Below, piece after piece: positions 1-64,000 of a stretch of DNA of 64,000 nucleotides. The notes under the pieces are model-generated. The model was not told the DNA's origin. It ran no database searches and saw only the letters and a program-made list of their open reading frames with translations. Source of the DNA: an uncultured Bacilli bacterium (lineage in GTDB: Bacteria > Bacillota_I > Bacilli_A > RF39 > UBA660); the NCBI GenBank assembly GCA_944329375.1, contig CALVIB010000003.1, positions 1 to 64,000 on the forward strand, written 5' to 3'. A program made the position numbers and the translations under genes. The stretch's first letter is position 1; the number at the start of each line of letters is the position of its first letter.

Positions 1-1079
1 TCAAATAAAGAAACCTGATGACTAGATGTATCAGATAATTTATCAAGTCTAACTCCTATCAATCTAATTCCATCTTCAGTATTCATTTCATCTAAAATAT
101 GACATGCTGTATTATAAATTTCTTCAGTTAAATTAGTCGCATTAACCAATTTTTTCTGATGACTAAACCGCCTAAAAAACTTATCCTTTAATGTAACCAC
201 AACCACAGATGCATATTTTTTTTGTTTTCTAAGCCTTATAGCCACATTCTCAGATAAAGCTAATAAATAAGGTTCTAATTCTTCCTTAGAAGAAATATTT
301 CTATTCAAAGTAGTCTCATTACCAATACCTTTAGGAACAGATTCCTCACTAACTACAATATCAGACCCTTTACCATTCGCACTATCTATCATATCAAAAG
401 CTTGATTTTTAAAATATTTATATAAAAAATCACTATCTGTATGCGCCAAATCATAAATAGTATTTATATTTAAATTATGTAGTTTAATAGCTGTTTTCTT
501 ACCTATACCAAATAAATCATCAACTAAAAGTGGCCACATTTTCGCCTCCACTTCATCATCAAACAACGTATGCACCTTATAAGGTTTAGAAAAATCAGAA
601 GCCATCTTCGCACATAACTTATTATTACCAATACCTATATTAACCGTAAAACCTAATTTATCATAAATTTCTTTTTTTAACTTATAAGCAAATTCTACTT
701 CGTTGCCATATAAATGTTTAACTGGAGTATAATCTAAAAAACACTCATCAATACTCATTTGTTCAATATCAGGTGAATAACTACGTATTAAATCAAGCAT
801 ACTGTCACTCATTTTTTTATAAAAATTATAATCTGGTGGATAAACCTTTAAATTAGGACATTTCTTCTTAGCTTGAAATAAAGTTTCGGCTGTCACAACC
901 CCTCTTTTTTTAGCAGGCATCGATTTAGCTAATACAATACCATGTCTAGCTTTCTCATCCCCACCAATAACTGCATAAGTTTTTCTAATATCTATTTTAC
1001 TGCCTTTTTTTAAATATAAAACCGCTGTCCATGATAAAAAAGCATTATTGACATCAATATGCATAATAATTTTTTTCAT
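1..1079 (-). CDS. dinB: DNA polymerase IV (Y-family), 3' end cut by window
   Basis: Error-prone Y-family polymerase for translesion synthesis. The protein opens MKKIIMHIDVNNAFLSW, the DinB palm motif with the first catalytic Asp. The second acidic motif SIDECFLDY lies near residue 110, followed by a helix-hairpin-helix region (DDLFGIGKKTAIKL) and a little-finger domain. The last readable residues are QVSLF, the beta-clamp binding motif normally found at or near the end of Pol IV, so only a few residues should be missing. The start has a good site (GAGGTGG, 5 nt spacer). The gene lies behind a LexA-like box, fitting SOS control. Confidence 0.95.
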   Translation of the reverse strand, partial: MKKIIMHIDVNNAFLSWTAVLYLKKGSKIDIRKTYAVIGGDEKARHGIVLAKSMPAKKRGVVTAETLFQAKKKCPNLKVYPPDYNFYKKMSDSMLDLIRSYSPDIEQMSIDECFLDYTPVKHLYGNEVEFAYKLKKEIYDKLGFTVNIGIGNNKLCAKMASDFSKPYKVHTLFDDEVEAKMWPLLVDDLFGIGKKTAIKLHNLNINTIYDLAHTDSDFLYKYFKNQAFDMIDSANGKGSDIVVSEESVPKGIGNETTLNRNISSKEELEPYLLALSENVAIRLRKQKKYASVVVVTLKDKFFRRFSHQKKLVNATNLTEEIYNTACHILDEMNTEDGIRLIGVRLDKLSDTSSHQVSLF

Positions 1080-1098
1080 AGACACCACCTCTATCAAC

Positions 1099-1121
1099 AT
1101 TATACCACGAACAATATTTCG
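1099..1121 (-). promoter_or_regulatory. dinB promoter -10 with LexA/SOS-like box
   Basis: On the minus strand an extended -10 (TGGTATAAT) is immediately preceded by CGAAATATTGTTCG (1108..1121). The Bacillus-type LexA operator is CGAAC-N4-GTTCG, and this site matches 9 of the 10 conserved positions. It sits between -10 and -35, where LexA would block polymerase. The match is seen; repression by LexA is inference from the family. Confidence 0.7.
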
Positions 1122-1229
1122 AAAAAAGAAAAAATAATTAACAAAAAAGTGATGTTTATACCTAAAAAAACTTCTTTTTGACATAATATTTCTTCTATTT
1201 AGCTTAATATTCATAATGTTATCTAAATA

Positions 1230-1341
1230 TAAAAAAGCACCTAACTCATTTACTTCAATGATTTAGGTACGCCAAACAAATTAATCACATCCAACATAGA
1301 AATATTGAATGTTTCTTTTTATTATATGAGATTTCTCCCAT
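1230..1341 (-). ncRNA. Structured small RNA, copy 1 of 3
   Basis: Minus-strand transcript candidate of about 110 nt. It has hairpin P1 (ATGGGA-GAAA-TCTCAT), a linker AATAAAAAGAAA, hairpin P2 (ACATTCAA paired with TTGGATGT, one G-U), and then an intrinsic terminator (stem around ACCTAA/TTAGGT) ending in a U run at 1231-1236. P1, linker and P2 are shared almost base for base with the copy at 7.6 kb and structurally with the copy at 39.7 kb. It is not part of a recognisable gene. It could act as a trans sRNA or as a leader of dinB, but the terminator and the separate dinB promoter favour an independent RNA. Confidence 0.7.
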
Positions 1342-1346
1342 CTATA

Positions 1347-1375
1347 TACATAATAACATTTTAACTTTCAAACAA
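1347..1375 (-). promoter_or_regulatory. Promoter of small RNA copy 1
   Basis: Minus-strand -35 TTGTTT (1370..1375), 17-nt spacer, -10 TATGTA (1347..1352), placing the start just before hairpin P1. An overlapping alternative is TTGAAA-N17-TATATA. It begins inside the tail of the yqeG-like gene. Confidence 0.5.
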
Positions 1376-1379
1376 CGTT

Positions 1380-1925
1380 TTATCCCCTTTTTCCCCTATA
1401 ATATTTTCCATAAGTAAACTTCTTTCTAGGTAAAAAAGAATAAGCAGTAGTTTGAACAAAATCATTAGCCATGGTTTTCATTTTATCTCCACCACGAACA
1501 GCATCCACCATTACCTTATATAGACCTAATCTTTCGGCAAAAATCATATCTAAATAAAATGAATCTCCAACCATCATAGTTGAATTGGGTTTTGCCTCAT
1601 TATCAAACAAACTACTTTTAACTAAATTAAAATCTCCATAAAAAGGTTTTTTAGCCCCAGAAACAAAATTAACACACAATTTCCTAGCTACAGGCTCAAC
1701 CCTTTTATATGAGCCACTAGAATAAAGACCTGGAACAATACCAACACATTTAATATGACTAAAAAGTTCTTCTAACATCCCAGGAATCTTTCTATCATCA
1801 AAAGGTAAAATAGTGCAGTCTACATCAAAAACAGCATATCTAATACCATTTTCGTATAACTTCAAATAATTTATATCATAGACACTTTTTTCATAAGTAT
1901 CTGGTATAATGGACTCTAAATCCAT
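1380..1925 (-). CDS. yqeG: YqeG-type HAD-superfamily phosphatase
   Basis: HAD class IIIA hydrolase of about 181 aa, the usual YqeG length. The nucleophile motif DVDCT lies near residue 34 (DxDxT). A lysine motif is in GAKKPF near 91, and the acidic motif GDSFYLD near 120 completes the Mg-binding site. The N-terminus (PDTYEKSVYDINY) matches the conserved YqeG opening. The in vivo substrate is unknown. It follows miaA by 38 nt and is probably the last gene of the fmt-ruvA-ruvB-queA-miaA run; the terminator of small RNA copy 1 would also end this transcript. Confidence 0.85.
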   Translation of the reverse strand: MDLESIIPDTYEKSVYDINYLKLYENGIRYAVFDVDCTILPFDDRKIPGMLEELFSHIKCVGIVPGLYSSGSYKRVEPVARKLCVNFVSGAKKPFYGDFNLVKSSLFDNEAKPNSTMMVGDSFYLDMIFAERLGLYKVMVDAVRGGDKMKTMANDFVQTTAYSFLPRKKFTYGKYYRGKRG

Positions 1926-1963
1926 AAATTTCTCCTCTTTTCTATGTTTTATAGTATATCATA

Positions 1964-2854
1964 TTATTCAAATATGTCAAAATTACATTTTTTTTTAATA
2001 TACTTTAAAACCTCTTCCTCAGTTTTACTAAAATTATCATAATTAGTTTCAAACCACTTAAGCTTCAGCTGATTACGAAACCAAGTATACTGTCTTTTCG
2101 CATACTTTCTACTCTTACTCTTAATCAAATCTATAGCCTCATCCAAAGTGATTTTACCATCAAAATAATCAAATAATTCTTTAGGTCCAATTGGTGTTAA
2201 AACCGCCTTAGACCTAATACCTAAATCATAAATTTCTTTAGCTTCGTTAACTAACCCTTCAGCCACCATTTTATCAACTCTTTTATTAATCTTATAATAA
2301 AGAATATCTCTATCAGTAGTTAAACCAATAAATATAGTATCATAAAGTAATTTAAAATCTTTCTCTTTTTCACTATATGGTTTACCATTAGCCTTATAAT
2401 AATTAAGTGCACTAATAACTCTAACTCTATTATTTAAATGAATATTAGTGTTAGGGTCAACCTCTAAAAGCATTTTATAAAGTTCATCATTACTAACACC
2501 CTCATATTCATCATTAGCTTTATCCTCAAATTTATAATCATACAAAGCTGCATTAATATAAAGCCCTGTTCCTCCAACTAATATAGGTAATTTACCCCTA
2601 GCTAAAATATCATCAATTATTCTTCTCGCATCTTTTTGATAATCAAAAACTGTATAATCTTCTCTTAAATCTTTCTCATTAAATAAATGATGAACAATAC
2701 CTTCCGTATCTTTAATCTTATTAGTCGCTATATCTAATCCCTTATAAATCTGTGTACTGTCCGCATTTATAATCTCTCCATCTAATTTATGAGCTAAATA
2801 AATACCCAAATCAGATTTTCCAGTTGCGGTAGGCCCCGTAATTACAATAACCAT
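1964..2854 (-). CDS. miaA: tRNA dimethylallyltransferase
   Basis: Transfers a dimethylallyl group from DMAPP to N6 of A37 in tRNAs reading codons that start with U. The P-loop GPTATGKSDL is at residues 7-16, followed by the diagnostic DSTQIYKGLDIATNK motif and GGTGLYINA. The length (296 aa) is normal. It lies 9 nt downstream of queA, so two tRNA modification genes are co-transcribed with the ruvAB pair. Confidence 0.96.
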   Translation of the reverse strand: MVIVITGPTATGKSDLGIYLAHKLDGEIINADSTQIYKGLDIATNKIKDTEGIVHHLFNEKDLREDYTVFDYQKDARRIIDDILARGKLPILVGGTGLYINAALYDYKFEDKANDEYEGVSNDELYKMLLEVDPNTNIHLNNRVRVISALNYYKANGKPYSEKEKDFKLLYDTIFIGLTTDRDILYYKINKRVDKMVAEGLVNEAKEIYDLGIRSKAVLTPIGPKELFDYFDGKITLDEAIDLIKSKSRKYAKRQYTWFRNQLKLKWFETNYDNFSKTEEEVLKYIKKKCNFDIFE

Positions 2855-2863
2855 ATTCTCACC

Positions 2864-3889
2864 TTACTTTATAAGCATACTATCTCCAAAGGAAAAAAAT
2901 CTATATTCTTCCTTAACGGCCTCACTATATGCTCTCATAATATTATCCTTACCAGCTAATGCACTAACAAGCATCACTAAAGTTGACTTAGGTAAATGAA
3001 AATTAGTAATTAAATAATCTATTCCCTTAAACTCATACCCTGGATAAATAAAAATATCAGTCCAACCAGAACATCCTTTAAATGTACCATATAAACTCAT
3101 AATTGTTTCTAAAGTTCTAGTTGAAGTAGTACCAACACTAATTATTTTATGACCATTTTTCCTAGTATTATTAAGTAAATCAGCCACCTCATCAGTCATA
3201 ACATAATATTCACTATGCATCTTATGTTTAGTCACATCTTCCACATTAACTGGTCTAAAAGTTCCAAGTCCAACATGTAAAGTAATATAAGCTATATTAA
3301 TTCCTTTACTCTTAACTTTTTCAAGTAAATCTTTAGTAAAATGTAATCCAGCAGTAGGAGCTGCCGCACTTCCAACATTCTTCGCATAAACAGTTTGATA
3401 TCTATCTTTATCTTTTAATTTCTTATGAATATAAGGTGGTAAAGGCATCTCGCCAAGTTCATCTAAAATCTCATATAAAATACCTTTATACTCTAATTTA
3501 AACTTACGTATTCCTTCATCTAAACACTCTGTGCATCTAGCCTTTAACTTACCATTACCGAATGAAATAACAGTCCCCTCATGTATCCTTTTAGCTGGTC
3601 TTGTTAAACATTCCCACACACTATTACCTTCATCTTTTAAAAGTAAAACCTCTATAACAGCTCCAGTTTCCTCTTTAACCCCATAAAGCCTAGCTGGTAT
3701 AACCTTAGTATCATTTAAAACTAAAGTATCTCCTTTTTCCATATAATCTATTATATCCGTAAAATGTCTATGACTAATTTTGCCAGTTTTCTTATCTAAG
3801 ACTAAAAGACGTGATGAATCACGTTTTTCTAAAGGCGTTTGTGCAATTAACTTTTCAGGTAAATAAAAATCAAAATCATCTGTCTTCAT
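2864..3889 (-). CDS. queA: SAM:tRNA ribosyltransferase-isomerase
   Basis: Builds epoxyqueuosine on preQ1-modified tRNA using the ribosyl part of SAM. It has the family N-terminus ([15 protein letters not shown]), then GAVIEVLLL, and the conserved [12 protein letters not shown] and [19 protein letters not shown] blocks. A GTG three codons upstream falls inside the AGGAGGTGA ribosome site, so the ATG at 3889 is taken as start. The protein is 341 aa, normal for the family. It overlaps the ruvB ribosome-site region closely, consistent with one operon. Confidence 0.96.
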
Positions 3890-3901
3890 TAAAATCACCT
3901 C

Positions 3902-4903
3902 CTAAAATAAACTATCCTGCTTACCATTATTTAAATACCTATAAGCTTTTTCCGTAACCATTCTACCCCTACTTGTTCTTTTAAGAAAACCATTTTGAAG
4001 TAAATAAGGTTCATATACATCTTCAATAGTAGAAGCTTCTTCCCCAATACTAGAAGCAAGTGCATCAATTCCTACGGGACCACCATTAAACTTTTCAATA
4101 ATAGAATTAAGTAAATTGTAATCAGTTGCATCTAAACCAAAAGCATCTACCTTAAGTCTATCTAAAGCTGTTTTAGTAATATCTAAATCAATATTACCAT
4201 CCCCCATAACTAAAGCAAAATCACGAACTCTTTTAAAAAGCCTATTCGCAATTCTAGGTGTTCCTCTACTTCTTTTCGCAAGTTCATAAGCCGCATCCTC
4301 TGCAATTGGCGATTTTAAAACTCTACTAGTTCTTAAAACAATATCTTTAAGTTCATCTTCCGTATAAAAATTAAGTTTAGAAACAATTCCAAATCTGTCA
4401 CGTAAAGGTCCAGTCAAATCGCCAGCTCTTGTAGTCGCTCCAACCAATGTAAAAGGCGGTAAATCAATTGTTATATTTCTACTAGAAGAATCAGAACCAA
4501 CAATAATATCTAATTTAAAATCCTCCATAGCCGAATATAAAATTTCCTCAATAAATCTAGGTATTCTATGAATCTCATCAATAAATAAAACATCGCCAGG
4601 CTCCAAAGTAGAAAGCACCGCTGCTAAATCGCCACTTTTTTCAATTGCTGGCCCACTAGTTGTTTTAATATTAGTTCCCATTTCATTCGCAATAATATAA
4701 GCCATTGTTGTCTTACCTAAACCAGGTGGACCATATAATAGTACATGGTCTAACGCTTCTTTCCTCATTTTTGCCGCTTTCATAAATATATTTAAATTCT
4801 CTTTTAATTCAGCTTGACCAATATACTCATCAATTGAATCAGGTCTAATAGACGTTTCAAAAGTATCCTCCTCTGTTTCATCTCCTGTAACTAACCTTGC
4901 CAT
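3902..4903 (-). CDS. ruvB: Holliday junction branch-migration ATPase RuvB
   Basis: AAA+ motor that drives branch migration with RuvA. It has the opening [11 protein letters not shown], Walker [10 protein letters not shown] near residue 57, Walker [10 protein letters not shown] near 105, sensor and arginine-finger regions ([18 protein letters not shown]), and the C-terminal winged helix ([21 protein letters not shown]). The length of 333 aa is standard. It follows ruvA by 11 nt with a clear AGGAGGTGAT site. Confidence 0.97.
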
Positions 4904-4914
4904 CTAATCACCTC

Positions 4915-5466
4915 CTATTTTAAAAGTAATTTTAAAGCCTCTTTAATTTGTATTTCTATATCAATATTAGAATCAATCTTCTTAACGACTTTATTAATAT
5001 CAGCTTGTTTATAACCTAAACTCTTTAAAGCTTCCACAAGTTCATCACTAACTTGCGTATTAACCTCATCAGATTTAGCTAGTTTTCCTTTTAAATCCAA
5101 AATAATCTGTCTAGCAACCTTATCTCCAATCTTTGGAAACTTCTTTAAATAAAGAATATTTTCTCTATCAATCGCATCGATAATACCTTCAGTTGAACCA
5201 GTCGCTAACATCGGAAGTGCCATCTTACACCCCACACCCTTAACCGAAATTAATTTTAAAAATAAATTTTTTTCATCTAACGACTTAAAACCATATAAAG
5301 TTATTTCATCTTCTCTTACATATTGATACAAATAAACAGTATATTCTTTATCAATTTCAAATGAATAAGGACTAGCTGTATAAATTAAATAACCAATTCC
5401 GTTATTATCTAAAACAATATAATCACTTTCTATATCTTTAATAAATCCTTTGATATAAGCATACAT
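4915..5466 (-). CDS. ruvA: Holliday junction DNA-binding protein RuvA
   Basis: Tetrameric junction-binding partner of RuvB. Domain I starts MYAYIKG and carries YLIYTASPYSF. The helix-hairpin-helix repeats are LISVKGVGCKMAL and LKKFPKIGDKVARQIILDLK, and the small C-terminal domain III (LVEALKSLGYKQADI) contacts RuvB. At 183 aa it is slightly shorter than many homologues but complete. It has its own extended -10 promoter just upstream. Confidence 0.95.
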   Translation of the reverse strand: MYAYIKGFIKDIESDYIVLDNNGIGYLIYTASPYSFEIDKEYTVYLYQYVREDEITLYGFKSLDEKNLFLKLISVKGVGCKMALPMLATGSTEGIIDAIDRENILYLKKFPKIGDKVARQIILDLKGKLAKSDEVNTQVSDELVEALKSLGYKQADINKVVKKIDSNIDIEIQIKEALKLLLK

Positions 5467-5481
5467 AAAACCACCTTCTTA

Positions 5482-5490
5482 ATTATAACA
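5482..5490 (-). promoter_or_regulatory. Extended -10 promoter of ruvA operon
   Basis: The minus strand reads TGTTATAAT (TGn plus TATAAT) about 20 nt before ruvA. No good -35 is visible, as is common with extended -10 elements. No LexA-like box is seen here, unlike at dinB. Confidence 0.5.
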
Positions 5491-5500
5491 CGGAGATAAC

Positions 5501-5532
5501 AAAAATAAAAGCCAACCTAAAATTTACGGTTG
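5501..5532 (-). terminator. Intrinsic terminator after the 102-aa membrane ORF
   Basis: On the minus strand the end of the upstream coding sequence forms CAACC...GGTTGG followed by CTTTTATTTTT. The hairpin overlaps the stop codon of the 102-aa gene and separates it from the ruvA promoter. Confidence 0.6.
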
Positions 5533-5825
5533 ACAAATTTAGAAAACATAAGTCCTAAGAAAATCATATATACAAGGACATATAAAAACATTATAATGTC
5601 ATTAAATACTCCTAAATCAAATGACTTCAAAATAGCTGGTATACTTTCTGGAATAAAATCAAAAAATCCAAAAGCATTATCCTTAATTATATACATTTTC
5701 AAATAAGTAACAATCCTCAAAAATATATCAATCATTACAAAAGCATAAACAAATGCATTAAAATCTTTAAAAAACACAATTATAAGTACAAGTAAAATTA
5801 TTAAAACAATTACTGGTATTGTCAT
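5517..5825 (-). CDS. Small hydrophobic membrane protein, unknown
   Basis: A 102-residue protein that I do not recognise. Three hydrophobic stretches (about 3-20, 24-45 and 75-98) suggest three membrane segments with short loops. Its start overlaps the end of the upstream membrane protein by 4 nt, so the two are translationally coupled and may act together. Its own 3' end is used as the stem of a terminator. Confidence 0.7.
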   Translation of the reverse strand: MTIPVIVLIILLVLIIVFFKDFNAFVYAFVMIDIFLRIVTYLKMYIIKDNAFGFFDFIPESIPAILKSFDLGVFNDIIMFLYVLVYMIFLGLMFSKFVNRKF

Positions 5826-6502
5826 ACTACCCCTCCTACTAATTTATCATAATATTTAGTAAAATCATTTACCTCTCCATAAATATCAATATTTAAAAGA
5901 CCTTCATTATTTAATCCTTTATAATTATAATAACCTGTCAAATCAAATTGATATTTATAAATTCTATTGTCATTTTCATAAACTCTAACAATAATATTAT
6001 ATTGATTAGCTAAACTTAAATTAACAGGTACATCCACATCATATAAATTTAAAAATCTAGAAAGTGGAACCACATACTCTTTAAAATCTCCATTCAAATT
6101 ATAATCTAAATTACTAATCAAATTATTGATAAAATTAAAATCTATCTTTAAAACATTCAAATCAAAATTATTAATCAATGTCGCATTTTGTTCATTAATC
6201 AAATAAACATTTTCCTCATTATAGTAATATCTATTATTTTGATAAAAAAACTCCATTTTACCATCATAACTCTCTCCAAATATAACCAAATTATTATTCT
6301 TATAAGTAAATTTATAATTAGAAATAATCTTTTTTTGAACTGATGCACTACTAGAATTACTTGGTAAACCTCTAACAAAAATAATCAAAACAACTATAAA
6401 TATAAGCCATAAAATAAGTGAAGTAATCGGCTTTAACTTTGGATTAGCCCTCATTTCCTTAAACTTAACATAATAAGGATTTTCTTTTATTTTCTTAAAC
6501 AT
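5822..6502 (-). CDS. Single-pass membrane protein with extracellular domain, unknown
   Basis: A 226-aa protein with a basic, Pro/Lys-rich cytoplasmic N-terminus (about 30 residues), one membrane segment at about 27-45 and a roughly 175-residue external domain rich in Asn and Tyr. No family motif is recognised. It begins one base after the fmt stop codon and overlaps the next membrane gene, so it belongs to the fmt transcript. A lineage-specific envelope protein is the safest description. Confidence 0.7.
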   Translation of the reverse strand: MFKKIKENPYYVKFKEMRANPKLKPITSLILWLIFIVVLIIFVRGLPSNSSSASVQKKIISNYKFTYKNNNLVIFGESYDGKMEFFYQNNRYYYNEENVYLINEQNATLINNFDLNVLKIDFNFINNLISNLDYNLNGDFKEYVVPLSRFLNLYDVDVPVNLSLANQYNIIVRVYENDNRIYKYQFDLTGYYNYKGLNNEGLLNIDIYGEVNDFTKYYDKLVGGVV

Positions 6503-6503
6503 C

Positions 6504-7463
6504 TTACTTTAAAATCTTTCCAACCAATTTTCCATGATAACCATTGATAAAATCTGAAGCTTTCATCTTTTTTTTACCTTCTGGTTGAATCACTGTAAAT
6601 ACGACCTCTCCATTACCACACTTAACTCCAAAACCATCTGGATAAATAGCTGTTACCTCGCCTATCATTGCATTACCATAACATTTATCAGTCCTGTAAC
6701 AACCCCACACTTTCATTATCTTATCATCAAATAAAAAGTAAGCACCTGGCCATGAATTTAACCCTCTAACTTGGTTTATAATCTTTTCCATTGTCTTATT
6801 AAAATCAATCTTCTCATCTTTCCTTGATATATTAAATCCATACGTAGCCTCTGACTCATCTTGTTTAACCCTTTTATTAGTTCCATCTAATATACTAGGT
6901 AGAGTTTCTAATAATAAATCACGACCTAATATAGATAACTTATCATGTAAACTAGAAGCTGTATCTTCATCCTTAATTTCTATTTTTCTCTGACTAATCA
7001 TATCACCAGTATCCATACCTTCAGCCATATACATAATAGTTACTCCAGTTTCACTATATCCATCAATAATTGCATGATGGATAGGAGCGCCACCCCTAAG
7101 CTTTGGTAAAAGTGAAGCATGAACATTAATACAACCTAATTTTGGAATAAGTAGCAATTCCAAAGGTAAAATTTGTCCATATGCACATGTAATAATCAAA
7201 TCAGGCTTAAGTGTATTAATTTCCTGTAAAGCTTCTTTAATTTTATTTGGCTGTAAACATAAAATGTTGTTTTTTATAGCCACCTCTTTAATTGGGGAAA
7301 ACTTAAGCTTACCATGTCTACCAACAGGTTTATCAGGCTGTGTTACAATAGCTCTAACTTTATATTTATCTAAAATTCCTTCTAATACAGGTACACTAAA
7401 TTCAGGAGTTCCCATAAAAATTATTACTGGATTTTTCTTAATCTCTATTTTATCGAAATCCAT
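6504..7463 (-). CDS. fmt: Methionyl-tRNA formyltransferase
   Basis: Formylates initiator Met-tRNA using 10-formyl-THF. Present are IIFMGTPEFSVPVL, VTQPDKPVGRHGKL, the catalytic block CINVHASLLPKLRGGAPIHH, and YMAEGMDTGDM. The C-terminal OB-like domain starts with NQVRGLNSWPGAYF. The length of 319 aa is normal. The start has an AAGGTGATGAT site. It lies downstream of priA, a classical neighbour, but small RNA copy 2 with its terminator is inserted between them. Confidence 0.96.
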   Translation of the reverse strand: MDFDKIEIKKNPVIIFMGTPEFSVPVLEGILDKYKVRAIVTQPDKPVGRHGKLKFSPIKEVAIKNNILCLQPNKIKEALQEINTLKPDLIITCAYGQILPLELLLIPKLGCINVHASLLPKLRGGAPIHHAIIDGYSETGVTIMYMAEGMDTGDMISQRKIEIKDEDTASSLHDKLSILGRDLLLETLPSILDGTNKRVKQDESEATYGFNISRKDEKIDFNKTMEKIINQVRGLNSWPGAYFLFDDKIMKVWGCYRTDKCYGNAMIGEVTAIYPDGFGVKCGNGEVVFTVIQPEGKKKMKASDFINGYHGKLVGKILK

Positions 7464-7559
7464 ATCATCACCTTAACAACAATTTTACCACATTTTGAAA
7501 CATTTAACTAGGTTTTTTATCCATTTTTGTTTTATTAACAATATTAATTATAGCTTTAA

Positions 7560-7671
7560 TATAAAAGAAACCCACCTAACACATCTGTGATTAGGTGGTG
7601 CAATTTTTTTCGGCGCCATCCAACATGGAATTATTGAATGTTCCTTTTTATTATATGAGAAAATTTCATAT
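7560..7671 (-). ncRNA. Structured small RNA, copy 2 of 3
   Basis: Minus-strand RNA candidate of about 110 nt between priA and fmt. It has P1 (ATATGA...TCATAT), the linker AATAAAAAGGAA, and P2 (CATTCAA pairing with TTGGATG around an ATAATTCCATG loop). A strong terminator follows, CCACCTAA...TTAGGTGG, then a U-rich tail. Over P1-linker-P2 it is nearly identical to copy 1, while the terminators use different sequence. Conserved core, changed terminator and retained pairing argue for a functional RNA. Confidence 0.72.
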
Positions 7672-7677
7672 ATATAC

Positions 7678-7706
7678 ATTCTATCATATTTTTAACTTTA
7701 TAGCAA
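7678..7706 (-). promoter_or_regulatory. Promoter of small RNA copy 2
   Basis: Minus-strand -35 TTGCTA (7701..7706), 17-nt spacer, -10 TAGAAT (7678..7683). It sits at the priA stop codon, in the same position relative to P1 as the copy 1 promoter. Confidence 0.55.
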
Positions 7707-7708
7707 TC

Positions 7709-9850
7709 TTATATTCTTAAAGGATTTAAATCAATATCAACATTAATTTTATTTTTATAATGATTTTTAATAAATTCCAAATTATTTAAAATATCCTTAG
7801 TATTTTTAAACTTAATAATAACTTGAACATAATAAATATTATTAACCTTAGGCATATTAGCCGAAGCAGGCCCCAAAATAATATTATTCAAATTACTCTT
7901 TAAATAAGTAACTATTTTAGAAGCTTCATTATAGACCTCATCATAATTTTTACCACTTACCTTAATCAAACAAAGATTATAAAATGGAGGATATTTTAAA
8001 ACCTTTCTTATCTTCATCTCCTCATTATAAAATCCCTCATAATTATTTTCCTTCGCAAACATTATACTATAATGATTTACATTAAAACCTTGAATAATAA
8101 CCTCTCCCGAAAGTTTACCCCTTCCTGCTCTACCAGCAACTTGACTTAAAAGCTCATAAGTTCTCTCACTACTTCTAAAATCAGGAATATTTAGCGTTGC
8201 ATCTCCATTAATTACACAAACTAAAGTAACATTTGGAAAATCTAATCCCTTCGCAATCATCTGAGTTCCAACCAAAACATTATACTTACCATCTTTAAAA
8301 TCAGATAGTATTTTTTTATGTGACCCCTTATTCCTAGTTGTATCCTGATCCATCCGAACAACTCTAACGCCCTCAAATTTTTCTTTGATTAAACTTTCCA
8401 ACCTTTCAGTCCCCATACCTAAAGCATTAATATTTTTACTATGACATATAGGACATTCAGTTAATTTCGGAACCTTATAATCACAGTAATGACATTTCAT
8501 AATATTAGAAGCTTTATGATAAGTTAATGGAATATCACAGTTTGGACACTTATGTGTAAAACCACATTCATGACAAGTAATTACTGTTGAAAATCCTCTT
8601 CTATTAAGTAAAACTAAAACCTGTTCACCTTTAAGTAACCTTTCATTTACCTTATCTTTAAACATTTCAGAAAAAACTCTATTACCTTTTTTAAATTCAT
8701 CTTTCATATCAACTAAATAAACCTTAGGTAAAGTTTTATTAACCCTATTTTTCATATTTAAAAGTTCATATATTCCCATTTTTGCTCTAGTATAACTTTC
8801 AATACTAGGAGTCGCACTACCTAAAATAACTGGAATATCATATCTTTTACCTCTTCTTAAAGCAATATCTATGGCATTATACTTAGGAACATTTTCTTGT
8901 TTATATGTATCAGAATGCTCCTCATCAATAATGATTATTCCTAAATTAGTAAAAGGTGCGAAAATAGCACTCCTAGCTCCTATAACAATAGAAACTTCCT
9001 TCCTTTCAATCTTTCTCCATTCATCATATTTTTCCCCATCACTCAAAGCACTGTGTAAAATAGCAATTAAATTACCAAATTGCTTTTTAAAAATACTTAC
9101 AACTTGAGGAGTTAAACTAATTTCAGGAACAAGTAAAATAGCCTCCTTACCCTGTTTTAAAACCTTTTCAATTAACTTAATATAAACAAGTGTTTTCCCA
9201 CTTCCAGTAACCCCATGTAATAAATAAGGTTTAAACTTATCAAACCTCACACTCTCTAAAACATTTTTCTGTTCGTCTGTTAAAACATAATCTTGCCTTT
9301 CTATTTTTACATCATCTAAAAGCCTATAAACTTCCTTATCAAACTCCTCTAAATAACCGTTTTTAATAAGTGTCTTACAAACCGAAACTGATATTTTATT
9401 AACCTCGCTTTTTAAAGCATCATTATGATTTTTTACATAATCAAAAACCTCTTGTTGCTTAGAAGTAAACTTACCTTCTTTTATAATCCTTAAACACTTA
9501 ACAAATTTCTTATTAATATTTGTTTTTTTTCTTGCCTTCAAAGCACTAGGTAACATTGTCTGATAAGCTTTAGTTAGTGGAGATAATGTTTTCTTACTAA
9601 TATATTTTCCAAGTTCTAACATTTCTTCATTTAAAACAGGCCTATCATCGACTAATTTAATAATATCTTTAACCTCATAATCAAGTTTAACTTCATCATA
9701 TATTTTAACAATAAAGCCTTCAATACTTCGCACTCCAAAAGGTACTAAAACCCTCATACCAACCAAAGCATTCATATCATTAGGTATATGATAAGTAAAT
9801 GTTTTTTCAGTTGTTTTGGAAACAACCTCCACTAATACATCAGCAAGCAA
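7709..9850 (-). CDS. priA: Primosomal replication-restart helicase PriA
   Basis: 3'-5' SF2 helicase that reloads the replisome at stalled forks. The N-terminal DNA-binding domain opens ADVLVEVVSKTTEKTFTY. Walker A is LLHGVTGSGKTLVY near residue 215, the DEEH box is IIIDEEHSDTYKQ, and GSATPSIES follows. Eight zinc-binding cysteines run from CHECGFTHKCPNCD to CPICHSKN, then GTQMIAKGLDFPNV and QVAGRAGRG. The length of 713 aa is normal. The start is a TTG 9 nt after GAGG; no in-frame ATG fits that site. Confidence 0.96.
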   Translation of the reverse strand: MLADVLVEVVSKTTEKTFTYHIPNDMNALVGMRVLVPFGVRSIEGFIVKIYDEVKLDYEVKDIIKLVDDRPVLNEEMLELGKYISKKTLSPLTKAYQTMLPSALKARKKTNINKKFVKCLRIIKEGKFTSKQQEVFDYVKNHNDALKSEVNKISVSVCKTLIKNGYLEEFDKEVYRLLDDVKIERQDYVLTDEQKNVLESVRFDKFKPYLLHGVTGSGKTLVYIKLIEKVLKQGKEAILLVPEISLTPQVVSIFKKQFGNLIAILHSALSDGEKYDEWRKIERKEVSIVIGARSAIFAPFTNLGIIIIDEEHSDTYKQENVPKYNAIDIALRRGKRYDIPVILGSATPSIESYTRAKMGIYELLNMKNRVNKTLPKVYLVDMKDEFKKGNRVFSEMFKDKVNERLLKGEQVLVLLNRRGFSTVITCHECGFTHKCPNCDIPLTYHKASNIMKCHYCDYKVPKLTECPICHSKNINALGMGTERLESLIKEKFEGVRVVRMDQDTTRNKGSHKKILSDFKDGKYNVLVGTQMIAKGLDFPNVTLVCVINGDATLNIPDFRSSERTYELLSQVAGRAGRGKLSGEVIIQGFNVNHYSIMFAKENNYEGFYNEEMKIRKVLKYPPFYNLCLIKVSGKNYDEVYNEASKIVTYLKSNLNNIILGPASANMPKVNNIYYVQVIIKFKNTKDILNNLEFIKNHYKNKINVDIDLNPLRI

Positions 9851-9901
9851 ATAACATCACCTCTTTTCCAAATTATATCATGCGAACGCTTGTTTATCCA
9901 C

Positions 9902-9934
9902 AAAAAAATCACTTAACTTAAAATATGTGATTTT
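9902..9934 (-). terminator. Terminator of the beta-lactamase-fold gene
   Basis: Minus-strand AAAATCAC...GTGATTTTTTT hairpin that overlaps the stop codon region and is followed by a U run before priA. Confidence 0.6.
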
Positions 9935-10917
9935 TCTAAGCAATAATTTTCTTTTTCTTCATGATACATTTTATTAAATTTTATAGATAACTCATGTGTT
10001 TTTAAAAACAAATTTTTCATAGTATCAGAATAACCTAAAGTACTTGTTATAGAAAGTGCGAAAGGATGCTTAGTAAAATTAAGTGAAACATCATTATAAT
10101 ATCCTCCACCCTCAACATATTCTCCATATTTATGAGCAACCTCAATATCCGATACCTTAACATACTCAGAATTATCAGAATTTATCATATCATTAACTAA
10201 CTTCTTCGCATTATCCTTACCAGTTAAATAATATTTATAAACCTCCTTAATGTAACCATTTCCTAAATAAGGAGATAAATTACCAAAATTATCAGTATAA
10301 ATAATATCATAACCTAACTTCTTCCAATACTCTTTAACATTATTTCTACCACCTAATTCATCTAAAAGCATATCATAACCAATATTATCACTATACCTAA
10401 TTGTATATTCTAAAATCTCACTTAATTTATATTTAGTACCAACACTAGATTTTTGAATAATTCCACTACCTCCACGTTTGTTTCTTTCCAAATAAGTAAG
10501 TTCTTTATTTAAATCGATTTTACCCTCATCAGCTTGTTTATAAGCATATAAAACAGCAGGAAGTTTAGTTACACTAGCTGCATAACTATTTACATTTTCG
10601 TCTTTTCCAAAACTATAATCATTTTCTAAATCAGTATACATAAAATTAGCACTAACACCATTATATAAATTAATAATCTCATTCTTTTTATTAATTAAAT
10701 CTTCACTAAAATTTTCTTCTTTAAAACTATTATTCATACACTTTTTATAATCATCAGTACTTTTAATAATATCATTCATCATCAAGCCAAAATTTTTACC
10801 AATCTTATTACTAAATTTACCATCAGAAAAATAAATATCATATGCCAAAAAACCAATAACTAAAATAATGATTAATAAAACAAACAATCTTATTTTCTTA
10901 CCTTTCCTTTTTGTCAT
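9913..10917 (-). CDS. Membrane-anchored serine hydrolase, class A beta-lactamase fold
   Basis: About 334 aa with a basic N-terminus and one membrane segment (about 10-28), then an external domain with the penicillin-recognising triad: SxxK as SVTK, SDN in RYSDNIGYDMLL, and a K-[TS]-G-like HKYGEY near residue 275. No obvious Glu166-type ExxLN motif is seen, so hydrolysis of beta-lactams is doubtful and a cell-wall role is as likely. TTG and GTG codons upstream are poor starts; the ATG at 10917 follows GGTGAG. It stands alone between priA and tig. Confidence 0.75.
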   Translation of the reverse strand: MTKRKGKKIRLFVLLIIILVIGFLAYDIYFSDGKFSNKIGKNFGLMMNDIIKSTDDYKKCMNNSFKEENFSEDLINKKNEIINLYNGVSANFMYTDLENDYSFGKDENVNSYAASVTKLPAVLYAYKQADEGKIDLNKELTYLERNKRGGSGIIQKSSVGTKYKLSEILEYTIRYSDNIGYDMLLDELGGRNNVKEYWKKLGYDIIYTDNFGNLSPYLGNGYIKEVYKYYLTGKDNAKKLVNDMINSDNSEYVKVSDIEVAHKYGEYVEGGGYYNDVSLNFTKHPFALSITSTLGYSDTMKNLFLKTHELSIKFNKMYHEEKENYCLEKSHILS

Positions 10918-11059
10918 ACATCTCACCATAATCAATTATACATTTAAAACAAAAATAAATATAGATATTTCAAACACATTTCACAAATAATCTAGTATAT
11001 TTTAACACATTAAATTCTACCTTAAAATTAAATAAAATTATTTTCTTCCACATTTATCA

Positions 11060-11089
11060 AAAAAAGAAGTCCTATTTCTTTAGAACTTC
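11060..11089 (-). terminator. Terminator of tig
   Basis: Minus-strand GAAGTTCTA...TAGGACTTC stem with one mismatch, directly followed by seven U; it includes the last codons of tig. Confidence 0.65.
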
Positions 11090-12325
11090 CATAGCCTTAC
11101 GCATTTTCATATCATATTTAACAATATCAAGCCCACCAAATGCACTTAAGAATTCGTCTTCCTTCATTTGATATTTTTCAGCTAATTTTTTAGCTTCTTC
11201 TTTAGCAGCTTTATCATCAATTTCAATTTTCTCTTCTTTAGCAATCTCCTCAAGCATTAATCTATAAGTAATTCTCTTAACTGCTTCTGGTCTCATTTGG
11301 TCTCTCAAAGCCATTTCATCAGAATTAGTAAATTGATAGAATTGTTCAATTGTAATTCCTTGCATTTTCAAATGTTCTGAATATTGTTGAATCATTCTGT
11401 CTAATTCTTCATTAATCATAGCTTCAGGAATATCAACTTCAACATTTTTAGCTGCTGCTTCTAATAAATCATCTAAATATTTATTTTCAGCTTCCATTTC
11501 TTTACGAGCTAAAATATTTTCAGAAACTTGTGCTTCTAATTCTTCTTTAGTATTAATTCCTTCCATACCTAAATCAGCAAAGAAATCCTTATCTAATTCT
11601 GGAACTTTAACTTCTTTAACTTCATGAACTTTAACTTTAAAAGTTGCATTTTTTCCTTTTAAATCTTCTGCATGATAATCAGCAGGGAATGTAACCTTAA
11701 CATCTTTTTCATCTCCAGATTTAAGTCCAACTAACTGTTCTTCAAACCCAGGAATAAAAGTTCCACTACCTATTTTTAAAGAATAATTTTCAGATTTTCC
11801 GCCATCAAAAGCTTTACCATCTACAAATCCTTCAAAATCAATAACAGCTATATCACCTGAAGCAATAGCACCTTCTTTAATAACATCTTCAGCATATCTT
11901 TCTCTCATATGATTAATAGCATCTTCAATTTCTTCAGCTTCAGCTTTAATCTCATCTTTCTTAATACCTAAACCTTTATATTTACCAAGTTTAACTAAAG
12001 GTCTAAGTGTTAAAGTAAATAAGAAAGTAATCTTATCATCATTAACATCTTTCAAAGCAATTTCAGGTCTAGCTACTAATTCTTTAACATCATCTGCATA
12101 ATCTTTTAATAATTTTTGATATGCCATATCTGCTGCCTCATCAGCTGCATCCATATATAAAGATTGTTTACCATATTTCTTAATAAACACCTCTTTTGGT
12201 GCTTTACCAGGTCTAAAACCATCAATCTTCGCATTTTTATTAGCTTTCTTAAAAGCCTTATCTAATGCACCTTCCCATTCTTTTCCTTCAATTATAATTT
12301 CAATTTCTTTCTCACTTTTTGCCAT
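11072..12325 (-). CDS. tig: Trigger factor, ribosome-bound chaperone and prolyl isomerase
   Basis: Binds at the ribosome exit tunnel and shields nascent chains. The ribosome-binding signature is GFRPGKAPKEVF near residue 37. The FKBP-type PPIase domain (about 150-240) begins SGDIAVIDFEGFVDGKAF and includes GSGTFIPGFEEQLVGL. The C-terminal cradle is helical and acidic/lysine-rich. Length 417 aa, slightly shorter than average. Lys/Glu-rich composition is typical of this genome. It ends 14 nt after mraY's ribosome site region in the same direction. Confidence 0.95.
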   Translation of the reverse strand: MAKSEKEIEIIIEGKEWEGALDKAFKKANKNAKIDGFRPGKAPKEVFIKKYGKQSLYMDAADEAADMAYQKLLKDYADDVKELVARPEIALKDVNDDKITFLFTLTLRPLVKLGKYKGLGIKKDEIKAEAEEIEDAINHMRERYAEDVIKEGAIASGDIAVIDFEGFVDGKAFDGGKSENYSLKIGSGTFIPGFEEQLVGLKSGDEKDVKVTFPADYHAEDLKGKNATFKVKVHEVKEVKVPELDKDFFADLGMEGINTKEELEAQVSENILARKEMEAENKYLDDLLEAAAKNVEVDIPEAMINEELDRMIQQYSEHLKMQGITIEQFYQFTNSDEMALRDQMRPEAVKRITYRLMLEEIAKEEKIEIDDKAAKEEAKKLAEKYQMKEDEFLSAFGGLDIVKYDMKMRKAMEVLKK

Positions 12326-12339
12326 TTTCTAATTCCTCC

Positions 12340-13332
12340 TTATATCCACACACCAAAGCCAATTGCTGCCATACTAAGTAATAATCCAACTGACCAAAAC
12401 AATCTAACAACATCAGTTTCACTCCATCCAAGTTTTTCAAAATGATGATGAAGTGGTGCCATCAATAAGACTTTAGTATGAAATTTACTTATTGCAATCC
12501 ACTGAATAATAACACTAAGAGTTTCGACAACAAAAACTCCAGCAACAATAATTAATGTAATTTCGTGATTAGTAATAATTGCTACACTAGCAAGTGCAGC
12601 CCCTAAAGATAAAGAACCTGTATCACCCATAAATATTTTAGCAGGATAACAATTGTAAAATAAAAATCCAATTAATGACCCAACTAAAACAAAACAAAAT
12701 ATTGCAATTGCCTCATTACCAGATGCCCAGTCCGCACCCCAAGTAATAATACCAAAAGCAAAAAATGCAATTGCTGAAAGACCACCAGCAAGTCCATCCA
12801 AACCATCAGTAATATTCACAGCATTACTACTACCAACTAAAACAAATAGTAAAAACATTCCATAAAGCCATCCCAAATCAAGCTTTATTCCTAAAGTATG
12901 AATATCGACAATCGGTTCATTACCACTGCTTAAAAACATATAGAAAAATACAAGTGCGACAATTATCTGTAAAACAAGCTTCCAAAATATACTAAGCCCA
13001 TCATTATTATGTTTTTTAATAATTAAATAATCATCAACATATCCAAATATCGCATAAGCAATAAAAACGAATAAAACAATAAATAAATTGGTGGAAAACT
13101 CAACTTTTCCCGTAAGCACCAGGGCTATCATTATCAAAACTGTTGGAATAATAAAAATTATACCACCAGTTGTCGGTGTTCCATTTTTCTTCTTATGTCT
13201 TTCCCCAAGTGTATTACTAACTTGCTGTCTAATATGTTTTTTCTTCAGCCATTTAATAGCAAAATAGCCAAAAATAACTGAGACTGAGAAACCTAACATA
13301 ATTGACAGTACAGCTTTGGCTAATACTAACAT
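12340..13332 (-). CDS. mraY: Phospho-MurNAc-pentapeptide transferase
   Basis: Makes lipid I from UDP-MurNAc-pentapeptide and undecaprenyl phosphate at the inner membrane. It shows about ten membrane segments, the Asp-rich loop YVDDYLII, the NITDGLDGLAGG motif, FMGDTGSLSLG, and the HHHFE motif near the C-terminus (APLHHHFEKLGWSE). Length 330 aa. In most bacteria mraY is in the division/cell-wall cluster; here it stands alone beside tig. It shows that this organism makes peptidoglycan. Confidence 0.95.
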   Translation of the reverse strand: MLVLAKAVLSIMLGFSVSVIFGYFAIKWLKKKHIRQQVSNTLGERHKKKNGTPTTGGIIFIIPTVLIMIALVLTGKVEFSTNLFIVLFVFIAYAIFGYVDDYLIIKKHNNDGLSIFWKLVLQIIVALVFFYMFLSSGNEPIVDIHTLGIKLDLGWLYGMFLLFVLVGSSNAVNITDGLDGLAGGLSAIAFFAFGIITWGADWASGNEAIAIFCFVLVGSLIGFLFYNCYPAKIFMGDTGSLSLGAALASVAIITNHEITLIIVAGVFVVETLSVIIQWIAISKFHTKVLLMAPLHHHFEKLGWSETDVVRLFWSVGLLLSMAAIGFGVWI

Positions 13333-13354
13333 ATCCTCATCTCCAAGTAGTACA

Positions 13355-13363
13355 ATTATACCA
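13355..13363 (-). promoter_or_regulatory. Extended -10 promoter of mraY
   Basis: Minus-strand TGGTATAAT, with a weak TGTACA-like -35 about 18 nt upstream; it lies between the HAD gene stop and mraY. Confidence 0.5.
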
Positions 13364-13390
13364 TTTTTTACTATATTTTGTACATATTAT

Positions 13391-13882
13391 TTAAAACATT
13401 TCTATAAGTTCATCTAAATGACATATTACAGGAAAACCTTTTCCATCCATATCTAAATCAAACCTAACGCCTATTCCACCATCTGAAGCCCATTCACGCA
13501 AATTCTCTGGATAATCATCCACTAAAATAGCCCCTTTAACCTTAACCATCATACTCTTAGATAAATTTTTAGGCACAGGAATAATAGTAATATCTTTAAT
13601 CTTATCCTTAATTAATTTAACCTTATATTCAGCTTCTTCCAAAGAAACAACATGAGTTAAAATAAATACATTAAACTTATTACTATCGATAATTTTTCTA
13701 ATACATTCAAAAGCGTTATTAATTTCAGAAGATTTTTCTAATACATCACACCAATCTAAATTCTTAAAAAATTGATAATAACTCTCATAATCTTTAGTAA
13801 TATTTTCTTCCTCTGCTATTTTATAAGATACTTCAATAGAATTATAAATAACTCCATCAAAATCAATATATAAATCCTTCAT
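13391..13882 (-). CDS. HAD-like protein, 5'-nucleotidase/Cof type
   Basis: 163 aa beginning MKDLYIDFDGVIYNS, with DxDG as the HAD nucleophile motif. A possible second motif is ILTHV near residue 95, a basic residue lies in KGAILVDDYPENL, and the acidic loop is VDDYPEN. The architecture resembles small 5'-nucleotidase-like HAD proteins, but the substrate cannot be told. It follows a strong ribosome site (AAAGGGGTG) and sits between the rplT terminator and mraY. Confidence 0.65.
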   Translation of the reverse strand: MKDLYIDFDGVIYNSIEVSYKIAEEENITKDYESYYQFFKNLDWCDVLEKSSEINNAFECIRKIIDSNKFNVFILTHVVSLEEAEYKVKLIKDKIKDITIIPVPKNLSKSMMVKVKGAILVDDYPENLREWASDGGIGVRFDLDMDGKGFPVICHLDELIEMF

Positions 13883-13896
13883 AAAACACCCCTTTA

Positions 13897-13919
13897 AGAA
13901 AAAAAGGGACTAATCCCTT
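13897..13919 (-). terminator. Terminator of infC-rpmI-rplT operon
   Basis: Minus-strand AAGGGA-TTAG-TCCCTT followed by a U run; the stem begins at the rplT stop codon. Confidence 0.75.
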
Positions 13920-14448
13920 ATTTTAAAGCTTCTAATAATTCTGCTTTTTTCATACTTGAGTAACCTTCAATATTCTTTTCTTTAGCTAATTTTTTAAGTT
14001 CAGCCACAGTTAGCTTACTTAAATCTGTATCTTTTGCTTCTTTCTTATCTTCTTTTTTAGCCTCTACTTTAACAGCTTTTGGAGTATATTCCTTACCCTC
14101 TAAAGCAGCTTTAGCTACCTTAACAAGTTCTGCGAATGCTTTTGAATCATCAATAGCTATTTCAGAAAGCATCTTTCTATTAATTTCAACATTAGCTTTG
14201 TTTAATCCATCAATAAATTTAGAATAACTAATTTCATTTAATCTACAAGCTGCATTAATTCTTGTAATCCATAATTTTCTAAAATCTCTTTTTCTATTTC
14301 TTCTATCTCTATAAGCATAAGCTCCTGAATGCATTACTTGCTCTTTAGCTGTTTTATATAATCTGTGCTTACTACCGAAATAACCTTTAGCTTGTTTTAA
14401 AGCTTTTTTACGGCGAGCACGATGAATAGTTCCACCTTTAACTCTCAT
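13918..14448 (-). CDS. rplT: Ribosomal protein bL20 with extra C-terminal SAP/Rho-N-like domain
   Basis: Early assembly protein of the 50S subunit and repressor of its own operon. Residues 1 to about 118 are a normal bL20 ([40 protein letters not shown]). The usual protein stops there, but this one continues through a Lys/Glu-rich linker into about 35 residues ([19 protein letters not shown], then [10 protein letters not shown]) that look like the small helix-extended-helix domains of Rho-N/SAP type, which bind nucleic acids. The total is 176 aa. The extension is in frame and continuous, so it is a real fusion. Confidence 0.93.
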
Positions 14449-14466
14449 TTAAATTCCTCCTTCTGA

Positions 14467-14673
14467 TTACTTATTAATTAAATCTTTTAATCTCTTAACA
14501 TCAGATGAACTCATTTCTGATTCATGATGTCTTCTTCTTCTTGATTGATTACTCTTATGAGTTAGCTTATGGTTTTTCATAGCTGGTTGAAATTTAATTG
14601 AACCACTTTTTCTAACCTTTAAAACCTTAGATAACCCTTTATGTGATTTTGCCTTAATCTTAGCCACAAACAT
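14467..14673 (-). CDS. rpmI: Ribosomal protein bL35
   Basis: Small basic 50S protein. It has the diagnostic KAKSHKGLSKVLKVRKSG opening, the Arg/His-rich centre SRRRRHH and the LKDLINK tail. It begins MFVAKIK, a few residues longer than the shortest homologues. It lies between infC and rplT in the classical gene order. Confidence 0.95.
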   Translation of the reverse strand: MFVAKIKAKSHKGLSKVLKVRKSGSIKFQPAMKNHKLTHKSNQSRRRRHHESEMSSSDVKRLKDLINK

Positions 14674-14678
14674 TCCTC

Positions 14679-15206
14679 CTATTTTTCTTTGTTTGGCGCA
14701 AGTATCATTGCCATAATACGACCATCTATTTTAGGTGCTTGCTCAATAACAGCAATATCTTTAACTGCATCCGCAAAGCGCATTAAAACATCTTTACCTA
14801 AATAGCTATGTGTAATCTCACGACCTTTAAAACGAATACTTACCTTAACCTTATGACCTTTTTGTAAATACTTACTAGCATTATTTAATTTAGTATTAAA
14901 ATCGTGAACATCAATTGTTACAGAAAGTTTATACTCTTTCATATCTAAATTAGCTTCTCTTTGTTTTTTCATATTCTCTTTCTGTTTTTTCTTATTCTCA
15001 TACTTATAACGATTATAATCCATAATCTTACAAACAGGTGGTTTTCCACCAGGATTCATAAGTACTAAATCAAAACCCGCATAATCAGCTAAAGTAAGTG
15101 CATCTTTAATAGATTTAACACCTAATTGTTCTCCATTTGGACCAATTACCATAACTTCCTTTGCTCGTATTTGTTCATTGATATACAAATCTTTTTCTCT
15201 TGCGAT
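14679..15206 (-). CDS. infC: Translation initiation factor IF-3, likely AUC start
   Basis: Binds the 30S subunit, checks initiator tRNA pairing and prevents early 50S joining. The family N-terminus KDLYINEQIRAKEV is followed by GVKSIKDAL, the linker (KQKENMKKQREAN) and the C-domain (RFKGREITHSYLGKDVL). The site GGAGG is followed after 8 nt by ATC, then GCAAGAGAAAAAGAT. Starting there gives 175 aa, the normal size. ATG codons further upstream would add an implausible hydrophobic segment read from the attenuator. A rare AUU/AUC/AUA start is a known infC feature used for IF-3 autoregulation. Confidence 0.9.
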   Translation of the reverse strand: MAREKDLYINEQIRAKEVMVIGPNGEQLGVKSIKDALTLADYAGFDLVLMNPGGKPPVCKIMDYNRYKYENKKKQKENMKKQREANLDMKEYKLSVTIDVHDFNTKLNNASKYLQKGHKVKVSIRFKGREITHSYLGKDVLMRFADAVKDIAVIEQAPKIDGRIMAMILAPNKEK

Positions 15207-15352
15207 ACCAGACACCTCCAATAAAAAAGTGAATACAAAGTATCCACTAATGCACAAATAAAATAAGTAAAAAACTTTTTTGGCATTAAACCCATCGCTT
15301 ATAAGCAATCAGGTGAGAAGTGGATACTTCTTCTTTCCTTTTTCAAATTACA
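15207..15352 (-). promoter_or_regulatory. Attenuator leader of infC operon (L20-leader type)
   Basis: The untranslated leader holds mutually exclusive structures. An upstream arm (AAGTATCCACT, complement of 15319..15329) pairs perfectly over 11 bp with AGTGGATACTT (15238..15248). That same downstream arm can instead pair with GTATTCACT (15228..15236) to make a 9-bp terminator followed by a U run at 15222-15227. This is the layout of the Bacillota L20 leader, where excess L20 favours termination. The pairing is seen; control by L20 is inferred from the operon and family. Confidence 0.8.
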
Positions 15353-15358
15353 CAAACG

Positions 15359-15387
15359 ATTATACATATAAATCATATGCTTGTCAA
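15359..15387 (-). promoter_or_regulatory. Consensus sigma-A promoter of infC operon
   Basis: Minus-strand TTGACA (15382..15387), 17-nt spacer, TATAAT (15359..15364): perfect consensus. It is among the strongest promoters in the window and lies just after the rbfA stop. Confidence 0.9.
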
Positions 15388-15406
15388 GTTTTTATATACC
15401 TTTTTT

Positions 15407-15754
15407 TCACATTTCTTCTTCATGTAATTTATCAATTATATTTTCTATTTTCTCAGCTTGTTTAATTGATTCATCATAGACAAACTCAAGTTCAGGAATT
15501 TGTCTAATATCAACTCTATCTCGAAGCTCATGGCGAATAAACCCACTAGCTTCTTTCAAAGCTTTAGTAGTTACACTAATTTTACTTTCATCTAAAACCG
15601 TAAAATAAACTTTAGCATAACTTAAATCATTACTAACCCTAACATCAGTAATTGTCACAAAATTAATATCACTATTTTTTACCTCAGTTGCAATAATATA
15701 ACTAATTTGTTCAATTAAAGCATCCGAAATCCTTTCAGTTTTAATATTACTCAT
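15407..15754 (-). CDS. rbfA: Ribosome-binding factor A
   Basis: KH-fold protein needed for 16S rRNA 5'-end maturation and cold adaptation. It opens SNIKTERISDALIEQIS, contains the VTITDVRVSNDLSYAKVYF beta strand region and ends with the IRQIPELEFVYDESI block. Length 115 aa. It is last in the rimP-nusA-rnpM-infB operon, separated from infB by two orphan genes. Confidence 0.93.
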   Translation of the reverse strand: MSNIKTERISDALIEQISYIIATEVKNSDINFVTITDVRVSNDLSYAKVYFTVLDESKISVTTKALKEASGFIRHELRDRVDIRQIPELEFVYDESIKQAEKIENIIDKLHEEEM

Positions 15755-15796
15755 AGTATCATCCTTTCAAATTATAAAAACAAAACTTGAAATAAA

Positions 15797-16036
15797 CTAG
15801 TTTCTTTTAAGCTGTCTTCCAAAATCTTGCCCTTTATAATATTCTAATGGTTTAGCGCCAACTTCGTCAATTAATTCATATAAAGGCTCAACATATATTT
15901 TAGAAATTTTTTTATAAAATTTATATTCGTATTTATCAACATTTAAACAAACGACATACAAAGATAATGTATAATTGCCATTTATTAAACTTTCATCTAA
16001 TTCATAAGCCATACCAACTTTATTTCTAAAAAACAT
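15797..16036 (-). CDS. Small orphan protein, paralogue of upstream gene
   Basis: 79 aa of unknown function. It shares with its upstream neighbour an order of features: a VGMAYE box near the start, a beta-rich Tyr/Lys middle (EYKFYKK), and a C-terminal segment LIDEVGAKPLEYY that matches LIEMGAVPVGKW in the neighbour. Fixed position between infB and rbfA, where other Bacillota carry ylxP, suggests co-expression with translation factors. It does not resemble YlxP (DUF503). Confidence 0.7.
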   Translation of the reverse strand: MFFRNKVGMAYELDESLINGNYTLSLYVVCLNVDKYEYKFYKKISKIYVEPLYELIDEVGAKPLEYYKGQDFGRQLKRN

Positions 16037-16040
16037 GTCA

Positions 16041-16328
16041 TCATCCTTTCTTTAATGTTTTTACCTTATTACATTTTTCTAACCATTTTCCAACTGGCAC
16101 TGCACCCATTTCTATAAGATTATCTACTACATCTTCATAAGTATAAGTATCACACTTATATTTTCTATACTTAATAAACTTAAATTCATTGCCATTAAGA
16201 ATTACTATATAAGTTTGTATAGCTCTTTTCAAATTACCATATTTACCTTTATGCTTAATATTAATTTCTTCATAAGCAAAACCAACCATACAATTAAAAT
16301 ATTTATTTAATTTATATTCTTCAAACAT
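16041..16328 (-). CDS. Small orphan protein, paralogue of downstream gene
   Basis: 95 aa, unknown. It starts directly after the infB stop codon with no gap, so it must be translationally coupled to IF2. It shares VGFAYEE, a Tyr/Lys-rich middle and a C-terminal LIEMGAVPVG box with the next gene. It has no membrane segment or cysteine pair, and looks like a small soluble domain duplicated in tandem. Confidence 0.7.
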   Translation of the reverse strand: MFEEYKLNKYFNCMVGFAYEEINIKHKGKYGNLKRAIQTYIVILNGNEFKFIKYRKYKCDTYTYEDVVDNLIEMGAVPVGKWLEKCNKVKTLKKG

Positions 16329-18410
16329 TTATCTTTGAACCTCTACCATCTCATAACATTCAATAACATCGCCAACTTTAATATCATTAAATCCTTCAAT
16401 AGTAATTCCACATTCGTAACCTTTTTTAACTTCTTTAACACTGTCTTTTTCGTGTTGTAAAGAGCCAATCTTACCATCATAAACAACAACCCCATCACGA
16501 ATAACCCTAGCTTCTGAATCTCTTTTGATAATACCATCACTAACAGAACATCCAGCAATATTACCAATTTTAGAAAATTTAAATATCTGTTTAATCATAG
16601 CTTCCCCTAAAATCTTTTCTTCAAATTCAGGGTCAAGCATACCTTTCATAGCCGCTTCCATTTCTTCAACTACTTTATAAATAATATTATAAAATCTAAT
16701 TTCAACACCTTCTTCTAAAGCTTTATCAGCAATCATCTTAGAAGGTCTAACATTAAAACCAATAATCAAAGCATTAGAAGCTTTAGCTAAAACAATATCA
16801 CTTTCAGTAATTCCAGAAGCACTACTTCTAATAACATTAATTTTAACTCCATCAACTTCTATTTTTTGTAAACTATTTTTAACCGCTTCTGCACTACCAT
16901 TAACATCAGCTTTAATAATTACATTAATTTCCTTTAATCCCTCACCTATTTTAGCAAATAAATCATCTAAACTAACTGAAGATTTTGCATTATTTTCTTT
17001 AACTCTAGCTTGCTCTTTACGAATAGCCGCAATATTTTTAGCTTCTTTTTCAGATTCAAAACTCATAAATCTATCTCCAGCTGCTGGTACCTCACTTAAT
17101 CCAGTTATCTCTACTGGCTGTGATGGTAAAGCCTTAGTAATTTCTTCTCCCTTATCATTTTTTAAAGTTCTAACCTTACCAAAAGCCGTACCTACAACTA
17201 TTGGGTCGCCTAAACGTAAAGTGCCATTTTGAACAAGTACAGTAACAACTGAGCCTACATGTTTATCTAACTTAGATTCAACAACTGTACCCATCGCATA
17301 CCTATTAGGATTAGCTCTATAATTATTGATATCAGCTATTAACAAAATATTTTCAAGTAATTCCCCAATACCATCTCCAGTAATTGCAGAAATCTTAGTA
17401 AAAATAACATCTCCGCCCCACTGTTCTGGCATTAATCCAGCTTCTGCCATTTCTGTCATAACCTTATCTGGGTTAGCACCTGGTTTATCCATTTTATTAA
17501 TTGCGACAATAATTGGCACTTTAGCAGCTTTAGCGTGGTCAATAGCTTCTTTAGTTTGTGGCATTACACCATCATCAGCTGCGACAATTATAATAACAAT
17601 ATCAGTTATACTAGCTCCACGTGCTCGCATTTCTGTAAAGGCTGCATGACCTGGAGTATCAATAAATGTAATTAATTTATCATCATACCTAACTTGATAA
17701 GCAGATATTGCCTGTGTAATACCTCCAGCTTCCCCTTCAGCTACATTAGTTTTTCTAATAGCATCAAGTAAAGTAGTTTTACCATGGTCAACATGCCCCA
17801 TAATAGTTACAACAGGCGGTCTTGAAACTAAATCTTCTTCTTTATCGTTCACTTCAAATTCTTCAAAATTAGCGACATTTGCAGTTTCTTCTTTCTTTAA
17901 TTCCTTACCATAATCCAAAACAATAATTTCCGCATTTTCAAAAGAAATAGGACTATTAATATTAACCATCATACCTAAAGTAAATAGTTTTTTTATTATT
18001 TCACTCGCAGATACGCCAAGTAAAGAAGCAAGTTCTTTGACTGTCATATTTTCTTTATATAAAATGACATTTTCATTTTCTACTGGAGTATTACTTTTTA
18101 ACTTTTCTTTACTTTTATACATATCTTTTTTCTTTTGAGCTAAAGTTTTTTTATCATTTTTCTTAGGTAACTTTACAGGTTTCTTCTTATCAACTTTAAC
18201 TGTTTTCATTTCTCTTTCCTCTAAAGCAACTTCTTCCTCGATTTCTTCATCGGAAACATCTTCATCAAAACTATTATCAAGCATTATAATTGCTTCTTCA
18301 TCAAGCATATCATCTTCTGTTTTCGCATCTATATCAAGTTCTAAACATTTTTCTAAAACTAAAGAAACCTCCTTATTAATATCCTCCGCATACTCTCTAA
18401 CGCTCATCAT
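16329..18410 (-). CDS. infB: Translation initiation factor IF-2
   Basis: GTPase that brings fMet-tRNA to the ribosome. An N-terminal IF2-N region and Lys/Glu-rich linker come first (about 1-190), with a second IF2-N-like segment (MTVKELASLLGVSASEI). The G domain has VTIMGHVDHGKTTL (G1), GGITQ (G2), DTPGHAAF (G3) and NKMDKP (G4), followed by domains II-IV. At 693 aa the linker is short. It lies between rnpM and the two orphan paralogues; ylxQ (L7Ae-like), common between rnpM and infB, is absent here. Confidence 0.96.
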   Translation of the reverse strand: MMSVREYAEDINKEVSLVLEKCLELDIDAKTEDDMLDEEAIIMLDNSFDEDVSDEEIEEEVALEEREMKTVKVDKKKPVKLPKKNDKKTLAQKKKDMYKSKEKLKSNTPVENENVILYKENMTVKELASLLGVSASEIIKKLFTLGMMVNINSPISFENAEIIVLDYGKELKKEETANVANFEEFEVNDKEEDLVSRPPVVTIMGHVDHGKTTLLDAIRKTNVAEGEAGGITQAISAYQVRYDDKLITFIDTPGHAAFTEMRARGASITDIVIIIVAADDGVMPQTKEAIDHAKAAKVPIIVAINKMDKPGANPDKVMTEMAEAGLMPEQWGGDVIFTKISAITGDGIGELLENILLIADINNYRANPNRYAMGTVVESKLDKHVGSVVTVLVQNGTLRLGDPIVVGTAFGKVRTLKNDKGEEITKALPSQPVEITGLSEVPAAGDRFMSFESEKEAKNIAAIRKEQARVKENNAKSSVSLDDLFAKIGEGLKEINVIIKADVNGSAEAVKNSLQKIEVDGVKINVIRSSASGITESDIVLAKASNALIIGFNVRPSKMIADKALEEGVEIRFYNIIYKVVEEMEAAMKGMLDPEFEEKILGEAMIKQIFKFSKIGNIAGCSVSDGIIKRDSEARVIRDGVVVYDGKIGSLQHEKDSVKEVKKGYECGITIEGFNDIKVGDVIECYEMVEVQR

Positions 18411-18427
18411 ATTTAAGCACCTCTTTT

Positions 18428-18688
18428 CTAATCTAATAAATTATTTAAATCATCAAATACCTTATCTGGTACCTCCACTTCTAACATTCTATTTAATACT
18501 TTATTTTTTTTAGCTTTTAAAAATACTTCTTTTTCTTTTTTTAAATAAGCTCCCCTACCATTAGCTTTACCAGTCTCATCAATAATAACATTACCTTCTG
18601 GAGTTCTAACAACTCTAATAAGTTCCTTTTTAGGTAACTTTTCTCTAGTAACCACACACGTTCTCATTGGTATTTTTCTAATCTTCAT
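18428..18688 (-). CDS. rnpM: RNase P modulator RnpM (YlxR)
   Basis: 86-aa DUF448/YlxR protein that binds RNA and has been linked to RNase P. It has the diagnostic PMRTCVVTREKLPKKELIR start and GRGAYLKKE motif. It overlaps the end of nusA by 11 nt. No strong ribosome site precedes it, so translation is probably coupled to nusA. Confidence 0.92.
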   Translation of the reverse strand: MKIRKIPMRTCVVTREKLPKKELIRVVRTPEGNVIIDETGKANGRGAYLKKEKEVFLKAKKNKVLNRMLEVEVPDKVFDDLNNLLD

Positions 18689-19832
18689 AAATATTAATAC
18701 CTTTTTCCTTAGCTTGTTCAGTTGTCTCTACATCAATTTTATAATGTGTTAATCTAGAAGCTAATTTAACATTCATACCCTTTTTACCAATAGCCAAAGA
18801 TAAATCATCATCATTAGCTACTACTAAAGCTTCTTTTTTCTTTTCATCTGTAACAAAAACGTGCAGATTATGAGCAGGACTCAAAGCATTTTCAATAAAC
18901 CTAGCTGAATCATTTTCATATTTAACAATATCTATTTTCTCGCCATTAAGTTCTTGGATAATACGGTTAATTCTTGAACCATGTTCCCCTATACAAGCTC
19001 CTACTGGGTCAACATTAGGATTCTCAGAATAAACCGCTACTTTAGTTCTATTACCCGCATCCCTGGCTACACTATAAACTAAAATAATACCTTCATTAAT
19101 TTCTGGAATTTCAAGTTCAAATAACCTTTTAACAAAACCATAATGTTTTCTAGAAAGTAAAATTAAAGGTCCTTTAGAATTATTTTCAACTTTCGTAATA
19201 TATACTTTAATGCTGGAACCCATTTTAATAGTCTCTCCTGGAATAATTTCATTTTTAGGTAAAATACCTTGCGTTCTTCCTAAATCAATATAATAATTAC
19301 GTACATCTTCCATAGCTACTAACCCAGTAACCATTTCATCTTGTTTATCAGAAAACTCATTATTAATAATTTCTCTTTCAGCTTCTCTAATTTTTTGAAC
19401 AACAACCTGCTTAGCCGTTGAAGCAGCTACCCTACCAAAATCTTTAGGTGTAACTTCTTTTTCAATAGTTTCTCCTATTTTAATATTTGGAACTTGTTTT
19501 TTTGCATCTTCTAAAGTAATATGAATTCTATCATCATAATGGAATTCTTTTTCTACCTCTACTTCATTACCATCTTCATCAGTAACTATTTCCTTTTCTA
19601 AAACTCCATCTTCCTTTTCATATTCTTTACTAAAAACAACTGTTTTATAAGAAAATATTTTAATTTCTCCTGTTTCTCTATTAATATCAACTCTAACATT
19701 AGAAAGTGAATGATAATTTTTCTTATAAGCACTAGTTAAAGCAAGTTCCATTGCATCATATATAACGTTTTCATCTATTCCTTTTTCTTTTGATAAAGTA
19801 TCCACAGCTAACTTAAAAGCTTTACTGTCCAT
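18678..19832 (-). CDS. nusA: Transcription elongation/termination factor NusA
   Basis: Modulates RNA polymerase pausing and termination. The N-terminal domain (FKLAVDTLSKEKGID) is followed by an S1 domain and KH1/KH2 (VDPVGACIGEHGSRI, SLAIGKKGMNVKLASRLT). An upstream in-frame reading (MFVLKRK) is rejected because AAGGAAG sits 8 nt before the ATG at 19832. That start gives 384 aa, a usual Bacillota size without C-terminal acidic repeats. It overlaps the rimP end by 11 nt. Confidence 0.95.
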   Translation of the reverse strand: MDSKAFKLAVDTLSKEKGIDENVIYDAMELALTSAYKKNYHSLSNVRVDINRETGEIKIFSYKTVVFSKEYEKEDGVLEKEIVTDEDGNEVEVEKEFHYDDRIHITLEDAKKQVPNIKIGETIEKEVTPKDFGRVAASTAKQVVVQKIREAEREIINNEFSDKQDEMVTGLVAMEDVRNYYIDLGRTQGILPKNEIIPGETIKMGSSIKVYITKVENNSKGPLILLSRKHYGFVKRLFELEIPEINEGIILVYSVARDAGNRTKVAVYSENPNVDPVGACIGEHGSRINRIIQELNGEKIDIVKYENDSARFIENALSPAHNLHVFVTDEKKKEALVVANDDDLSLAIGKKGMNVKLASRLTHYKIDVETTEQAKEKGINIYED

Positions 19833-20082
19833 CTTCATCACTTCCTTTCTCTTTAGAACAAACATCTAAAACATAACTTTCACTAATCGGATCAGCTTCA
19901 TCTAATATTGGATTTACTATTTCATTAACCTTCACACAATCCCCAACATTAATATAACCTTTTTTGTCGATAACAAGTCTTAAAGTATTTACATTATCTT
20001 CCTTACCATAAAATACCTCATCTAAAACATAACCCGCATCTGTAATAGATTTCTCTAACAAATCTCTAATTTTTTCTTCCAA
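19822..20082 (-). CDS. rimP: RimP, N-terminal domain only
   Basis: Small-subunit maturation factor. The N-terminal alpha/beta domain is clear (KSITDAGYVLDEVFYGKED, LRLVIDKKGYINVGDCVKV, ESYVLDVCS). The normal protein is about 150 aa, with VSSPGLDRPL and an SH3-like C-terminal domain that contacts S12. This one stops at 86 residues, right where that motif should begin, and nusA starts before its stop, leaving no room for a remnant. It starts at TTG after AAGGAGGTG. Loss of the second domain appears genuine, not a simple frameshift. Confidence 0.8.
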   Translation of the reverse strand: MEEKIRDLLEKSITDAGYVLDEVFYGKEDNVNTLRLVIDKKGYINVGDCVKVNEIVNPILDEADPISESYVLDVCSKEKGSDEDGQ

Positions 20083-20106
20083 AAAAGCACCTCCTTAAAC
20101 TACATT

Positions 20107-20130
20107 AAAGAGTGGGATGTCCCACTCTTT
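20107..20130 (-). promoter_or_regulatory. Leader hairpin of rimP-nusA-infB operon
   Basis: Perfect 11-bp inverted repeat AAAGAGTGGGA/TCCCACTCTTT with a 2-nt spacer, about 25 nt upstream of rimP. It lacks a U run in the rimP direction, so it is not a terminator there. Similar hairpins precede rimP in other Bacillota as far as I recall; function is unknown. Confidence 0.55.
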
Positions 20131-20147
20131 TTTGCGTTTCCATAGTA

Positions 20148-20156
20148 ATTATATCA
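20148..20156 (-). promoter_or_regulatory. Extended -10 promoter of rimP operon
   Basis: Minus-strand TGATATAAT (TGn plus TATAAT), with a weak TATTAA 17 nt upstream. It precedes the leader hairpin. Confidence 0.55.
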
Positions 20157-20252
20157 CATTTTTTCTATTTTTAATACCCCTTTTCTTAACATTTAATCTA
20201 CACTATCTATCTTTTTTCTTAAAATAACTGTATAATGTTTATGGTGATTAAT

Positions 20253-20957
20253 ATGATAACAAGAACAAAAGAAAATGACTTTAAATATGCTATTAAAGGA
20301 GCACTAGTTATATTTATATATTTTTTATTTAGTATAGGTCAAACTTTTCCTTTTATTTTATTGCATATAAATATTTCTGAATTACCTGAATACATTAAAA
20401 TACTATATACCCTAGCTGTTGAATTATTAATGATTTCAATTATATTTTTTATATTTGATAAAGAGTTTAAAAAAGCTTGGGAAGATATAAAAAAAAATCA
20501 CTTAAAATATTTTAATAAATATTTAAAATACTATATCATTAGTGTAATTGTCATGATAGCAGCTAATTTATGTATAAATTTATTGGGTGGTGGAATGAGC
20601 ACAAATGAAACTACAATTAGAAATGAATTTCAAATATTTCCAATTTACACTTTTATCTCCGCCGTTATTCTAGCCCCTATATTAGAAGAAAGTGTCTTTA
20701 GATTAGCCTTTAGAAGTATTATTTCTAATGATTTTCTATTTATAACTATATCCAGTTTAATATTTGGTGGACTTCATTTAATAGGTACTCCTTTTGATAA
20801 ATTATTTCCATTATATTTACTTTCATATTGTAGCTGTGGTATTGCTTTTGCCTATATATTAAAAAAAACCAACAATATATTTGTCTCTATGTTTTTCCAT
20901 TTTATGCATAATGGATTAATATTAGCTTTACAAACATTCTTATTCATATTTTCATAA
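20253..20957 (+). CDS. CPBP-family intramembrane metalloprotease
   Basis: Abi/CAAX-protease-like membrane protein with about eight hydrophobic segments. The three catalytic motifs are visible: LEESVFRLAFR (EExxxR), FGGLHLIG (FxxxH) and FHFMHNG (HxxxN). Members cleave prenylated or membrane peptides or act in bacteriocin immunity; the substrate here is unknown. An ATG at 20235 overlaps a TATAAT element, while GGTGA precedes the ATG at 20253, so the latter is chosen. It is the first of a three-gene plus-strand block. Confidence 0.85.
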   Translation: MITRTKENDFKYAIKGALVIFIYFLFSIGQTFPFILLHINISELPEYIKILYTLAVELLMISIIFFIFDKEFKKAWEDIKKNHLKYFNKYLKYYIISVIVMIAANLCINLLGGGMSTNETTIRNEFQIFPIYTFISAVILAPILEESVFRLAFRSIISNDFLFITISSLIFGGLHLIGTPFDKLFPLYLLSYCSCGIAFAYILKKTNNIFVSMFFHFMHNGLILALQTFLFIFS

Positions 20958-20977
20958 AGACTTTTGTCTTTTTGTTC
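20955..20977 (+). terminator. Weak terminator after CPBP protease gene
   Basis: Short stem AAAGAC-TTTT-GTCTTT followed by a short U tract, just after the stop codon. The small stem makes it possibly leaky. Confidence 0.4.
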
Positions 20978-21007
20978 ATTGTGATAAAATTATCATAGGT
21001 GAGGCAA

Positions 21008-21877
21008 ATGAAAAAAGAAAAACATTTTTCAATTTTAAAATTAATTATCTTCATAATATTAATAACTGCCTTAGTTATTGCTTATGGCTTTTTAATCGAG
21101 CCAAAATTAATAACTGTAAAAGAACATAAAATAACAGTTAATAATCTTCCAGATAACTTCAATGGCTTTAAAATAGTTCATATATCTGATTTGCACTATG
21201 GAAGAATGTTTGATGAAGATAGACTTAAAAAATTAGTAAATAGCATTAATGAACAAAAACCAGATATAGTTGTTTTAACTGGCGATTTAATTGATAAAGA
21301 TACTAATATGACAATAGATGAAGCTAATAAAATAAGTGCAGAATTAAACAAAATAAATTCTACATCAGGTAAATATGCAATAAGTGGTAATAACGATTTA
21401 AAATTTGATGAATGGACAAATATCATAACTAACGGTGGTTTTATAGATTTAAATAACACTTATGACACAATCTATAAAGATGGATATCAAAATATTTTTA
21501 TAGCAGGTGCGAGTACATTACAAGATAAACAAAGCATTAATGATAAAGTTAAAACTTCCATAGATTATTTAAATTCATTTGATAAAAATGGTCCTGTTTA
21601 TAAAATTCTTTTATTGCATGAACCAGATGTAATTGATGATATAAACGTTAATCCTTTTGATTTAATTTTAGCTGGACATTCTCATGCTGGACAAGTGAGA
21701 TTACCTTTTATAGGGGCCATTTATCTTCCTGATGGAGCAAAAAAATATTATGAAAGTTATTATAAACTTAAAAACAGTGACTTATATATTTCAAATGGTC
21801 TAGGAGTATCTGACTATAATTTTAGACTTTTCAACACTCCTTCATATAATTTATATAGAATAGTAAAAAATAAATAA
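21008..21877 (+). CDS. Membrane-anchored calcineurin-like metallophosphoesterase
   Basis: An N-terminal membrane segment (about 12-30) precedes an external or membrane-facing phosphoesterase domain. Metal-binding blocks are in order: HISDLHYG (DxH), VLTGDLIDKD (GDxxD), SGNND (GNxD), LLLHEPD, and AGHSHAGQV (GHxH). It resembles YkuE/YaeI-type enzymes that act on lipid phosphate headgroups; the substrate is inferred only. A GTG at 20999 is within the ribosome site AGGTGAGG, so the ATG at 21008 is used. Confidence 0.88.
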   Translation: MKKEKHFSILKLIIFIILITALVIAYGFLIEPKLITVKEHKITVNNLPDNFNGFKIVHISDLHYGRMFDEDRLKKLVNSINEQKPDIVVLTGDLIDKDTNMTIDEANKISAELNKINSTSGKYAISGNNDLKFDEWTNIITNGGFIDLNNTYDTIYKDGYQNIFIAGASTLQDKQSINDKVKTSIDYLNSFDKNGPVYKILLLHEPDVIDDINVNPFDLILAGHSHAGQVRLPFIGAIYLPDGAKKYYESYYKLKNSDLYISNGLGVSDYNFRLFNTPSYNLYRIVKNK

Positions 21878-21891
21878 AGGAGACATAAAAT

Positions 21892-22890
21892 ATGGATACA
21901 ATAATAAATACATATATACAATTTTTAACAATGATTCCAGTCATATTAACTGGTAGTATGAGTTTATATATTTTACCAGCAACAATAAAAAACTTTTTTC
22001 AAAGAAATAAAAATAAAACAAGGAACTGGAAACTATATAAATTAATCCCAGATATAAACCACGAAAACTGTCCAACAATTCATAAAGCTTACATTTCTCA
22101 AAAAAGTCTAAACACTTTAAAAAAAATCTTTGAACAAGCAAAATATCCAGAAGAATTAAAAGAAATTGTACAAATCTTTAAAAATAAAGTTAGTGAAGAA
22201 AACTTTTATATAACTATGAAAAATTTACAAACTATCAGAATAAACACAATTGAGAAAGATTTGAAATACTATCTGCAAAATATAATAACTGATTCAACAA
22301 TGCAGGCAGGAAATTATAATCCTTATAATAATACCATTACCCTATTTCATAAAAAGAAAGATATTTTATCACATGAATTTCTTCATATGGCTTCAACTAG
22401 AGATAAATATCGTTGTGGTTTTCATCTGCAAACTAGATTTAATCAAGAAATAGGTAGAGGTCTTAATGAAGGATATACAGAACTTTTAAACAAACGAATT
22501 TTTAATAGTAAATCTTTTAGTTATTTTCACAATGTAAAAATAGCTAGACTAATAGAAACTTTTTTCGATAATCCAAAAGATATGGAAAATGCTTATTTTA
22601 ATGGCAATCTCGAAGAAATACTTAAACAATTTTTAAATTATGGTACTAAAGAAGAATTTTTTCAAATAATGAACAGTTTAGATAATTTAGCTACCACCAC
22701 ATCATTTATATTTAACCAATTTGAAACAATTAAAACAGAATTAAATTTATATAAAATAATTAAACGTTCCAAAGACCAAAACAAAATTAATAATTTCGAA
22801 CAAATTTTAAACGAAAATAAATTAATCAAATTATTAAAATCAAAAAAATTTACCTTAATAAAACAAACTACTAAAAGTAAAACAAGATAA
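21892..22890 (+). CDS. Putative membrane-anchored zinc metallopeptidase (HExxH)
   Basis: 332 aa. An N-terminal hydrophobic segment (about 10-32) is followed by a Lys/Asn-rich protein. Near residue 163 it carries SHEFLHMAS, a HExxH zincin motif, and about 30 residues on GLNEGYTELL, where the Glu suits a gluzincin third ligand. No named family is recognised. It follows the phosphoesterase by 14 nt with AAGGAGA, so they share a transcript, ending at a bidirectional terminator. Confidence 0.6.
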   Translation: MDTIINTYIQFLTMIPVILTGSMSLYILPATIKNFFQRNKNKTRNWKLYKLIPDINHENCPTIHKAYISQKSLNTLKKIFEQAKYPEELKEIVQIFKNKVSEENFYITMKNLQTIRINTIEKDLKYYLQNIITDSTMQAGNYNPYNNTITLFHKKKDILSHEFLHMASTRDKYRCGFHLQTRFNQEIGRGLNEGYTELLNKRIFNSKSFSYFHNVKIARLIETFFDNPKDMENAYFNGNLEEILKQFLNYGTKEEFFQIMNSLDNLATTTSFIFNQFETIKTELNLYKIIKRSKDQNKINNFEQILNENKLIKLLKSKKFTLIKQTTKSKTR

Positions 22891-22927
22891 AAACTTATAT
22901 TGATTTTTTACTTCAATATAAGTTTTT
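22890..22927. terminator. Bidirectional terminator between convergent genes
   Basis: AACTTATATTGA...TCAATATAAGTT forms a 12-bp stem with A/T tracts on both sides, ending the zincin gene on plus and the repeat protein gene on minus. Confidence 0.75.
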
Positions 22928-23624
22928 TACTATCATTCAAAAAAGATATATAACTTTCATCAATATTATCTTTTTCCTTTAATTTATCTAAATCAATATC
23001 TCTAATACTATAACCATTTTCTAAACAAAGTCTAATAATAAACATCTGTCTATCATCAAAATAAGGATTAGATAAAAATTTTAAATTTTTTAAAGATAAT
23101 CCATGTTTCACACCTTTATAAATCTGATACATTTGGCTTTGATTAAACCTCCTATCTGTATAAAGTAAAATCTTTTTTTCATCAAACCCTTTTTCATATC
23201 CAAGTCTCATTAACCACATTTCATAATAATAAAACTCCTGTTTCGCATATTTTTCTATTTTTTCCTTAGAAAGTCCGTGTTCAAAACCTTTAAATATTTC
23301 CTTTAATTGATTATATTCAAAATCTTCCTTCGCATATTTTTTCACATATTTTAATGGTACTTTTTTAAACAAAGCACCTATAATCTCTAACCTTTGATAA
23401 AAGTCTAAACTCTCATCAGCTAAAATAGAAGCCTCTTTATATGAAAGACCATTTTCCAAAGCTTTTCTAATTAATTTCATCGTATAACTATCAAAATTAG
23501 GATTCATAAAAAGCATAATTTTTTTATTAGAAAGTCCATGGTTCTTAGCTTTTTTAATTTGTGATAACTGTTCTTTATTAAAATCTTTTATATTCAAAAT
23601 ATCATTCCTTTCGTGAAACAACAT
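22908..23624 (-). CDS. Helical tandem-repeat protein, unknown
   Basis: About 238 aa made of six or so degenerate 37-residue units of the form F-x(4)-M-x2-I-x3-[LV]-x2-G-[LF]-[SD]-x2-K-[IV]-x2-[YF]. Each unit is two short helices, for example KLIRKALENGLSYKEA and MYQIYKGVKHGLSLKNL. Such repeats occur in many gut Bacillota without an assigned role. Superhelical repeat proteins usually bind peptides or proteins. The ATG at 23624 follows GGTGG; reading further upstream adds an unlikely hydrophobic leader. Confidence 0.7.
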   Translation of the reverse strand: MLFHERNDILNIKDFNKEQLSQIKKAKNHGLSNKKIMLFMNPNFDSYTMKLIRKALENGLSYKEASILADESLDFYQRLEIIGALFKKVPLKYVKKYAKEDFEYNQLKEIFKGFEHGLSKEKIEKYAKQEFYYYEMWLMRLGYEKGFDEKKILLYTDRRFNQSQMYQIYKGVKHGLSLKNLKFLSNPYFDDRQMFIIRLCLENGYSIRDIDLDKLKEKDNIDESYISFLNDSKKLILK

Positions 23625-23664
23625 AATACCACCAATAAAATATAAAATCAAATTAAATATATGC

Positions 23665-23692
23665 AAAAAAAGTGAAACAAATCACTTTAAAT
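23665..23692 (-). terminator. Terminator after ASCH gene
   Basis: Minus-strand AAGTGA-TTTGTT-TCACTT stem followed by seven U, overlapping the stop codon. Confidence 0.65.
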
Positions 23693-24071
23693 CATAATTC
23701 CATAATCCTAGCTGACCATTTAAATAAATAGGATTAACAATTTCAATATTTTCTATTTTAAAAGCATAACCATTAAAACCTTTATCATTTATAATATGAT
23801 TATAAACTAAATAATTTTCTTTTTTTAAAACCTCTCTAAATTCATCATCAACTTTAATAACATCAGTTATCCTTCCTTTCGCAATTATACATCCTAAAGG
23901 ATAATCTAAACCATAAACTTTAAATTCTTCCAAAGCATCCTTATCTACACTCTTACCTGCATGAATTAAAATATCTCCCCTATAATTTGTTTTCCATACT
24001 CTAAATTCATATTTTTTTATCCCACTTCTAATTAAAGAAGCATATGGCTGTTTAATAGTTAATACTTTCAT
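23682..24071 (-). CDS. ASCH-domain protein
   Basis: 129 aa. The ASCH signature is clear: LTIKQPYASLIRSGIKKYE then FRVWKTNYRGDILIHAGK. The ASCH fold is PUA-like and binds RNA or modified nucleotides; some members are amidohydrolases for N4-acetylcytidine. Its start lies 20 nt inside the end of the ADP-ribosylglycohydrolase gene, so the two are coupled and a shared function in nucleotide or RNA ADP-ribose handling is a fair inference. Confidence 0.85.
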   Translation of the reverse strand: MKVLTIKQPYASLIRSGIKKYEFRVWKTNYRGDILIHAGKSVDKDALEEFKVYGLDYPLGCIIAKGRITDVIKVDDEFREVLKKENYLVYNHIINDKGFNGYAFKIENIEIVNPIYLNGQLGLWNYDLK

Positions 24072-25560
24072 TTATTTCCTCAAACTCATTAAACAAATAT
24101 TTATCAGGCAAATATAAAAATTCATCTCCATTACTAAAATTATGGTCTTGATTAGGTATAACTGCAATATTGACATTTCTAAAATCTTGAATAAGAGGTA
24201 AATAATTAAATGATGAATCTTTACTTCCATAAACACATATTAATCTTCCCTTATAATTTAAAATACCTTCTTTAGTTTTATGTAAATTAATCATTAAAGG
24301 CAAATTAACTAATAACATCTTCTCTATTTTTAAACTTATGTTTTCATTTTGAATAGCTAAAGTTCCTCCATTAGCCATACCCATAAAATAAATTTTCTTA
24401 TTCTCTAAATACTTACTAACTTCATTAAAATCATCTTCTAAATTAACATCTGATAAATTACTTGCAACAATAACAGTTAAACCATATTTAAAATTAATCC
24501 TTTTAGCTATTTTTAAATACCTATTTTGATTACCATATATAGTTCCATTTAATTCAGTTTTAATAAAAAACACATCCTTATAACCCAAAGTAATACCATA
24601 CCTATCATCAATAACTTCATCAAATTTCAATATATTAAGTCTTAATTCTTCATCAAAACGATGTGCATAAGAAATTAATTCATCCTTATTCTGCATCTCA
24701 TTTAATAAATCTTCATCAACCCCATAAATCATACCAGATAAAGCACCAACTAAAGCACTAATAGTATCAGTATCATCCCCTAAGTTAATTGCACCTATAA
24801 TACTTTCTTTAAAAGAATTAGTATTTAAAAAGGTCCATATAACCGTTTCTAAAGTATGTACAACATAACCATCAGATTCAATATAATCTAAATCTAACTT
24901 ATATATATCAGTTGTTAAAAACCTTTTATAAACCCTTCTCGCATTTTCACTAAACTTATAATAATTAAGTTCTTTTACCATTTCATAAGCTTTAAACTTA
25001 TTATAACCAGCTAATAAAAAATGAACATATTTAACAAATATATAACATCCCATAATACTATATTCATGAGCATGAGTAATCATAGAAGCTTTTTTAACAA
25101 TATCAAGTAACCTATCATCGACAATATCTTCATAATAAGTATACAAAGCAATAGGAAGCATTCTCATTAAAGAACCATTACCATTATTATTAATAGAAGC
25201 AGAGCCACAAGATGTAGCTTCTATATTATTCATATAATATTTTAAAATACTTTCTTTAGTAGTAACACCTATATCAAATACTACCCCAGTAGCTGTATAT
25301 TTCGCATTATTTATCCAATCACAAAATCTTTTCATTATATCATCATAATTAATCTCGTGAAGACTAATCAAAGAATCTATCGTTGCCAGTACCATCGATG
25401 TATCATCAGACCAAGTACCTTTAGGTACATCATAAGTCCCATACCCCTCCATTTTAACTACTGGATTTTTAACTAATTCTTCTCTTTTTTTAAACTCAAT
25501 AGGTACACCCATCGCATCGCCAATTCCAAAACCTAAAACACTATTTACTATTTGTTTCAT
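24052..25560 (-). CDS. ADP-ribosylglycohydrolase fused to an alpha/beta-hydrolase-like pseudoenzyme
   Basis: Residues 1 to about 290 form an ADP-ribosylglycohydrolase domain: GFGIGDAMGVPIEF, GTWSDDTSMVLAT (metal-binding Asp pair), GNGSLMRMLPIAL and the second metal site INLGDDTDTISALVGAL. It should remove ADP-ribose from a protein or nucleic acid. From about 310 to 500 the chain looks like a small alpha/beta hydrolase: elbow FMGMANGGTLA, then YGSKDSSF and NQDHNFS in the acid and His positions. The elbow nucleophile is Ala instead of Ser, so this half is probably inactive or binding-only. Confidence 0.8.
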   Translation of the reverse strand: MKQIVNSVLGFGIGDAMGVPIEFKKREELVKNPVVKMEGYGTYDVPKGTWSDDTSMVLATIDSLISLHEINYDDIMKRFCDWINNAKYTATGVVFDIGVTTKESILKYYMNNIEATSCGSASINNNGNGSLMRMLPIALYTYYEDIVDDRLLDIVKKASMITHAHEYSIMGCYIFVKYVHFLLAGYNKFKAYEMVKELNYYKFSENARRVYKRFLTTDIYKLDLDYIESDGYVVHTLETVIWTFLNTNSFKESIIGAINLGDDTDTISALVGALSGMIYGVDEDLLNEMQNKDELISYAHRFDEELRLNILKFDEVIDDRYGITLGYKDVFFIKTELNGTIYGNQNRYLKIAKRINFKYGLTVIVASNLSDVNLEDDFNEVSKYLENKKIYFMGMANGGTLAIQNENISLKIEKMLLVNLPLMINLHKTKEGILNYKGRLICVYGSKDSSFNYLPLIQDFRNVNIAVIPNQDHNFSNGDEFLYLPDKYLFNEFEEINESINY

Positions 25561-25607
25561 TAAATCTACCTTCTTACTACTATATCCATTATAACAATAT
25601 TATAGAA

Positions 25608-25637
25608 AAATAAAAACTATAAGTTTAAAACTTATAG
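25608..25637 (-). terminator. Terminator after GNAT gene
   Basis: Minus-strand CTATAAGTTTTAAACTTATAG palindrome-like stem then TTTTTATTTTT, at the end of the GNAT gene. Confidence 0.7.
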
Positions 25638-25883
25638 AATTTTACCATGTTTTAAAGCCCAGTTTTTCGCATAAGAACAGGAACATTCCACTTTATAATT
25701 ATTTTCTTCTAAATAATCAAAAGCCATAGAAACTAGTTTAGAAGCAACACCTTTACCTCTTAAATCTTCATCTACATATGTGTGATAAATATTAGCTTCA
25801 TTATTTCTTATTTTAAAACAAACCTCTCCTTTAATTTTATCATCTAAAAGATAAACAATTTTACCATCTAATATTTTATACAT
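25632..25883 (-). CDS. Small GNAT-like acetyltransferase (YjdJ type)
   Basis: 83 aa, half the usual GNAT length. It contains the acetyl-CoA loop DEDLRGKGVASKLV and the tail CSCSYAKNWALKH typical of the short GCN5-related family with a conserved C-x-Y-x3-[WF]. It starts after GGGGTGAT. The substrate is unknown. It stands as a single gene between two terminators. Confidence 0.75.
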   Translation of the reverse strand: MYKILDGKIVYLLDDKIKGEVCFKIRNNEANIYHTYVDEDLRGKGVASKLVSMAFDYLEENNYKVECSCSYAKNWALKHGKIL

Positions 25884-25950
25884 TTATATCACCCCAAATA
25901 ACATTTTTGCCTTTTTATTTTTATAAATCAAAATAAAATCCAAAATACAT

Positions 25951-27024
25951 TTATTTTAATTCCCAATTAACTCCATCTTTACTTACAAAATGTAGTTTTT
26001 TATTTTCATAACCTGTTTTTTTATCATTAACACTATAAATCTCACAAGTTAAATTTAATATTTCATTTTCAAAATAAGGATAGTCAACAATCTCCATATA
26101 TTCTATATTATCATTTTTATAATTAAAATCAACTACTTTAAAAGTTTTACCACCATCATTAGTAACATATAAATCCTTACTATCTTTATTAAGCCATATA
26201 TTTCCAGTAGAAATAATAAATCCTGTATCTACATCTAAAAATATAAATTTAGCTTCTAAACTGACAATAATATCATCATTAGTAACTAATTTAAAATCTT
26301 TACCATCAAAACTTTTATAAATACCTACTGTCATTCGCTGACCTAACACATTACTTGTTTTTTTAACCCTAATAACAGTTTTACCAAACTTAGCTTCATA
26401 GAGAATACTATCTTCCTCTTTAATATAAACATCTGAATTTATATCTTGTTCATTTGTAATATTTATATTTCCATCTTTATCCTTTGTATAAGAATCTACC
26501 TTTTCATAAATAACCTTACCATCTTTATCAAAAAAAGTATAATGAACATTATTTATTTTATCAGTATCTTTAAATGGATTAAAATTTCCACTACCAAAAT
26601 TTCCTCTAATTTTCTCATTAGTTCCTACCAATAACCCATAATAATCATAATAAGAAACATCTGTTTCATCTAAATACCACTTAACGCACCCCACATATTT
26701 TTTGCCATCCACTTCTGTAACATATTCAGGAGTTAAAATCCATCCAAAAAGTAATAACCAAAAATCGTAAAAACAAAAAATACAAATTACTAAAATAGAA
26801 ACTAAACTCAACCCAACTATTTTAATAACCTTATTTTCTTTAAGAAAAGTTTGAACTAAAGAAACTATAAAACAAATTAGAAAAATAACTATTATTAAGA
26901 TTATAAACCATAACCTAAATCTAAGATTAAATAAATATAAAATAAATGAAACAACTAAAAATACTAAAAGTAATAAAAAATTATAAACAAACAAATTATC
27001 TTTAACTTTATTAATAAATTTCAT
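25951..27024 (-). CDS. Membrane protein with external BNR/sortilin-like domain
   Basis: 357 aa. Four closely spaced hydrophobic segments occupy about residues 12-110, then an external domain with Asp-box-like repeats (VTNDGGKTFKVVD and VSKDGVNWELK) typical of BNR beta-propeller blades. A GTG upstream is part of the ribosome site, so the ATG at 27024 is used. It starts right after the XRE-type membrane regulator stop codon, which suggests a receptor or target of that regulator. No named family. Confidence 0.65.
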   Translation of the reverse strand: MKFINKVKDNLFVYNFLLLLVFLVVSFILYLFNLRFRLWFIILIIVIFLICFIVSLVQTFLKENKVIKIVGLSLVSILVICIFCFYDFWLLLFGWILTPEYVTEVDGKKYVGCVKWYLDETDVSYYDYYGLLVGTNEKIRGNFGSGNFNPFKDTDKINNVHYTFFDKDGKVIYEKVDSYTKDKDGNINITNEQDINSDVYIKEEDSILYEAKFGKTVIRVKKTSNVLGQRMTVGIYKSFDGKDFKLVTNDDIIVSLEAKFIFLDVDTGFIISTGNIWLNKDSKDLYVTNDGGKTFKVVDFNYKNDNIEYMEIVDYPYFENEILNLTCEIYSVNDKKTGYENKKLHFVSKDGVNWELK

Positions 27025-27031
27025 AAGCACC

Positions 27032-28006
27032 TCACAAAACTACCACATCTATATAATCATATAAATAGTTATCCTCTAAAATAAGTTTCTTATCCTTAAT
27101 TTTAAAAACTGATTTGTTAGGGACATCAATACTTTCTTTATTTATTTTTTCTCTAAAATAAATTAATTCATTACCTTTTATTTCAAAAGTTCCACTAGAA
27201 TCTTCTAAAACTTCATCAGTATTTTTATCCACTATAATTAAATGAGATACAAATGAATTTTCTTCTATATAAGATGGAATAAACTCTATATAAATATTAT
27301 CATTATCAGTATATCTACGCTTATTTAAACCGCCTAAAATATCTCCATATTCTATTACTTTAAACCTATCACAGTAATTACCACTCCTAACTGAATAAGA
27401 AATAGTTGAATAAAATAAATTACTGATAACATTATAATCAATAATTGTTACATCAGAACTTTTATCATAATAATAAACGGTATCATTACAAGTCATAAAC
27501 TCTAAAGTATTTAAAAAATCTTTAACTTCATTTTTTAAAACCTCTTTGCCCCTAAAACTTTTAAATGAATAATTATTTTCCTTATTCTGCATTAAAAACG
27601 AAAACTTCGGAACTCCTAAATTTATTAATTTACTACTATATCTAAAATGTTTGGTAACATATCCAAAAGAAACCATTTTAAATAAAAATACAAGCACAAT
27701 AACTAAAACAAATACAAAAATTATAATTAACCTATTTCTAAACTGTTTTTTCAGCTTAATCTTTTCTTCTTCAATAACCTTTAAAACATCATCCTTATTA
27801 TTTTTTTCAATTCCAATTAAACTATAAATATCCGTATCAAGTACTTTCGCTAGTTTTTCAAATAAAGTAATATCAGGCAAACTAAGTCCTCTTTCCCATT
27901 TACTCACCGCTTTATCAGTTACAAAAAGTTTATCTCCAAGTTCCTTTTGTGTTAAACCTTTTTCTTTCCTAAACTTTGTAATCAATTTGCCAATTTTATT
28001 ATCCAT
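27032..28006 (-). CDS. Membrane-bound XRE-family transcriptional regulator
   Basis: 324 aa. Residues 1-65 are an XRE helix-turn-helix (KLITKFRKEKGLTQKELGD, TDKAVSKWERGLSLPDI). A Lys-rich linker leads to one membrane segment (about 92-112) and a roughly 200-residue external domain with no known motif. This one-component layout would let an outside signal alter DNA binding. Together with the downstream BNR-like protein it forms a two-gene unit. Confidence 0.8.
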   Translation of the reverse strand: MDNKIGKLITKFRKEKGLTQKELGDKLFVTDKAVSKWERGLSLPDITLFEKLAKVLDTDIYSLIGIEKNNKDDVLKVIEEEKIKLKKQFRNRLIIIFVFVLVIVLVFLFKMVSFGYVTKHFRYSSKLINLGVPKFSFLMQNKENNYSFKSFRGKEVLKNEVKDFLNTLEFMTCNDTVYYYDKSSDVTIIDYNVISNLFYSTISYSVRSGNYCDRFKVIEYGDILGGLNKRRYTDNDNIYIEFIPSYIEENSFVSHLIIVDKNTDEVLEDSSGTFEIKGNELIYFREKINKESIDVPNKSVFKIKDKKLILEDNYLYDYIDVVVL

Positions 28007-28068
28007 AATAATCCCCTCAAACTAATCATATCATAAAATTATTAATTTTAACTCTACTGTTAGTTTAC

Positions 28069-29253
28069 TTATTTTTTAACGCATAAAACTACACTTTCCA
28101 CATGATAAGTCCAAGGAAACATATCAAACAAAGTAACCTCTTTTACCTCATAATCAGATGAAAGTAACCTTAAATCCCTAGCTAAAGTCATAGGGTCACA
28201 GGAAACATAAACCATCTTTTTAGGACTAATCTTTAAAATATCCTCTATACCACTTTTAGTTAATCCACTTCTTGGAGGGTCCATCACAATACTATCAACT
28301 TGAACTTTTAAATAATGTATTTCTTTACTTACATCACCACATATAAATCTGACATTATTTATACCATTCAAATCCTTATTTAAATTCGCACATTTAATAG
28401 CTTCTTCATTAATCTCTACCCCAATAACACTTTCAAAATATTTACTTAAAAATATACTAATCGTTCCAGTCCCACAGTATAAATCTAAAACACTATTAGA
28501 CTTACCTAAATACTCTAAAACTTTGTTATAAAGCTTCAAAGCCACCTCTAAATTAACTTGAAAAAAAGCATCTTTAGATACATAAAATTTAAATTTACCT
28601 AATTTAGCTATAATAAATTCTTTCCCATAAACAAGCTTACCTTCCATGTAAATAGACCCAGCACACTCCTTAAGTAATTCTATATCCATAATCCCATCAA
28701 TAATAATCATTACCTCATCAAAATCTTTAATTACAATCTCTTTAACTTTACTTAAATCTAATTCTTTTAAAATACCAATAATTTTATTTATCTTTTCACT
28801 AGCCAAAAAACATTTTTTTACTTCTATTAATTCATTTGAATCATTCTTAAAATAACCTATTTTCCCATCTTTAACTTTCAAAGTAATTTTATTTCTATAA
28901 AAATAAACATTTTCACTAGGAATAATTTCTTTAATAACACCATCTAAACCACTATATTTTTTTAAAATTTCTGTAACCTTATTTTTTTTAAATTCCAAAG
29001 TCTTATCATAATTCATCGCCTTAATCGCACACCCACAGTTAACCAAACCACATTTAGCCTCTATCCTATCATCTGATTTCTTAACTAATCTAACTACTTC
29101 ACCAATCATATATTTTCTCTTATCAGAAATAACTCTAACAAAAGCTTTTTCCAAAGGAAGTAAATTAGGAACAAACATTATCTTACCTGAAACATGACAT
29201 AAACCTCTGCCAAAATGGTCTAATTTTTCGCACTCTACAAACACTTCATCCAT
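28069..29253 (-). CDS. 23S rRNA (uracil-5-)-methyltransferase, RlmD/RlmCD family
   Basis: 394-aa RumA/TrmA-type enzyme methylating C5 of uridine in rRNA (or tRNA) with SAM. An N-terminal TRAM domain (VECEKLDHFGRGLCH) precedes an Fe-S cysteine set (KCGLVNCGC). The SAM motif is DLYCGTGTISIFL near residue 258, followed by MDPPRSGL and VYVSCDPMTLARDL, with the catalytic Cys in SCDP. Which uridine is modified cannot be decided from sequence alone. It is a single gene ahead of the divergent ger operon. Confidence 0.88.
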   Translation of the reverse strand: MDEVFVECEKLDHFGRGLCHVSGKIMFVPNLLPLEKAFVRVISDKRKYMIGEVVRLVKKSDDRIEAKCGLVNCGCAIKAMNYDKTLEFKKNKVTEILKKYSGLDGVIKEIIPSENVYFYRNKITLKVKDGKIGYFKNDSNELIEVKKCFLASEKINKIIGILKELDLSKVKEIVIKDFDEVMIIIDGIMDIELLKECAGSIYMEGKLVYGKEFIIAKLGKFKFYVSKDAFFQVNLEVALKLYNKVLEYLGKSNSVLDLYCGTGTISIFLSKYFESVIGVEINEEAIKCANLNKDLNGINNVRFICGDVSKEIHYLKVQVDSIVMDPPRSGLTKSGIEDILKISPKKMVYVSCDPMTLARDLRLLSSDYEVKEVTLFDMFPWTYHVESVVLCVKK

Positions 29254-29354
29254 AAAAATTTCCTTTCTTTAATTCTTTATCAAATTATAACACACTACCA
29301 TATTTATAACAAAAACATTTTATATTAATTCAAATCCTTTTCTTATATTTTATT

Positions 29355-29381
29355 AGTTTTTGTCCATAATAAAAAAAGAAA
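29355..29381 (+). promoter_or_regulatory. Candidate sigma-G/sigma-F-type promoter of ger operon
   Basis: CATAATA (29375..29381) fits the forespore -10 consensus CATAnTA and lies 13 nt before the gerA ATG. About 16 nt upstream is TTATAT as a weak -35. Forespore expression is expected of germinant receptors, so the match is meaningful but short. Confidence 0.4.
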
Positions 29382-29393
29382 GTAAGGGATATT

Positions 29394-30854
29394 ATGGAAA
29401 AAATCGAAAAAAACGCTAAAAAAGTATTAGAAAAAACTAAAAAATTATATGGAAACAGTCCAGATGTCAACACCAGAATAATAAACATCAAAGGTACAAA
29501 CGTTGGAATAATCTTCTTAGAATCATCTTCTCAAGCCAGTACCATCAGTGATTTTATAATCAAAGGAACATTATACTCTAGTTCAAATAATAACCTTTTC
29601 CAAAATATATTTGATAACTTAAAAAATAATCTTTTCAATAGCCAATTATTCACAATAAATGACTATAAACAGTTTCCCTACTTCTTATCAAGTGGTTTTA
29701 CCATCATTGTAACCGATAACTCTGATGAAGCTATTGTCATGGAAACAAGAGCTAACTTAGATAGAGGTGTAACTGAATCGACAAGCGAACCTATTTTAAG
29801 AGGCTCTAAAGATAGCTTTACTGAAAGTCATTCTAAAAACTTAGGGTTAATCAGAAAGAGAATAAAAGATTCAAACCTTTGGTTTGATGAAATAAAATTA
29901 GGTAGAAAAACCCAAACCAGAATATCCATTGCCTATATAAATGGTATAACCGACAAACAAAAATTAAACCAAATAAAAAATAGACTAAATAAAATAGACA
30001 TAGATGGTATTTTAGATAGTGGTAACCTAAGAGATTATCTAATAGAAAATAAATCCATTTTCCCACAAATCCATAGTACTGAAAGACCTGATGTTGTATC
30101 ACAAGCTTTATTAGAAGGAAAAATAGTTATCTTTGTTGAAAACTGTCCATTTACCCTTATCTTACCAACCGTTTTTATCGACTACCTCCACACCTCAGAA
30201 GATGAATATCAAAAATCATCAAATATCACTTTCACAAGAGTCTTAAGAATAATAGCCTTAATCATAACTGTATTTACCCCAGCTATTTATATTGCTATAA
30301 CCACATATGACCAAAATACCATCCCAGATAAATTATTAATCTCCTTAGCTATTCAAAGAGAAGGAGTCCCCTTCCCAACATCATTTGAAATCATATTACT
30401 AACAGCCATATTTGAAATACTAAGAGAAAGTGATATCAGAAGTCCCAATAGCATGTCAGCAGCCATGAGTATAGTTGGTGCCTTAGTCCTAGGACAAGCT
30501 GCGGTTGATGCAGGTATTGTCTCTCCAATAACCGTTATTGTTGTTGCCTTCACATCCATTTGTAGCCTAATATTTACCGATATTGACTTTATGAATGGCA
30601 TTAGAACATGGAGATTTATATTCATATTAGCTGCAAGTTTACTAGGAATAATCGGAATCCTATCGTTTACAATAATTTGGTTAATAAAACTAGCTTCCCT
30701 AGAAAATCTTCAAACAAGTTTCTTATCTCCATTTGCTCCATTCAATAAAAAAGCTCAAAATGATGCCATATATAGAGCCCCAGAAACCAAACAAATAGAA
30801 AGACCGAATTATATAAGTAACTTAAATCCCCATAGACAAAGGAGGAGCCAATGA
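29394..30854 (+). CDS. Spore germinant receptor subunit A (GerA family)
   Basis: 486 aa. An N-terminal soluble domain (about 1-260) is followed by four to five membrane segments (about 282-305, 318-345, 355-400, 415-440) and a basic C-terminal tail ending HRQRRSQ. The GerA signatures DGILDSGNLRDYLIEN, IFPQIHSTERPDVV and EGVPFPTSFEIILL are visible. The protein is part of the spore inner-membrane complex sensing nutrients. The gene order here is A-C-B, and the next gene overlaps its end by 4 nt. Confidence 0.93.
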   Translation: MEKIEKNAKKVLEKTKKLYGNSPDVNTRIINIKGTNVGIIFLESSSQASTISDFIIKGTLYSSSNNNLFQNIFDNLKNNLFNSQLFTINDYKQFPYFLSSGFTIIVTDNSDEAIVMETRANLDRGVTESTSEPILRGSKDSFTESHSKNLGLIRKRIKDSNLWFDEIKLGRKTQTRISIAYINGITDKQKLNQIKNRLNKIDIDGILDSGNLRDYLIENKSIFPQIHSTERPDVVSQALLEGKIVIFVENCPFTLILPTVFIDYLHTSEDEYQKSSNITFTRVLRIIALIITVFTPAIYIAITTYDQNTIPDKLLISLAIQREGVPFPTSFEIILLTAIFEILRESDIRSPNSMSAAMSIVGALVLGQAAVDAGIVSPITVIVVAFTSICSLIFTDIDFMNGIRTWRFIFILAASLLGIIGILSFTIIWLIKLASLENLQTSFLSPFAPFNKKAQNDAIYRAPETKQIERPNYISNLNPHRQRRSQ

Positions 30855-32026
30855 AAAAATATATCTTATTAATTATATTTATAACCTTAAGTCTAACAGG
30901 ATGTGCGGGTTATAAAGAATTAAATGAATTATCAATAGTTACTGCCGTAGGTTTTGATAAAAAAGATGATAACTATGAACTAAGTTTTTTGATTGCTAAT
31001 TCACCTAAAGAAGGCACCTCATCCAAAGAAGGAGAAGCTAAAACAACTGTCTATGTAGGTAAAGGAAAAACAATTGCTGAAGCATCAAAAGAAGTAGAAC
31101 AAATTATCCCTAAACAAATATATTTAGGCCATATCAACGTAGTCATAATATCCGAAGATATAAGTAAAGAAGGATTTTTAAATATAGCTGACTGGCTTTT
31201 AAGAAATCCTGAAACAAGAAAAAAATTCTACCTTCTGCAAGCTAAAGATACCAGTGCGAAAAACATCTTAAAAATAGTATCTCCTTTAGAATCATTTCCA
31301 TCTCAAAGCATTGCTACCTTAATAGAATCAAACGCCGAATCAAAATCAATTGCTACATCAGTTACTTATAGTAACTTTATAAGTCAAATCTTAGAAAAAG
31401 GTTACGACCCAGTCTTACCATCTGTAAGTATTAAAGGAAATGTAAAAAAAGGTAGTAATGAAAAAAACTTAGAAACAACCGAGCCAGAATCATACTTAGT
31501 TTTAGGTCCCCTAGCTATCTTTAAACAAGATAAACTTAAAGGATTTTCCACTGAAAAAGAAAGTAGTATGATTAATATTATAAAAAATGATGCCAAAGAA
31601 ATAAATTATAATGTTAAATACCAAAATGAAGATATAAGTATCGAATCTAGTAAACTAAAATCAAAAATAGAAATTAAAGATGAAAAAAACGTTACCATTA
31701 AAATATCAGGCTTAGGCGATATCTATCACATAAATAATAAAATAGATATTCAAAATTATAAAGAAATAAATAAAATAGAAAAAGCTTGGAGTAAACAGTT
31801 AAAAAATGATTTATTAAAAGTAATAAAAAAAATTCAAACTGAATATAAAGCTGACATCTTCGGCTTTGGCAATCAAATATATAAAAATAATCCTAAAAAA
31901 TGGGAAAAACTAGAAAAAAATTGGAATAACCAATACTTTCCACACCTAAATATCAAAATAGAAACCAGCCTAAAAATAAATCAAACAGGTTCTTTAGTTA
32001 AAACCATAAAGGAGGATAAATCATGA
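30851..32026 (+). CDS. Spore germinant receptor lipoprotein subunit (GerC family)
   Basis: 391 aa with a lipoprotein signal peptide and lipobox LTGC near residue 18. Typical GerC features follow: KELNELSIVTAVGFDK, the KTIAEASKEVEQIIPKQIYLGH segment, and the C-terminal domain with IQTEYKADIFGFGNQIY. It sits on the outer face of the spore inner membrane with GerA and GerB. Start and stop overlap its neighbours, indicating coupled synthesis of the receptor. Confidence 0.92.
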   Translation: MKKYILLIIFITLSLTGCAGYKELNELSIVTAVGFDKKDDNYELSFLIANSPKEGTSSKEGEAKTTVYVGKGKTIAEASKEVEQIIPKQIYLGHINVVIISEDISKEGFLNIADWLLRNPETRKKFYLLQAKDTSAKNILKIVSPLESFPSQSIATLIESNAESKSIATSVTYSNFISQILEKGYDPVLPSVSIKGNVKKGSNEKNLETTEPESYLVLGPLAIFKQDKLKGFSTEKESSMINIIKNDAKEINYNVKYQNEDISIESSKLKSKIEIKDEKNVTIKISGLGDIYHINNKIDIQNYKEINKIEKAWSKQLKNDLLKVIKKIQTEYKADIFGFGNQIYKNNPKKWEKLEKNWNNQYFPHLNIKIETSLKINQTGSLVKTIKEDKS

Positions 32027-33093
32027 AAAAAATAAGTTCCTTAGAATATAATACCTTAATATGGTTTTTAACTAGAGCCACATTCATTGAAATAACCGCT
32101 GAACTCCTTTTAAATAAAGCTCATCAAGATTCCTGGATAAGCATACTTTTAGGAATTATCATAGGTATCATACCATTTACTCTATACACTTATTTAAAAA
32201 ATAAATATCCAGATAAAAACATTTTAACAGTAAATAAAGAAATGGGAAAATTAGGCACCTTTTTAAATATTATCCTAATTGCAGGAACTTTTATCTTTGC
32301 ACTTTGTAGTCTTTGGATAGTAACAAACTTCATAGATTCCCAGTATCTTTATAAAACTCCAAAATTTATGATAATAATTATCATCATCTTACCAGTAATT
32401 TATGCCATAACCAAAGATTTTCACATATTTAGTAAAGTAAGTCTCATCATGTTTTTTACCTCCTTATTCTTTATTATCATAATATTAACTGGTTTAGTAG
32501 GAAACGTAAATATAGATAATATAAAACCTATTTTAAATAATAGTCCAAATAATATTTTATATGGTACGTTTTGCTTTATTGGATTCAATATCCTTCCACT
32601 ATTCCTTTTAAATCTCATTCCAAAAGAAAAAATAAATAATTATAAAATTAGAAATAGTTTCATATTTTATCTAATAAGTGCCCTGTCCCTTTTAAATGTC
32701 ATGTTTCTAACCATCAGTATCTTTGGTATTCATCTATCCGAATTATATAACTATCCAAGCTTTCATTTATTAAAAAGGGTTAGTGTCTTAGATATAATTG
32801 ATAGAGTTGAAAGTATTTTATCATTAGAATGGTTTCTAGCCTTATTTGTTCAAATAATGATTACCTTATATTTTATAAAAGAAGCCATAAAAATAACCTT
32901 TAAACCAAAAGAAAAAACAAACAACATTATAATTACCATTGTTTGTCTAATATTAGCTACCTTAAGTTATATTATCTTTCAAACAAAAGGCACCGAAATA
33001 GCTTATTTCAAAAACATATTAATATACTTGCTTTACTTTGTATATTTTATAATTCCACTAATAATTTTTATAAAAAGTTTAAAAAAGACCTAA
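32023..33093 (+). CDS. Spore germinant receptor subunit B (GerB family)
   Basis: 356 aa, ten predicted membrane segments, APC-superfamily transporter fold. The N-terminus ISSLEYNTLIWFLTRATFIE and the middle YNYPSFHLLKRVSVLDIIDRVES, read in two parts, match GerB/YndE-type proteins; this subunit is thought to bind the germinant. Its 3' end overlaps by 15 nt the end of the convergent gene, and no clear terminator separates the two. Confidence 0.92.
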   Translation: MKKISSLEYNTLIWFLTRATFIEITAELLLNKAHQDSWISILLGIIIGIIPFTLYTYLKNKYPDKNILTVNKEMGKLGTFLNIILIAGTFIFALCSLWIVTNFIDSQYLYKTPKFMIIIIIILPVIYAITKDFHIFSKVSLIMFFTSLFFIIIILTGLVGNVNIDNIKPILNNSPNNILYGTFCFIGFNILPLFLLNLIPKEKINNYKIRNSFIFYLISALSLLNVMFLTISIFGIHLSELYNYPSFHLLKRVSVLDIIDRVESILSLEWFLALFVQIMITLYFIKEAIKITFKPKEKTNNIIITIVCLILATLSYIIFQTKGTEIAYFKNILIYLLYFVYFIIPLIIFIKSLKKT

Positions 33094-33888
33094 CTTTTGA
33101 ACTACTAAAATACCAATAACCGCAATAATTCCTAAAATTAAAATAGTTACAAAAATAGTTTTAAAAACAGAGCCTTTCTTAACTTCATCCTCATCATAAT
33201 TTACAAAATCCTTTTTCTTTAATTTCAAATTAGATGTAAAGAACGAATTATCCATAGTTTGTTCTTTTTTATCATAACCTGATTGTTTTTTATTTTCCTC
33301 AATCAAATCTTTTATATTATTTAAATTTCCAACTTTAGTATCCTCATCATTAGCTTGCAAATCACTAAACATATCAGCAGCTAAAGATGCATCATCCATT
33401 TTATTAAGCATATTAGTATTAGAAATTGTTTTAATCATATCATCTAAATCTTCATCATAATAATCTTTTCTATTAACATTTCTCTTTAACTCAATATTTT
33501 TAAGTACATCATAACTAGTCTTACTAAGAACTCTTTCTTTATCATCAGGTTCTTTCTTTTCCCTAGCCTTAGATAGAACATCCATTATATCATAAGTTCT
33601 ATTTTCATCTTCTTTATATTTTTTAGTAACCTTAGGTAACTCTACAATCTGCTTATTCTCATCAGTTAATCTTCTATATCTTCTTTCGGCTTGATATTTT
33701 TCCCTAGTTTCCAACATTTTCTTAACCTTTGTAATATCTATCTCATTAGTATTATCAATATTTGCAATACCTTCAATATTACTATATTTACCATAAGAAT
33801 AAATACTATTATAAAGCCTAGTATTTCTCTTAGTTCTTGTTTTACCTTGATTTTCAGTCTTATAGTACCTTTCCATTCTCGATGCCAC
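33079..33888 (-). CDS. C-terminally anchored charged protein, unknown
   Basis: About 269 aa, very rich in Lys, Asp, Glu and Asn, mostly helical and probably partly disordered, with one membrane segment at the C-terminus (TIFVTILILGIIAVIGILVV). It would be cytosolic with a tail anchor. The start is taken as the GTG 5 nt after AGAGGTGG, giving M-A-S-R-M-E-R-Y-Y; the ATG four codons later is the alternative. No family recognised. A role in envelope or spore assembly cannot be shown. Confidence 0.6.
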   Translation of the reverse strand: MASRMERYYKTENQGKTRTKRNTRLYNSIYSYGKYSNIEGIANIDNTNEIDITKVKKMLETREKYQAERRYRRLTDENKQIVELPKVTKKYKEDENRTYDIMDVLSKAREKKEPDDKERVLSKTSYDVLKNIELKRNVNRKDYYDEDLDDMIKTISNTNMLNKMDDASLAADMFSDLQANDEDTKVGNLNNIKDLIEENKKQSGYDKKEQTMDNSFFTSNLKLKKKDFVNYDEDEVKKGSVFKTIFVTILILGIIAVIGILVVQKLGLF

Positions 33889-33971
33889 CCATACCACCTC
33901 TTATTATTAATAATATCATATTTTGTCATATTTTAAAAGGCGTGAATAATCTTTTTAATAATTTTCAACAT

Positions 33972-33999
33972 AAAAAAACATTGAAGCCTAATCAATGTT
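33972..33999 (-). terminator. Terminator after the frameshifted 94-aa tail ORF
   Basis: Minus-strand ACATTGA-TTAGGCT-TCAATGT then seven U; overlaps the stop codon of the gene. Confidence 0.75.
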
Positions 34000-34461
34000 T
34001 TTCATTAAATATTTTGACAAACGTTTTTCCTTTTTCGATAGTTAAAGAACTATCATCTAAACAATCTTGAGAAAATTTTTCCCATTTTTCACTCAATCCA
34101 TTAATTGATGTATCATATATAATTCGATCAACTGGAAATTTTCTAGCATAATCGGTTTTCTCTTTACCACATGCCACACAACGACATGTAAAATAAAGTC
34201 TACCTTCCCAACTATCATAATCTTCGTTAAGCAAAATCCAAACTGGATGCTCACAATTTTCTTGCTCACTATACACAATATCTTGATTTAAATTGATTAT
34301 TCTTGCATTCGTTTCACGAAGTAAACTACTTACCGCTACATATTCCTGAATCCTTGGGTCTTCTAATAATTCTTCTTGTATATGCTCTAACTCTTTTTCC
34401 CTTCCTTTAAACTAGCTAACAACTCCTTATTCTTTCTGATTTCTTCATCAGTCATCAACAC
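33992..34461 (-). pseudogene. Frameshifted gene for a small zinc-site protein
   Basis: The 5' part starts after GGAGG (GTG or ATG near 34455-34461) and reads MTDEEIRKNKELLASLKEG, then stops at TAG. A -1 shift in the G/A-rich stretch GGAAGGGAAAAAG just before the stop opens a long frame: REKELEHIQEELLEDPRI, then ARIINLNQDIV, then a Cys-rich part (ENCEHPVW, TCRCVACGKEK) to the strong terminator. No ribosome site starts the second frame alone. It is either a pseudogene, a base-call error or a -1 recoding site on GAAAAAG. Function unknown. Confidence 0.6.
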
Positions 34462-34516
34462 ACACATACCTCCAACCACATTATACCACGGATAAACTAT
34501 TTTTATGTCATTTTCC

Positions 34517-34545
34517 TTGCTTTTTTTAAAATAATTATCTATAAT
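34517..34545 (+). promoter_or_regulatory. Promoter of ferredoxin gene
   Basis: TTGCTT (34517..34522), 17-nt spacer, TATAAT (34540..34545), followed by TGGAGG before the ATG. Confidence 0.75.
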
Positions 34546-34563
34546 TTTTATGGAGGTATAAAA

Positions 34564-34752
34564 ATGACAAAAGTAAAAATAGACAAAGATAAATGCATTG
34601 GTTGTGGTGCATGCACTGCCACATGTCCAGAAGTATTTGACTTTGATGATGATGGATTAGCTAAAGTCATTAAAGATGAAGTAACTGATGACGTAAAAAT
34701 GGCTGCTGAAGGTTGTCCAACAGAAGCCATTGAAATTGAAGAAAACAATTAA
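34564..34752 (+). CDS. Small [4Fe-4S] ferredoxin
   Basis: 62-aa monocluster ferredoxin. The cluster ligands are CIGCGACTATCP (CxxCxxC plus upstream pattern) and the distal GCPTEAIEIEE. The acidic body and length match Bacillota Fer-type electron carriers. The electron donor and acceptor are unknown. It is a single gene with its own good promoter. Confidence 0.93.
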   Translation: MTKVKIDKDKCIGCGACTATCPEVFDFDDDGLAKVIKDEVTDDVKMAAEGCPTEAIEIEENN

Positions 34753-34770
34753 AGTTTTCTTTTTTATTAA

Positions 34771-35487
34771 CTATTTTTTAGCTATCGCATACAATGTTTT
34801 AACTTCTTTTATATTTAAATGTCTATATTCTCCAGACTTAAGTCCATCTAATGTAAGTCCCGCAAATTTTTCTCTTTTAAGTTTAGAAACATGATATCCA
34901 ATCGCTTCAAACATTTTTTTAACCTGATGATTTCTTCCTTCATAAATCGTAAGTTCTATTAATGAACTTTTTTTCTTTTTATCTATTTTCTTAATCTTAA
35001 CCCTAGCCTTACCAGTTTTCTTACCATCTATAATAATCCCTTTTTCCAAAGACTTAACTAAACTCGGAATAACAATATCATCTATTTTAGCTACATAAAC
35101 CTTTTCGACTTCATGAGATGGATGAATTAATAAATTAGTAAGTTCTCCATCATTAGTAAGTAATAAAAGTCCACTAGTATCATAATCTAATCTACCAACA
35201 GGATATAATCTATTTTCACTTTCCACAATATCGACAACTGTTTTACGCCCTTTATCATCATGCGCACTTGACACTACTCCACGTGGTTTGTAAAGTAACA
35301 CATATTCTTTAGGCTCTAATTTTAAAGTAACACCATTAATAATAATGGTATCGCTATAACTAGCTTTACTTCCTAAAGAAGTTACAATATCTCCATTTAC
35401 CTTTACTTTACCACTTAAAATTAACTCTTCAGCTTTTCTTCTAGAGCAGTATCCACTATTCGCAATAATTTTTTGTAATCTCTCCAT
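34771..35487 (-). CDS. rluB: rRNA pseudouridine synthase, RsuA/RluB family
   Basis: 238 aa. The N-terminal S4 domain is MERLQKIIANSGYCSRRKAE; the catalytic domain has VGRLDYDTSGLLLLTNDG with the catalytic Asp, then EGRNHQVKKMFEAIGY. It modifies a uridine in 23S rRNA (RluB-like) or 16S rRNA (RsuA-like). RluB is preferred because Bacillota usually keep it next to spmA/spmB, as here. A GTG upstream lies in the ribosome site AGGTGAT, so the ATG at 35487 is used. Confidence 0.9.
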   Translation of the reverse strand: MERLQKIIANSGYCSRRKAEELILSGKVKVNGDIVTSLGSKASYSDTIIINGVTLKLEPKEYVLLYKPRGVVSSAHDDKGRKTVVDIVESENRLYPVGRLDYDTSGLLLLTNDGELTNLLIHPSHEVEKVYVAKIDDIVIPSLVKSLEKGIIIDGKKTGKARVKIKKIDKKKKSSLIELTIYEGRNHQVKKMFEAIGYHVSKLKREKFAGLTLDGLKSGEYRHLNIKEVKTLYAIAKK

Positions 35488-35521
35488 ACAAATCACCTAT
35501 AAAAATTATACATAATAAAAA

Positions 35522-36040
35522 TTAAAAAAACAAGGGAATCAAAATCAAAGCCATTATAACCATGAATAAATCAGTAAGTAATCCCGCCCACAAAGCATAT
35601 TTAATTTTCTTAATCCCAACAGTTCCAAAATATAAAGTAATCACATATAAAGTTGTATCACTAGAGCCTTGAATAACCGAAGCTAAAACACTAATAAAAC
35701 TATCAGGACCATAAACTTTATACATATCATTAAGTAAAGCCAAGCCAAAACTTCCAGAAAGTGGCCGCATAATGGCAATCGGTAAAACTTCCAGAGGAAT
35801 ATTTATAAATACCAAAATAGGTTTTAAAAAATCAAAAAAATAATCAATAACCCCACTTTTTAAAAATATATTTACCCCAAATATCATTGCTAGTAAAGAA
35901 AAAAACATCGAACTAACCATTGGAAGCCCTTCTTTAGCTCCACTTACAAAACTATCATAGACATTTACTTTCTTATAAGCCCCATATATAATAACCACCA
36001 AAACCAAAATAGGAATAAACAAACTAGAAATCATCTTCAT
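35522..36040 (-). CDS. spmB: Spore maturation protein B
   Basis: 172-aa integral membrane protein (nucleoside-recognition/Gate domain) needed for dehydration of the spore core. It has GLPMVSSMFFSLLAMIFGVN near residue 40, IMRPLSGSFGLALLND near 90, and SVLASVIQGSSDTTLYVI near 120. It overlaps spmA by 4 nt. Together with dacB and spmA it forms the B. subtilis-type operon, showing the organism makes heat-resistant spores. Confidence 0.93.
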   Translation of the reverse strand: MKMISSLFIPILVLVVIIYGAYKKVNVYDSFVSGAKEGLPMVSSMFFSLLAMIFGVNIFLKSGVIDYFFDFLKPILVFINIPLEVLPIAIMRPLSGSFGLALLNDMYKVYGPDSFISVLASVIQGSSDTTLYVITLYFGTVGIKKIKYALWAGLLTDLFMVIMALILIPLFF

Positions 36041-36618
36041 TTATAGTACCTCCTACTCCATAGCCTATCTATAATTAGTCCAAACACTAAAGAAATAAAA
36101 CTAACAATCAAACAAGGAATTACTATAAAAGAAGGGTCTTTACTATCATAAAGTATCCTAAGTGAAATAATAGTAGTTGGAATAATACATAAACCACAAG
36201 TATTAATAATTAAAAAAGTAATCATACTTCTGCTTGCTTCTTCCTTATTCTTATTTAAAGATTGTAATGATTTCATTGCTTTAAGTCCAAAAGGCGTAGC
36301 TGCATTACCAAGTCCAAACATATTTGCAATTATATTAGAAGAAATATACCCCAAAGACTCATGACCTTTAGGAATTTCTGGAAAAATTTTGTGTAAAAGA
36401 GGATAAATTAATTTAGAAACCTTATCTAATAATCCAGATTCTTTAGCAATATTCATAATTCCAAGCCACAAAGATACCAAAGGAAATATCTGCATTACAA
36501 GTTCTAAAGTCGCTTTACCAGAAGAAAGTATTTGAGTGTTTAATAAATCAGCTTTACCAGTCAATATCAAACATAAAGAACCAGTAACAATTAAACCAAT
36601 CCATAACTTATTAATCAT
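36037..36618 (-). CDS. spmA: Spore maturation protein A
   Basis: 193-aa membrane protein with about five segments and the Gate-domain motifs IFPLVSLWLGIMNIAKESGL and SSNIIANMFGLGNAATPFGL. It acts with SpmB in spore core dehydration. It overlaps the carboxypeptidase gene upstream by 4 nt and spmB downstream by 4 nt, so the three are made as a unit. Confidence 0.93.
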   Translation of the reverse strand: MINKLWIGLIVTGSLCLILTGKADLLNTQILSSGKATLELVMQIFPLVSLWLGIMNIAKESGLLDKVSKLIYPLLHKIFPEIPKGHESLGYISSNIIANMFGLGNAATPFGLKAMKSLQSLNKNKEEASRSMITFLIINTCGLCIIPTTIISLRILYDSKDPSFIVIPCLIVSFISLVFGLIIDRLWSRRYYK

Positions 36619-37682
36619 TTAAACCAGCTTAATATTCTATCCCAAAAACTTCTCTTCTCTTTACCTTTTTTAACATAAATATCCTCCTCATGCACCACTT
36701 TATCACCCAAATAAACCTTAACTAAACCAACCTTATCATTAGATTTATATTTTCTTTTTTTACTAATTTCATACTTCAATTTCAAAATATTTTTTTCACT
36801 TTCCCTAAGTAAATACTTAAAATCATTTTTCAAATAAAGTGTATCTTTTTCATAATAATCTTCTAAAGGAATTATAATCTCTCCTTTATTTAAAATCCGA
36901 TAAGATTTATACTCCTTAAAAGCTTCTTCATATAAATTTTTATGGTCATCCCAGTCATCCCCATCATTAATAGTAACCACTGTCAAATTTACATTATCCT
37001 TACTCGCACTTGTCACTAAAGTTCTCTTAGCTATTTTTGTAAACCCCGTTTTACCACCAGTAATATACTTATAAGTAGATAAAAGTTTATTCTTATTATG
37101 CCACTTATAAACATTTTTATCAGTCTTAACTGTATAATCCTTAGTTCCTGTAATTTCTCTAAACACTTTATTTTTCATCGCATAACTCATAAGAAGTGCC
37201 ATATCATAAGCTGAAGAAAAATTTCCCTTTTCTTCATCCAAACCACTAGGATTATTAAAAGTAGTATTTTTCATACCCAAATCCTTAGCTTTATCATTCA
37301 TCATTTTAACAAACTTATCAGTATCGCCAGCCACTGCAACCGAAATAGCTATCGCCGCATCATTACCACTTCTAAGCATCAACCCATAAAGTAAATCTTT
37401 TAATTTAATTCTCTCTCCAATCTGTATATAAATACCAGAGCCATATGCTTTTAAAATCTCATTACCAATAACAACCTCTTTATCAATATCACTATTTTCA
37501 ATCGCAACAATTGCTGTCATAATTTTAGAAATAGAAGCTACACTTTGAACATAATGAACATCTTTACCATAAATAACTCTTAAAGAATCCATATCCATTA
37601 AAATAGCTGACCTCGCACTAGTAGAATAACCAAAAACTTTAAAAGGTAAAAATAAAATTAATAAAAAAATTAATTTTTTCAC
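36615..37682 (-). CDS. D-alanyl-D-alanine carboxypeptidase, sporulation type
   Basis: Exported low-molecular-weight penicillin-binding protein trimming peptidoglycan side chains, in spores to control cortex cross-linking. Signal peptide at about 1-20; active-site SISK near residue 50 (SxxK), SGN in RSGNDAAIAIS, and KTG in GGKTGFTK. A C-terminal basic helix may bind the membrane. It starts at GTG (37682), 4 nt after AGGTGAT; the upstream GTG is within that site. The gene pair with spmAB suggests DacB. Confidence 0.9.
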   Translation of the reverse strand: MKKLIFLLILFLPFKVFGYSTSARSAILMDMDSLRVIYGKDVHYVQSVASISKIMTAIVAIENSDIDKEVVIGNEILKAYGSGIYIQIGERIKLKDLLYGLMLRSGNDAAIAISVAVAGDTDKFVKMMNDKAKDLGMKNTTFNNPSGLDEEKGNFSSAYDMALLMSYAMKNKVFREITGTKDYTVKTDKNVYKWHNKNKLLSTYKYITGGKTGFTKIAKRTLVTSASKDNVNLTVVTINDGDDWDDHKNLYEEAFKEYKSYRILNKGEIIIPLEDYYEKDTLYLKNDFKYLLRESEKNILKLKYEISKKRKYKSNDKVGLVKVYLGDKVVHEEDIYVKKGKEKRSFWDRILSWFK

Positions 37683-37707
37683 TTTTATCACCTAAAAAAT
37701 TATATAC

Positions 37708-37730
37708 AAAAAAATGGACAAATATGTCCA
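37708..37730 (-). terminator. Terminator after the 73-aa ORF
   Basis: Minus-strand TGGACA-TATT-TGTCCA stem followed by seven U. Confidence 0.7.
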
Positions 37731-37731
37731 C

Positions 37732-37953
37732 TTACTCACTCATCTTATTTAACAAATCGAATGTTTTTATTTCTTTTTTCTTTAAATGTGGTAAATCAAC
37801 CAGTAAAGAATTAATAGCCATCTTTATATCCGCTTTCATTTTATCTAAATCTTGTCCATTCAAATCATCCACACTATTAATATCACACACCTCTAATAAT
37901 TCCTTACCATACATATCAGTAAAATTATCAATATTTCTTACCCAAATAATCAT
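37732..37953 (-). CDS. Small acidic-helical protein, unknown
   Basis: 73 aa, soluble, Lys/Asp/Leu-rich, probably helical (DLNGQDLDKMKADIKMAINS). The start codon lacks a good ribosome site, which weakens the call, but the frame is bounded by terminators on both sides and the next downstream hairpin directly follows its stop. An overlapping plus-strand frame of similar length is less likely, given no signals. Function unknown. Confidence 0.5.
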   Translation of the reverse strand: MIIWVRNIDNFTDMYGKELLEVCDINSVDDLNGQDLDKMKADIKMAINSLLVDLPHLKKKEIKTFDLLNKMSE

Positions 37954-37995
37954 ATAAATATTTCTATAAAAGGTATGACTTTCATATTGTAGTAC

Positions 37996-38021
37996 AAAAA
38001 AGAAAACTTTTAAAAAGTTCT
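37996..38021 (-). terminator. Terminator after lipoprotein gene
   Basis: Minus-strand AGAACTTTTTAAAAGTTTTCT stem-loop split around TA, then a U run. Confidence 0.65.
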
Positions 38022-38732
38022 CTAATTATTATCTGATTTATCATCAGTATTATCAGTCATATCATCAGCAGTATCTTTTATACCATCTGAAATATCATCA
38101 ATAGCATCACCAATTACTCCATCTTTATCATCAGTTTTTCCATCATCAGTAGTTGTATCATTAATATCATTAGTATTATCTGGAGTAATAGTATTTACAT
38201 CATTAACACCATAAAGTCCACTAAGTTTTCTTAAATCATCATCAGATAAATCATCTATTTTCCACTCTTCATTTTCCTTAGTCAAATGAAAAGTAATAGT
38301 ATAAGTTTCTGTATCAGTTACTTCTTTTAATCTATCTAATCTATATCTAGCAAAAGTATTATTATCGTCAAACACATCAGCATTATTTAAACGATAATCA
38401 TTAGCTTCATTTACAGCATCAGCATAACTTCTTACAGTAACTTCAGCATCCACCGTAGCTACATCACCATCAATAGTTTCATCCTTTATCTCATACTGCA
38501 TATCACGGTAATGTGTTTTCATAAAATCATTATAATCAGACCTCTCCTCATCAGTTAAAGTCATATCATTAGTAAGAACTTCATCCAAATCACTAACTAC
38601 ATCATCATCATTAGTCTGATATTTATTCAAATATTCTTCAACTTTCTTTGTTGGAGTATTACCCATATTAGCCGTGCAACTACATCCAGTAAGTAAAACT
38701 ATTGCCAAAAACGCATATAATACTTTTTTCAT
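38022..38732 (-). CDS. Lipoprotein with acidic low-complexity tail
   Basis: 236 aa. Signal peptide MKKVLYAFLAIVLLTGCSC with lipobox LTGC. The middle (about 30-160) resembles NTF2-like/DUF4878-type external domains: an early helix KKVEEYLNKYQTND and a later TFHLTKENEEWKIDDL strand. The tail from about 180 is Asp/Thr/Asn-rich and probably disordered. The ATG at 38732 follows GAGGAGGG. The role is unknown. Confidence 0.72.
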   Translation of the reverse strand: MKKVLYAFLAIVLLTGCSCTANMGNTPTKKVEEYLNKYQTNDDDVVSDLDEVLTNDMTLTDEERSDYNDFMKTHYRDMQYEIKDETIDGDVATVDAEVTVRSYADAVNEANDYRLNNADVFDDNNTFARYRLDRLKEVTDTETYTITFHLTKENEEWKIDDLSDDDLRKLSGLYGVNDVNTITPDNTNDINDTTTDDGKTDDKDGVIGDAIDDISDGIKDTADDMTDNTDDKSDNN

Positions 38733-38763
38733 AACTTCCCTCCTCAATATATATTGTGGAAAA

Positions 38764-39513
38764 TTATGAAAATTTTATACTATTTTTTTTAAAATCATAT
38801 AAACTTAAACCCATCTCATCCAAATCCTCACTAGTATAAGTTAATTTGTCATAACATTTTTTAAAAGCTTTTATATAAATAGAACCTGGCATTTCTAAAT
38901 TAGAATTAAAATAATTAACACTTCCAGTTTTAGTTTTATAAAATAAATCTCCATAAACCTTCGCATTATCTTCATCTAATTCCATAAAACCACATCTAAG
39001 TAATTTTTTAATAACATTCTGTACATTTTCATCACTTTTTAAAGCAAAATACCCCAAATCAGGAGTTTTAACTAAAATTCCATTAACTACTTTAAAATTA
39101 TTTTCCATACATCTATTAACGCTAAAAAATTGATTATAAGATGGGTCAATTATATAACTTTTAATTTCATTATTAACTAAAAAATCTGCAACTAAAAAAC
39201 TATGACCCAAGACATCACTTGAAATAGCCTTTTGTGTTTGTACAGGATTATAATTAATATTTAGTCTATCAAAATATCTTGCAATCATCGACTGTGCAGT
39301 ATCACACATAAAATTAAAACTATAATTATTTACATCCTTATTTTTTTTAGAAGAAAGTAAAACTCTAGTTTGATAAACTATATAATTTAAATAATAATCT
39401 ACTTCATTTTGTGTTAAGCTTTCATTATTAAAACATTTATCTTCTATATCATTTATTATATCCATATCCACATTATCCATTACATTAATTTTAACATTAA
39501 AAACTTGATTCAA
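38764..39513 (-). CDS. Transglutaminase-like cysteine protein, unknown
   Basis: About 249 aa, soluble. The catalytic-type triad order is visible: Cys in FMCDTAQSMIARYF, His in VLGHSFLVADF, Asp in YIIDPSYNQFF, as in transglutaminase-fold proteins. It lacks a signal peptide, so it would act in the cytosol. The start is probably TTG at 39513, 6 nt after GAGGTG; the GTG three codons earlier overlaps that site. The substrate cannot be inferred. Confidence 0.6.
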   Translation of the reverse strand: MNQVFNVKINVMDNVDMDIINDIEDKCFNNESLTQNEVDYYLNYIVYQTRVLLSSKKNKDVNNYSFNFMCDTAQSMIARYFDRLNINYNPVQTQKAISSDVLGHSFLVADFLVNNEIKSYIIDPSYNQFFSVNRCMENNFKVVNGILVKTPDLGYFALKSDENVQNVIKKLLRCGFMELDEDNAKVYGDLFYKTKTGSVNYFNSNLEMPGSIYIKAFKKCYDKLTYTSEDLDEMGLSLYDFKKNSIKFS

Positions 39514-39610
39514 ACTATTCACCTCATTAAATTTCTTACTACTAAAATTACACCAACAATATTATACTACATCATCAAATTTAAACAAAATAAATTATGG
39601 CAATCGCAAT

Positions 39611-39739
39611 AGAAAAATGACACTCATTCGCTAGAATAAGTGTCAATGAATAAATGCCCATAAGGCAATTTATTAGGTAGATATTCAACTTGACAAAACT
39701 GAATGCTCCCTTTTTTATTTTATGCAAGTTTTTCACATA
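39611..39739 (-). ncRNA. Structured small RNA, copy 3 of 3 (divergent)
   Basis: Minus-strand RNA of about 130 nt downstream of ssrA. P1 TATGTG...TGCATA, linker AATAAAAAAGGGAG, P2 ATTCAG...TTGAAT, a small extra hairpin (TGCC/GGCA), then a terminator (TGACACT...AGTGTCA, U run at 39612-39617). Its sequence has drifted from copies 1 and 2, but the order and pairing are kept with compensating changes. The stretch from 39523 to 39811 holds no other feature that I can see. Confidence 0.6.
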
Positions 39740-39742
39740 CTA

Positions 39743-39770
39743 ATAATAGCATGATAATGAACTTTTTCAA
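39743..39770 (-). promoter_or_regulatory. Promoter of small RNA copy 3
   Basis: Minus-strand TTGAAA (39765..39770), 16-nt spacer, TATTAT (39743..39748), positioned just before P1 as in the other two copies. Confidence 0.5.
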
Positions 39771-39811
39771 GTTCTTCTATATAAACTCATAAAGTTAGAG
39801 TAATTTTCTAA

Positions 39812-40163
39812 TGGTGGAGCCGAGGAGAATTGAACTCCTGTCCAAAAACACTTCCAAATAAATATCTACAAGCTTAGTTAGTTAAAAAATTTCCTAGTAA
39901 AGATTAGTAACTAACAACTACTCTACCAGTAAGCCTATAAAATTCATCATTACCTCTAGGCAAAATAATGATATATCTCTCTAAAAGCGAACCCTTAAAA
40001 TTCTTCGAGAGCTAAAGAATTAAAAGAGTGTACCTTGCCAACCTTAGGCAAATGCTGGTACGTAATTATTTCTGTTTCCAGTTATATTTAAGTTTAGACT
40101 TAACGTGTCACTACGGCTTGCAATCTATCCATCCATGCTCCTGTCGAAACCAAAAACGGCCCC
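39812..40163 (-). ncRNA. ssrA: tmRNA (transfer-messenger RNA)
   Basis: Rescues stalled ribosomes with SmpB. The 5' end GGGGCCG pairs with CGGCTCC before an encoded CCA; the T-arm region TTCAATTCTCC and the 5' TTTGGTTTCGACAGGA block are typical. The total is 352 nt. The tag frame reads GGA AAC AGA AAT AAT TAC GTA CCA GCA TTT GCC TAA (40044..40079), giving (A)GNRNNYVPAFA, a degradation tag ending in Ala but without the usual ALAA. It sits next to smpB and rnr, the full trans-translation set. Confidence 0.96.
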
Positions 40164-40182
40164 AATTTATTAAAGCTCTTAT

Positions 40183-40210
40183 ATTATAACACATAAAAGC
40201 TTTAATGCAA
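40183..40210 (-). promoter_or_regulatory. Promoter of ssrA
   Basis: Minus-strand TTGCAT (40205..40210), 16-nt spacer, TATAAT (40183..40188) with an upstream TG. Transcription would start about 12 nt before the mature tmRNA 5' end. Confidence 0.75.
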
Positions 40211-40213
40211 AAT

Positions 40214-40648
40214 TTATTTTTTTAGTCTAGCTCTAATACTTCTTTCTATATCTCTTTTCTTAATATCTTCTCTTTTATCATAATTTTTCTTTCCCTTAGC
40301 TAAGCCTATTAAAACTTTAGCTTTACCATTTTTTAAATAAACTTTTAAAGGCACAATTGTATAACCTTCTAACTTAATTTTATCACGAAATTTTAAAATC
40401 TCTTTTTTATGAAGTAAAAGCTTTCTTTCCCTAGTCTCATCATGATTAAAAATATTTCCATTATCATAACTACTTATATGCATATTTATAAGAAAAATTT
40501 CATTATTTTTTACTCTTGCATAACTATCTTTAATATTAGCTTTACCCAATCTTAAAGACTTAATTTCGGTACCCGTTAAAACAATACCTGCCTCTACAGT
40601 CTCAAAAATTTGATAATTATACTTCGCCTTTCTGTTTAGTATTTCCAT
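40214..40648 (-). CDS. smpB: SsrA-binding protein SmpB
   Basis: Binds the tRNA-like domain of tmRNA and takes it to stalled ribosomes. It has [39 protein letters not shown] and the C-terminal basic tail [20 protein letters not shown]. The length from the ATG at 40648 is 144 aa; the GTG three codons upstream is part of AAAGGTGAT. It overlaps the rnr end by 32 nt. Confidence 0.96.
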
Positions 40649-42743
40649 TATTATCACCTTTATATAATCTAAAATTAATTAACCCCTTATCTTTTATAAC
40701 AATATCAACAACAATTTCTATTGATTGACCAAGCATATATCTTTTCTTACTTCTTTTACCAACTAAACTAAATGTAGCTTCATCATAAAAATAATAATCA
40801 TCTTCTAATGCATCTATTTTAATCATACCTTCAACCAAATTAGGAAGTTCTACATAAACACCATAATTAGTAACTGTACTAATGATACCTTTATAAACCT
40901 CTCCAATATGGCTTTCCATATATTCAGCCATTTTCATATCATCTACATCTCTTTCACACTGTGTGGCTGCCATTTCTCTTTCAGAAGAATGTTTAGCTAT
41001 CTCTGGTAAAGTACTATTATAATAATCTATAATTTGATTATCAATATTATGATTAAACAAATAAGTCCTAAGTAATCTATGTACTGTTAAATCCGGAAAT
41101 CTTCTAATTGGTGAAGTAAAATGTGTATAAAATTTACTTGCCAAACCAAAGTGACCAATATTAACATTATCATATACTGCTTTTTGCATGCTTCTAAGTA
41201 GCATAGAAGATAAAATATTATACTCTTTTTTATCCTTTAACTGACTCAAAATATTTTGAATAGTCTTAGGTGTAATATTTTTTAAATTTGCATTTACCTT
41301 ATAACCAAGTATATTTACAAAACTCAAAAAACTTCTAATCTTTTCTTCATCAGGTAAACCATGCACACGGTAGATAAAAGGTAATTCCATATAAGATATT
41401 GTACTAGCAACAGTTTCATTAGCCATAATCATAAAGTCCTCAATTAAATTCTCTCCAGTATCTTGAATTCTTTTTTGAATATCAATTGCCTTACCCTCTT
41501 TATCAGTAATAATTTTAGGCTCAGGAATATCAAAATCTAAATAACCTTTTTCTATTTTATGTTTTCTAATAATCTTAGAAAGTTCTTCCATCAATCTTAA
41601 ATCACTAACAAATTCTTCATAACCATCAGGAATAACATTCTCATTTAAAATCTTATTAACATTCTTATAAGTCATTTGTTTTCTAGATTTAATATAACTT
41701 TCAAAAATCTCGCTATCCACTAATTTGCCTTTATCATCAATTTCCATTACACAAGAAATAGTAAGTCTAACCACATTAGGGTTAAGTGAACATATCCCAT
41801 TAGAAAGCTGATGAGGAAGCATTGGTATAACCGTATTAGCTAAATAACTACTAGTACCTCTCGCATAAGCTTCATCTCCTAAAGATGTTCCTTCTTTAAC
41901 ATAATGACTAACATCCGCAATATGTACACCTAACAAATAATTACCATTATCTAATTTTTTAATACTAATCGCATCATCTATATCTTTAGTGTCATCGCCA
42001 TCAATAGTAAATATCACTTCATTAGTTAAATCTTTTCTACCTTTAAGTTCTTCTTTACTAACTTCATCTGGAATATTTTTAAGTTCTTCTATTACTCCAT
42101 CTGGAAAAATATCATTAATTTGATATTTTGCAGCAATTGATAAAATATCAACTCCAGGGTCATCCTTATGACCTAAAATACGAATAATTTTACCTTGATA
42201 ATAATTACTTTTACTAATTTTATTTTCAACCTTCACAACAACTTTGTGACCAGGAACTACCCCATCTACTTCTTCTTCAGGAATCTCTACAATAATATTT
42301 AACTTATCATCATCTAACTTTATAAAATTCTTATCATTCTTTTTATAAAACTCTCCAACTAATAAATTATTTAAATTTCTTTGATTAACTCTTAAAACAG
42401 CAGCTTCATGATGACCTTCATCAAGAACTTTAATAACAACCTCATCACCATTAATAGCCCCGTTTACATTATCATTAGAAATATAATAATCCTTTTCTTC
42501 TCCATCAATAATAACAAAACCAAAGCCACGTCTATTAGCCACAAAAGTACCAATCTTCTGAGATTTATCGTCAAATTTAGTATACTTACCCTTATTAGTA
42601 AGTCTTACCTTTAAATCCCTAATTAATTTACTTAAAATTTCTGGTAAATATGGAATCTCCTCATCAGATAGTTGAGCCAAAATTTCTTCATAAGTTAAAG
42701 CTTTATTATGACTACTAATTATATTAAAAATTTTTTCTTCCAT
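40617..42743 (-). CDS. rnr: Ribonuclease R
   Basis: Processive 3'-5' exoribonuclease that degrades structured RNA and mRNAs released by trans-translation. A winged-helix N-terminus and two cold-shock-type domains are followed by the RNB catalytic block ([16 protein letters not shown], with the four Asp), [11 protein letters not shown] and [12 protein letters not shown], and a C-terminal S1 domain ([17 protein letters not shown]). Length 708 aa, slightly short of a Lys-rich tail. It is followed directly by smpB and ssrA. Confidence 0.96.
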
Positions 42744-42773
42744 ACAAGCACCCCTTTATATTAATTATAAAGC

Positions 42774-42798
42774 AAAAAAGCTAAAAAATATAGCTTTT
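42774..42798 (-). terminator. Terminator after YjdF-like gene
   Basis: Minus-strand AAAGCTA...TAGCTTT with a U run, lying between this gene and rnr. Confidence 0.6.
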
Positions 42799-42799
42799 A

Positions 42800-43345
42800 T
42801 CAACTTTTAACTTTATTTTTTACAAAATATCCTAAACAAAATGCTATTGAGCCAATAAATGCGACTATCATATCCATCATTGTATCTGTAACCCCTGTTT
42901 CAGCCACTCTTTGAGCATCTCCTCCAAATAATATATTACAAACAAATTCAAAAGTCTCCCAAGCAAAAGCACAAAAAGCACTAAAAGAAATAATAAATAA
43001 AATACTAAACCAAACTTTATTTTTAGGTAATAATAACATTCCTACATAAGCCGTAAGTATTCCAGAAAAAGTATGAACTACCTTATCAAACCCTTCCCAT
43101 TTATTATAAAACTCACATGTAACACCCATATAATGGGCTAGAAAAATAAATATAAGCCAAATAAATATTACTCCATCATTTAATTTAACTTTAAATAATC
43201 TATTAACAATATAAGGCAAACTAGCCGTTAAAACAATACTAGAATCTTTCAAAATAATAACAATTCCTCTATCTAACTCTCCTAAAATTGTAATAAATGA
43301 ACAAATCAAAGTAATAATAAGTAAAATTATATTAATTTTCTTCAT
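42800..43345 (-). CDS. Integral membrane protein of the DUF2238/YjdF type
   Basis: 181 aa with six membrane segments. It contains the family-type motifs GFDKVVHTFSG and FAWETFEFVC, then AETGVTDTMMDMIVAFIGS. The conserved Asp/His/Glu within or near the membrane suggests a metal or ion site. The ATG at 43345 is taken as start (GAGG, 9 nt spacer). It overlaps the rmuC end by 14 nt. The function of this family is not known. Confidence 0.75.
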   Translation of the reverse strand: MKKINIILLIITLICSFITILGELDRGIVIILKDSSIVLTASLPYIVNRLFKVKLNDGVIFIWLIFIFLAHYMGVTCEFYNKWEGFDKVVHTFSGILTAYVGMLLLPKNKVWFSILFIISFSAFCAFAWETFEFVCNILFGGDAQRVAETGVTDTMMDMIVAFIGSIAFCLGYFVKNKVKS

Positions 43346-44396
43346 GTTCAATAGCCTCCACATCTACTTGATTAATTGCATCAAACCTCTTAGTAATTTT
43401 ATCAGTTGTTGTATGTATATCTTTAACATCCTTACTAACTGTTTCGATACTTCTATAAAGCTTATCCCATCTATCCTTATAACGTTTAAACTCAACATCC
43501 AAAAGTCTTAATTCCTGATGAATAACCTTAGTATACTTATCCCTTTCAATATTTTTAATAATAATTTGTAAAGTAGTAAGGGTACTAATTAAAGTTGTAG
43601 GTCCACATATCCATACTCTTTTATTATAAGCATAATCAATAATATCTTGATGGTAAGCATTAACCTCAGCAAAAATAGCTTCAGCTGGTAAAAAAAGTAT
43701 AGCCTGATCAGTTGTTTCATCTGGAATAATATACTTAGAAGCAATCGCATCAATATGTTTCTTCATATCACTTTTAAATTTTCTCTCAGCTAAAGTTTGA
43801 TTAGGATTTTTCTTATCTACCATAGCTTGATAATCTTCCAAAGGAAATTTAGAATCAATTGCAATTAAACCAAGTGGCTCAGGAGCAAAAATAACACTAT
43901 CCGCAACCGTGCCATTGCTTAAAGTATATTGTAATCTATATATATTATCTTTATTTTCTCCAAAAACATTCACTAAAATGTGTTTTAAATTAACTTCTCC
44001 AAAAATTCCTCTTGTTTTTTTATCAGTTAAAACACTTTGTAAAGACACAATATCACTAGATAGAGAATCAATTTTCTTTTGAGCTTCATCTATTTTAGAT
44101 AACCTTTCTAGAACAGAAACAAAAGTCTTATTAGTTTTTTCAAAATTTTGGTCTAACCTTTCATTAACTTTATCATTAATAACATTTAACCTTCTTTCAA
44201 TTCTATCATTTAAAACATTAAAATCATCAGTTAAATTTTTATTAATATCATTTTTAAAATTACCAAGTTCCTTAACCATTTCTGTCTCTAACTTACCAAG
44301 TCTTTCTGTAATATTAGATTCATTTACATTCTTAGTTAAAGAAATAATTGCTACTACTAAAATAATAACTAAAAGTCCAATTATAATATACTCCAT
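43332..44396 (-). CDS. rmuC: RmuC-family DNA recombination protein
   Basis: 354 aa. One N-terminal membrane segment (about 3-22), a long coiled coil (about 25-115) and a nuclease-like domain with FGEVNLKHILVNVFG, IDSKFPLEDYQAM and FLPAEAIFAEV. RmuC limits inversions at short inverted repeats in E. coli. The ATG at 44396 follows GGAGGTAAC; the longer upstream reading (MNISMCYS) has no ribosome site and covers the promoter. Confidence 0.93.
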   Translation of the reverse strand: MEYIIIGLLVIILVVAIISLTKNVNESNITERLGKLETEMVKELGNFKNDINKNLTDDFNVLNDRIERRLNVINDKVNERLDQNFEKTNKTFVSVLERLSKIDEAQKKIDSLSSDIVSLQSVLTDKKTRGIFGEVNLKHILVNVFGENKDNIYRLQYTLSNGTVADSVIFAPEPLGLIAIDSKFPLEDYQAMVDKKNPNQTLAERKFKSDMKKHIDAIASKYIIPDETTDQAILFLPAEAIFAEVNAYHQDIIDYAYNKRVWICGPTTLISTLTTLQIIIKNIERDKYTKVIHQELRLLDVEFKRYKDRWDKLYRSIETVSKDVKDIHTTTDKITKRFDAINQVDVEAIEHEEN

Positions 44397-44463
44397 GTTA
44401 CCTCCTTTATTCTTCGTATATCCACTATAACACATACTAATGTTCATGTAAATAATTTTAAAG

Positions 44464-44487
44464 AAAAAAGCATCAAAATTGATACTT
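44464..44487 (-). terminator. Terminator after rhodanese gene
   Basis: Minus-strand AAGTATCA-ATT-TTGATGCTT stem (one G-T type mismatch) followed by U run. Confidence 0.65.
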
Positions 44488-44771
44488 TAAGAATTCAAAA
44501 TCCAAGCTTCATAACCACCTATAATATTAAAAACATTATATCCTTTAACTCTAAGAACTTGCACTAAAGTCTTAGAAGATGTACCTGTCTGACAATATAT
44601 ATAATATGTTAAAGTTGGATTTAAATATTTTTCTGGATTATTCATTAACACACTCGCATTAATATTAATTGCCCCAGGAATATGATTGTCATTATATTTC
44701 TGAGGTAATCTAACATCAATAACATTCGGATTAACTAATTTCAAAAAATCCATAATACTTATCTCCACCAT
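44487..44771 (-). CDS. Single-domain rhodanese-like sulfurtransferase
   Basis: 94 aa. It has the rhodanese hallmarks VIDVRLPQKYNDNHIPGAIN and the active-site Cys loop YIYCQTGTSSKT, where Cys carries the persulfide, then IIGGYEAW. The loop is CQTGTSS, longer and more polar than CRSGxR, so substrate preference may differ. It is a single gene between rmuC and the secretion cluster. Confidence 0.88.
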   Translation of the reverse strand: MVEISIMDFLKLVNPNVIDVRLPQKYNDNHIPGAININASVLMNNPEKYLNPTLTYYIYCQTGTSSKTLVQVLRVKGYNVFNIIGGYEAWILNS

Positions 44772-44825
44772 ATCACCTCTAACATATCATATGAAAAAAA
44801 TAATTAAAATAAATTATCAAAACCC

Positions 44826-44852
44826 AAAAAATAGTTCAATATGAACTATTTT
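44826..44852 (-). terminator. Terminator at the end of the secretion cluster
   Basis: Minus-strand AAATAGTTCA-TAT-TGAACTATTT stem plus U run after the VirD4-like gene; marks the 3' border of the Tad/T4SS cluster. Confidence 0.75.
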
Positions 44853-47127
44853 AATCATCATCATCGGCAAAGAAATCATCAAAGAATTGATCATCAGTAA
44901 CATAATCACCCTTTTTAATTTCAGAATTTTTAATCTCTGATTTATTTGCACTAACTAAATTAGGTTTATTTTCTTCCTTCACAGTTTGATTAACTTTATT
45001 AGTTATTCTAGCCGCAAAATCTACACTATTAATAACCTTTTTGTTTTCATTATTAAGTGGTTTTGATGGAATATTAACTGAATTTAAATTATTTTTTAAA
45101 GGGTTTATAGAACTATTATTAGCCATATTAGCTGGTACTTTAACTGGATTAATTTTACCAATAACATTTTCGCTTTGTTTTTTCTTTTCTTCCTTTTCTA
45201 ACCTTTCAACAGCTTTATCAATATTTTTAAGCATCTCTTCCATTGACATTGGTCTTTGAACTGGCCTAGATGCGCTCATACCAGGTAATCCACTTGGCAT
45301 ATTAACGCCAGAACTATTAACCTTATTCATATTAGGCATAACTTGGCTAATAAGTTTATTCATACTTTCTTCTCTTTTGGCTTCCCTTTTCTTATTAACA
45401 AATGTTTTTAAATCAAAAACATGTAATGGCTGTTTTTCTCTAGTAGGATAAGTAGCCTTCTCACACTTATCATTTTCTCCCCAATCAATTTGCCAATCTA
45501 ATTTCAATTTAGTTCTAAAAGGATCCATACGAGATCTAAGTAAAATAATTTCTCCCATTTTTAACTTTTGCAAATCACTAACTGTAATAAGAGGTCTAGT
45601 TTCTTCTATAGCCTTACCATCTTTATCTTTTTTATCAGTTTTAACTTTAACTTCACCGCACATCTCACTAATTTCTTTTAAAGCAGCTAATTCCGTACTA
45701 ATTAGATAAACTGTATTTGTACAGTTACCTCTAATAGTATCTCCCTTTTCTTTACCATATACCTCAGATAACTGTGCATAATTTTGAATAACAAAGAAAA
45801 ATCTCATTCTTCTACTTCTAGCTGCCGATACCATTGTATCGACATCTTTTAAAGGTGGCATATTTGCAAACTCATCAAGTAAGAAATTAGTTCTATATGG
45901 TAATTTTCCACCACATTTTTGGGCATAATCAACTAAAGTTTCATAACATTGTTTTAAGAAAATTGTAACTAATGAATGATAAGTTTTCTTTTCATCTTGA
46001 ATAACAATAAACACCGCTGTCTTTTTTCTACCAATATCTTCAAATTCAAAATCGCTATGTGAAAGCATTTCAGATAAATTTTCACGAGCCGCGAATAACC
46101 TAATTTTTTGTTTAAATACCGATAAAATACTTCCTTTAGTATCACTAGGTGCAGAAATAGTAGAAGAAGCGCTTATATAAGCTGGACTAGTTGGGTCTTT
46201 TGTTTTAAAATATTCATTAGAATAAGTAGAATTAGGTCCACATTTATCTTCTCCAACAGTCGTAAATAAATTGACACTATTTAAATTAATTTCTTCTTCT
46301 TTAGCATCTTCAAACAATCCTAAACAAATACCAGAGAAATAATCTGCCGAAGTCTTTTCCCAAAACGGATCACTGTTTTGAGCATTTTCATCATACAAAA
46401 TATTCATAGCTAAGTCATCAGTAAGTTCATTAGCTTTATCTGAATTACCCTCTTTATAATACTTATATGGTAAATGTAAAGGATTCCAACCACTACCTTG
46501 CTGAGGATTACGAAAATTCAAAAGAACAACATTATAACCTCTTTTCCTAAGCATTTCAGCAGTTGTTTCATAAATTTCTCCTTTAGGGTCGGTAATAATC
46601 ATTGATTCATCATGCTTAGCTAAAGAATGCACCAATGGAAAAATAGCCACTTGAGTTTTACCAGCACCAGTAGAACCAATAATTAAATTATGTCCTTCCC
46701 CATTATCAACCCACATTTTTTTACCATCATTAATCAAAGGAAGACCACCAGCATCTGCCGTAGCAGCTTGGACTTTAACCATAGTTAATTCTTTTTTCAT
46801 CTCATCTTCACTAGTCCATCTTGAATAACCTTTAGAAGCTTTTTTAGCTTCAGTAGAAAATCCAATACCTTTTTCTCTTTCAAAAAATCTATCAGAAACA
46901 CTAAATAAACTAGCAATCAAAGCAATAATATAAAAAGTAAATGTCATTCCTATATTTTCAGGAGAAAAAGCCGGAAATGGATTAAAACCATGAAAAGGAT
47001 GATCCAAATCTCCTTTAGCAAACTGTATAATGTTTAAAAGGGCAATTGCCACAAAATACAAAAGTACAATTGCGTATCCACCAAATATTAACCAGTCTTT
47101 TTTATCAGCTCTAAATTTCAATTTCAT
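44851..47127 (-). CDS. VirD4/TraG-type coupling protein ATPase
   Basis: 758 aa. Two N-terminal membrane segments (about 12-35 and 60-85) precede the ATPase: Walker A IIGSTGAGKTQVAIFPL, then IITDPKGEIYE, FRNPQQGSGWNPL, and Walker B FLLDEFANMPPL with AARSRRMRFFFVIQNYAQL. The C-terminal 180 residues are Asn/Pro/Lys-rich and acidic at the end. Such proteins bring substrates to a type IV secretion channel. An upstream reading (MDKAIKQ) overlaps a TTGATT-N17-TATAAT promoter, so the ATG at 47127 is used. It is last in the cluster, in its own transcript. Confidence 0.9.
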   Translation of the reverse strand: MKLKFRADKKDWLIFGGYAIVLLYFVAIALLNIIQFAKGDLDHPFHGFNPFPAFSPENIGMTFTFYIIALIASLFSVSDRFFEREKGIGFSTEAKKASKGYSRWTSEDEMKKELTMVKVQAATADAGGLPLINDGKKMWVDNGEGHNLIIGSTGAGKTQVAIFPLVHSLAKHDESMIITDPKGEIYETTAEMLRKRGYNVVLLNFRNPQQGSGWNPLHLPYKYYKEGNSDKANELTDDLAMNILYDENAQNSDPFWEKTSADYFSGICLGLFEDAKEEEINLNSVNLFTTVGEDKCGPNSTYSNEYFKTKDPTSPAYISASSTISAPSDTKGSILSVFKQKIRLFAARENLSEMLSHSDFEFEDIGRKKTAVFIVIQDEKKTYHSLVTIFLKQCYETLVDYAQKCGGKLPYRTNFLLDEFANMPPLKDVDTMVSAARSRRMRFFFVIQNYAQLSEVYGKEKGDTIRGNCTNTVYLISTELAALKEISEMCGEVKVKTDKKDKDGKAIEETRPLITVSDLQKLKMGEIILLRSRMDPFRTKLKLDWQIDWGENDKCEKATYPTREKQPLHVFDLKTFVNKKREAKREESMNKLISQVMPNMNKVNSSGVNMPSGLPGMSASRPVQRPMSMEEMLKNIDKAVERLEKEEKKKQSENVIGKINPVKVPANMANNSSINPLKNNLNSVNIPSKPLNNENKKVINSVDFAARITNKVNQTVKEENKPNLVSANKSEIKNSEIKKGDYVTDDQFFDDFFADDDD

Positions 47128-47157
47128 CAGCAACCACTCTTTCCTACAAACACCAAT

Positions 47158-47186
47158 ATTATAACAGAACAAAATATCAAAATCAA
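47158..47186 (-). promoter_or_regulatory. Promoter of VirD4-like gene
   Basis: Minus-strand TTGATT (47181..47186), 17-nt spacer, TATAAT (47158..47163), 31 nt before the chosen ATG. Confidence 0.7.
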
Positions 47187-47275
47187 CTTTGACATTAGCT
47201 TGTTTTATAGCCTTATCCATTTATGCAACCTTTGTATCAAATTTATATCCGTGCTATATGCCATGCCCATCACAC

Positions 47276-47302
47276 AAAAAAGAAATATTTGTTCAATATT
47301 TC
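47276..47302 (-). terminator. Terminator after C39/NlpC hydrolase gene
   Basis: Minus-strand GAAATATTGAACAAATATTTC stem-loop followed by six U. Confidence 0.65.
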
Positions 47303-47318
47303 CAAAAAAATATTACAT

Positions 47319-48584
47319 TTATGAATCCCTTCTATAATAAGCTAACCAGCCACCTTGATTATCACTAACCCATATTTCTGTACCTGTTTGATCACCAGTT
47401 CTACCACATAATCCATTTCCTTCTCTACTACTAGATGCTTGTACAACTTTACCATCTCCAGCATATATACCTGTATGTCCTGTTTCCCACAATATATCTC
47501 CTGGTTGTAGCTCATCTACTGAATATGTATATCTTTTAAAACCTATATTAGTTAATACTCCATCCATTGTATATGTTGAAAAAGCTGAGCCGCCTAATTC
47601 TTCTCTACTATACCCTGAATTTAAAAGTGCATGCCATACCAAACTTGAACAATCATAATCTGGTCCAAGTCTATTACACTGACTATATCCATGTGAGTCA
47701 TCATTAGCTATATCTATTGCCCACTGTAAATAATCTACATTTGCATCTGAGCATATTTTAGCATTAAACATTACTCCCCAGCCAAATCCTTTTCGCATTT
47801 CCGCTTCTGTAAAATGTCTATTGATATATTTTTCCTTATAACCAGGTGTATTGTCCGAGGGATCATTTACTAAATATTTGCCATCACTAGTCATTCCTCT
47901 TACCACTATAAAATGTCCTGTATGAGTAAAAGTACCACTATCTCCACTATACCAAGCTATTACAGGTTGATTATTTTTTATAGCTTTTTTCATATCATTC
48001 CAATCAGTTGTTCGGGTTGGACGGGCAATATTATACATATCTGATACTGGTCCAAAACCATCAATCCATGATTCGGTATCATTGGATTCACTTGCATTAA
48101 CTTTCGCAGCCACATCATCAGGATAAATTTTTTGATCTAAAAGATAACTTACCACCATAGCAAACGCAGAATATGCACAACCAACACTTTCAAAAGTCAT
48201 CCATTGTTTATAATCATAATCCCACATTGATTTAGAGCCCCATCTTGAATCCCCTTGTCTATAATGAGGAATAGCCAATCCTCCTTCTAATGGTTCATAA
48301 GCATATTCGGCTTTCGATGGATCTTGATTACAATAATTACTAGTTTCTCCATTTCCAACCCCAAAAACTATAGGTGGAGTTGAAATTATCTGTATAAATG
48401 AAACTACCACAAAAATCACTATAATTCCTATAATAAGTATCGGTAATAAAAAAGGAGTAACAGAAGTAGCAATTAAAGTTCCTGCGGTTTTTACCATAGA
48501 TTTTATAAAATTTTCAGAGTCACTTGAATTATTTTTCTTTGTTACTAAATTTTTTGCTTTTGATATAAATCCTTTAAGTGCCAT
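47319..48584 (-). CDS. Membrane-anchored hydrolase: C39-like peptidase plus NlpC/P60
   Basis: 421 aa. A basic N-terminus and one membrane segment (about 35-70) precede an external C39_2-like domain (YRQGDSRWGSKSM, then VGCAYSAFAMVVSYL with the Cys, TGHFIVVRGM with the His, VNDPSD). An NlpC/P60 domain follows (YDCSSLVWHALLNSGY with the Cys, LQPGDILW, THTGIYAGDGKVVQA-type His strand). NlpC/P60 enzymes cut peptidoglycan stem peptides. It fits a VirB1-like role, opening the wall for a type IV secretion channel. Confidence 0.85.
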   Translation of the reverse strand: MALKGFISKAKNLVTKKNNSSDSENFIKSMVKTAGTLIATSVTPFLLPILIIGIIVIFVVVSFIQIISTPPIVFGVGNGETSNYCNQDPSKAEYAYEPLEGGLAIPHYRQGDSRWGSKSMWDYDYKQWMTFESVGCAYSAFAMVVSYLLDQKIYPDDVAAKVNASESNDTESWIDGFGPVSDMYNIARPTRTTDWNDMKKAIKNNQPVIAWYSGDSGTFTHTGHFIVVRGMTSDGKYLVNDPSDNTPGYKEKYINRHFTEAEMRKGFGWGVMFNAKICSDANVDYLQWAIDIANDDSHGYSQCNRLGPDYDCSSLVWHALLNSGYSREELGGSAFSTYTMDGVLTNIGFKRYTYSVDELQPGDILWETGHTGIYAGDGKVVQASSSREGNGLCGRTGDQTGTEIWVSDNQGGWLAYYRRDS

Positions 48585-48608
48585 TTCTACACCTCCTTAA
48601 TATATTTA

Positions 48609-49403
48609 TCAATCCATTATACAATCTTGTTTTAACTCATATTCTCCATCTTTAAATTCATAAATTTGATTACATTCATCAAAAGATGGCATATTTGCTC
48701 TACCTTTAGATATAATAAACTCATTTATTCCATCATCATCTAAATCCAATATTTCTATAATCGTAAAAGGATTCATACCCTCAGACTTATTTATAACATG
48801 AGCCTTTCCATCATCTACAACAAATAAATAAGACATCATCTTATACCCTGTTACAGATACTGATAATGAATAACTTGACATTGTATATAATATCTCATCT
48901 CTACCATCATTATCTAAATCAACTTTTACTTTCAATAAAGAATTTTTTAAATTAGTCATTTCTTCTTCATTTTTTGTGTTATTAACTTGAACAATATACT
49001 GATCATCAGAATAATCATATGTTTCTAATTTATAATCAGCTAGAGTAATATCATCTAAACCAGTATAAGCAATTCTATAATTGTTAATATTTAAATCACT
49101 ATAATCTTTGCCTAAAAAATACCATGTATTGTTTAAATATTGTGCATATTCAGCATTTTTTTTAGTCATTCCATCATACACTGTAAAATCATATTTTTGA
49201 GTCTCTTTTGGAACATCTGTCATTTGAATATATTTTCCATTTTTATATTGTAAAATCAAATAATTACCAACATATAAATAAGAATTACTACTTGAATTTC
49301 TACTATTATTTATAAACAAAACAAATATAACATATATTCCAACAAGCAAAACAACTATACATAATAATATTAAATTTTTTTTATTAAATATAATTTCATT
49401 CAT
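48609..49403 (-). CDS. Membrane-anchored protein with FG-GAP/EF-like Asp repeats
   Basis: 264 aa. One N-terminal membrane segment (about 10-30) and an external domain. Two DxDxDG loops with following Glu are visible: KVDLDNDGRDEILYTM and ILDLDDDGINEFIIS, the calcium-binding type found in FG-GAP/VCBS beta-propeller blades. It ends with Cys-containing EFKDGEYELKQDCIMD. Its location among the secretion genes suggests a surface component, perhaps a VirB8/TcpC-like spacer, but that is inference. Confidence 0.55.
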   Translation of the reverse strand: MNEIIFNKKNLILLCIVVLLVGIYVIFVLFINNSRNSSSNSYLYVGNYLILQYKNGKYIQMTDVPKETQKYDFTVYDGMTKKNAEYAQYLNNTWYFLGKDYSDLNINNYRIAYTGLDDITLADYKLETYDYSDDQYIVQVNNTKNEEEMTNLKNSLLKVKVDLDNDGRDEILYTMSSYSLSVSVTGYKMMSYLFVVDDGKAHVINKSEGMNPFTIIEILDLDDDGINEFIISKGRANMPSFDECNQIYEFKDGEYELKQDCIMD

Positions 49404-49532
49404 TAATAACAGCTCCCTTATTTTTAATTATATATTCTTAGACAATCTATGTCAATTAATATATTTATATTTTAATTTTATTGATAATAATGTTTCAAAT
49501 TGATATAATTAAATTAGAAAGTAGATGTTAAC

Positions 49533-50096
49533 ATGGAAAATTATGAAAAAGTAAAAAAAACAATAAGATATATAATAATCGGTATTATTCTCATAATTAT
49601 AATTATAATAGCTATTTTATTTTATAATAATTGGCAAGCACAAGAAAACAATAATAGATTATACAATTATCTTGAAGCAAACAATTACCAACAAAACGCT
49701 GATGGAATATACTATAAAACAAATAATTTGAATAATACCACCACAACAGATAAAGCAATAACTCAAGAATATTTATTTGCAAGAAATATATCAAAAGAAA
49801 ATGATAACTATACATCAATCAGTCTTCAGTTCACAAAAGATAAAACAATTAATATCATCTACCAAGAAGAAGGCTTCGACCAAAAAAACAATTATGGTAT
49901 TTTATTTCAAGAAGGCACTTATAAAGATGGAAAATTTGAATGTAAAATAGTTACTAATAAAAATTTTGATACAAAATGTGATTTAATGAAAGAGCAAGCT
50001 CAAGAATATGATAAAGAAATAAAACAAATTTTAAAATCCAACAAAATAGACCCAAAACACATAAAAATAAAAAGTAAAGAAACTTCAAAAGTATAA
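49533..50096 (+). CDS. Single-pass membrane protein, unknown
   Basis: 187 aa, the only plus-strand gene inside the secretion cluster. One membrane segment (about 12-30, Ile-rich) and an external domain with Asn/Tyr/Lys and two Cys near residues 130 and 150. No family recognised. It resembles in layout other short-tailed membrane proteins of this genome. It shares a bidirectional terminator with the convergent C39 gene. Whether it belongs to the secretion system is unclear. Confidence 0.6.
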   Translation: MENYEKVKKTIRYIIIGIILIIIIIIAILFYNNWQAQENNNRLYNYLEANNYQQNADGIYYKTNNLNNTTTTDKAITQEYLFARNISKENDNYTSISLQFTKDKTINIIYQEEGFDQKNNYGILFQEGTYKDGKFECKIVTNKNFDTKCDLMKEQAQEYDKEIKQILKSNKIDPKHIKIKSKETSKV

Positions 50097-50101
50097 ATTT
50101 A

Positions 50102-50131
50102 AAAACCTAAAATCGCAAAATTTTAGGTTTT
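50102..50131. terminator. Bidirectional terminator between convergent genes
   Basis: AAAACCTAAAAT...ATTTTAGGTTTT stem flanked by A and T tracts; can stop both the plus and minus transcripts. Confidence 0.75.
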
Positions 50132-50134
50132 TAA

Positions 50135-52246
50135 TTATATTCCAAGAACATTCTCTCCTAAATTACTTGCACTCGAAACACGTTTACCAGCCCATTCTGG
50201 GAACCAATTACTATTTCCTGGATTACCATATTGTTTATAATATGCTCTTGAAACCTCAAATTCAAGAACATTTTGACCGTTATTATGTCCCCATTCATTA
50301 TATCCTGCATCATTAGGATTTTTAATATCCGCAATAATACAAGGAATTTTAGTACCATCTTCTAAAAAGAAATCAACCTTATCTCCAACTTTTCCAAACG
50401 TTTCAGTGCAAGCTATCAAATACCTACCCTCATAGACAGCTATACCATTATCAAATTGAGCCCCCGCTGGAATCCAATGATTATAATACAAATCACCTTG
50501 ATTAGAATTGTATGCCCAGTTCCAGTTATTATCACTATTTAAATAAAAAGTTACTGTAAAGCCTCCACCACCAAACTCCTCAGGAATCACAATATCGCCA
50601 GAAGTTTCTGTTTCACAAGCATCACTATAAGAACCACCTTGAGCAGAGCCATCACTAAACTCACTTCCAAAAGGCACATCAGTCGCATACATAACTCTAT
50701 ATGCCACAATTCTCCAAGACTCACCACTATAATTCTCACTTAAAGAAGTTCCATCTCTGGCTGGGTCATTAATTATTACTTTGTTATTTTCAACACCTTG
50801 AACAGCTACCCAATGCTGCTGATTATTATGATACATTTGTAATACCACAAAAGGCTGATAATTACCCTCTACTGGTGTCGATAAAACATCAGACATCTTT
50901 GCAGCAATCTCTCCTTCATCAGAAGACACAAAACTTTGTACACCTTGAAAACGTACATTAGGAGCTATCTCATCAAATCCACTCCATGTAATACCACCAG
51001 AAGAATCATAACCGCCATTATTAGAAAGAGAAGTAGCTAAAGCTCCAGGATTAAATTCTTCATAATCGTCAGGCAAATTAGTAATTTTAGTTCCTGATCT
51101 TGCAATTTGTATAGCGATAGAAGTTGTAGTACATCCTATTTTCCCAACTGTAGATGGACCAACAGCCACACTACTCCATTTTGAATCTGTTTGCTTCCAA
51201 CTTGAATAATTACCAGTTGAGCCATAATATACACAAATTTCTTCATCATCGCCCCTATAAATTTTGGCAAGGTCAATAATTTCCTGAGCCACAACATCTT
51301 TTTTCTTTTGATATCGTTCTTTTCCTTCTTCAGTACTTAAATCAGGATTTTTTACATGATCATAAGTACCACCTATAAAACCATACTTACAAATATTAGA
51401 CATAGTATAATAACGACTAAGCTTTCCAACTATAGCATTTTCTTGAACACCAAAATCTCCATTATCCCCAAAATTAATACCAGGATTAAATGTAGAGATT
51501 ACTACATCAGCTGTTCCACCAACCGCACAAAAAACACCATTCATAATTATTGAGGCCAAATTTTGAGAATCACTACCTTGTTCAAACATATTACCAACAA
51601 AATAATTACCAGCTAAAGCTTTCTTATAATTTTCATCACTATAACTACCTGTCCAATGACTTGAATCAAGCATAACAATAGTAGCCGCTGTCAACAAATC
51701 CATCGCTTTTGGCTGTTTAACATCAGCAACACTAACAACACTTCCCTCATTTCCAGAGTTAAGTCTATCTACAGTTTTTTCTATCATCTTCGTAAGTACA
51801 CAATCAGTTTCATAAGCATTACCATCAGAATCATTTCCACCTGAAGCAATACACTCCGCACCTGATAAAATTGCATCACCAATAAGCATTATTGAATCAC
51901 CAATATTACTAAATAAATTACTTATATTATCAGCTAAATTATCCCATTCATTTTTATAACTATCCTCATCAAAACCAGGGTCATAACTCTCATCAACATA
52001 ATCAGTAAAATTACCTCTATGAGAAATCGTCGCATATAAAGCTTCTTCATCTATTTGATTAGGAAATGCTTTTTTTATAGCCGCAACTCTATCTAATATC
52101 TGCCTTTCTTTCCTGTTTTCCACAGTTTCCTCATCCATAAAATCAGCATTTACTCTATTTACATTAACAAAAACTATTAAAAAAACAATGGATAAAAAAG
52201 ATATTAATTTTAATTTTCTTTTCAACATACCAACTATTTTTTTCAT
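50135..52246 (-). CDS. Secreted protein with C39-like peptidase and double-psi barrel domains
   Basis: 703 aa. An N-terminal signal peptide (about 1-35, ending VNRVNA) is followed by a roughly 300-residue mostly helical region. A C39_2-type domain (about 345-545) has KIGCTTTSIAIQIA with the Cys, QQHWVAVQGVENNKVII with the His, and INDPARDG. The C-terminal domain (about 570-690: YLIACTETFGKVGDKVDFFL, IIADIKN, EWGHNNGQNVLEFEV) resembles the double-psi barrel modules of wall-acting enzymes. It likely remodels the wall for the secretion apparatus. Confidence 0.8.
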   Translation of the reverse strand: MKKIVGMLKRKLKLISFLSIVFLIVFVNVNRVNADFMDEETVENRKERQILDRVAAIKKAFPNQIDEEALYATISHRGNFTDYVDESYDPGFDEDSYKNEWDNLADNISNLFSNIGDSIMLIGDAILSGAECIASGGNDSDGNAYETDCVLTKMIEKTVDRLNSGNEGSVVSVADVKQPKAMDLLTAATIVMLDSSHWTGSYSDENYKKALAGNYFVGNMFEQGSDSQNLASIIMNGVFCAVGGTADVVISTFNPGINFGDNGDFGVQENAIVGKLSRYYTMSNICKYGFIGGTYDHVKNPDLSTEEGKERYQKKKDVVAQEIIDLAKIYRGDDEEICVYYGSTGNYSSWKQTDSKWSSVAVGPSTVGKIGCTTTSIAIQIARSGTKITNLPDDYEEFNPGALATSLSNNGGYDSSGGITWSGFDEIAPNVRFQGVQSFVSSDEGEIAAKMSDVLSTPVEGNYQPFVVLQMYHNNQQHWVAVQGVENNKVIINDPARDGTSLSENYSGESWRIVAYRVMYATDVPFGSEFSDGSAQGGSYSDACETETSGDIVIPEEFGGGGFTVTFYLNSDNNWNWAYNSNQGDLYYNHWIPAGAQFDNGIAVYEGRYLIACTETFGKVGDKVDFFLEDGTKIPCIIADIKNPNDAGYNEWGHNNGQNVLEFEVSRAYYKQYGNPGNSNWFPEWAGKRVSSASNLGENVLGI

Positions 52247-52273
52247 TTAAACACCACCTAATCAAATAATAAA

Positions 52274-52963
52274 TTAAACATTATTATTTTTTTTCGCTTT
52301 ATGTCTAATAAATAAAAATATTATAATTCCAATTAAAACAATAGGTAATAATATTAGAAAGGTCAATGAAGATGTTTCATTAGGATTTTTAATATCCTCA
52401 ACAACTTCTTCAAAAGTATTGTTCTTTTCAAGTTCAAATTCTACAGTCTTATTAAAATAATTATACATATCTAATCTCCAAGTGTAAGTATTATCCGTTA
52501 CCTCATCAGCATTGTTTTTTAAAACTTTCATATCTGTTGTTATATTAATTATAATACTATCAGCTTGAAGTCCATCATCGCCAGAAAAACAACTAAATTT
52601 TTCCCCACTTGAAAAACTAATAGATTTTCCATTATCGACAATCATTGAATTAGGATAACAATTATTTAAAAAATAACTATTCTTAAAACTACTAATATTA
52701 TGTTTATAATTATATTTTAAGTTATAATTATTTCCATCATCTGTAACAGAAGTATTATAAAAATTTTTTTCATCTGAATCTAAAGAAATAGGCGTTTTAT
52801 TATCACGATAAATTATAACATCATCATAATTAGTATCACTTTTAGAAAAAGCCATATTAATACTTTCATCAAAAGTATCACTATCAATAGTTAAATCATA
52901 CTCAATGTCACATCCAGTAAGTAAAAATACACAAATCAAAACTAATAAATACTTAACTTTCAT
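52274..52963 (-). CDS. Lipoprotein with C-terminal membrane segment
   Basis: 229 aa. Lipobox LTGC near residue 18 (VFLLTGCDIEYDLTID) and a second anchor at the C-terminus (TFLILLPIVLIGIIIFLFI) with a basic tail. A protein tethered at both ends would project as a loop. Two Cys (NCYPN and FSCFSG) may form a disulfide. It is placed between VirB4 and the C39 hydrolase, so a structural part of the channel is plausible. No family recognised. Confidence 0.65.
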   Translation of the reverse strand: MKVKYLLVLICVFLLTGCDIEYDLTIDSDTFDESINMAFSKSDTNYDDVIIYRDNKTPISLDSDEKNFYNTSVTDDGNNYNLKYNYKHNISSFKNSYFLNNCYPNSMIVDNGKSISFSSGEKFSCFSGDDGLQADSIIINITTDMKVLKNNADEVTDNTYTWRLDMYNYFNKTVEFELEKNNTFEEVVEDIKNPNETSSLTFLILLPIVLIGIIIFLFIRHKAKKNNNV

Positions 52964-53048
52964 AAACACCTTTCCTTTCGGTTAGTAATTTAAAGAAGGT
53001 AAAAACAATCAATAATTATATAAGTAGCTCTTACCTTCGATAAAAATT

Positions 53049-54833
53049 TTATAATCCTCCACCAGAACCAAACGAATCAAGTTCTTGTTGAGTTACAACG
53101 ACATTAATTCTCATACGTTTACTACCACATATAAATAAAGCTTCTCCTTGGTTATATCCTTTAATACTTTCCTTTTCATTATCATTTAAATCAATCAATT
53201 TAGATAAATCCTCAACTGCTTGTTTCCTAAGTCCCATAACTAAATAATAAGAAGCATTATCAAATATAGCTTTACCTTGAGTAATAACACTAGGATCACT
53301 AAAATCAGTTGGTTGTTGAGTAATTATAATTGTTCCAGTATTATATTTTCTAGCACGTCTTTGAACTTGTGCCAAAAAATCTGCTCCCAAAGTATTATTT
53401 CCTGATAAAAGAACATGAGCCTCATCAACAGTAAGTACAGTATTAATATTTGGGTCTAAAGTCAAACTCCAAGCATATTTTAAAACATTAAAGAAAAGTG
53501 CATTTCTAATATTTGTATCAGTATTCATTAATTCTCTAATATTGAAAACTATAAAATTACTTTTTGGAGAAATTGTAGTCGTACCATCAAAATAAAATCT
53601 AAGTTCCCTAATTAAAGGACGTAATTTTAACTCTAATTGTTCTAAAATATCTCTTTCCTTACTCTGTTCTGGCATAGCAGTAATTTTTCCTCTAACTGTT
53701 GCATAAACATCTTTAAACGTAGGATAATCATTAGAAGTAAATTTTGTAAAATCAGTATTAAAATCGATACCAAAACGCTTATAAGTTTCTTGAACCATTT
53801 CACTAAAAACATTAATTACATCTTCAGTAATAGAAGGATCATAATATTTCATAAATGCTTTAACTGTCTGTAAAGACCTAGTAAGTACAGCATATCCCAT
53901 ACCCTGTTTTATTTCATCATCATCAGCATCCATAATTACCTCAAGTGGATTAATCATACCAAATTCTCCACCCTTACCTAAATCAATAAAATCGCCACCA
54001 TAAAGTCTAGTCATTTCTTCTAACTCACCTTCAGGGTCGATTAAAACCATTTTATAATTATTTCTAATATGGCTTCTTAAAAGTAATTTAGCTGCTGTTG
54101 ACTTTCCACTACCAGAAGTACCTAAAATTATCATATTAGCATTATTTCTATTATGTTCTTTTTGGATTTGATATAAAAATTGGTTAAATAATACAACTCC
54201 TCCAGAAAAATCAACTCCAAGTAATGTAGATAAACCAGGGTCTTTTATACTATCAAATACATAAGGATACATTGCTGCTATGGTAGGTGATGGAATTGGT
54301 GTACCAATTCTTTCTTCAATATCTTGCTTAGGAAAAATTGGTAACATACTTTTTAATACCTTTTCCTGTTCAAATCTTAAAGGAATTGCTCGCATATCCA
54401 TCGCTTCTAAATAACTTCTTAACTGAAGTTTTTTAGTAGTTAATTCTTCATCTGAATCAGCAGTAATCATCAAATGCAATTGAAAATCATATATCTTTGA
54501 TTGACTGGCAGCTAATTGTTTAATAAATTCTTCCAAAGATTCATAATCTTGTCTAAGTTTTTCTTGAATTGTTAAATCATTTTCTTCTTGATAACGAACT
54601 TTCAAATCAGCAATCTCTTTATTAATCATTTTATTAATAACACTAAAAGGAAGTGGAATATGTTTAATAACCATTTTAACCCCAGCCATACTAGTCAAAT
54701 TAGCTAAAAAACCAGGACTAATAATCTTAGGATAACTAATAACAGTTAATATAGTTGAATATTTATCACTAGCAATAAAACTACTAGGTTTAAATTCCAA
54801 ACCTTTAGGAGCAATTTGTGTTCTAATATCCAT
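53049..54833 (-). CDS. VirB4-type ATPase, catalytic part
   Basis: 594 aa. It begins MDIRTQIAPKGLEFKPSSF, which corresponds to the middle of full-length VirB4/TraE-type proteins. Walker A ILGTSGSGKSTAAKLLL near 237, VLIDPEGELEEMTRLYGG, Walker B VLTVDEAHVLLSG near 460, and then RRARKYNTGTIIITQQPTDF. It powers pilus or channel assembly and substrate export. Its ATG overlaps the upstream TAA by one base (TAATG), so it is coupled to the separate N-terminal half. Confidence 0.92.
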   Translation of the reverse strand: MDIRTQIAPKGLEFKPSSFIASDKYSTILTVISYPKIISPGFLANLTSMAGVKMVIKHIPLPFSVINKMINKEIADLKVRYQEENDLTIQEKLRQDYESLEEFIKQLAASQSKIYDFQLHLMITADSDEELTTKKLQLRSYLEAMDMRAIPLRFEQEKVLKSMLPIFPKQDIEERIGTPIPSPTIAAMYPYVFDSIKDPGLSTLLGVDFSGGVVLFNQFLYQIQKEHNRNNANMIILGTSGSGKSTAAKLLLRSHIRNNYKMVLIDPEGELEEMTRLYGGDFIDLGKGGEFGMINPLEVIMDADDDEIKQGMGYAVLTRSLQTVKAFMKYYDPSITEDVINVFSEMVQETYKRFGIDFNTDFTKFTSNDYPTFKDVYATVRGKITAMPEQSKERDILEQLELKLRPLIRELRFYFDGTTTISPKSNFIVFNIRELMNTDTNIRNALFFNVLKYAWSLTLDPNINTVLTVDEAHVLLSGNNTLGADFLAQVQRRARKYNTGTIIITQQPTDFSDPSVITQGKAIFDNASYYLVMGLRKQAVEDLSKLIDLNDNEKESIKGYNQGEALFICGSKRMRINVVVTQQELDSFGSGGGL

Positions 54834-55378
54834 TAACTCATCACCGTCCCAAACGTAGTAGTAGTTCCTCCATTCAAGAAATTATCTAATATAATTCTTA
54901 AATCATCATTTGAAGTTTGTGTAGCAACCAATCCCGCATTAGCAAAAGCTTGAATTAAATTTCTAATTTTCTTTTGTATTTTATCCATATCTTTTTCCTT
55001 AAAAAGTAAATAAAATTCAGTATCAACAACATTATTAGTTGTAAACATATTAGCCTTATTAATATCATCCAAAATTAATTTTCTTTTAACAGGACTTGAT
55101 TGTTGATTATAAAGTAACTGTAACCTAGATAAATAAGCTGTTATATCTACTGGTCTATCAGCAGCTATAATCCAAAATTCATAATCAATCAAATTATAAA
55201 CATTTCTTAAATTAGTAATAATCATATTTTGCATATCAGGCTCTAGAATAAAAATATTTCTAGGAACAATTTTTACCCCTGTAACCTTCTCATTATTATC
55301 ACAAATAATTACCCCATTTGTTATTGACCTTATTGGTACAAAATCATTTGTGTATTTGCTTCGATTCATCGAACTCAT
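54833..55378 (-). CDS. VirB4 N-terminal domain as a separate protein
   Basis: About 181 aa, lacking any ATPase motif. It carries the segment FVPIRSITNGVIICDNNE followed by ILEPDMQNMIITNLRNV, which matches the N-terminus of the single-chain VirB4 ATPases of Bacillota conjugation systems. The sequence breaks off exactly where the next gene begins with the IAPKG segment. Overlap TAATG and the end in DNFLNGGTTTTFGTVMS indicate a true split gene. The start is ambiguous (ATG at 55378 or 55369). Confidence 0.75.
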   Translation of the reverse strand: MSSMNRSKYTNDFVPIRSITNGVIICDNNEKVTGVKIVPRNIFILEPDMQNMIITNLRNVYNLIDYEFWIIAADRPVDITAYLSRLQLLYNQQSSPVKRKLILDDINKANMFTTNNVVDTEFYLLFKEKDMDKIQKKIRNLIQAFANAGLVATQTSNDDLRIILDNFLNGGTTTTFGTVMS

Positions 55379-55670
55379 CTTTAACACACCAACCTTTCCA
55401 TAAAAATCTTTGTCTTGTAGTATAAAATCTATAAGCTTCTTGAATTACAACTCTAATATTATGATAATTTGGAATTGGCAAAACCAAAAAACCACAAATT
55501 ACCGCAGGTAATAAATCAACAATAGCCGCTAGTAAATTGTTAGGCGAAATTATTAAAAGCAATAATAAAGTCGCCCCTATTCCAATACTAAATAATATCA
55601 AATCAAAAGTTGTAAACACTCCAAAAATCAACATTGATTTTTTTGAATTTGCTGGAATTAAAAATTGCAT
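55344..55670 (-). CDS. PrgI/VirB3-like membrane protein
   Basis: 108 aa with two membrane segments (about 17-45 and 48-70) and a soluble tail. It starts MQFLIPANSKKSMLIFGVF and has the pattern ILFSIGIGATLLLLL followed by LPIPNYHNIRVVIQEAY, as in the PrgI family, the Gram-positive VirB3 counterpart that recruits VirB4. It overlaps the next gene by 35 nt or more and follows the VirB6-like gene by 12 nt. Confidence 0.88.
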   Translation of the reverse strand: MQFLIPANSKKSMLIFGVFTTFDLILFSIGIGATLLLLLIISPNNLLAAIVDLLPAVICGFLVLPIPNYHNIRVVIQEAYRFYTTRQRFLWKGWCVKDEFDESKQIHK

Positions 55671-55682
55671 CTAATCACCCCT

Positions 55683-57731
55683 TTATTTCTTTCCTCTATT
55701 TCTAGCATCTGATACATCTTGTAAACGAGATTGTTCTTGTCGAAGTTCTTCAAATCTAGAATCCATACTATCAATAGATTTTTGTAAATCTGTAAAATTA
55801 TCAAAATCATTTTTACCAATAGAAACAGTTCCCTCAATATCGTTAGCTAAACCTTGAGATTGTTTATCCATCTCATCCATATACCACTTTTCATATGAAT
55901 CATAATTAAATCCTACAAATTGACCATCCTTATTATAATCCGCAAATTTATATGTTCCATCTTTATTTTTTTGAATTAATTTTTGATAACTATCCCAATC
56001 TTTTGAAGCCATATTTGTTTGCAATTCTCTAGCAGATTGTTCACTCATTCTAACGTTATCCATTTCTCTTTGAATTATTTTAATATCCTTATCCATTTTT
56101 CCCACTCCTGCATCTCTGTTTTTAACACCTGCAGCAGCATCTAATGTATCAAGCACTCTTGCACCGATACCATAATTTGCTTCTTGATTAACATCACGGC
56201 GATATCTAGCCTCATTAGTTCCATGAACAGCACTAGTAAAAGCTTGCATAGGTTTTTGTCCAGAAGCTGCAGCTTTACCTGCCCTTACTGTACCACTAAC
56301 TGCTCCACCTGCAATACCTAACAAAGGAGAAGCCGCACCTTTTATAACGCCTAATTTCCCAAGACCTTTAGCATTTCCTAAATTTTCTTTAAAATCAGAA
56401 ATATTATGTCCTCTATTTTTCCAAATATTTCTACCAAGTGCCCAAGTATTTGCTGCCGCACTTCCAACAGCCGCGCCAGCTGTTGCTCCAACTGTACCTA
56501 AAGCAACCATTCCTGCATTTTTAAATGGATTCAAACTCAATTCTCCAGAGCCTTTAATTCCAAATATTGATTCAATCATCTTAGGTACTTGTTTAGCAAA
56601 CATAAACGCTCCTATAACTAAGAACAAATAAATCCATATACTATAATCTCCAGCTTCATGAATCTGACCAGATATATAATTTCCATCAGCTAAAATACTA
56701 GAAGAAATCATCTCAATAAGAAGCATTACAAAGAATATAGTAGCTAGTCTTAAGAATAAAGAGAAATAAGTAGAAGCACATTCTTTAATCCAATTGTTAA
56801 GTTTACCACTACCAATTGATTCTTTAGGGTCAATATAAGATACAATGGCAATAGGAGCTACCATTTGTAAGAAGCACAATTTTATAGCTCTGACTGCAAT
56901 ATCAATAGTAAATGAAATAAGTAAAAATACAACATATATACCTGCAGCAGCTGAAATAAAAGGCATATAATTAATTACATATTGTCCATCTTCTTTTCCA
57001 TATAATAATGTGCCAAAATCACTAAATTTTCTATCATCACAAACATTTCCAACACAGTTTCCTTGATCAGTACCTTCAGCAGGCGCATGTTTATAAAAAC
57101 TATATAATGTTACACCATTAGCGGACGCATTATCATCGGATGAAACAAATTGATTTAATGCATTCAAACAATCTTCATTAGCCATATCTTTAGAGCCAAA
57201 TACACCACTAGTTCCTGCACATTCCCCAATAACATCTGTATTTACCCTATAAAAAGTACCATATAACATAAACTGTAAATCTTTTGCCATTACATCTACT
57301 TTTTCAAGACTTAATCCATCTGAATCATCTGATGCATTTGTACCCAAAATAAGCTGTCCAATAACATTTTCTTGTACAATTGTTGATTGTAACTCCATTG
57401 CTGCACTAAAAATATATGGTACACTTACAAGTAAAACTAAAGCTACTAATACATTAGTAACTAACTTTCCAATACCTTTAGAACTATCTCTAAATGCATT
57501 AGGGTCAACTAAATACTGTAAAAGTGAAAAACTTACTTTAAATAACATAAATATACCTAATAGAACATAAACATGAGATACCAATTGATAAAGTGGATTA
57601 GTTTCATCAGTACTATATAAATTTAACTCAGACAAAAATATAAAAACTTTATATATCTCAGGAATTAACCCATATACAACATTATCAAGGAAAAACATAA
57701 TTGCTCTAAAAATATTCTGTAATATATCCAT
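55683..57731 (-). CDS. VirB6/TrbL-like polytopic channel protein
   Basis: 682 aa. About seven membrane segments lie in residues 10-390 (ALVLLVSVPYIFSAAMEL, YVVFLLISFTIDIAVRAI, LATIFFVMLLIEMISS), with a large external loop (about 115-255) holding four Cys. After the last segment an Ala/Gly-rich stretch (400-500) and charged coiled-coil C-terminus follow. This is the arrangement of VirB6/TrbL-type type IV secretion proteins, which shape the inner-membrane pore. Confidence 0.88.
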   Translation of the reverse strand: MDILQNIFRAIMFFLDNVVYGLIPEIYKVFIFLSELNLYSTDETNPLYQLVSHVYVLLGIFMLFKVSFSLLQYLVDPNAFRDSSKGIGKLVTNVLVALVLLVSVPYIFSAAMELQSTIVQENVIGQLILGTNASDDSDGLSLEKVDVMAKDLQFMLYGTFYRVNTDVIGECAGTSGVFGSKDMANEDCLNALNQFVSSDDNASANGVTLYSFYKHAPAEGTDQGNCVGNVCDDRKFSDFGTLLYGKEDGQYVINYMPFISAAAGIYVVFLLISFTIDIAVRAIKLCFLQMVAPIAIVSYIDPKESIGSGKLNNWIKECASTYFSLFLRLATIFFVMLLIEMISSSILADGNYISGQIHEAGDYSIWIYLFLVIGAFMFAKQVPKMIESIFGIKGSGELSLNPFKNAGMVALGTVGATAGAAVGSAAANTWALGRNIWKNRGHNISDFKENLGNAKGLGKLGVIKGAASPLLGIAGGAVSGTVRAGKAAASGQKPMQAFTSAVHGTNEARYRRDVNQEANYGIGARVLDTLDAAAGVKNRDAGVGKMDKDIKIIQREMDNVRMSEQSARELQTNMASKDWDSYQKLIQKNKDGTYKFADYNKDGQFVGFNYDSYEKWYMDEMDKQSQGLANDIEGTVSIGKNDFDNFTDLQKSIDSMDSRFEELRQEQSRLQDVSDARNRGKK

Positions 57732-57774
57732 AAAATCCTCCTTTTACTCTACTATATTTAATATATAATTAATT

Positions 57775-58824
57775 TTAATCACCTGTAACATCACAGAAAA
57801 TTTCACCATCTGCGCCAACAGAAACTTCTCCTTCGCCAATAGAATTATTAATAAGGGTAATAATAAAGCTAAGTAACACTGGTAATAATAAAAGTATAAT
57901 AACAACAATAATTCTTGTGAACAAATGCTTTATTGCATCTCTAAATTTCTCATCATCAGAGCCGGTAATAGCTTTTATAAAGCTTATAGCTGTCATAACA
58001 ACTAACAATATTATTCCACCAACACTTATAATCCAAAAGGCAGTTTGTAACATTTCCTGTAACGTTGGACTAATTATACTACAAGGGTCCTCTAAAGAAT
58101 CAACTTCATATCCTTCAGCATTTGCCCAATCAATAATTTTTTGAGTATCAACTAAAATCCCATCAGAATTAACAGCATCTTCAACATCATCAAACTGTTG
58201 TTCAAGGGAATCTTGTAAAATAGAATCAGTTTGCTCACAAGCTTTACCTTTTAAATCTAAATCTTTTTGACCTTGATAAATACAACCAACAGATTGCCCA
58301 TAAATCATACCAGAACCATTTCCCGCATAATCAGCACTATAATTATTACCTGAACCACTTACCTTAATAGGTGGACAATTATAACCATTTTTCTTAAAAT
58401 AGCCTGCAAAATTAATAGGCGATGCATTAGTATCTTCTCCATATACTTCATCAGTAAAATCTAATGGCGCTCTATCAAAAATACCATTTACATTAAAACC
58501 TATTTGCATAGATGATGTACCATTATTTTTACATCCTCCAGTTTGGGCGGTAAATACATTACAATTTTTAACCGTTTTATCAGATTCACTACATCTATAA
58601 GCAACTTGAACAATAGCTGTTTGATAATTATAATCACAATTAGTAATAGAAGAATCGCCACAAAATTGATATTGACATATGACACCATAAGTACAACCAC
58701 CATTATTTGATGAACCACCATCATCAGTTGCTGTATTTGGCACCGCACTAACACTACTTATATTAATGGATAAAATCCCAAGCGCTAAAATAAATGTTAA
58801 AAATATTTTCAATTTTGCATTCAT
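57775..58824 (-). CDS. VirB2-like protein with large Cys-rich ectodomain, paralogue A
   Basis: 349 aa. A signal peptide (about 1-28, ending SVSA) and a Cys-rich external domain (about 30-245) are followed by two membrane segments (FWIISVGGIILLVVMTAISF and LFTRIIVVIILLLLPVLL) that share the spacing and DDEKFRDA loop of the small VirB2-like proteins nearby. The final 118 codons are nearly identical to those of paralogue B; the ectodomains are diverged. It may be a tip or surface subunit of the same filament or channel. Confidence 0.75.
   Translation of the reverse strand: MNAKLKIFLTFILALGILSINISSVSAVPNTATDDGGSSNNGGCTYGVICQYQFCGDSSITNCDYNYQTAIVQVAYRCSESDKTVKNCNVFTAQTGGCKNNGTSSMQIGFNVNGIFDRAPLDFTDEVYGEDTNASPINFAGYFKKNGYNCPPIKVSGSGNNYSADYAGNGSGMIYGQSVGCIYQGQKDLDLKGKACEQTDSILQDSLEQQFDDVEDAVNSDGILVDTQKIIDWANAEGYEVDSLEDPCSIISPTLQEMLQTAFWIISVGGIILLVVMTAISFIKAITGSDDEKFRDAIKHLFTRIIVVIILLLLPVLLSFIITLINNSIGEGEVSVGADGEIFCDVTGD
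57788..58140. repeat. 353-bp direct repeat, copy 1
   Basis: Matches 58923..59275 at an offset of 1135 bp with six differences by eye, the first roughly 245 bp being identical. It covers the C-terminal membrane part of paralogue A and stops where the ectodomains diverge. Confidence 0.95.
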
Positions 58825-58860
58825 ATCATCACTTATTCCTATTATACATTATACAAAAAC

Positions 58861-58869
58861 ATTATACCA
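58861..58869 (-). promoter_or_regulatory. Promoter of paralogue A gene
   Basis: Minus-strand TGGTATAAT extended -10, with TTGTGA 16 nt upstream of TATAAT as -35. An analogous element precedes paralogue B. Confidence 0.55.
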
Positions 58870-58912
58870 TAATTTAATAAACTCACAAACACCTAATAAT
58901 AAGAAAAATTAT

Positions 58913-59920
58913 TTACTCGGTGACATCACAGAAAATTTCACCATCTGCGCCAACAGAAACTTCTCCTTCGCCAATAGAATTATTAATAAGGGTAATAATA
59001 AAGCTAAGTAACACTGGTAATAATAAAAGTATAATAACAACAATAATTCTTGTGAACAAATGCTTTATTGCATCTCTAAATTTCTCATCATCAGAGCCGG
59101 TAATAGCTTTTATAAAGCTTATAGCTGTCATAACAACTAACAATATTATTCCACCAACACTTATAATCCAAAACGCAGTTTGTAATATTTCCTGTAACGT
59201 TGGGCCAATTATACTACAAGGGTCCCCTAAAGAATCAACTTCATATCCTTCAGCTTTTGCCCAATCAATAATTTTATTTATATCGACTGTTATACCATCA
59301 TTGTCTTTATCATCATTCTTCCCTGTTTCTGAATCAGCATATGCATGCCCTGCATCTTCAGTAGCTTGTTCTTGCATTTCTCCTACATTTATAACCTTAT
59401 TTTGAGGAACACATCCTGGATTTGAAAGAGGATCAGTTGACCATGATGTACGACGACCGCTAAAACCCACTCCAAATTGTTTAAACTTAACTTTAATCTC
59501 ATCATTGCCATAATAGTATAAAGTTGGACAAGCAAACTTATTATTACTAGTAAAATAAGACTTAAAATCATTAATTTTAGAAGGTAAAATATCACTTTCA
59601 TCACTAATTGGAAGATCTTCACCAGGATTTCCACCTGTTTCAAAAAAACTATTAGCGCTCATATCTTGTTTACTAGCCACTGGATAAACTGTAAATTTAG
59701 AGCACTCACTAAATGTTTTGGAAATATCACTGCACTGAAAAGCAACATAAAGATATCCACCACCCATAAGATATCCACCACCTACTGATTCACGTAAACC
59801 ATCCAAACTATATTTACACTCAATACCATAATCACAGGTAGTAACTGCTTTTGCACTATTTACATTAAAAAACAAAAAAGAAAACACAAATAAACAAACA
59901 AGTTTAAAAATTTTTTTCAT
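58913..59920 (-). CDS. VirB2-like protein with large Cys-rich ectodomain, paralogue B
   Basis: 335 aa with the same design as paralogue A: signal peptide (ending SAKA), external domain beginning TTCDYGIECKYSLDGL (compare CTYGVICQYQ in A), a Gly-rich GGGYLMGGGYLYVAF stretch, and the shared two-segment C-terminus. The ATG at 59920 is used since an upstream GTG is part of AGGTGAGG. Only the ectodomain differs appreciably, which suggests that surface recognition varies on a fixed membrane base. Confidence 0.75.
   Translation of the reverse strand: MKKIFKLVCLFVFSFLFFNVNSAKAVTTCDYGIECKYSLDGLRESVGGGYLMGGGYLYVAFQCSDISKTFSECSKFTVYPVASKQDMSANSFFETGGNPGEDLPISDESDILPSKINDFKSYFTSNNKFACPTLYYYGNDEIKVKFKQFGVGFSGRRTSWSTDPLSNPGCVPQNKVINVGEMQEQATEDAGHAYADSETGKNDDKDNDGITVDINKIIDWAKAEGYEVDSLGDPCSIIGPTLQEILQTAFWIISVGGIILLVVMTAISFIKAITGSDDEKFRDAIKHLFTRIIVVIILLLLPVLLSFIITLINNSIGEGEVSVGADGEIFCDVTE
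58923..59275. repeat. 353-bp direct repeat, copy 2
   Basis: Partner of 57788..58140. Some of the six differences change residues (ISPTLQEM in A against IGPTLQEI in B; WANAEG against WAKAEG). Confidence 0.95.
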
Positions 59921-59940
59921 ATAATTCCTCACCTATTATA

Positions 59941-59949
59941 ATTATACCA
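59941..59949 (-). promoter_or_regulatory. Extended -10 promoter of paralogue B gene
   Basis: Minus-strand TGGTATAAT about 20 nt before the ATG; no good -35 visible. Confidence 0.45.
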
Positions 59950-59968
59950 TATTAATCTCAAACACAAA

Positions 59969-59997
59969 CAAAAAGAATTACCAAAAGATAATTCTTT
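59969..59997 (-). terminator. Terminator after second small VirB2-like gene
   Basis: Minus-strand AAGAATTA...TAATTCTT stem with U run; overlaps the stop codon of the gene at 59996-60388. Confidence 0.6.
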
Positions 59998-60388
59998 ATT
60001 CTTCAGACTCATTATTTGTGTCAACACCATTAATAAATTTCTTGCTACAACTCCAAATATCACTAACAGTAGTACCATCGGGATTAGCTTTATCTTCAAC
60101 ACCAGAAACCAAATTAACAGCAAGTTGAACTACGAATATAATTAAAAATACAACCAAAGCAGAAATAAGACGTGAAACAAAAGCTTTCTGATATTTCTTT
60201 ATATCTTCTTCTTTTTTTGCTACAACTGACTTTGTAAAATCAAGCATTCCCCATATAATTAACAATATTGGAACTACTATTTTAATACCAGTAATAATTG
60301 TAGAAACAACATTAAAAAGCGTATTTGGAACTAAAATTCCTTCACACAATGTTGAATCAGCGGTATCTAAAATATTAAACAAATCCAT
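59996..60388 (-). CDS. VirB2-like small membrane protein
   Basis: 130 aa, two main membrane segments: IKIVVPILLIIWGMLDF and ALVVFLIIFVVQLAVNLV, joined by a basic/acidic loop KKEEDIKKYQKAFVSRL. This matches the TrbC/VirB2 pilin plan. A Cys is near the N-terminus (DSTLCEG) and another near the C-terminus (SCSKKF), as in its upstream neighbour. It has no typical long leader peptide. Confidence 0.78.
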   Translation of the reverse strand: MDLFNILDTADSTLCEGILVPNTLFNVVSTIITGIKIVVPILLIIWGMLDFTKSVVAKKEEDIKKYQKAFVSRLISALVVFLIIFVVQLAVNLVSGVEDKANPDGTTVSDIWSCSKKFINGVDTNNESEE

Positions 60389-60418
60389 ATCTCATTCCCA
60401 CTTTCCATATTAAATTTA

Positions 60419-60769
60419 TTATTTACCAGTTATTAATTCTTCTGCACAAGTCCAAGCAGTTTCAGCATCATTACCATCGCCACCAACACTTGCAGCTAAA
60501 CTTATAGCAAGTTGAACAATAGTTATAATTAAGAATACAACAACAGCTGCAATTAACCTTTTCATAAATGTTTTTTGACCAGCTTTAATTTTATCTTCAT
60601 CTTGTCCAATAATTGCTTTAGCAAAGTCAATCATTCCCCAAATAATTAATAATATTGGTACAACAACTTGGATAGCAACAACAATCAAATGAACAACATT
60701 ACCAATTCCATCAGGTATTCCACCATCAATAACTCCTGTACAATATTCTAAAGTATTAACTAAATTCAT
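60419..60769 (-). CDS. VirB2-like small membrane protein
   Basis: 116 aa, strongly similar to the next gene: VVPILLIIWGMIDFAKAI then AAVVVFLIITIVQLAISLA around the loop DEDKIKAGQKTFMKRL. It has an N-terminal Cys (EYCTG) and a C-terminal Cys (AWTCAEEL), probably forming a disulfide outside. It follows the strongest promoter of the cluster, as expected for a pilin made in many copies. Confidence 0.8.
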   Translation of the reverse strand: MNLVNTLEYCTGVIDGGIPDGIGNVVHLIVVAIQVVVPILLIIWGMIDFAKAIIGQDEDKIKAGQKTFMKRLIAAVVVFLIITIVQLAISLAASVGGDGNDAETAWTCAEELITGK

Positions 60770-60797
60770 AAACTTAACCTCCTTAACTTATACTATA

Positions 60798-60826
60798 AAT
60801 ATACATTCATTAACATATTTTGTCAA
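60798..60826 (-). promoter_or_regulatory. Strong promoter of VirB2-like genes
   Basis: Minus-strand TTGACA (60821..60826), 17-nt spacer, TATATT (60798..60803); near-consensus and followed by AAGGAGGT. Confidence 0.85.
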
Positions 60827-60873
60827 TACACAAGATTCTCAACTTAACCAAAATTTACATTATAAAAAGGAAA

Positions 60874-61887
60874 TTACTTACCAAACAAACTCATAATTCC
60901 CTTTTTACTTTCTGATTGACCAGCAACATCTTGTTTATAAAAACCTAATTTTACCAAAAATTTATCTAAATCTTCATTATTGGAAGATTGGTCATTTAAT
61001 GGTGGAATTTTATAAAATACACTTAATCCAGTCTCATACTCGAAATCAGAAACATCAGAATCACTAAGCATACATTGATTTAAAACGATTTTTTTATCTT
61101 TATCTCGCTGTAATACTTGAGGGTCTCTAGCAAGTAATTTATTTAATTGGATTTTAGAGGGCTCTAATAAATAAATAACTTCATTAGATAAACTCTCAGC
61201 CACAGTACTAGCATTCGCATCTATCAAAATAACATCAGAATTACTATATTTAGTAATAGTATTACCAAGCTCACTTCCAGACACACTATACATTTTATCC
61301 TCATCAAAATACATAAAATCATGTTTATCAACCTCAAGTGCGACAACATCATAATTACGAGCTAATTGTTTTTTAGCAATATATGTTAAAGTAGTAGAAC
61401 CAGCTCCTGGAGTTACATCTTTAAAACAGATAACTACACAACGCTTTAACTCTTGAACTGGTTGATTAACGTTTACATTATATGAATAATTTACATCATG
61501 GGTCGTATCTAATTGATGATACTGAGCCACATCCCTATAACTATTTGGATGTTCATAAAGCCATTTTACACCTTCAACATTCATTGTAAAATTATAAATT
61601 CGCATTGAAATTAAATCAGATAAATATTCAGGATTAGACGTTTCTGGTGAGCCATCTAATAAAAGTATTAATTTATCCATATCCAAAGATAATGACAATT
61701 GTTGTAAAGTTTTTATGTTTTTATAATCTTTTAACGCTGTAACATCTAAAATCATTTTATTAAAGAAGAAATTTTTAAATGTTTCTACAATTTCATTAAC
61801 TGTAAATTCACCTTCTAACTTCTTAATAACTTCAATATCTAAATTAGCCAAAGCATCACGATATTTATTAGCAATTATTACATTCAC
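60874..61887 (-). CDS. TadZ/CpaE-like ParA-family protein with altered P-loop
   Basis: 337 aa. An N-terminal receiver-like domain (about 1-135) is followed by a MinD/ParA-like domain: VVICFKDVTPGAGSTTL is the P-loop place, reading PGAGSTTL instead of KGGxGKTT, and ILIDANAS near 225 is the Walker B-like strand. Tad and Cpa systems use this protein to position the pilus machine. It starts at GTG after AGGAGG and ends just upstream of the VirB2 promoter. ATP binding may be weak, as the signature Lys is missing. Confidence 0.75.
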   Translation of the reverse strand: MNVIIANKYRDALANLDIEVIKKLEGEFTVNEIVETFKNFFFNKMILDVTALKDYKNIKTLQQLSLSLDMDKLILLLDGSPETSNPEYLSDLISMRIYNFTMNVEGVKWLYEHPNSYRDVAQYHQLDTTHDVNYSYNVNVNQPVQELKRCVVICFKDVTPGAGSTTLTYIAKKQLARNYDVVALEVDKHDFMYFDEDKMYSVSGSELGNTITKYSNSDVILIDANASTVAESLSNEVIYLLEPSKIQLNKLLARDPQVLQRDKDKKIVLNQCMLSDSDVSDFEYETGLSVFYKIPPLNDQSSNNEDLDKFLVKLGFYKQDVAGQSESKKGIMSLFGK

Positions 61888-61902
61888 TTATCAACGCCTC
61901 CT

Positions 61903-62391
61903 TTAACTATCTATCTCATTAAATATCATAGTTTCACCACTAACTGGTAATCTAAGCAATTGACTTATAACAGGTACATCAAAATACATATATGCAATTA
62001 CTCTATAATATTTACCACATTTTGCTCTATCAGAATTTACTGTACATGTATCAAACTCATATACACAGTACTGGTAATCACTTGTCTTGTTAATCAAAAT
62101 CCCATCATTACCACCATTACCACTAACAGTTGATTCACAATTTGCAGTGTTTTTTACAGTTCCAACATTTTGCCTATATCCAATATTTTTCATCCAATCT
62201 TCTATTCGTTCTTCCGTAGAATCATTTACTCCAGTGGTATAACCTTGGTCTTTTTCAATCTCTTCAATTATTTTATTTTTTACTTTAAATGCTTTAGAAT
62301 ATGATAATGATCCAATAAAGAAGGCGAGTAAAATTATAACAAATAAAATTACTAGATTAAAAACACCAGCATTTGCAATTGCTTCTTTCAT
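61903..62391 (-). CDS. TadE/pseudopilin-like protein 2
   Basis: 162 aa. N-terminal MKEAIANAGVFNLVILFVI with one membrane helix, then an external domain with four Cys (TANCEST, YQYCVYEF, DTCTV, AKCGKYY). The layout is that of TadE-like minor pilins. It overlaps the upstream gene by ATGA. It shares the M-[KR]-E-[AS] start with the two neighbouring genes. Confidence 0.68.
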   Translation of the reverse strand: MKEAIANAGVFNLVILFVIILLAFFIGSLSYSKAFKVKNKIIEEIEKDQGYTTGVNDSTEERIEDWMKNIGYRQNVGTVKNTANCESTVSGNGGNDGILINKTSDYQYCVYEFDTCTVNSDRAKCGKYYRVIAYMYFDVPVISQLLRLPVSGETMIFNEIDS

Positions 62392-62885
62392 ACTCTATCC
62401 CCCTGTTCTTGATGATCACTAAAATTATAAATTCTTTCTCCCTTAGTATATACAGGCAACTTAAATTCACCAACAATTGGTAAATTAGCATAAATATAGC
62501 TTATTAAAGAATAATTATAATAGATAGGTTCATTATCTCCATTATATCTATCATTTTCATTTGCACCTCTATCATCTTCAAAATAATAAACACAGTACAA
62601 ATATTTAGCATCCTTAGACCTAACCAATTTACCACCATCTTTTTCTGAAGGACAATCAGTTTGACCTTCAGGATTATAAGTATAGCCAATACTACTTAAA
62701 TAAGTTTCCATTTCTTCTCTAGAAAATTGATTATATCCTTCGAATTTATCCAACGAATACAAAAGTCTTTCATTAACTTTAAAAGCTTTATAATAACTAA
62801 TAGTAGCTGAAAGTAAACCGAAAACTATAATTACAAATAAAATAATTATATTATACAAAAATACACTACCAATACTTTCACGCAT
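62388..62885 (-). CDS. TadE/pseudopilin-like protein 1
   Basis: 165 aa. N-terminal MRESIGSVFLYNIIILFVI is a single membrane helix; the external part carries two Cys (QTDCPSEK and LYCVYYF) and a final basic patch. SYYKAFKVNERL closely mirrors SYSKAFKVKNKI in the next gene, so the two are tandem paralogues. Probable minor pilin or pilin-assembly factor. Confidence 0.68.
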   Translation of the reverse strand: MRESIGSVFLYNIIILFVIIVFGLLSATISYYKAFKVNERLLYSLDKFEGYNQFSREEMETYLSSIGYTYNPEGQTDCPSEKDGGKLVRSKDAKYLYCVYYFEDDRGANENDRYNGDNEPIYYNYSLISYIYANLPIVGEFKLPVYTKGERIYNFSDHQEQGDRV

Positions 62886-62910
62886 TTTTAATCACCACCC
62901 TATATCTAAG

Positions 62911-62931
62911 AAAAACTTGCTTTAAAGCAAG
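62911..62931 (-). terminator. Terminator after pilin-like gene, inside the operon
   Basis: Minus-strand CTTGCTTTAAAGCAAG palindrome followed by U run; would let pilin mRNA exceed downstream mRNA. Confidence 0.7.
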
Positions 62932-62933
62932 CA

Positions 62934-63155
62934 TTAATTTGAAGTAGTACAATCAATATTAGAAATAGTTTGACCTGCGTAAGTTCCACCTTGACATGTA
63001 CTTCCTTGTACATATCCTCCACCATCAGTACAACATGCACGACCACTGGCAGTTTTCATCAAACTATTTACAAGTGGTGTAACAACAGCTACAACAACAC
63101 CAATTAAAATTATAGCAACAACAGTTAAATTAGCTTCTCCTGCAGCTTCTTTCAT
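62934..63155 (-). CDS. Small pilin-like protein
   Basis: 73 aa. N-terminal MKEAAGEANLTVVAIILIG is one long hydrophobic helix, followed by a short external region with four Cys (ACCTDGG, STCQGG, DCTTSN). It resembles the Flp/class III-like pilins of Tad systems in size and position, but the exact G/x4-E-Y cleavage box is not seen. A private promoter and terminator fit a major subunit. Confidence 0.7.
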   Translation of the reverse strand: MKEAAGEANLTVVAIILIGVVVAVVTPLVNSLMKTASGRACCTDGGGYVQGSTCQGGTYAGQTISNIDCTTSN

Positions 63156-63182
63156 AACTTATCACCTACCCTCCTATTATTA

Positions 63183-63191
63183 ATTATAACA
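63183..63191 (-). promoter_or_regulatory. Extended -10 promoter of pilin gene
   Basis: Minus-strand TGTTATAAT in the gap after the TadB/C-like gene, followed by AGGAGGG-type ribosome site. Confidence 0.5.
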
Positions 63192-63215
63192 TAAATAAAA
63201 TTCTTTGACTATACC

Positions 63216-64000
63216 TTAATAATTCATCATCATCATCATTGACAGTAACAAAAATCCTAAAATGCCACCGCCAGTTCCAAAAAGCATAATCATAGTTTTA
63301 TTTTCCATCTTTTCCAAACGTTCTTTATATTTTTGCTCACGCGCTTTATTCTGTAAAGTGGAAATAGTTTTTGAAAACATAAGTAATTGTTCTTGCTTAT
63401 TTTCTTGACTACCTAAACCTAAACGGTAAAGCAATCTCATCATTCTCATAGAATCACGTACAGGATATTCATTTGCAAAATCCATATATGGTTGAACAGA
63501 TGAATCACCAGCATCAATTTTAGCAACCAATTTTCTTAAACCAGGTTTAAAGATATCAGGTGCAGTTTCAATAGAACGAGAAAGCGCTACTGGAACTGTA
63601 TAATGTTGAACTAAAATTTCTAGTCCCTTTAAATAGTATGGAAGCATTAAATTAATTTTATGCAAATTTTGCTTATAATAATTACTCAATTGCATATAAG
63701 GTAACTTAAATAAAGCAAAACCAATTAATAAAGAAAGTAAAATATAAGCAAATGAAAGTTGATTCATGAATATAAATAAACAAAATATAATACCAATTAT
63801 ACCATTACGAACTCTAAGTCCATACATTTTGCCAATATCAACATCTCCACCATATCTTATTTTTAATAGAAATTCATAATCAGATTCCATTAAAGTTCTA
63901 AAATAAGGCTCAGTTTCTTTAATAAATTTATTAGAATTAAAATGATTATTGTATTCAAGTAAAAATATAACAACAATTGCAATAATTATAAAAGTTAAAC
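63216..64000 (-). CDS. TadB/TadC-like type II/IV pilus membrane protein (T2SSF), cut by window end
   Basis: At least 261 aa. The frame is open to the edge of the window: LTFIIIAIVVIFLLEYN then KETEPYFRTLMES lie upstream of the internal ATG at 63890, so that ATG is not the start. Further membrane segments sit before and after a T2SSF-type domain (YYLKGLEILVQHYTVPVAL, VRDSMRMMRLLYRLGLG, then a final helix). Such proteins are the inner-membrane platform of Tad/type IV pili. Confidence 0.75.
   Translation of the reverse strand, partial: LTFIIIAIVVIFLLEYNNHFNSNKFIKETEPYFRTLMESDYEFLLKIRYGGDVDIGKMYGLRVRNGIIGIIFCLFIFMNQLSFAYILLSLLIGFALFKLPYMQLSNYYKQNLHKINLMLPYYLKGLEILVQHYTVPVALSRSIETAPDIFKPGLRKLVAKIDAGDSSVQPYMDFANEYPVRDSMRMMRLLYRLGLGSQENKQEQLLMFSKTISTLQNKAREQKYKERLEKMENKTMIMLFGTGGGILGFLLLSMMMMMNY

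Follow-up and report, generated by a model that had tools for sequence, protein, structure and literature searches.

A candidate type I toxin-antitoxin family in small-genome gut Bacilli, with three antitoxin copies that have probably lost their toxin gene

The systems closest in layout to the one described here are small type I toxin-antitoxin modules. In par (fst/RNA II) of pAD1 and in Fst/Ldr modules, a toxin mRNA and a short antitoxin RNA are convergent. The toxin is a hydrophobic peptide of about 30 aa, the Shine-Dalgarno (SD) sequence lies in a hairpin of the leader, complementary stretches are found near both 5' ends, and chromosomal copies occur in Bacillota (PMC7472228). In the txpA/RatA, bsrG/SR4 and bsrE/SR5 modules of Bacillus subtilis, the antitoxin has several hairpins (PMC6562991), and systems of the txpA/RatA type combine an overlap of the 3' ends with decay that depends on RNase III. 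We describe here a small-RNA family that appears to share the traits named for par and the several hairpins and, judging by layout, has a 3' overlap as well. It came to light in a window of 64,000 nucleotides, the first part of contig CALVIB010000003.1 of an uncultured Bacilli bacterium. Sequence comparison suggests that the RNA is very probably the antitoxin (RNA II) of a type I toxin-antitoxin family that is present in many copies in gut Bacilli with small genomes and had not been described, and that the three copies in the window are probably solitary antitoxins left after loss of the toxin gene.

All three small RNAs of the window are encoded on the minus strand (1230-1375, about 7560-7706 and 39613-39770). 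An earlier note on this DNA had listed their parts correctly while omitting the strand: each copy starts with a promoter and continues with hairpin P1, a linker rich in A (AUAAUAAAAAGRAA), a second hairpin, P2, and a strong terminator (Table 1). Copies 1 and 2 were said to be nearly identical from P1 to P2, and indeed they have a 44-nt block in common at 93% identity (1288-1331 and 7617-7660). For a 23-nt core pattern, 0.02 matches would be expected in the window and two are present. The covariance model R1 matches at three places, the last of which is presumably the third copy meant in the earlier note. The terminators are unlike in sequence and equally strong, as had been stated for copies 1 and 2, with predicted folds of -15.4, -15.8 and -19.4 kcal/mol for copies 1, 2 and 3 (z -4.5, -3.9 and -5.4). 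A simple terminator scan missed them because their loops and internal mismatches exceed the scan pattern. P1 and P2 together fold better than shuffled sequences in copy 1 (z -3.9) and copy 2 (z -2.1); those of copy 3, folded alone, do not (z -0.6).

The claim that every copy has a promoter of its own holds well for copies 2 and 3, which carry a -35 and an extended -10 element; the consensus of the family is TTG..-17-TGnTATAAT. Copy 1 has an extended -10, TGTTATTAT (1350-1358), and a -35-like TTGTTT (1370-1375) at a non-optimal spacing of 14 nt; an alternative promoter would be TTGAAA-17-TATATA. Since the -35 element is only 14 nt off, this promoter looks weaker than the consensus and transcription of copy 1 is uncertain. 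In a simple promoter scan the count of predicted promoters was at chance level.

Table 1. Predicted features of the three RNA loci in the window (SD, Shine-Dalgarno sequence)
Feature	Position	Strand	Basis or remark
Putative antitoxin RNA copy 1, type B	1230..1343	-	R1 match 1281-1351 (E=1.4e-13), folds, 44-nt repeat
Copy 1 hairpin P1	1326-1341	-	
Copy 1 A-rich linker	1312-1325	-	
Copy 1 hairpin P2	1287-1312	-	
Copy 1 terminator stem	1237-1270	-	
Copy 1 U-tract	1230-1236	-	
Copy 1 promoter	1350..1375	-	sequence and family consensus
Type B toxin remnant at copy 1	1149..1228	+	start codon and SD lost; in-frame TGA 1179-1181
Putative antitoxin RNA copy 2, type A	7560..7672	-	R1 match 7610-7679 (E=6.3e-12), folds
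Copy 2 hairpin P1	7652-7672	-	
Copy 2 hairpin P2	7617-7640	-	
Copy 2 terminator stem	7570-7601	-	
Copy 2 U-tract	7560-7569	-	
Copy 2 promoter	7678..7706	-	TTGCTA-17-TAGAAT, extended -10
Type A toxin remnant at copy 2	7505..7564	+	C-terminal half only; lacks start codon and SD; upstream stop in frame
Putative antitoxin RNA copy 3, type C, downstream of ssrA	39613..39745	-	R1 match 39675-39747 (E=5.7e-5), terminator z -5.4
Copy 3 hairpin P2, arms	39699-39705 and 39682-39688	-	
Copy 3 terminator stem	39618-39645	-	
Copy 3 U-tract	39613-39617	-	
Copy 3 promoter	39743..39770	-	TTGAAA-16-TATTAT, extended -10; sequence
Type C toxin remnant at copy 3	39587..39620	+	last codons ..MAIAIEK*; in-frame stop upstream

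Three other features of the window may be recorded here. A LexA/SOS-like box, CGAAATATTGTTCG, lies in front of dinB on the minus strand (1098-1121); the count of such boxes in the window is not above chance, and similar boxes precede dinB in genomes G002 and G030. The tmRNA gene ssrA (39812-40163, minus strand; tag peptide GNRNNYVPAFA) adjoins smpB. A 300-nt direct repeat of 98% identity (57785-58084 and 58920-59219) lies inside neighbouring paralogous genes of 349 and 339 aa with sub-threshold T4SS_pilin matches.

A BLAST search among relatives returned many copies, including tandem ones, and 49 copies were used for an alignment and the covariance model R1. The model detects 12 copies in the bacterium's own genome (1.2 Mb). 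It also matches 33 of the 36 genus genomes and, in the order as a whole (RF39 in GTDB), 193 of 288 genomes, representing 75 of 102 sampled genera. A class-wide draw yielded 32 genomes of the window's family and a single one outside it, with almost none elsewhere in the class; the one exception (G483) sits on a short contig end. A pattern search of named genomes gave 54 stretches; almost every one belongs to an assembly whose label places it among gut or rumen Bacilli, for example Candidatus Coprosoma intestinipullorum and Candidatus Caccenecus avistercoris. No match to copy 1, to an intact module or to the core pattern was seen in phage, plasmid and IMG/VR sequences at the sensitivity used.

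The earlier note had counted three copies and asked for a covariance model; further copies are thus present in the same genome and in relatives, and compensatory changes are present as well. In the alignment 97% of the cells are paired, and all seven pairs of P2 show compensatory changes. Double changes occur in 49 cells against 14.3 in shuffles (0 of 500), and 9 of 13 pairs have changed on both sides, against 5.9 (3 of 500), although relatedness of the sequences inflates such statistics. Pairing falls to 28-51% when the partners are slid by 1-3 columns. The wobble count is 43 G-U cells to at most 4 A-C cells. With variation of the G-U and not the A-C kind, P2 is selected as a structure of the RNA II strand and is not primarily a terminator stem of the opposite one. 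These data support the existence of a real small-RNA family with its own promoter, a strong terminator and, between them, two conserved hairpins. It is not a known riboswitch or sRNA as far as Rfam goes, in line with the earlier note: all Rfam families, fstAT included, gave no relevant match at gathering or permissive thresholds, and a search at E<=10 over window positions 1000-8000 gave chance matches only.

Where copies stand in tandem in the own genome, a small convergent gene is encoded opposite the RNA. We looked for such ORFs in all 130 copies with a full flank. In 100 of them a short ORF faces the RNA; it has an SD match of 5 nt or more, encodes a hydrophobic span and ends 32-76 nt from the RNA core. 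Dinucleotide shuffles give 0.15 on average (maximum 1) and the same strand gives 0; the other 30 copies are peptide-less by these strict criteria, some with near-misses. The peptides are 20-31 aa long, hydrophobic and predicted to span the membrane once, and they fall into three main types, A (M.KKDFLI..), B (MTKRE..) and C (MK.K.F..). With dN/dS values of 0.21 for type A (600 pairs) and 0.43 for type B (100 pairs), the sequences indicate that purifying selection acts on the peptides of both types. No match was found in Pfam, NCBIfam or PADLOC, nor in the PDB for the type A peptide, and PHROGs returned entries of unknown function with weak E-values only. At two loci, L191 and L194, RNA copies lie opposite a short peptide of another kind (MEL..LKNKD-like), which may represent a fourth type of toxin.

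An intact module measures about 350 bp, has two promoters and recurs in tandem arrays at a spacing of about 355 bp; its RNA terminator matches the type of the putative toxin. Type A modules repeatedly show a small additional hairpin, CCAA..UUGG, in the stretch from P2 to the terminator (e.g. L052). The predicted leader of the peptide mRNA begins directly after a TATAAT or TATACT -10 element with AGGAACAUUUAAUAGUUGGGUGGAGCC and forms two hairpins, the second of which includes the SD. At E<=0.01 an independent covariance model of this leader, R2, matches the own genome in eight places, each of which faces an RNA II copy. Below 1e-6, R2 has 68 matches in 22 genomes of the genus. At least 59 of these lie 109-148 nt from a convergent RNA II, and four or more of the nine without a listed partner are at contig ends. 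The leader covaries too (46 double-change cells against 14.6, 0 of 500, a contrast inflated by relatedness), the count of further pair types not being above that in shuffles. Accessibility of the SD core is 0.30, compared with 0.39 when the upstream sequence is shuffled (p=1.7e-4, likewise inflated by relatedness).

By their convergent overlap, the small RNA is complementary to the mRNA that it faces, as in type I systems. In addition, the two RNAs start with hairpins that are sisters of each other (GGAA-7nt-loop-7nt-NNN-CC), and the arms of one show crosswise complementarity to those of the other. The first leader hairpin is a same-sense sister of P2, and accordingly R1 matches weakly there and R2 weakly matches P2. 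Crosswise complementarity is complete in 78 of 81 modules with assignable arms, and the sum of arm matches is 1131 for cognate partners against 1097.7 +- 3.2 for permuted ones (0 of 10000, inflated by relatedness). Cognate duplexes are predicted at -139 to -179 kcal/mol, assuming that the toxin mRNA runs through the antisense of P2. At least five U among the eight bases past the main hairpin are found on the RNA II strand in 92% of modules and on the toxin strand in 3%, on which ground a bidirectional terminator like that of par was rejected. The A-run of the linker is a U-tract on the opposite strand in all modules examined, a regularity that the search motif favours, and the antisense-P2 hairpin before it is weak (mean -4.6 kcal/mol).

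These features suggest how the module might work. RNA II would pair in antisense with the 3' portion of the toxin mRNA, over the terminator region. This pairing would probably extend over P2 as well, provided that the toxin mRNA ends at the U-tract antisense to the linker. The conserved A-rich linker would then be explained, because its antisense gives that U-tract. Further contact could be made between the sister 5' hairpins. The toxin SD lies in the second leader hairpin. Pairing may block translation, expose the toxin mRNA to RNase, or both.

Nine of the genome's 12 RNA copies lie opposite a peptide gene that is intact, and the three that do not are exactly those of the window. Eight of the nine intact modules have an R2 match; the ninth (C22) was recognized by its ORF only and has a weak SD. 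Opposite the window copies we found remnants of peptide genes of the three types (Table 1), and R2 detected no toxin-mRNA leader on their plus strand. The corresponding sites in relatives are variously occupied. The yqeG-dinB site, where copy 1 lies in the window, carries an intact module of type B in G002 and of type A in G030, the priA-fmt site has three tandem modules in G031 and is empty in G018, and an intact type C module adjoins ssrA in G013. Filled, swapped and empty states therefore show that fixed sites gain modules, exchange them and lose them. In G030, a structured-looking insert of several hundred bases (L011, about 1880-2400) separates the module from dinB; it is possibly the end of a group II intron.

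The RNAs of the window could be decaying remnants, or they could silence toxin mRNAs of their own type from the nine intact modules. It is conceivable, if rather unlikely, that they are functional trans-acting guards against addiction that are maintained by selection. All three are toxin-less and yet have kept a terminator, most of P2 and promoter elements. Moreover, modelled pairing is far stronger with toxin mRNAs of the same type than with others: -123 to -135 against -49 to -71 kcal/mol for copy 2, -162 against -43 to -58 for copy 3, and -96 at best against -47 to -77 for copy 1. However, the toxin would be expected to go first even without selection for the RNA, because losing the antitoxin first would harm the cell. 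The copies also show damage: the outer P2 pair of copy 3 is broken and its P1 is weak, while copy 1 has lost the GG/CC closing pairs and has an off-spaced -35. We are equally doubtful of a network that spans the genome. In it, three or more toxin types would share a single antitoxin scaffold, which would spread by duplicating in tandem and by replacement at fixed sites, and the solitary RNAs left behind would guard in trans against same-type toxins, whether resident or incoming.

The earlier note had suggested a trans-acting RNA with the A/G-rich linker as its exposed part. As the main function of the family this was not supported, since intact relatives face a convergent toxin-like gene, which makes a cis-antisense antitoxin the best reading; the evidence for pairing sits in hairpin P2 and the 3' region instead of the linker. 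Action in trans may still apply to the window copies, as their own toxin gene is lost. A family of regulatory sRNAs with ordinary mRNA targets, to which the linked peptides are incidental, would fit the presence of own promoters and terminators, the several copies, the solitary state of the window copies and the strong conservation of the linker. We consider it very improbable, given a conserved coding gene at a fixed distance in most relatives, the co-occurrence of the leader model with RNA II, terminators that match the toxin type, and a linker whose A-run doubles as a U-tract on the opposite strand.

A mobile repeat element, with the hairpins as its ends or spacers, seems slightly less probable still. 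Multiple copies, regularly spaced tandem arrays and sites both empty and filled are what it would produce, but not a peptide under purifying selection, two promoters per module or a wobble bias that indicates selection on the RNA II strand. Cis-acting leaders or riboswitch-type attenuators for dinB, for fmt and for the gene that follows ssrA, suggested by copies lying upstream of and codirectional with these genes, are the least credible reading and were rejected, because dinB has a TATAAT promoter and the LexA-like box of its own past the terminator, and other copies lie in tandem arrays or ahead of unrelated genes. Moreover, it is a convergent gene to which the structure is linked, and Rfam gives no riboswitch match.

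A type I antitoxin family thus very probably accounts for these RNAs, and it would add a large unannotated type I family to uncultured gut bacteria, dense in a small genome and spread over most sampled genera of the order. It is invisible to routine annotation because peptides of this size and their RNAs are absent from Pfam, NCBIfam and Rfam. Combining the order's name with toxin-antitoxin retrieved no paper in the open-licence literature, and an earlier description elsewhere is possible. With intact, tandem, empty and toxin-less sites at hand, the fate of antitoxins after toxin loss can be tested across hundreds of genomes.

Compared with the known systems, the differences are as clear as the likenesses. 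Fst toxins have a conserved W, a P/D/S/TXXXG motif and a charged C-terminus (PMC7472228). Types A-C lack the conserved W, PXXXG and the charged C-terminus, and the peptides match no Fst profile in Pfam or NCBIfam at E<=10. RNA II is about 115-130 nt long here against about 40 in par, there is no shared bidirectional terminator, the direct repeats of par are replaced by same-sense sister hairpins with crosswise-complementary arms, and Rfam fstAT does not match. As to txpA/RatA, bsrG/SR4 and bsrE/SR5, the putative toxins here have no profile match, and the accounts consulted on the B. subtilis modules do not describe sister 5' hairpins or a multicopy set of three types. The CD2517.1-RCd8 modules of Clostridioides difficile encode toxins of 50-53 aa, a different peptide type. 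Because it has no Fst signature or profile, bidirectional terminator or fstAT match, the family is placed outside par; yet by analogy its layout would work like par and like the 3'-overlapping modules of B. subtilis (PMC7472228; PMC6562991; PMC6563280).
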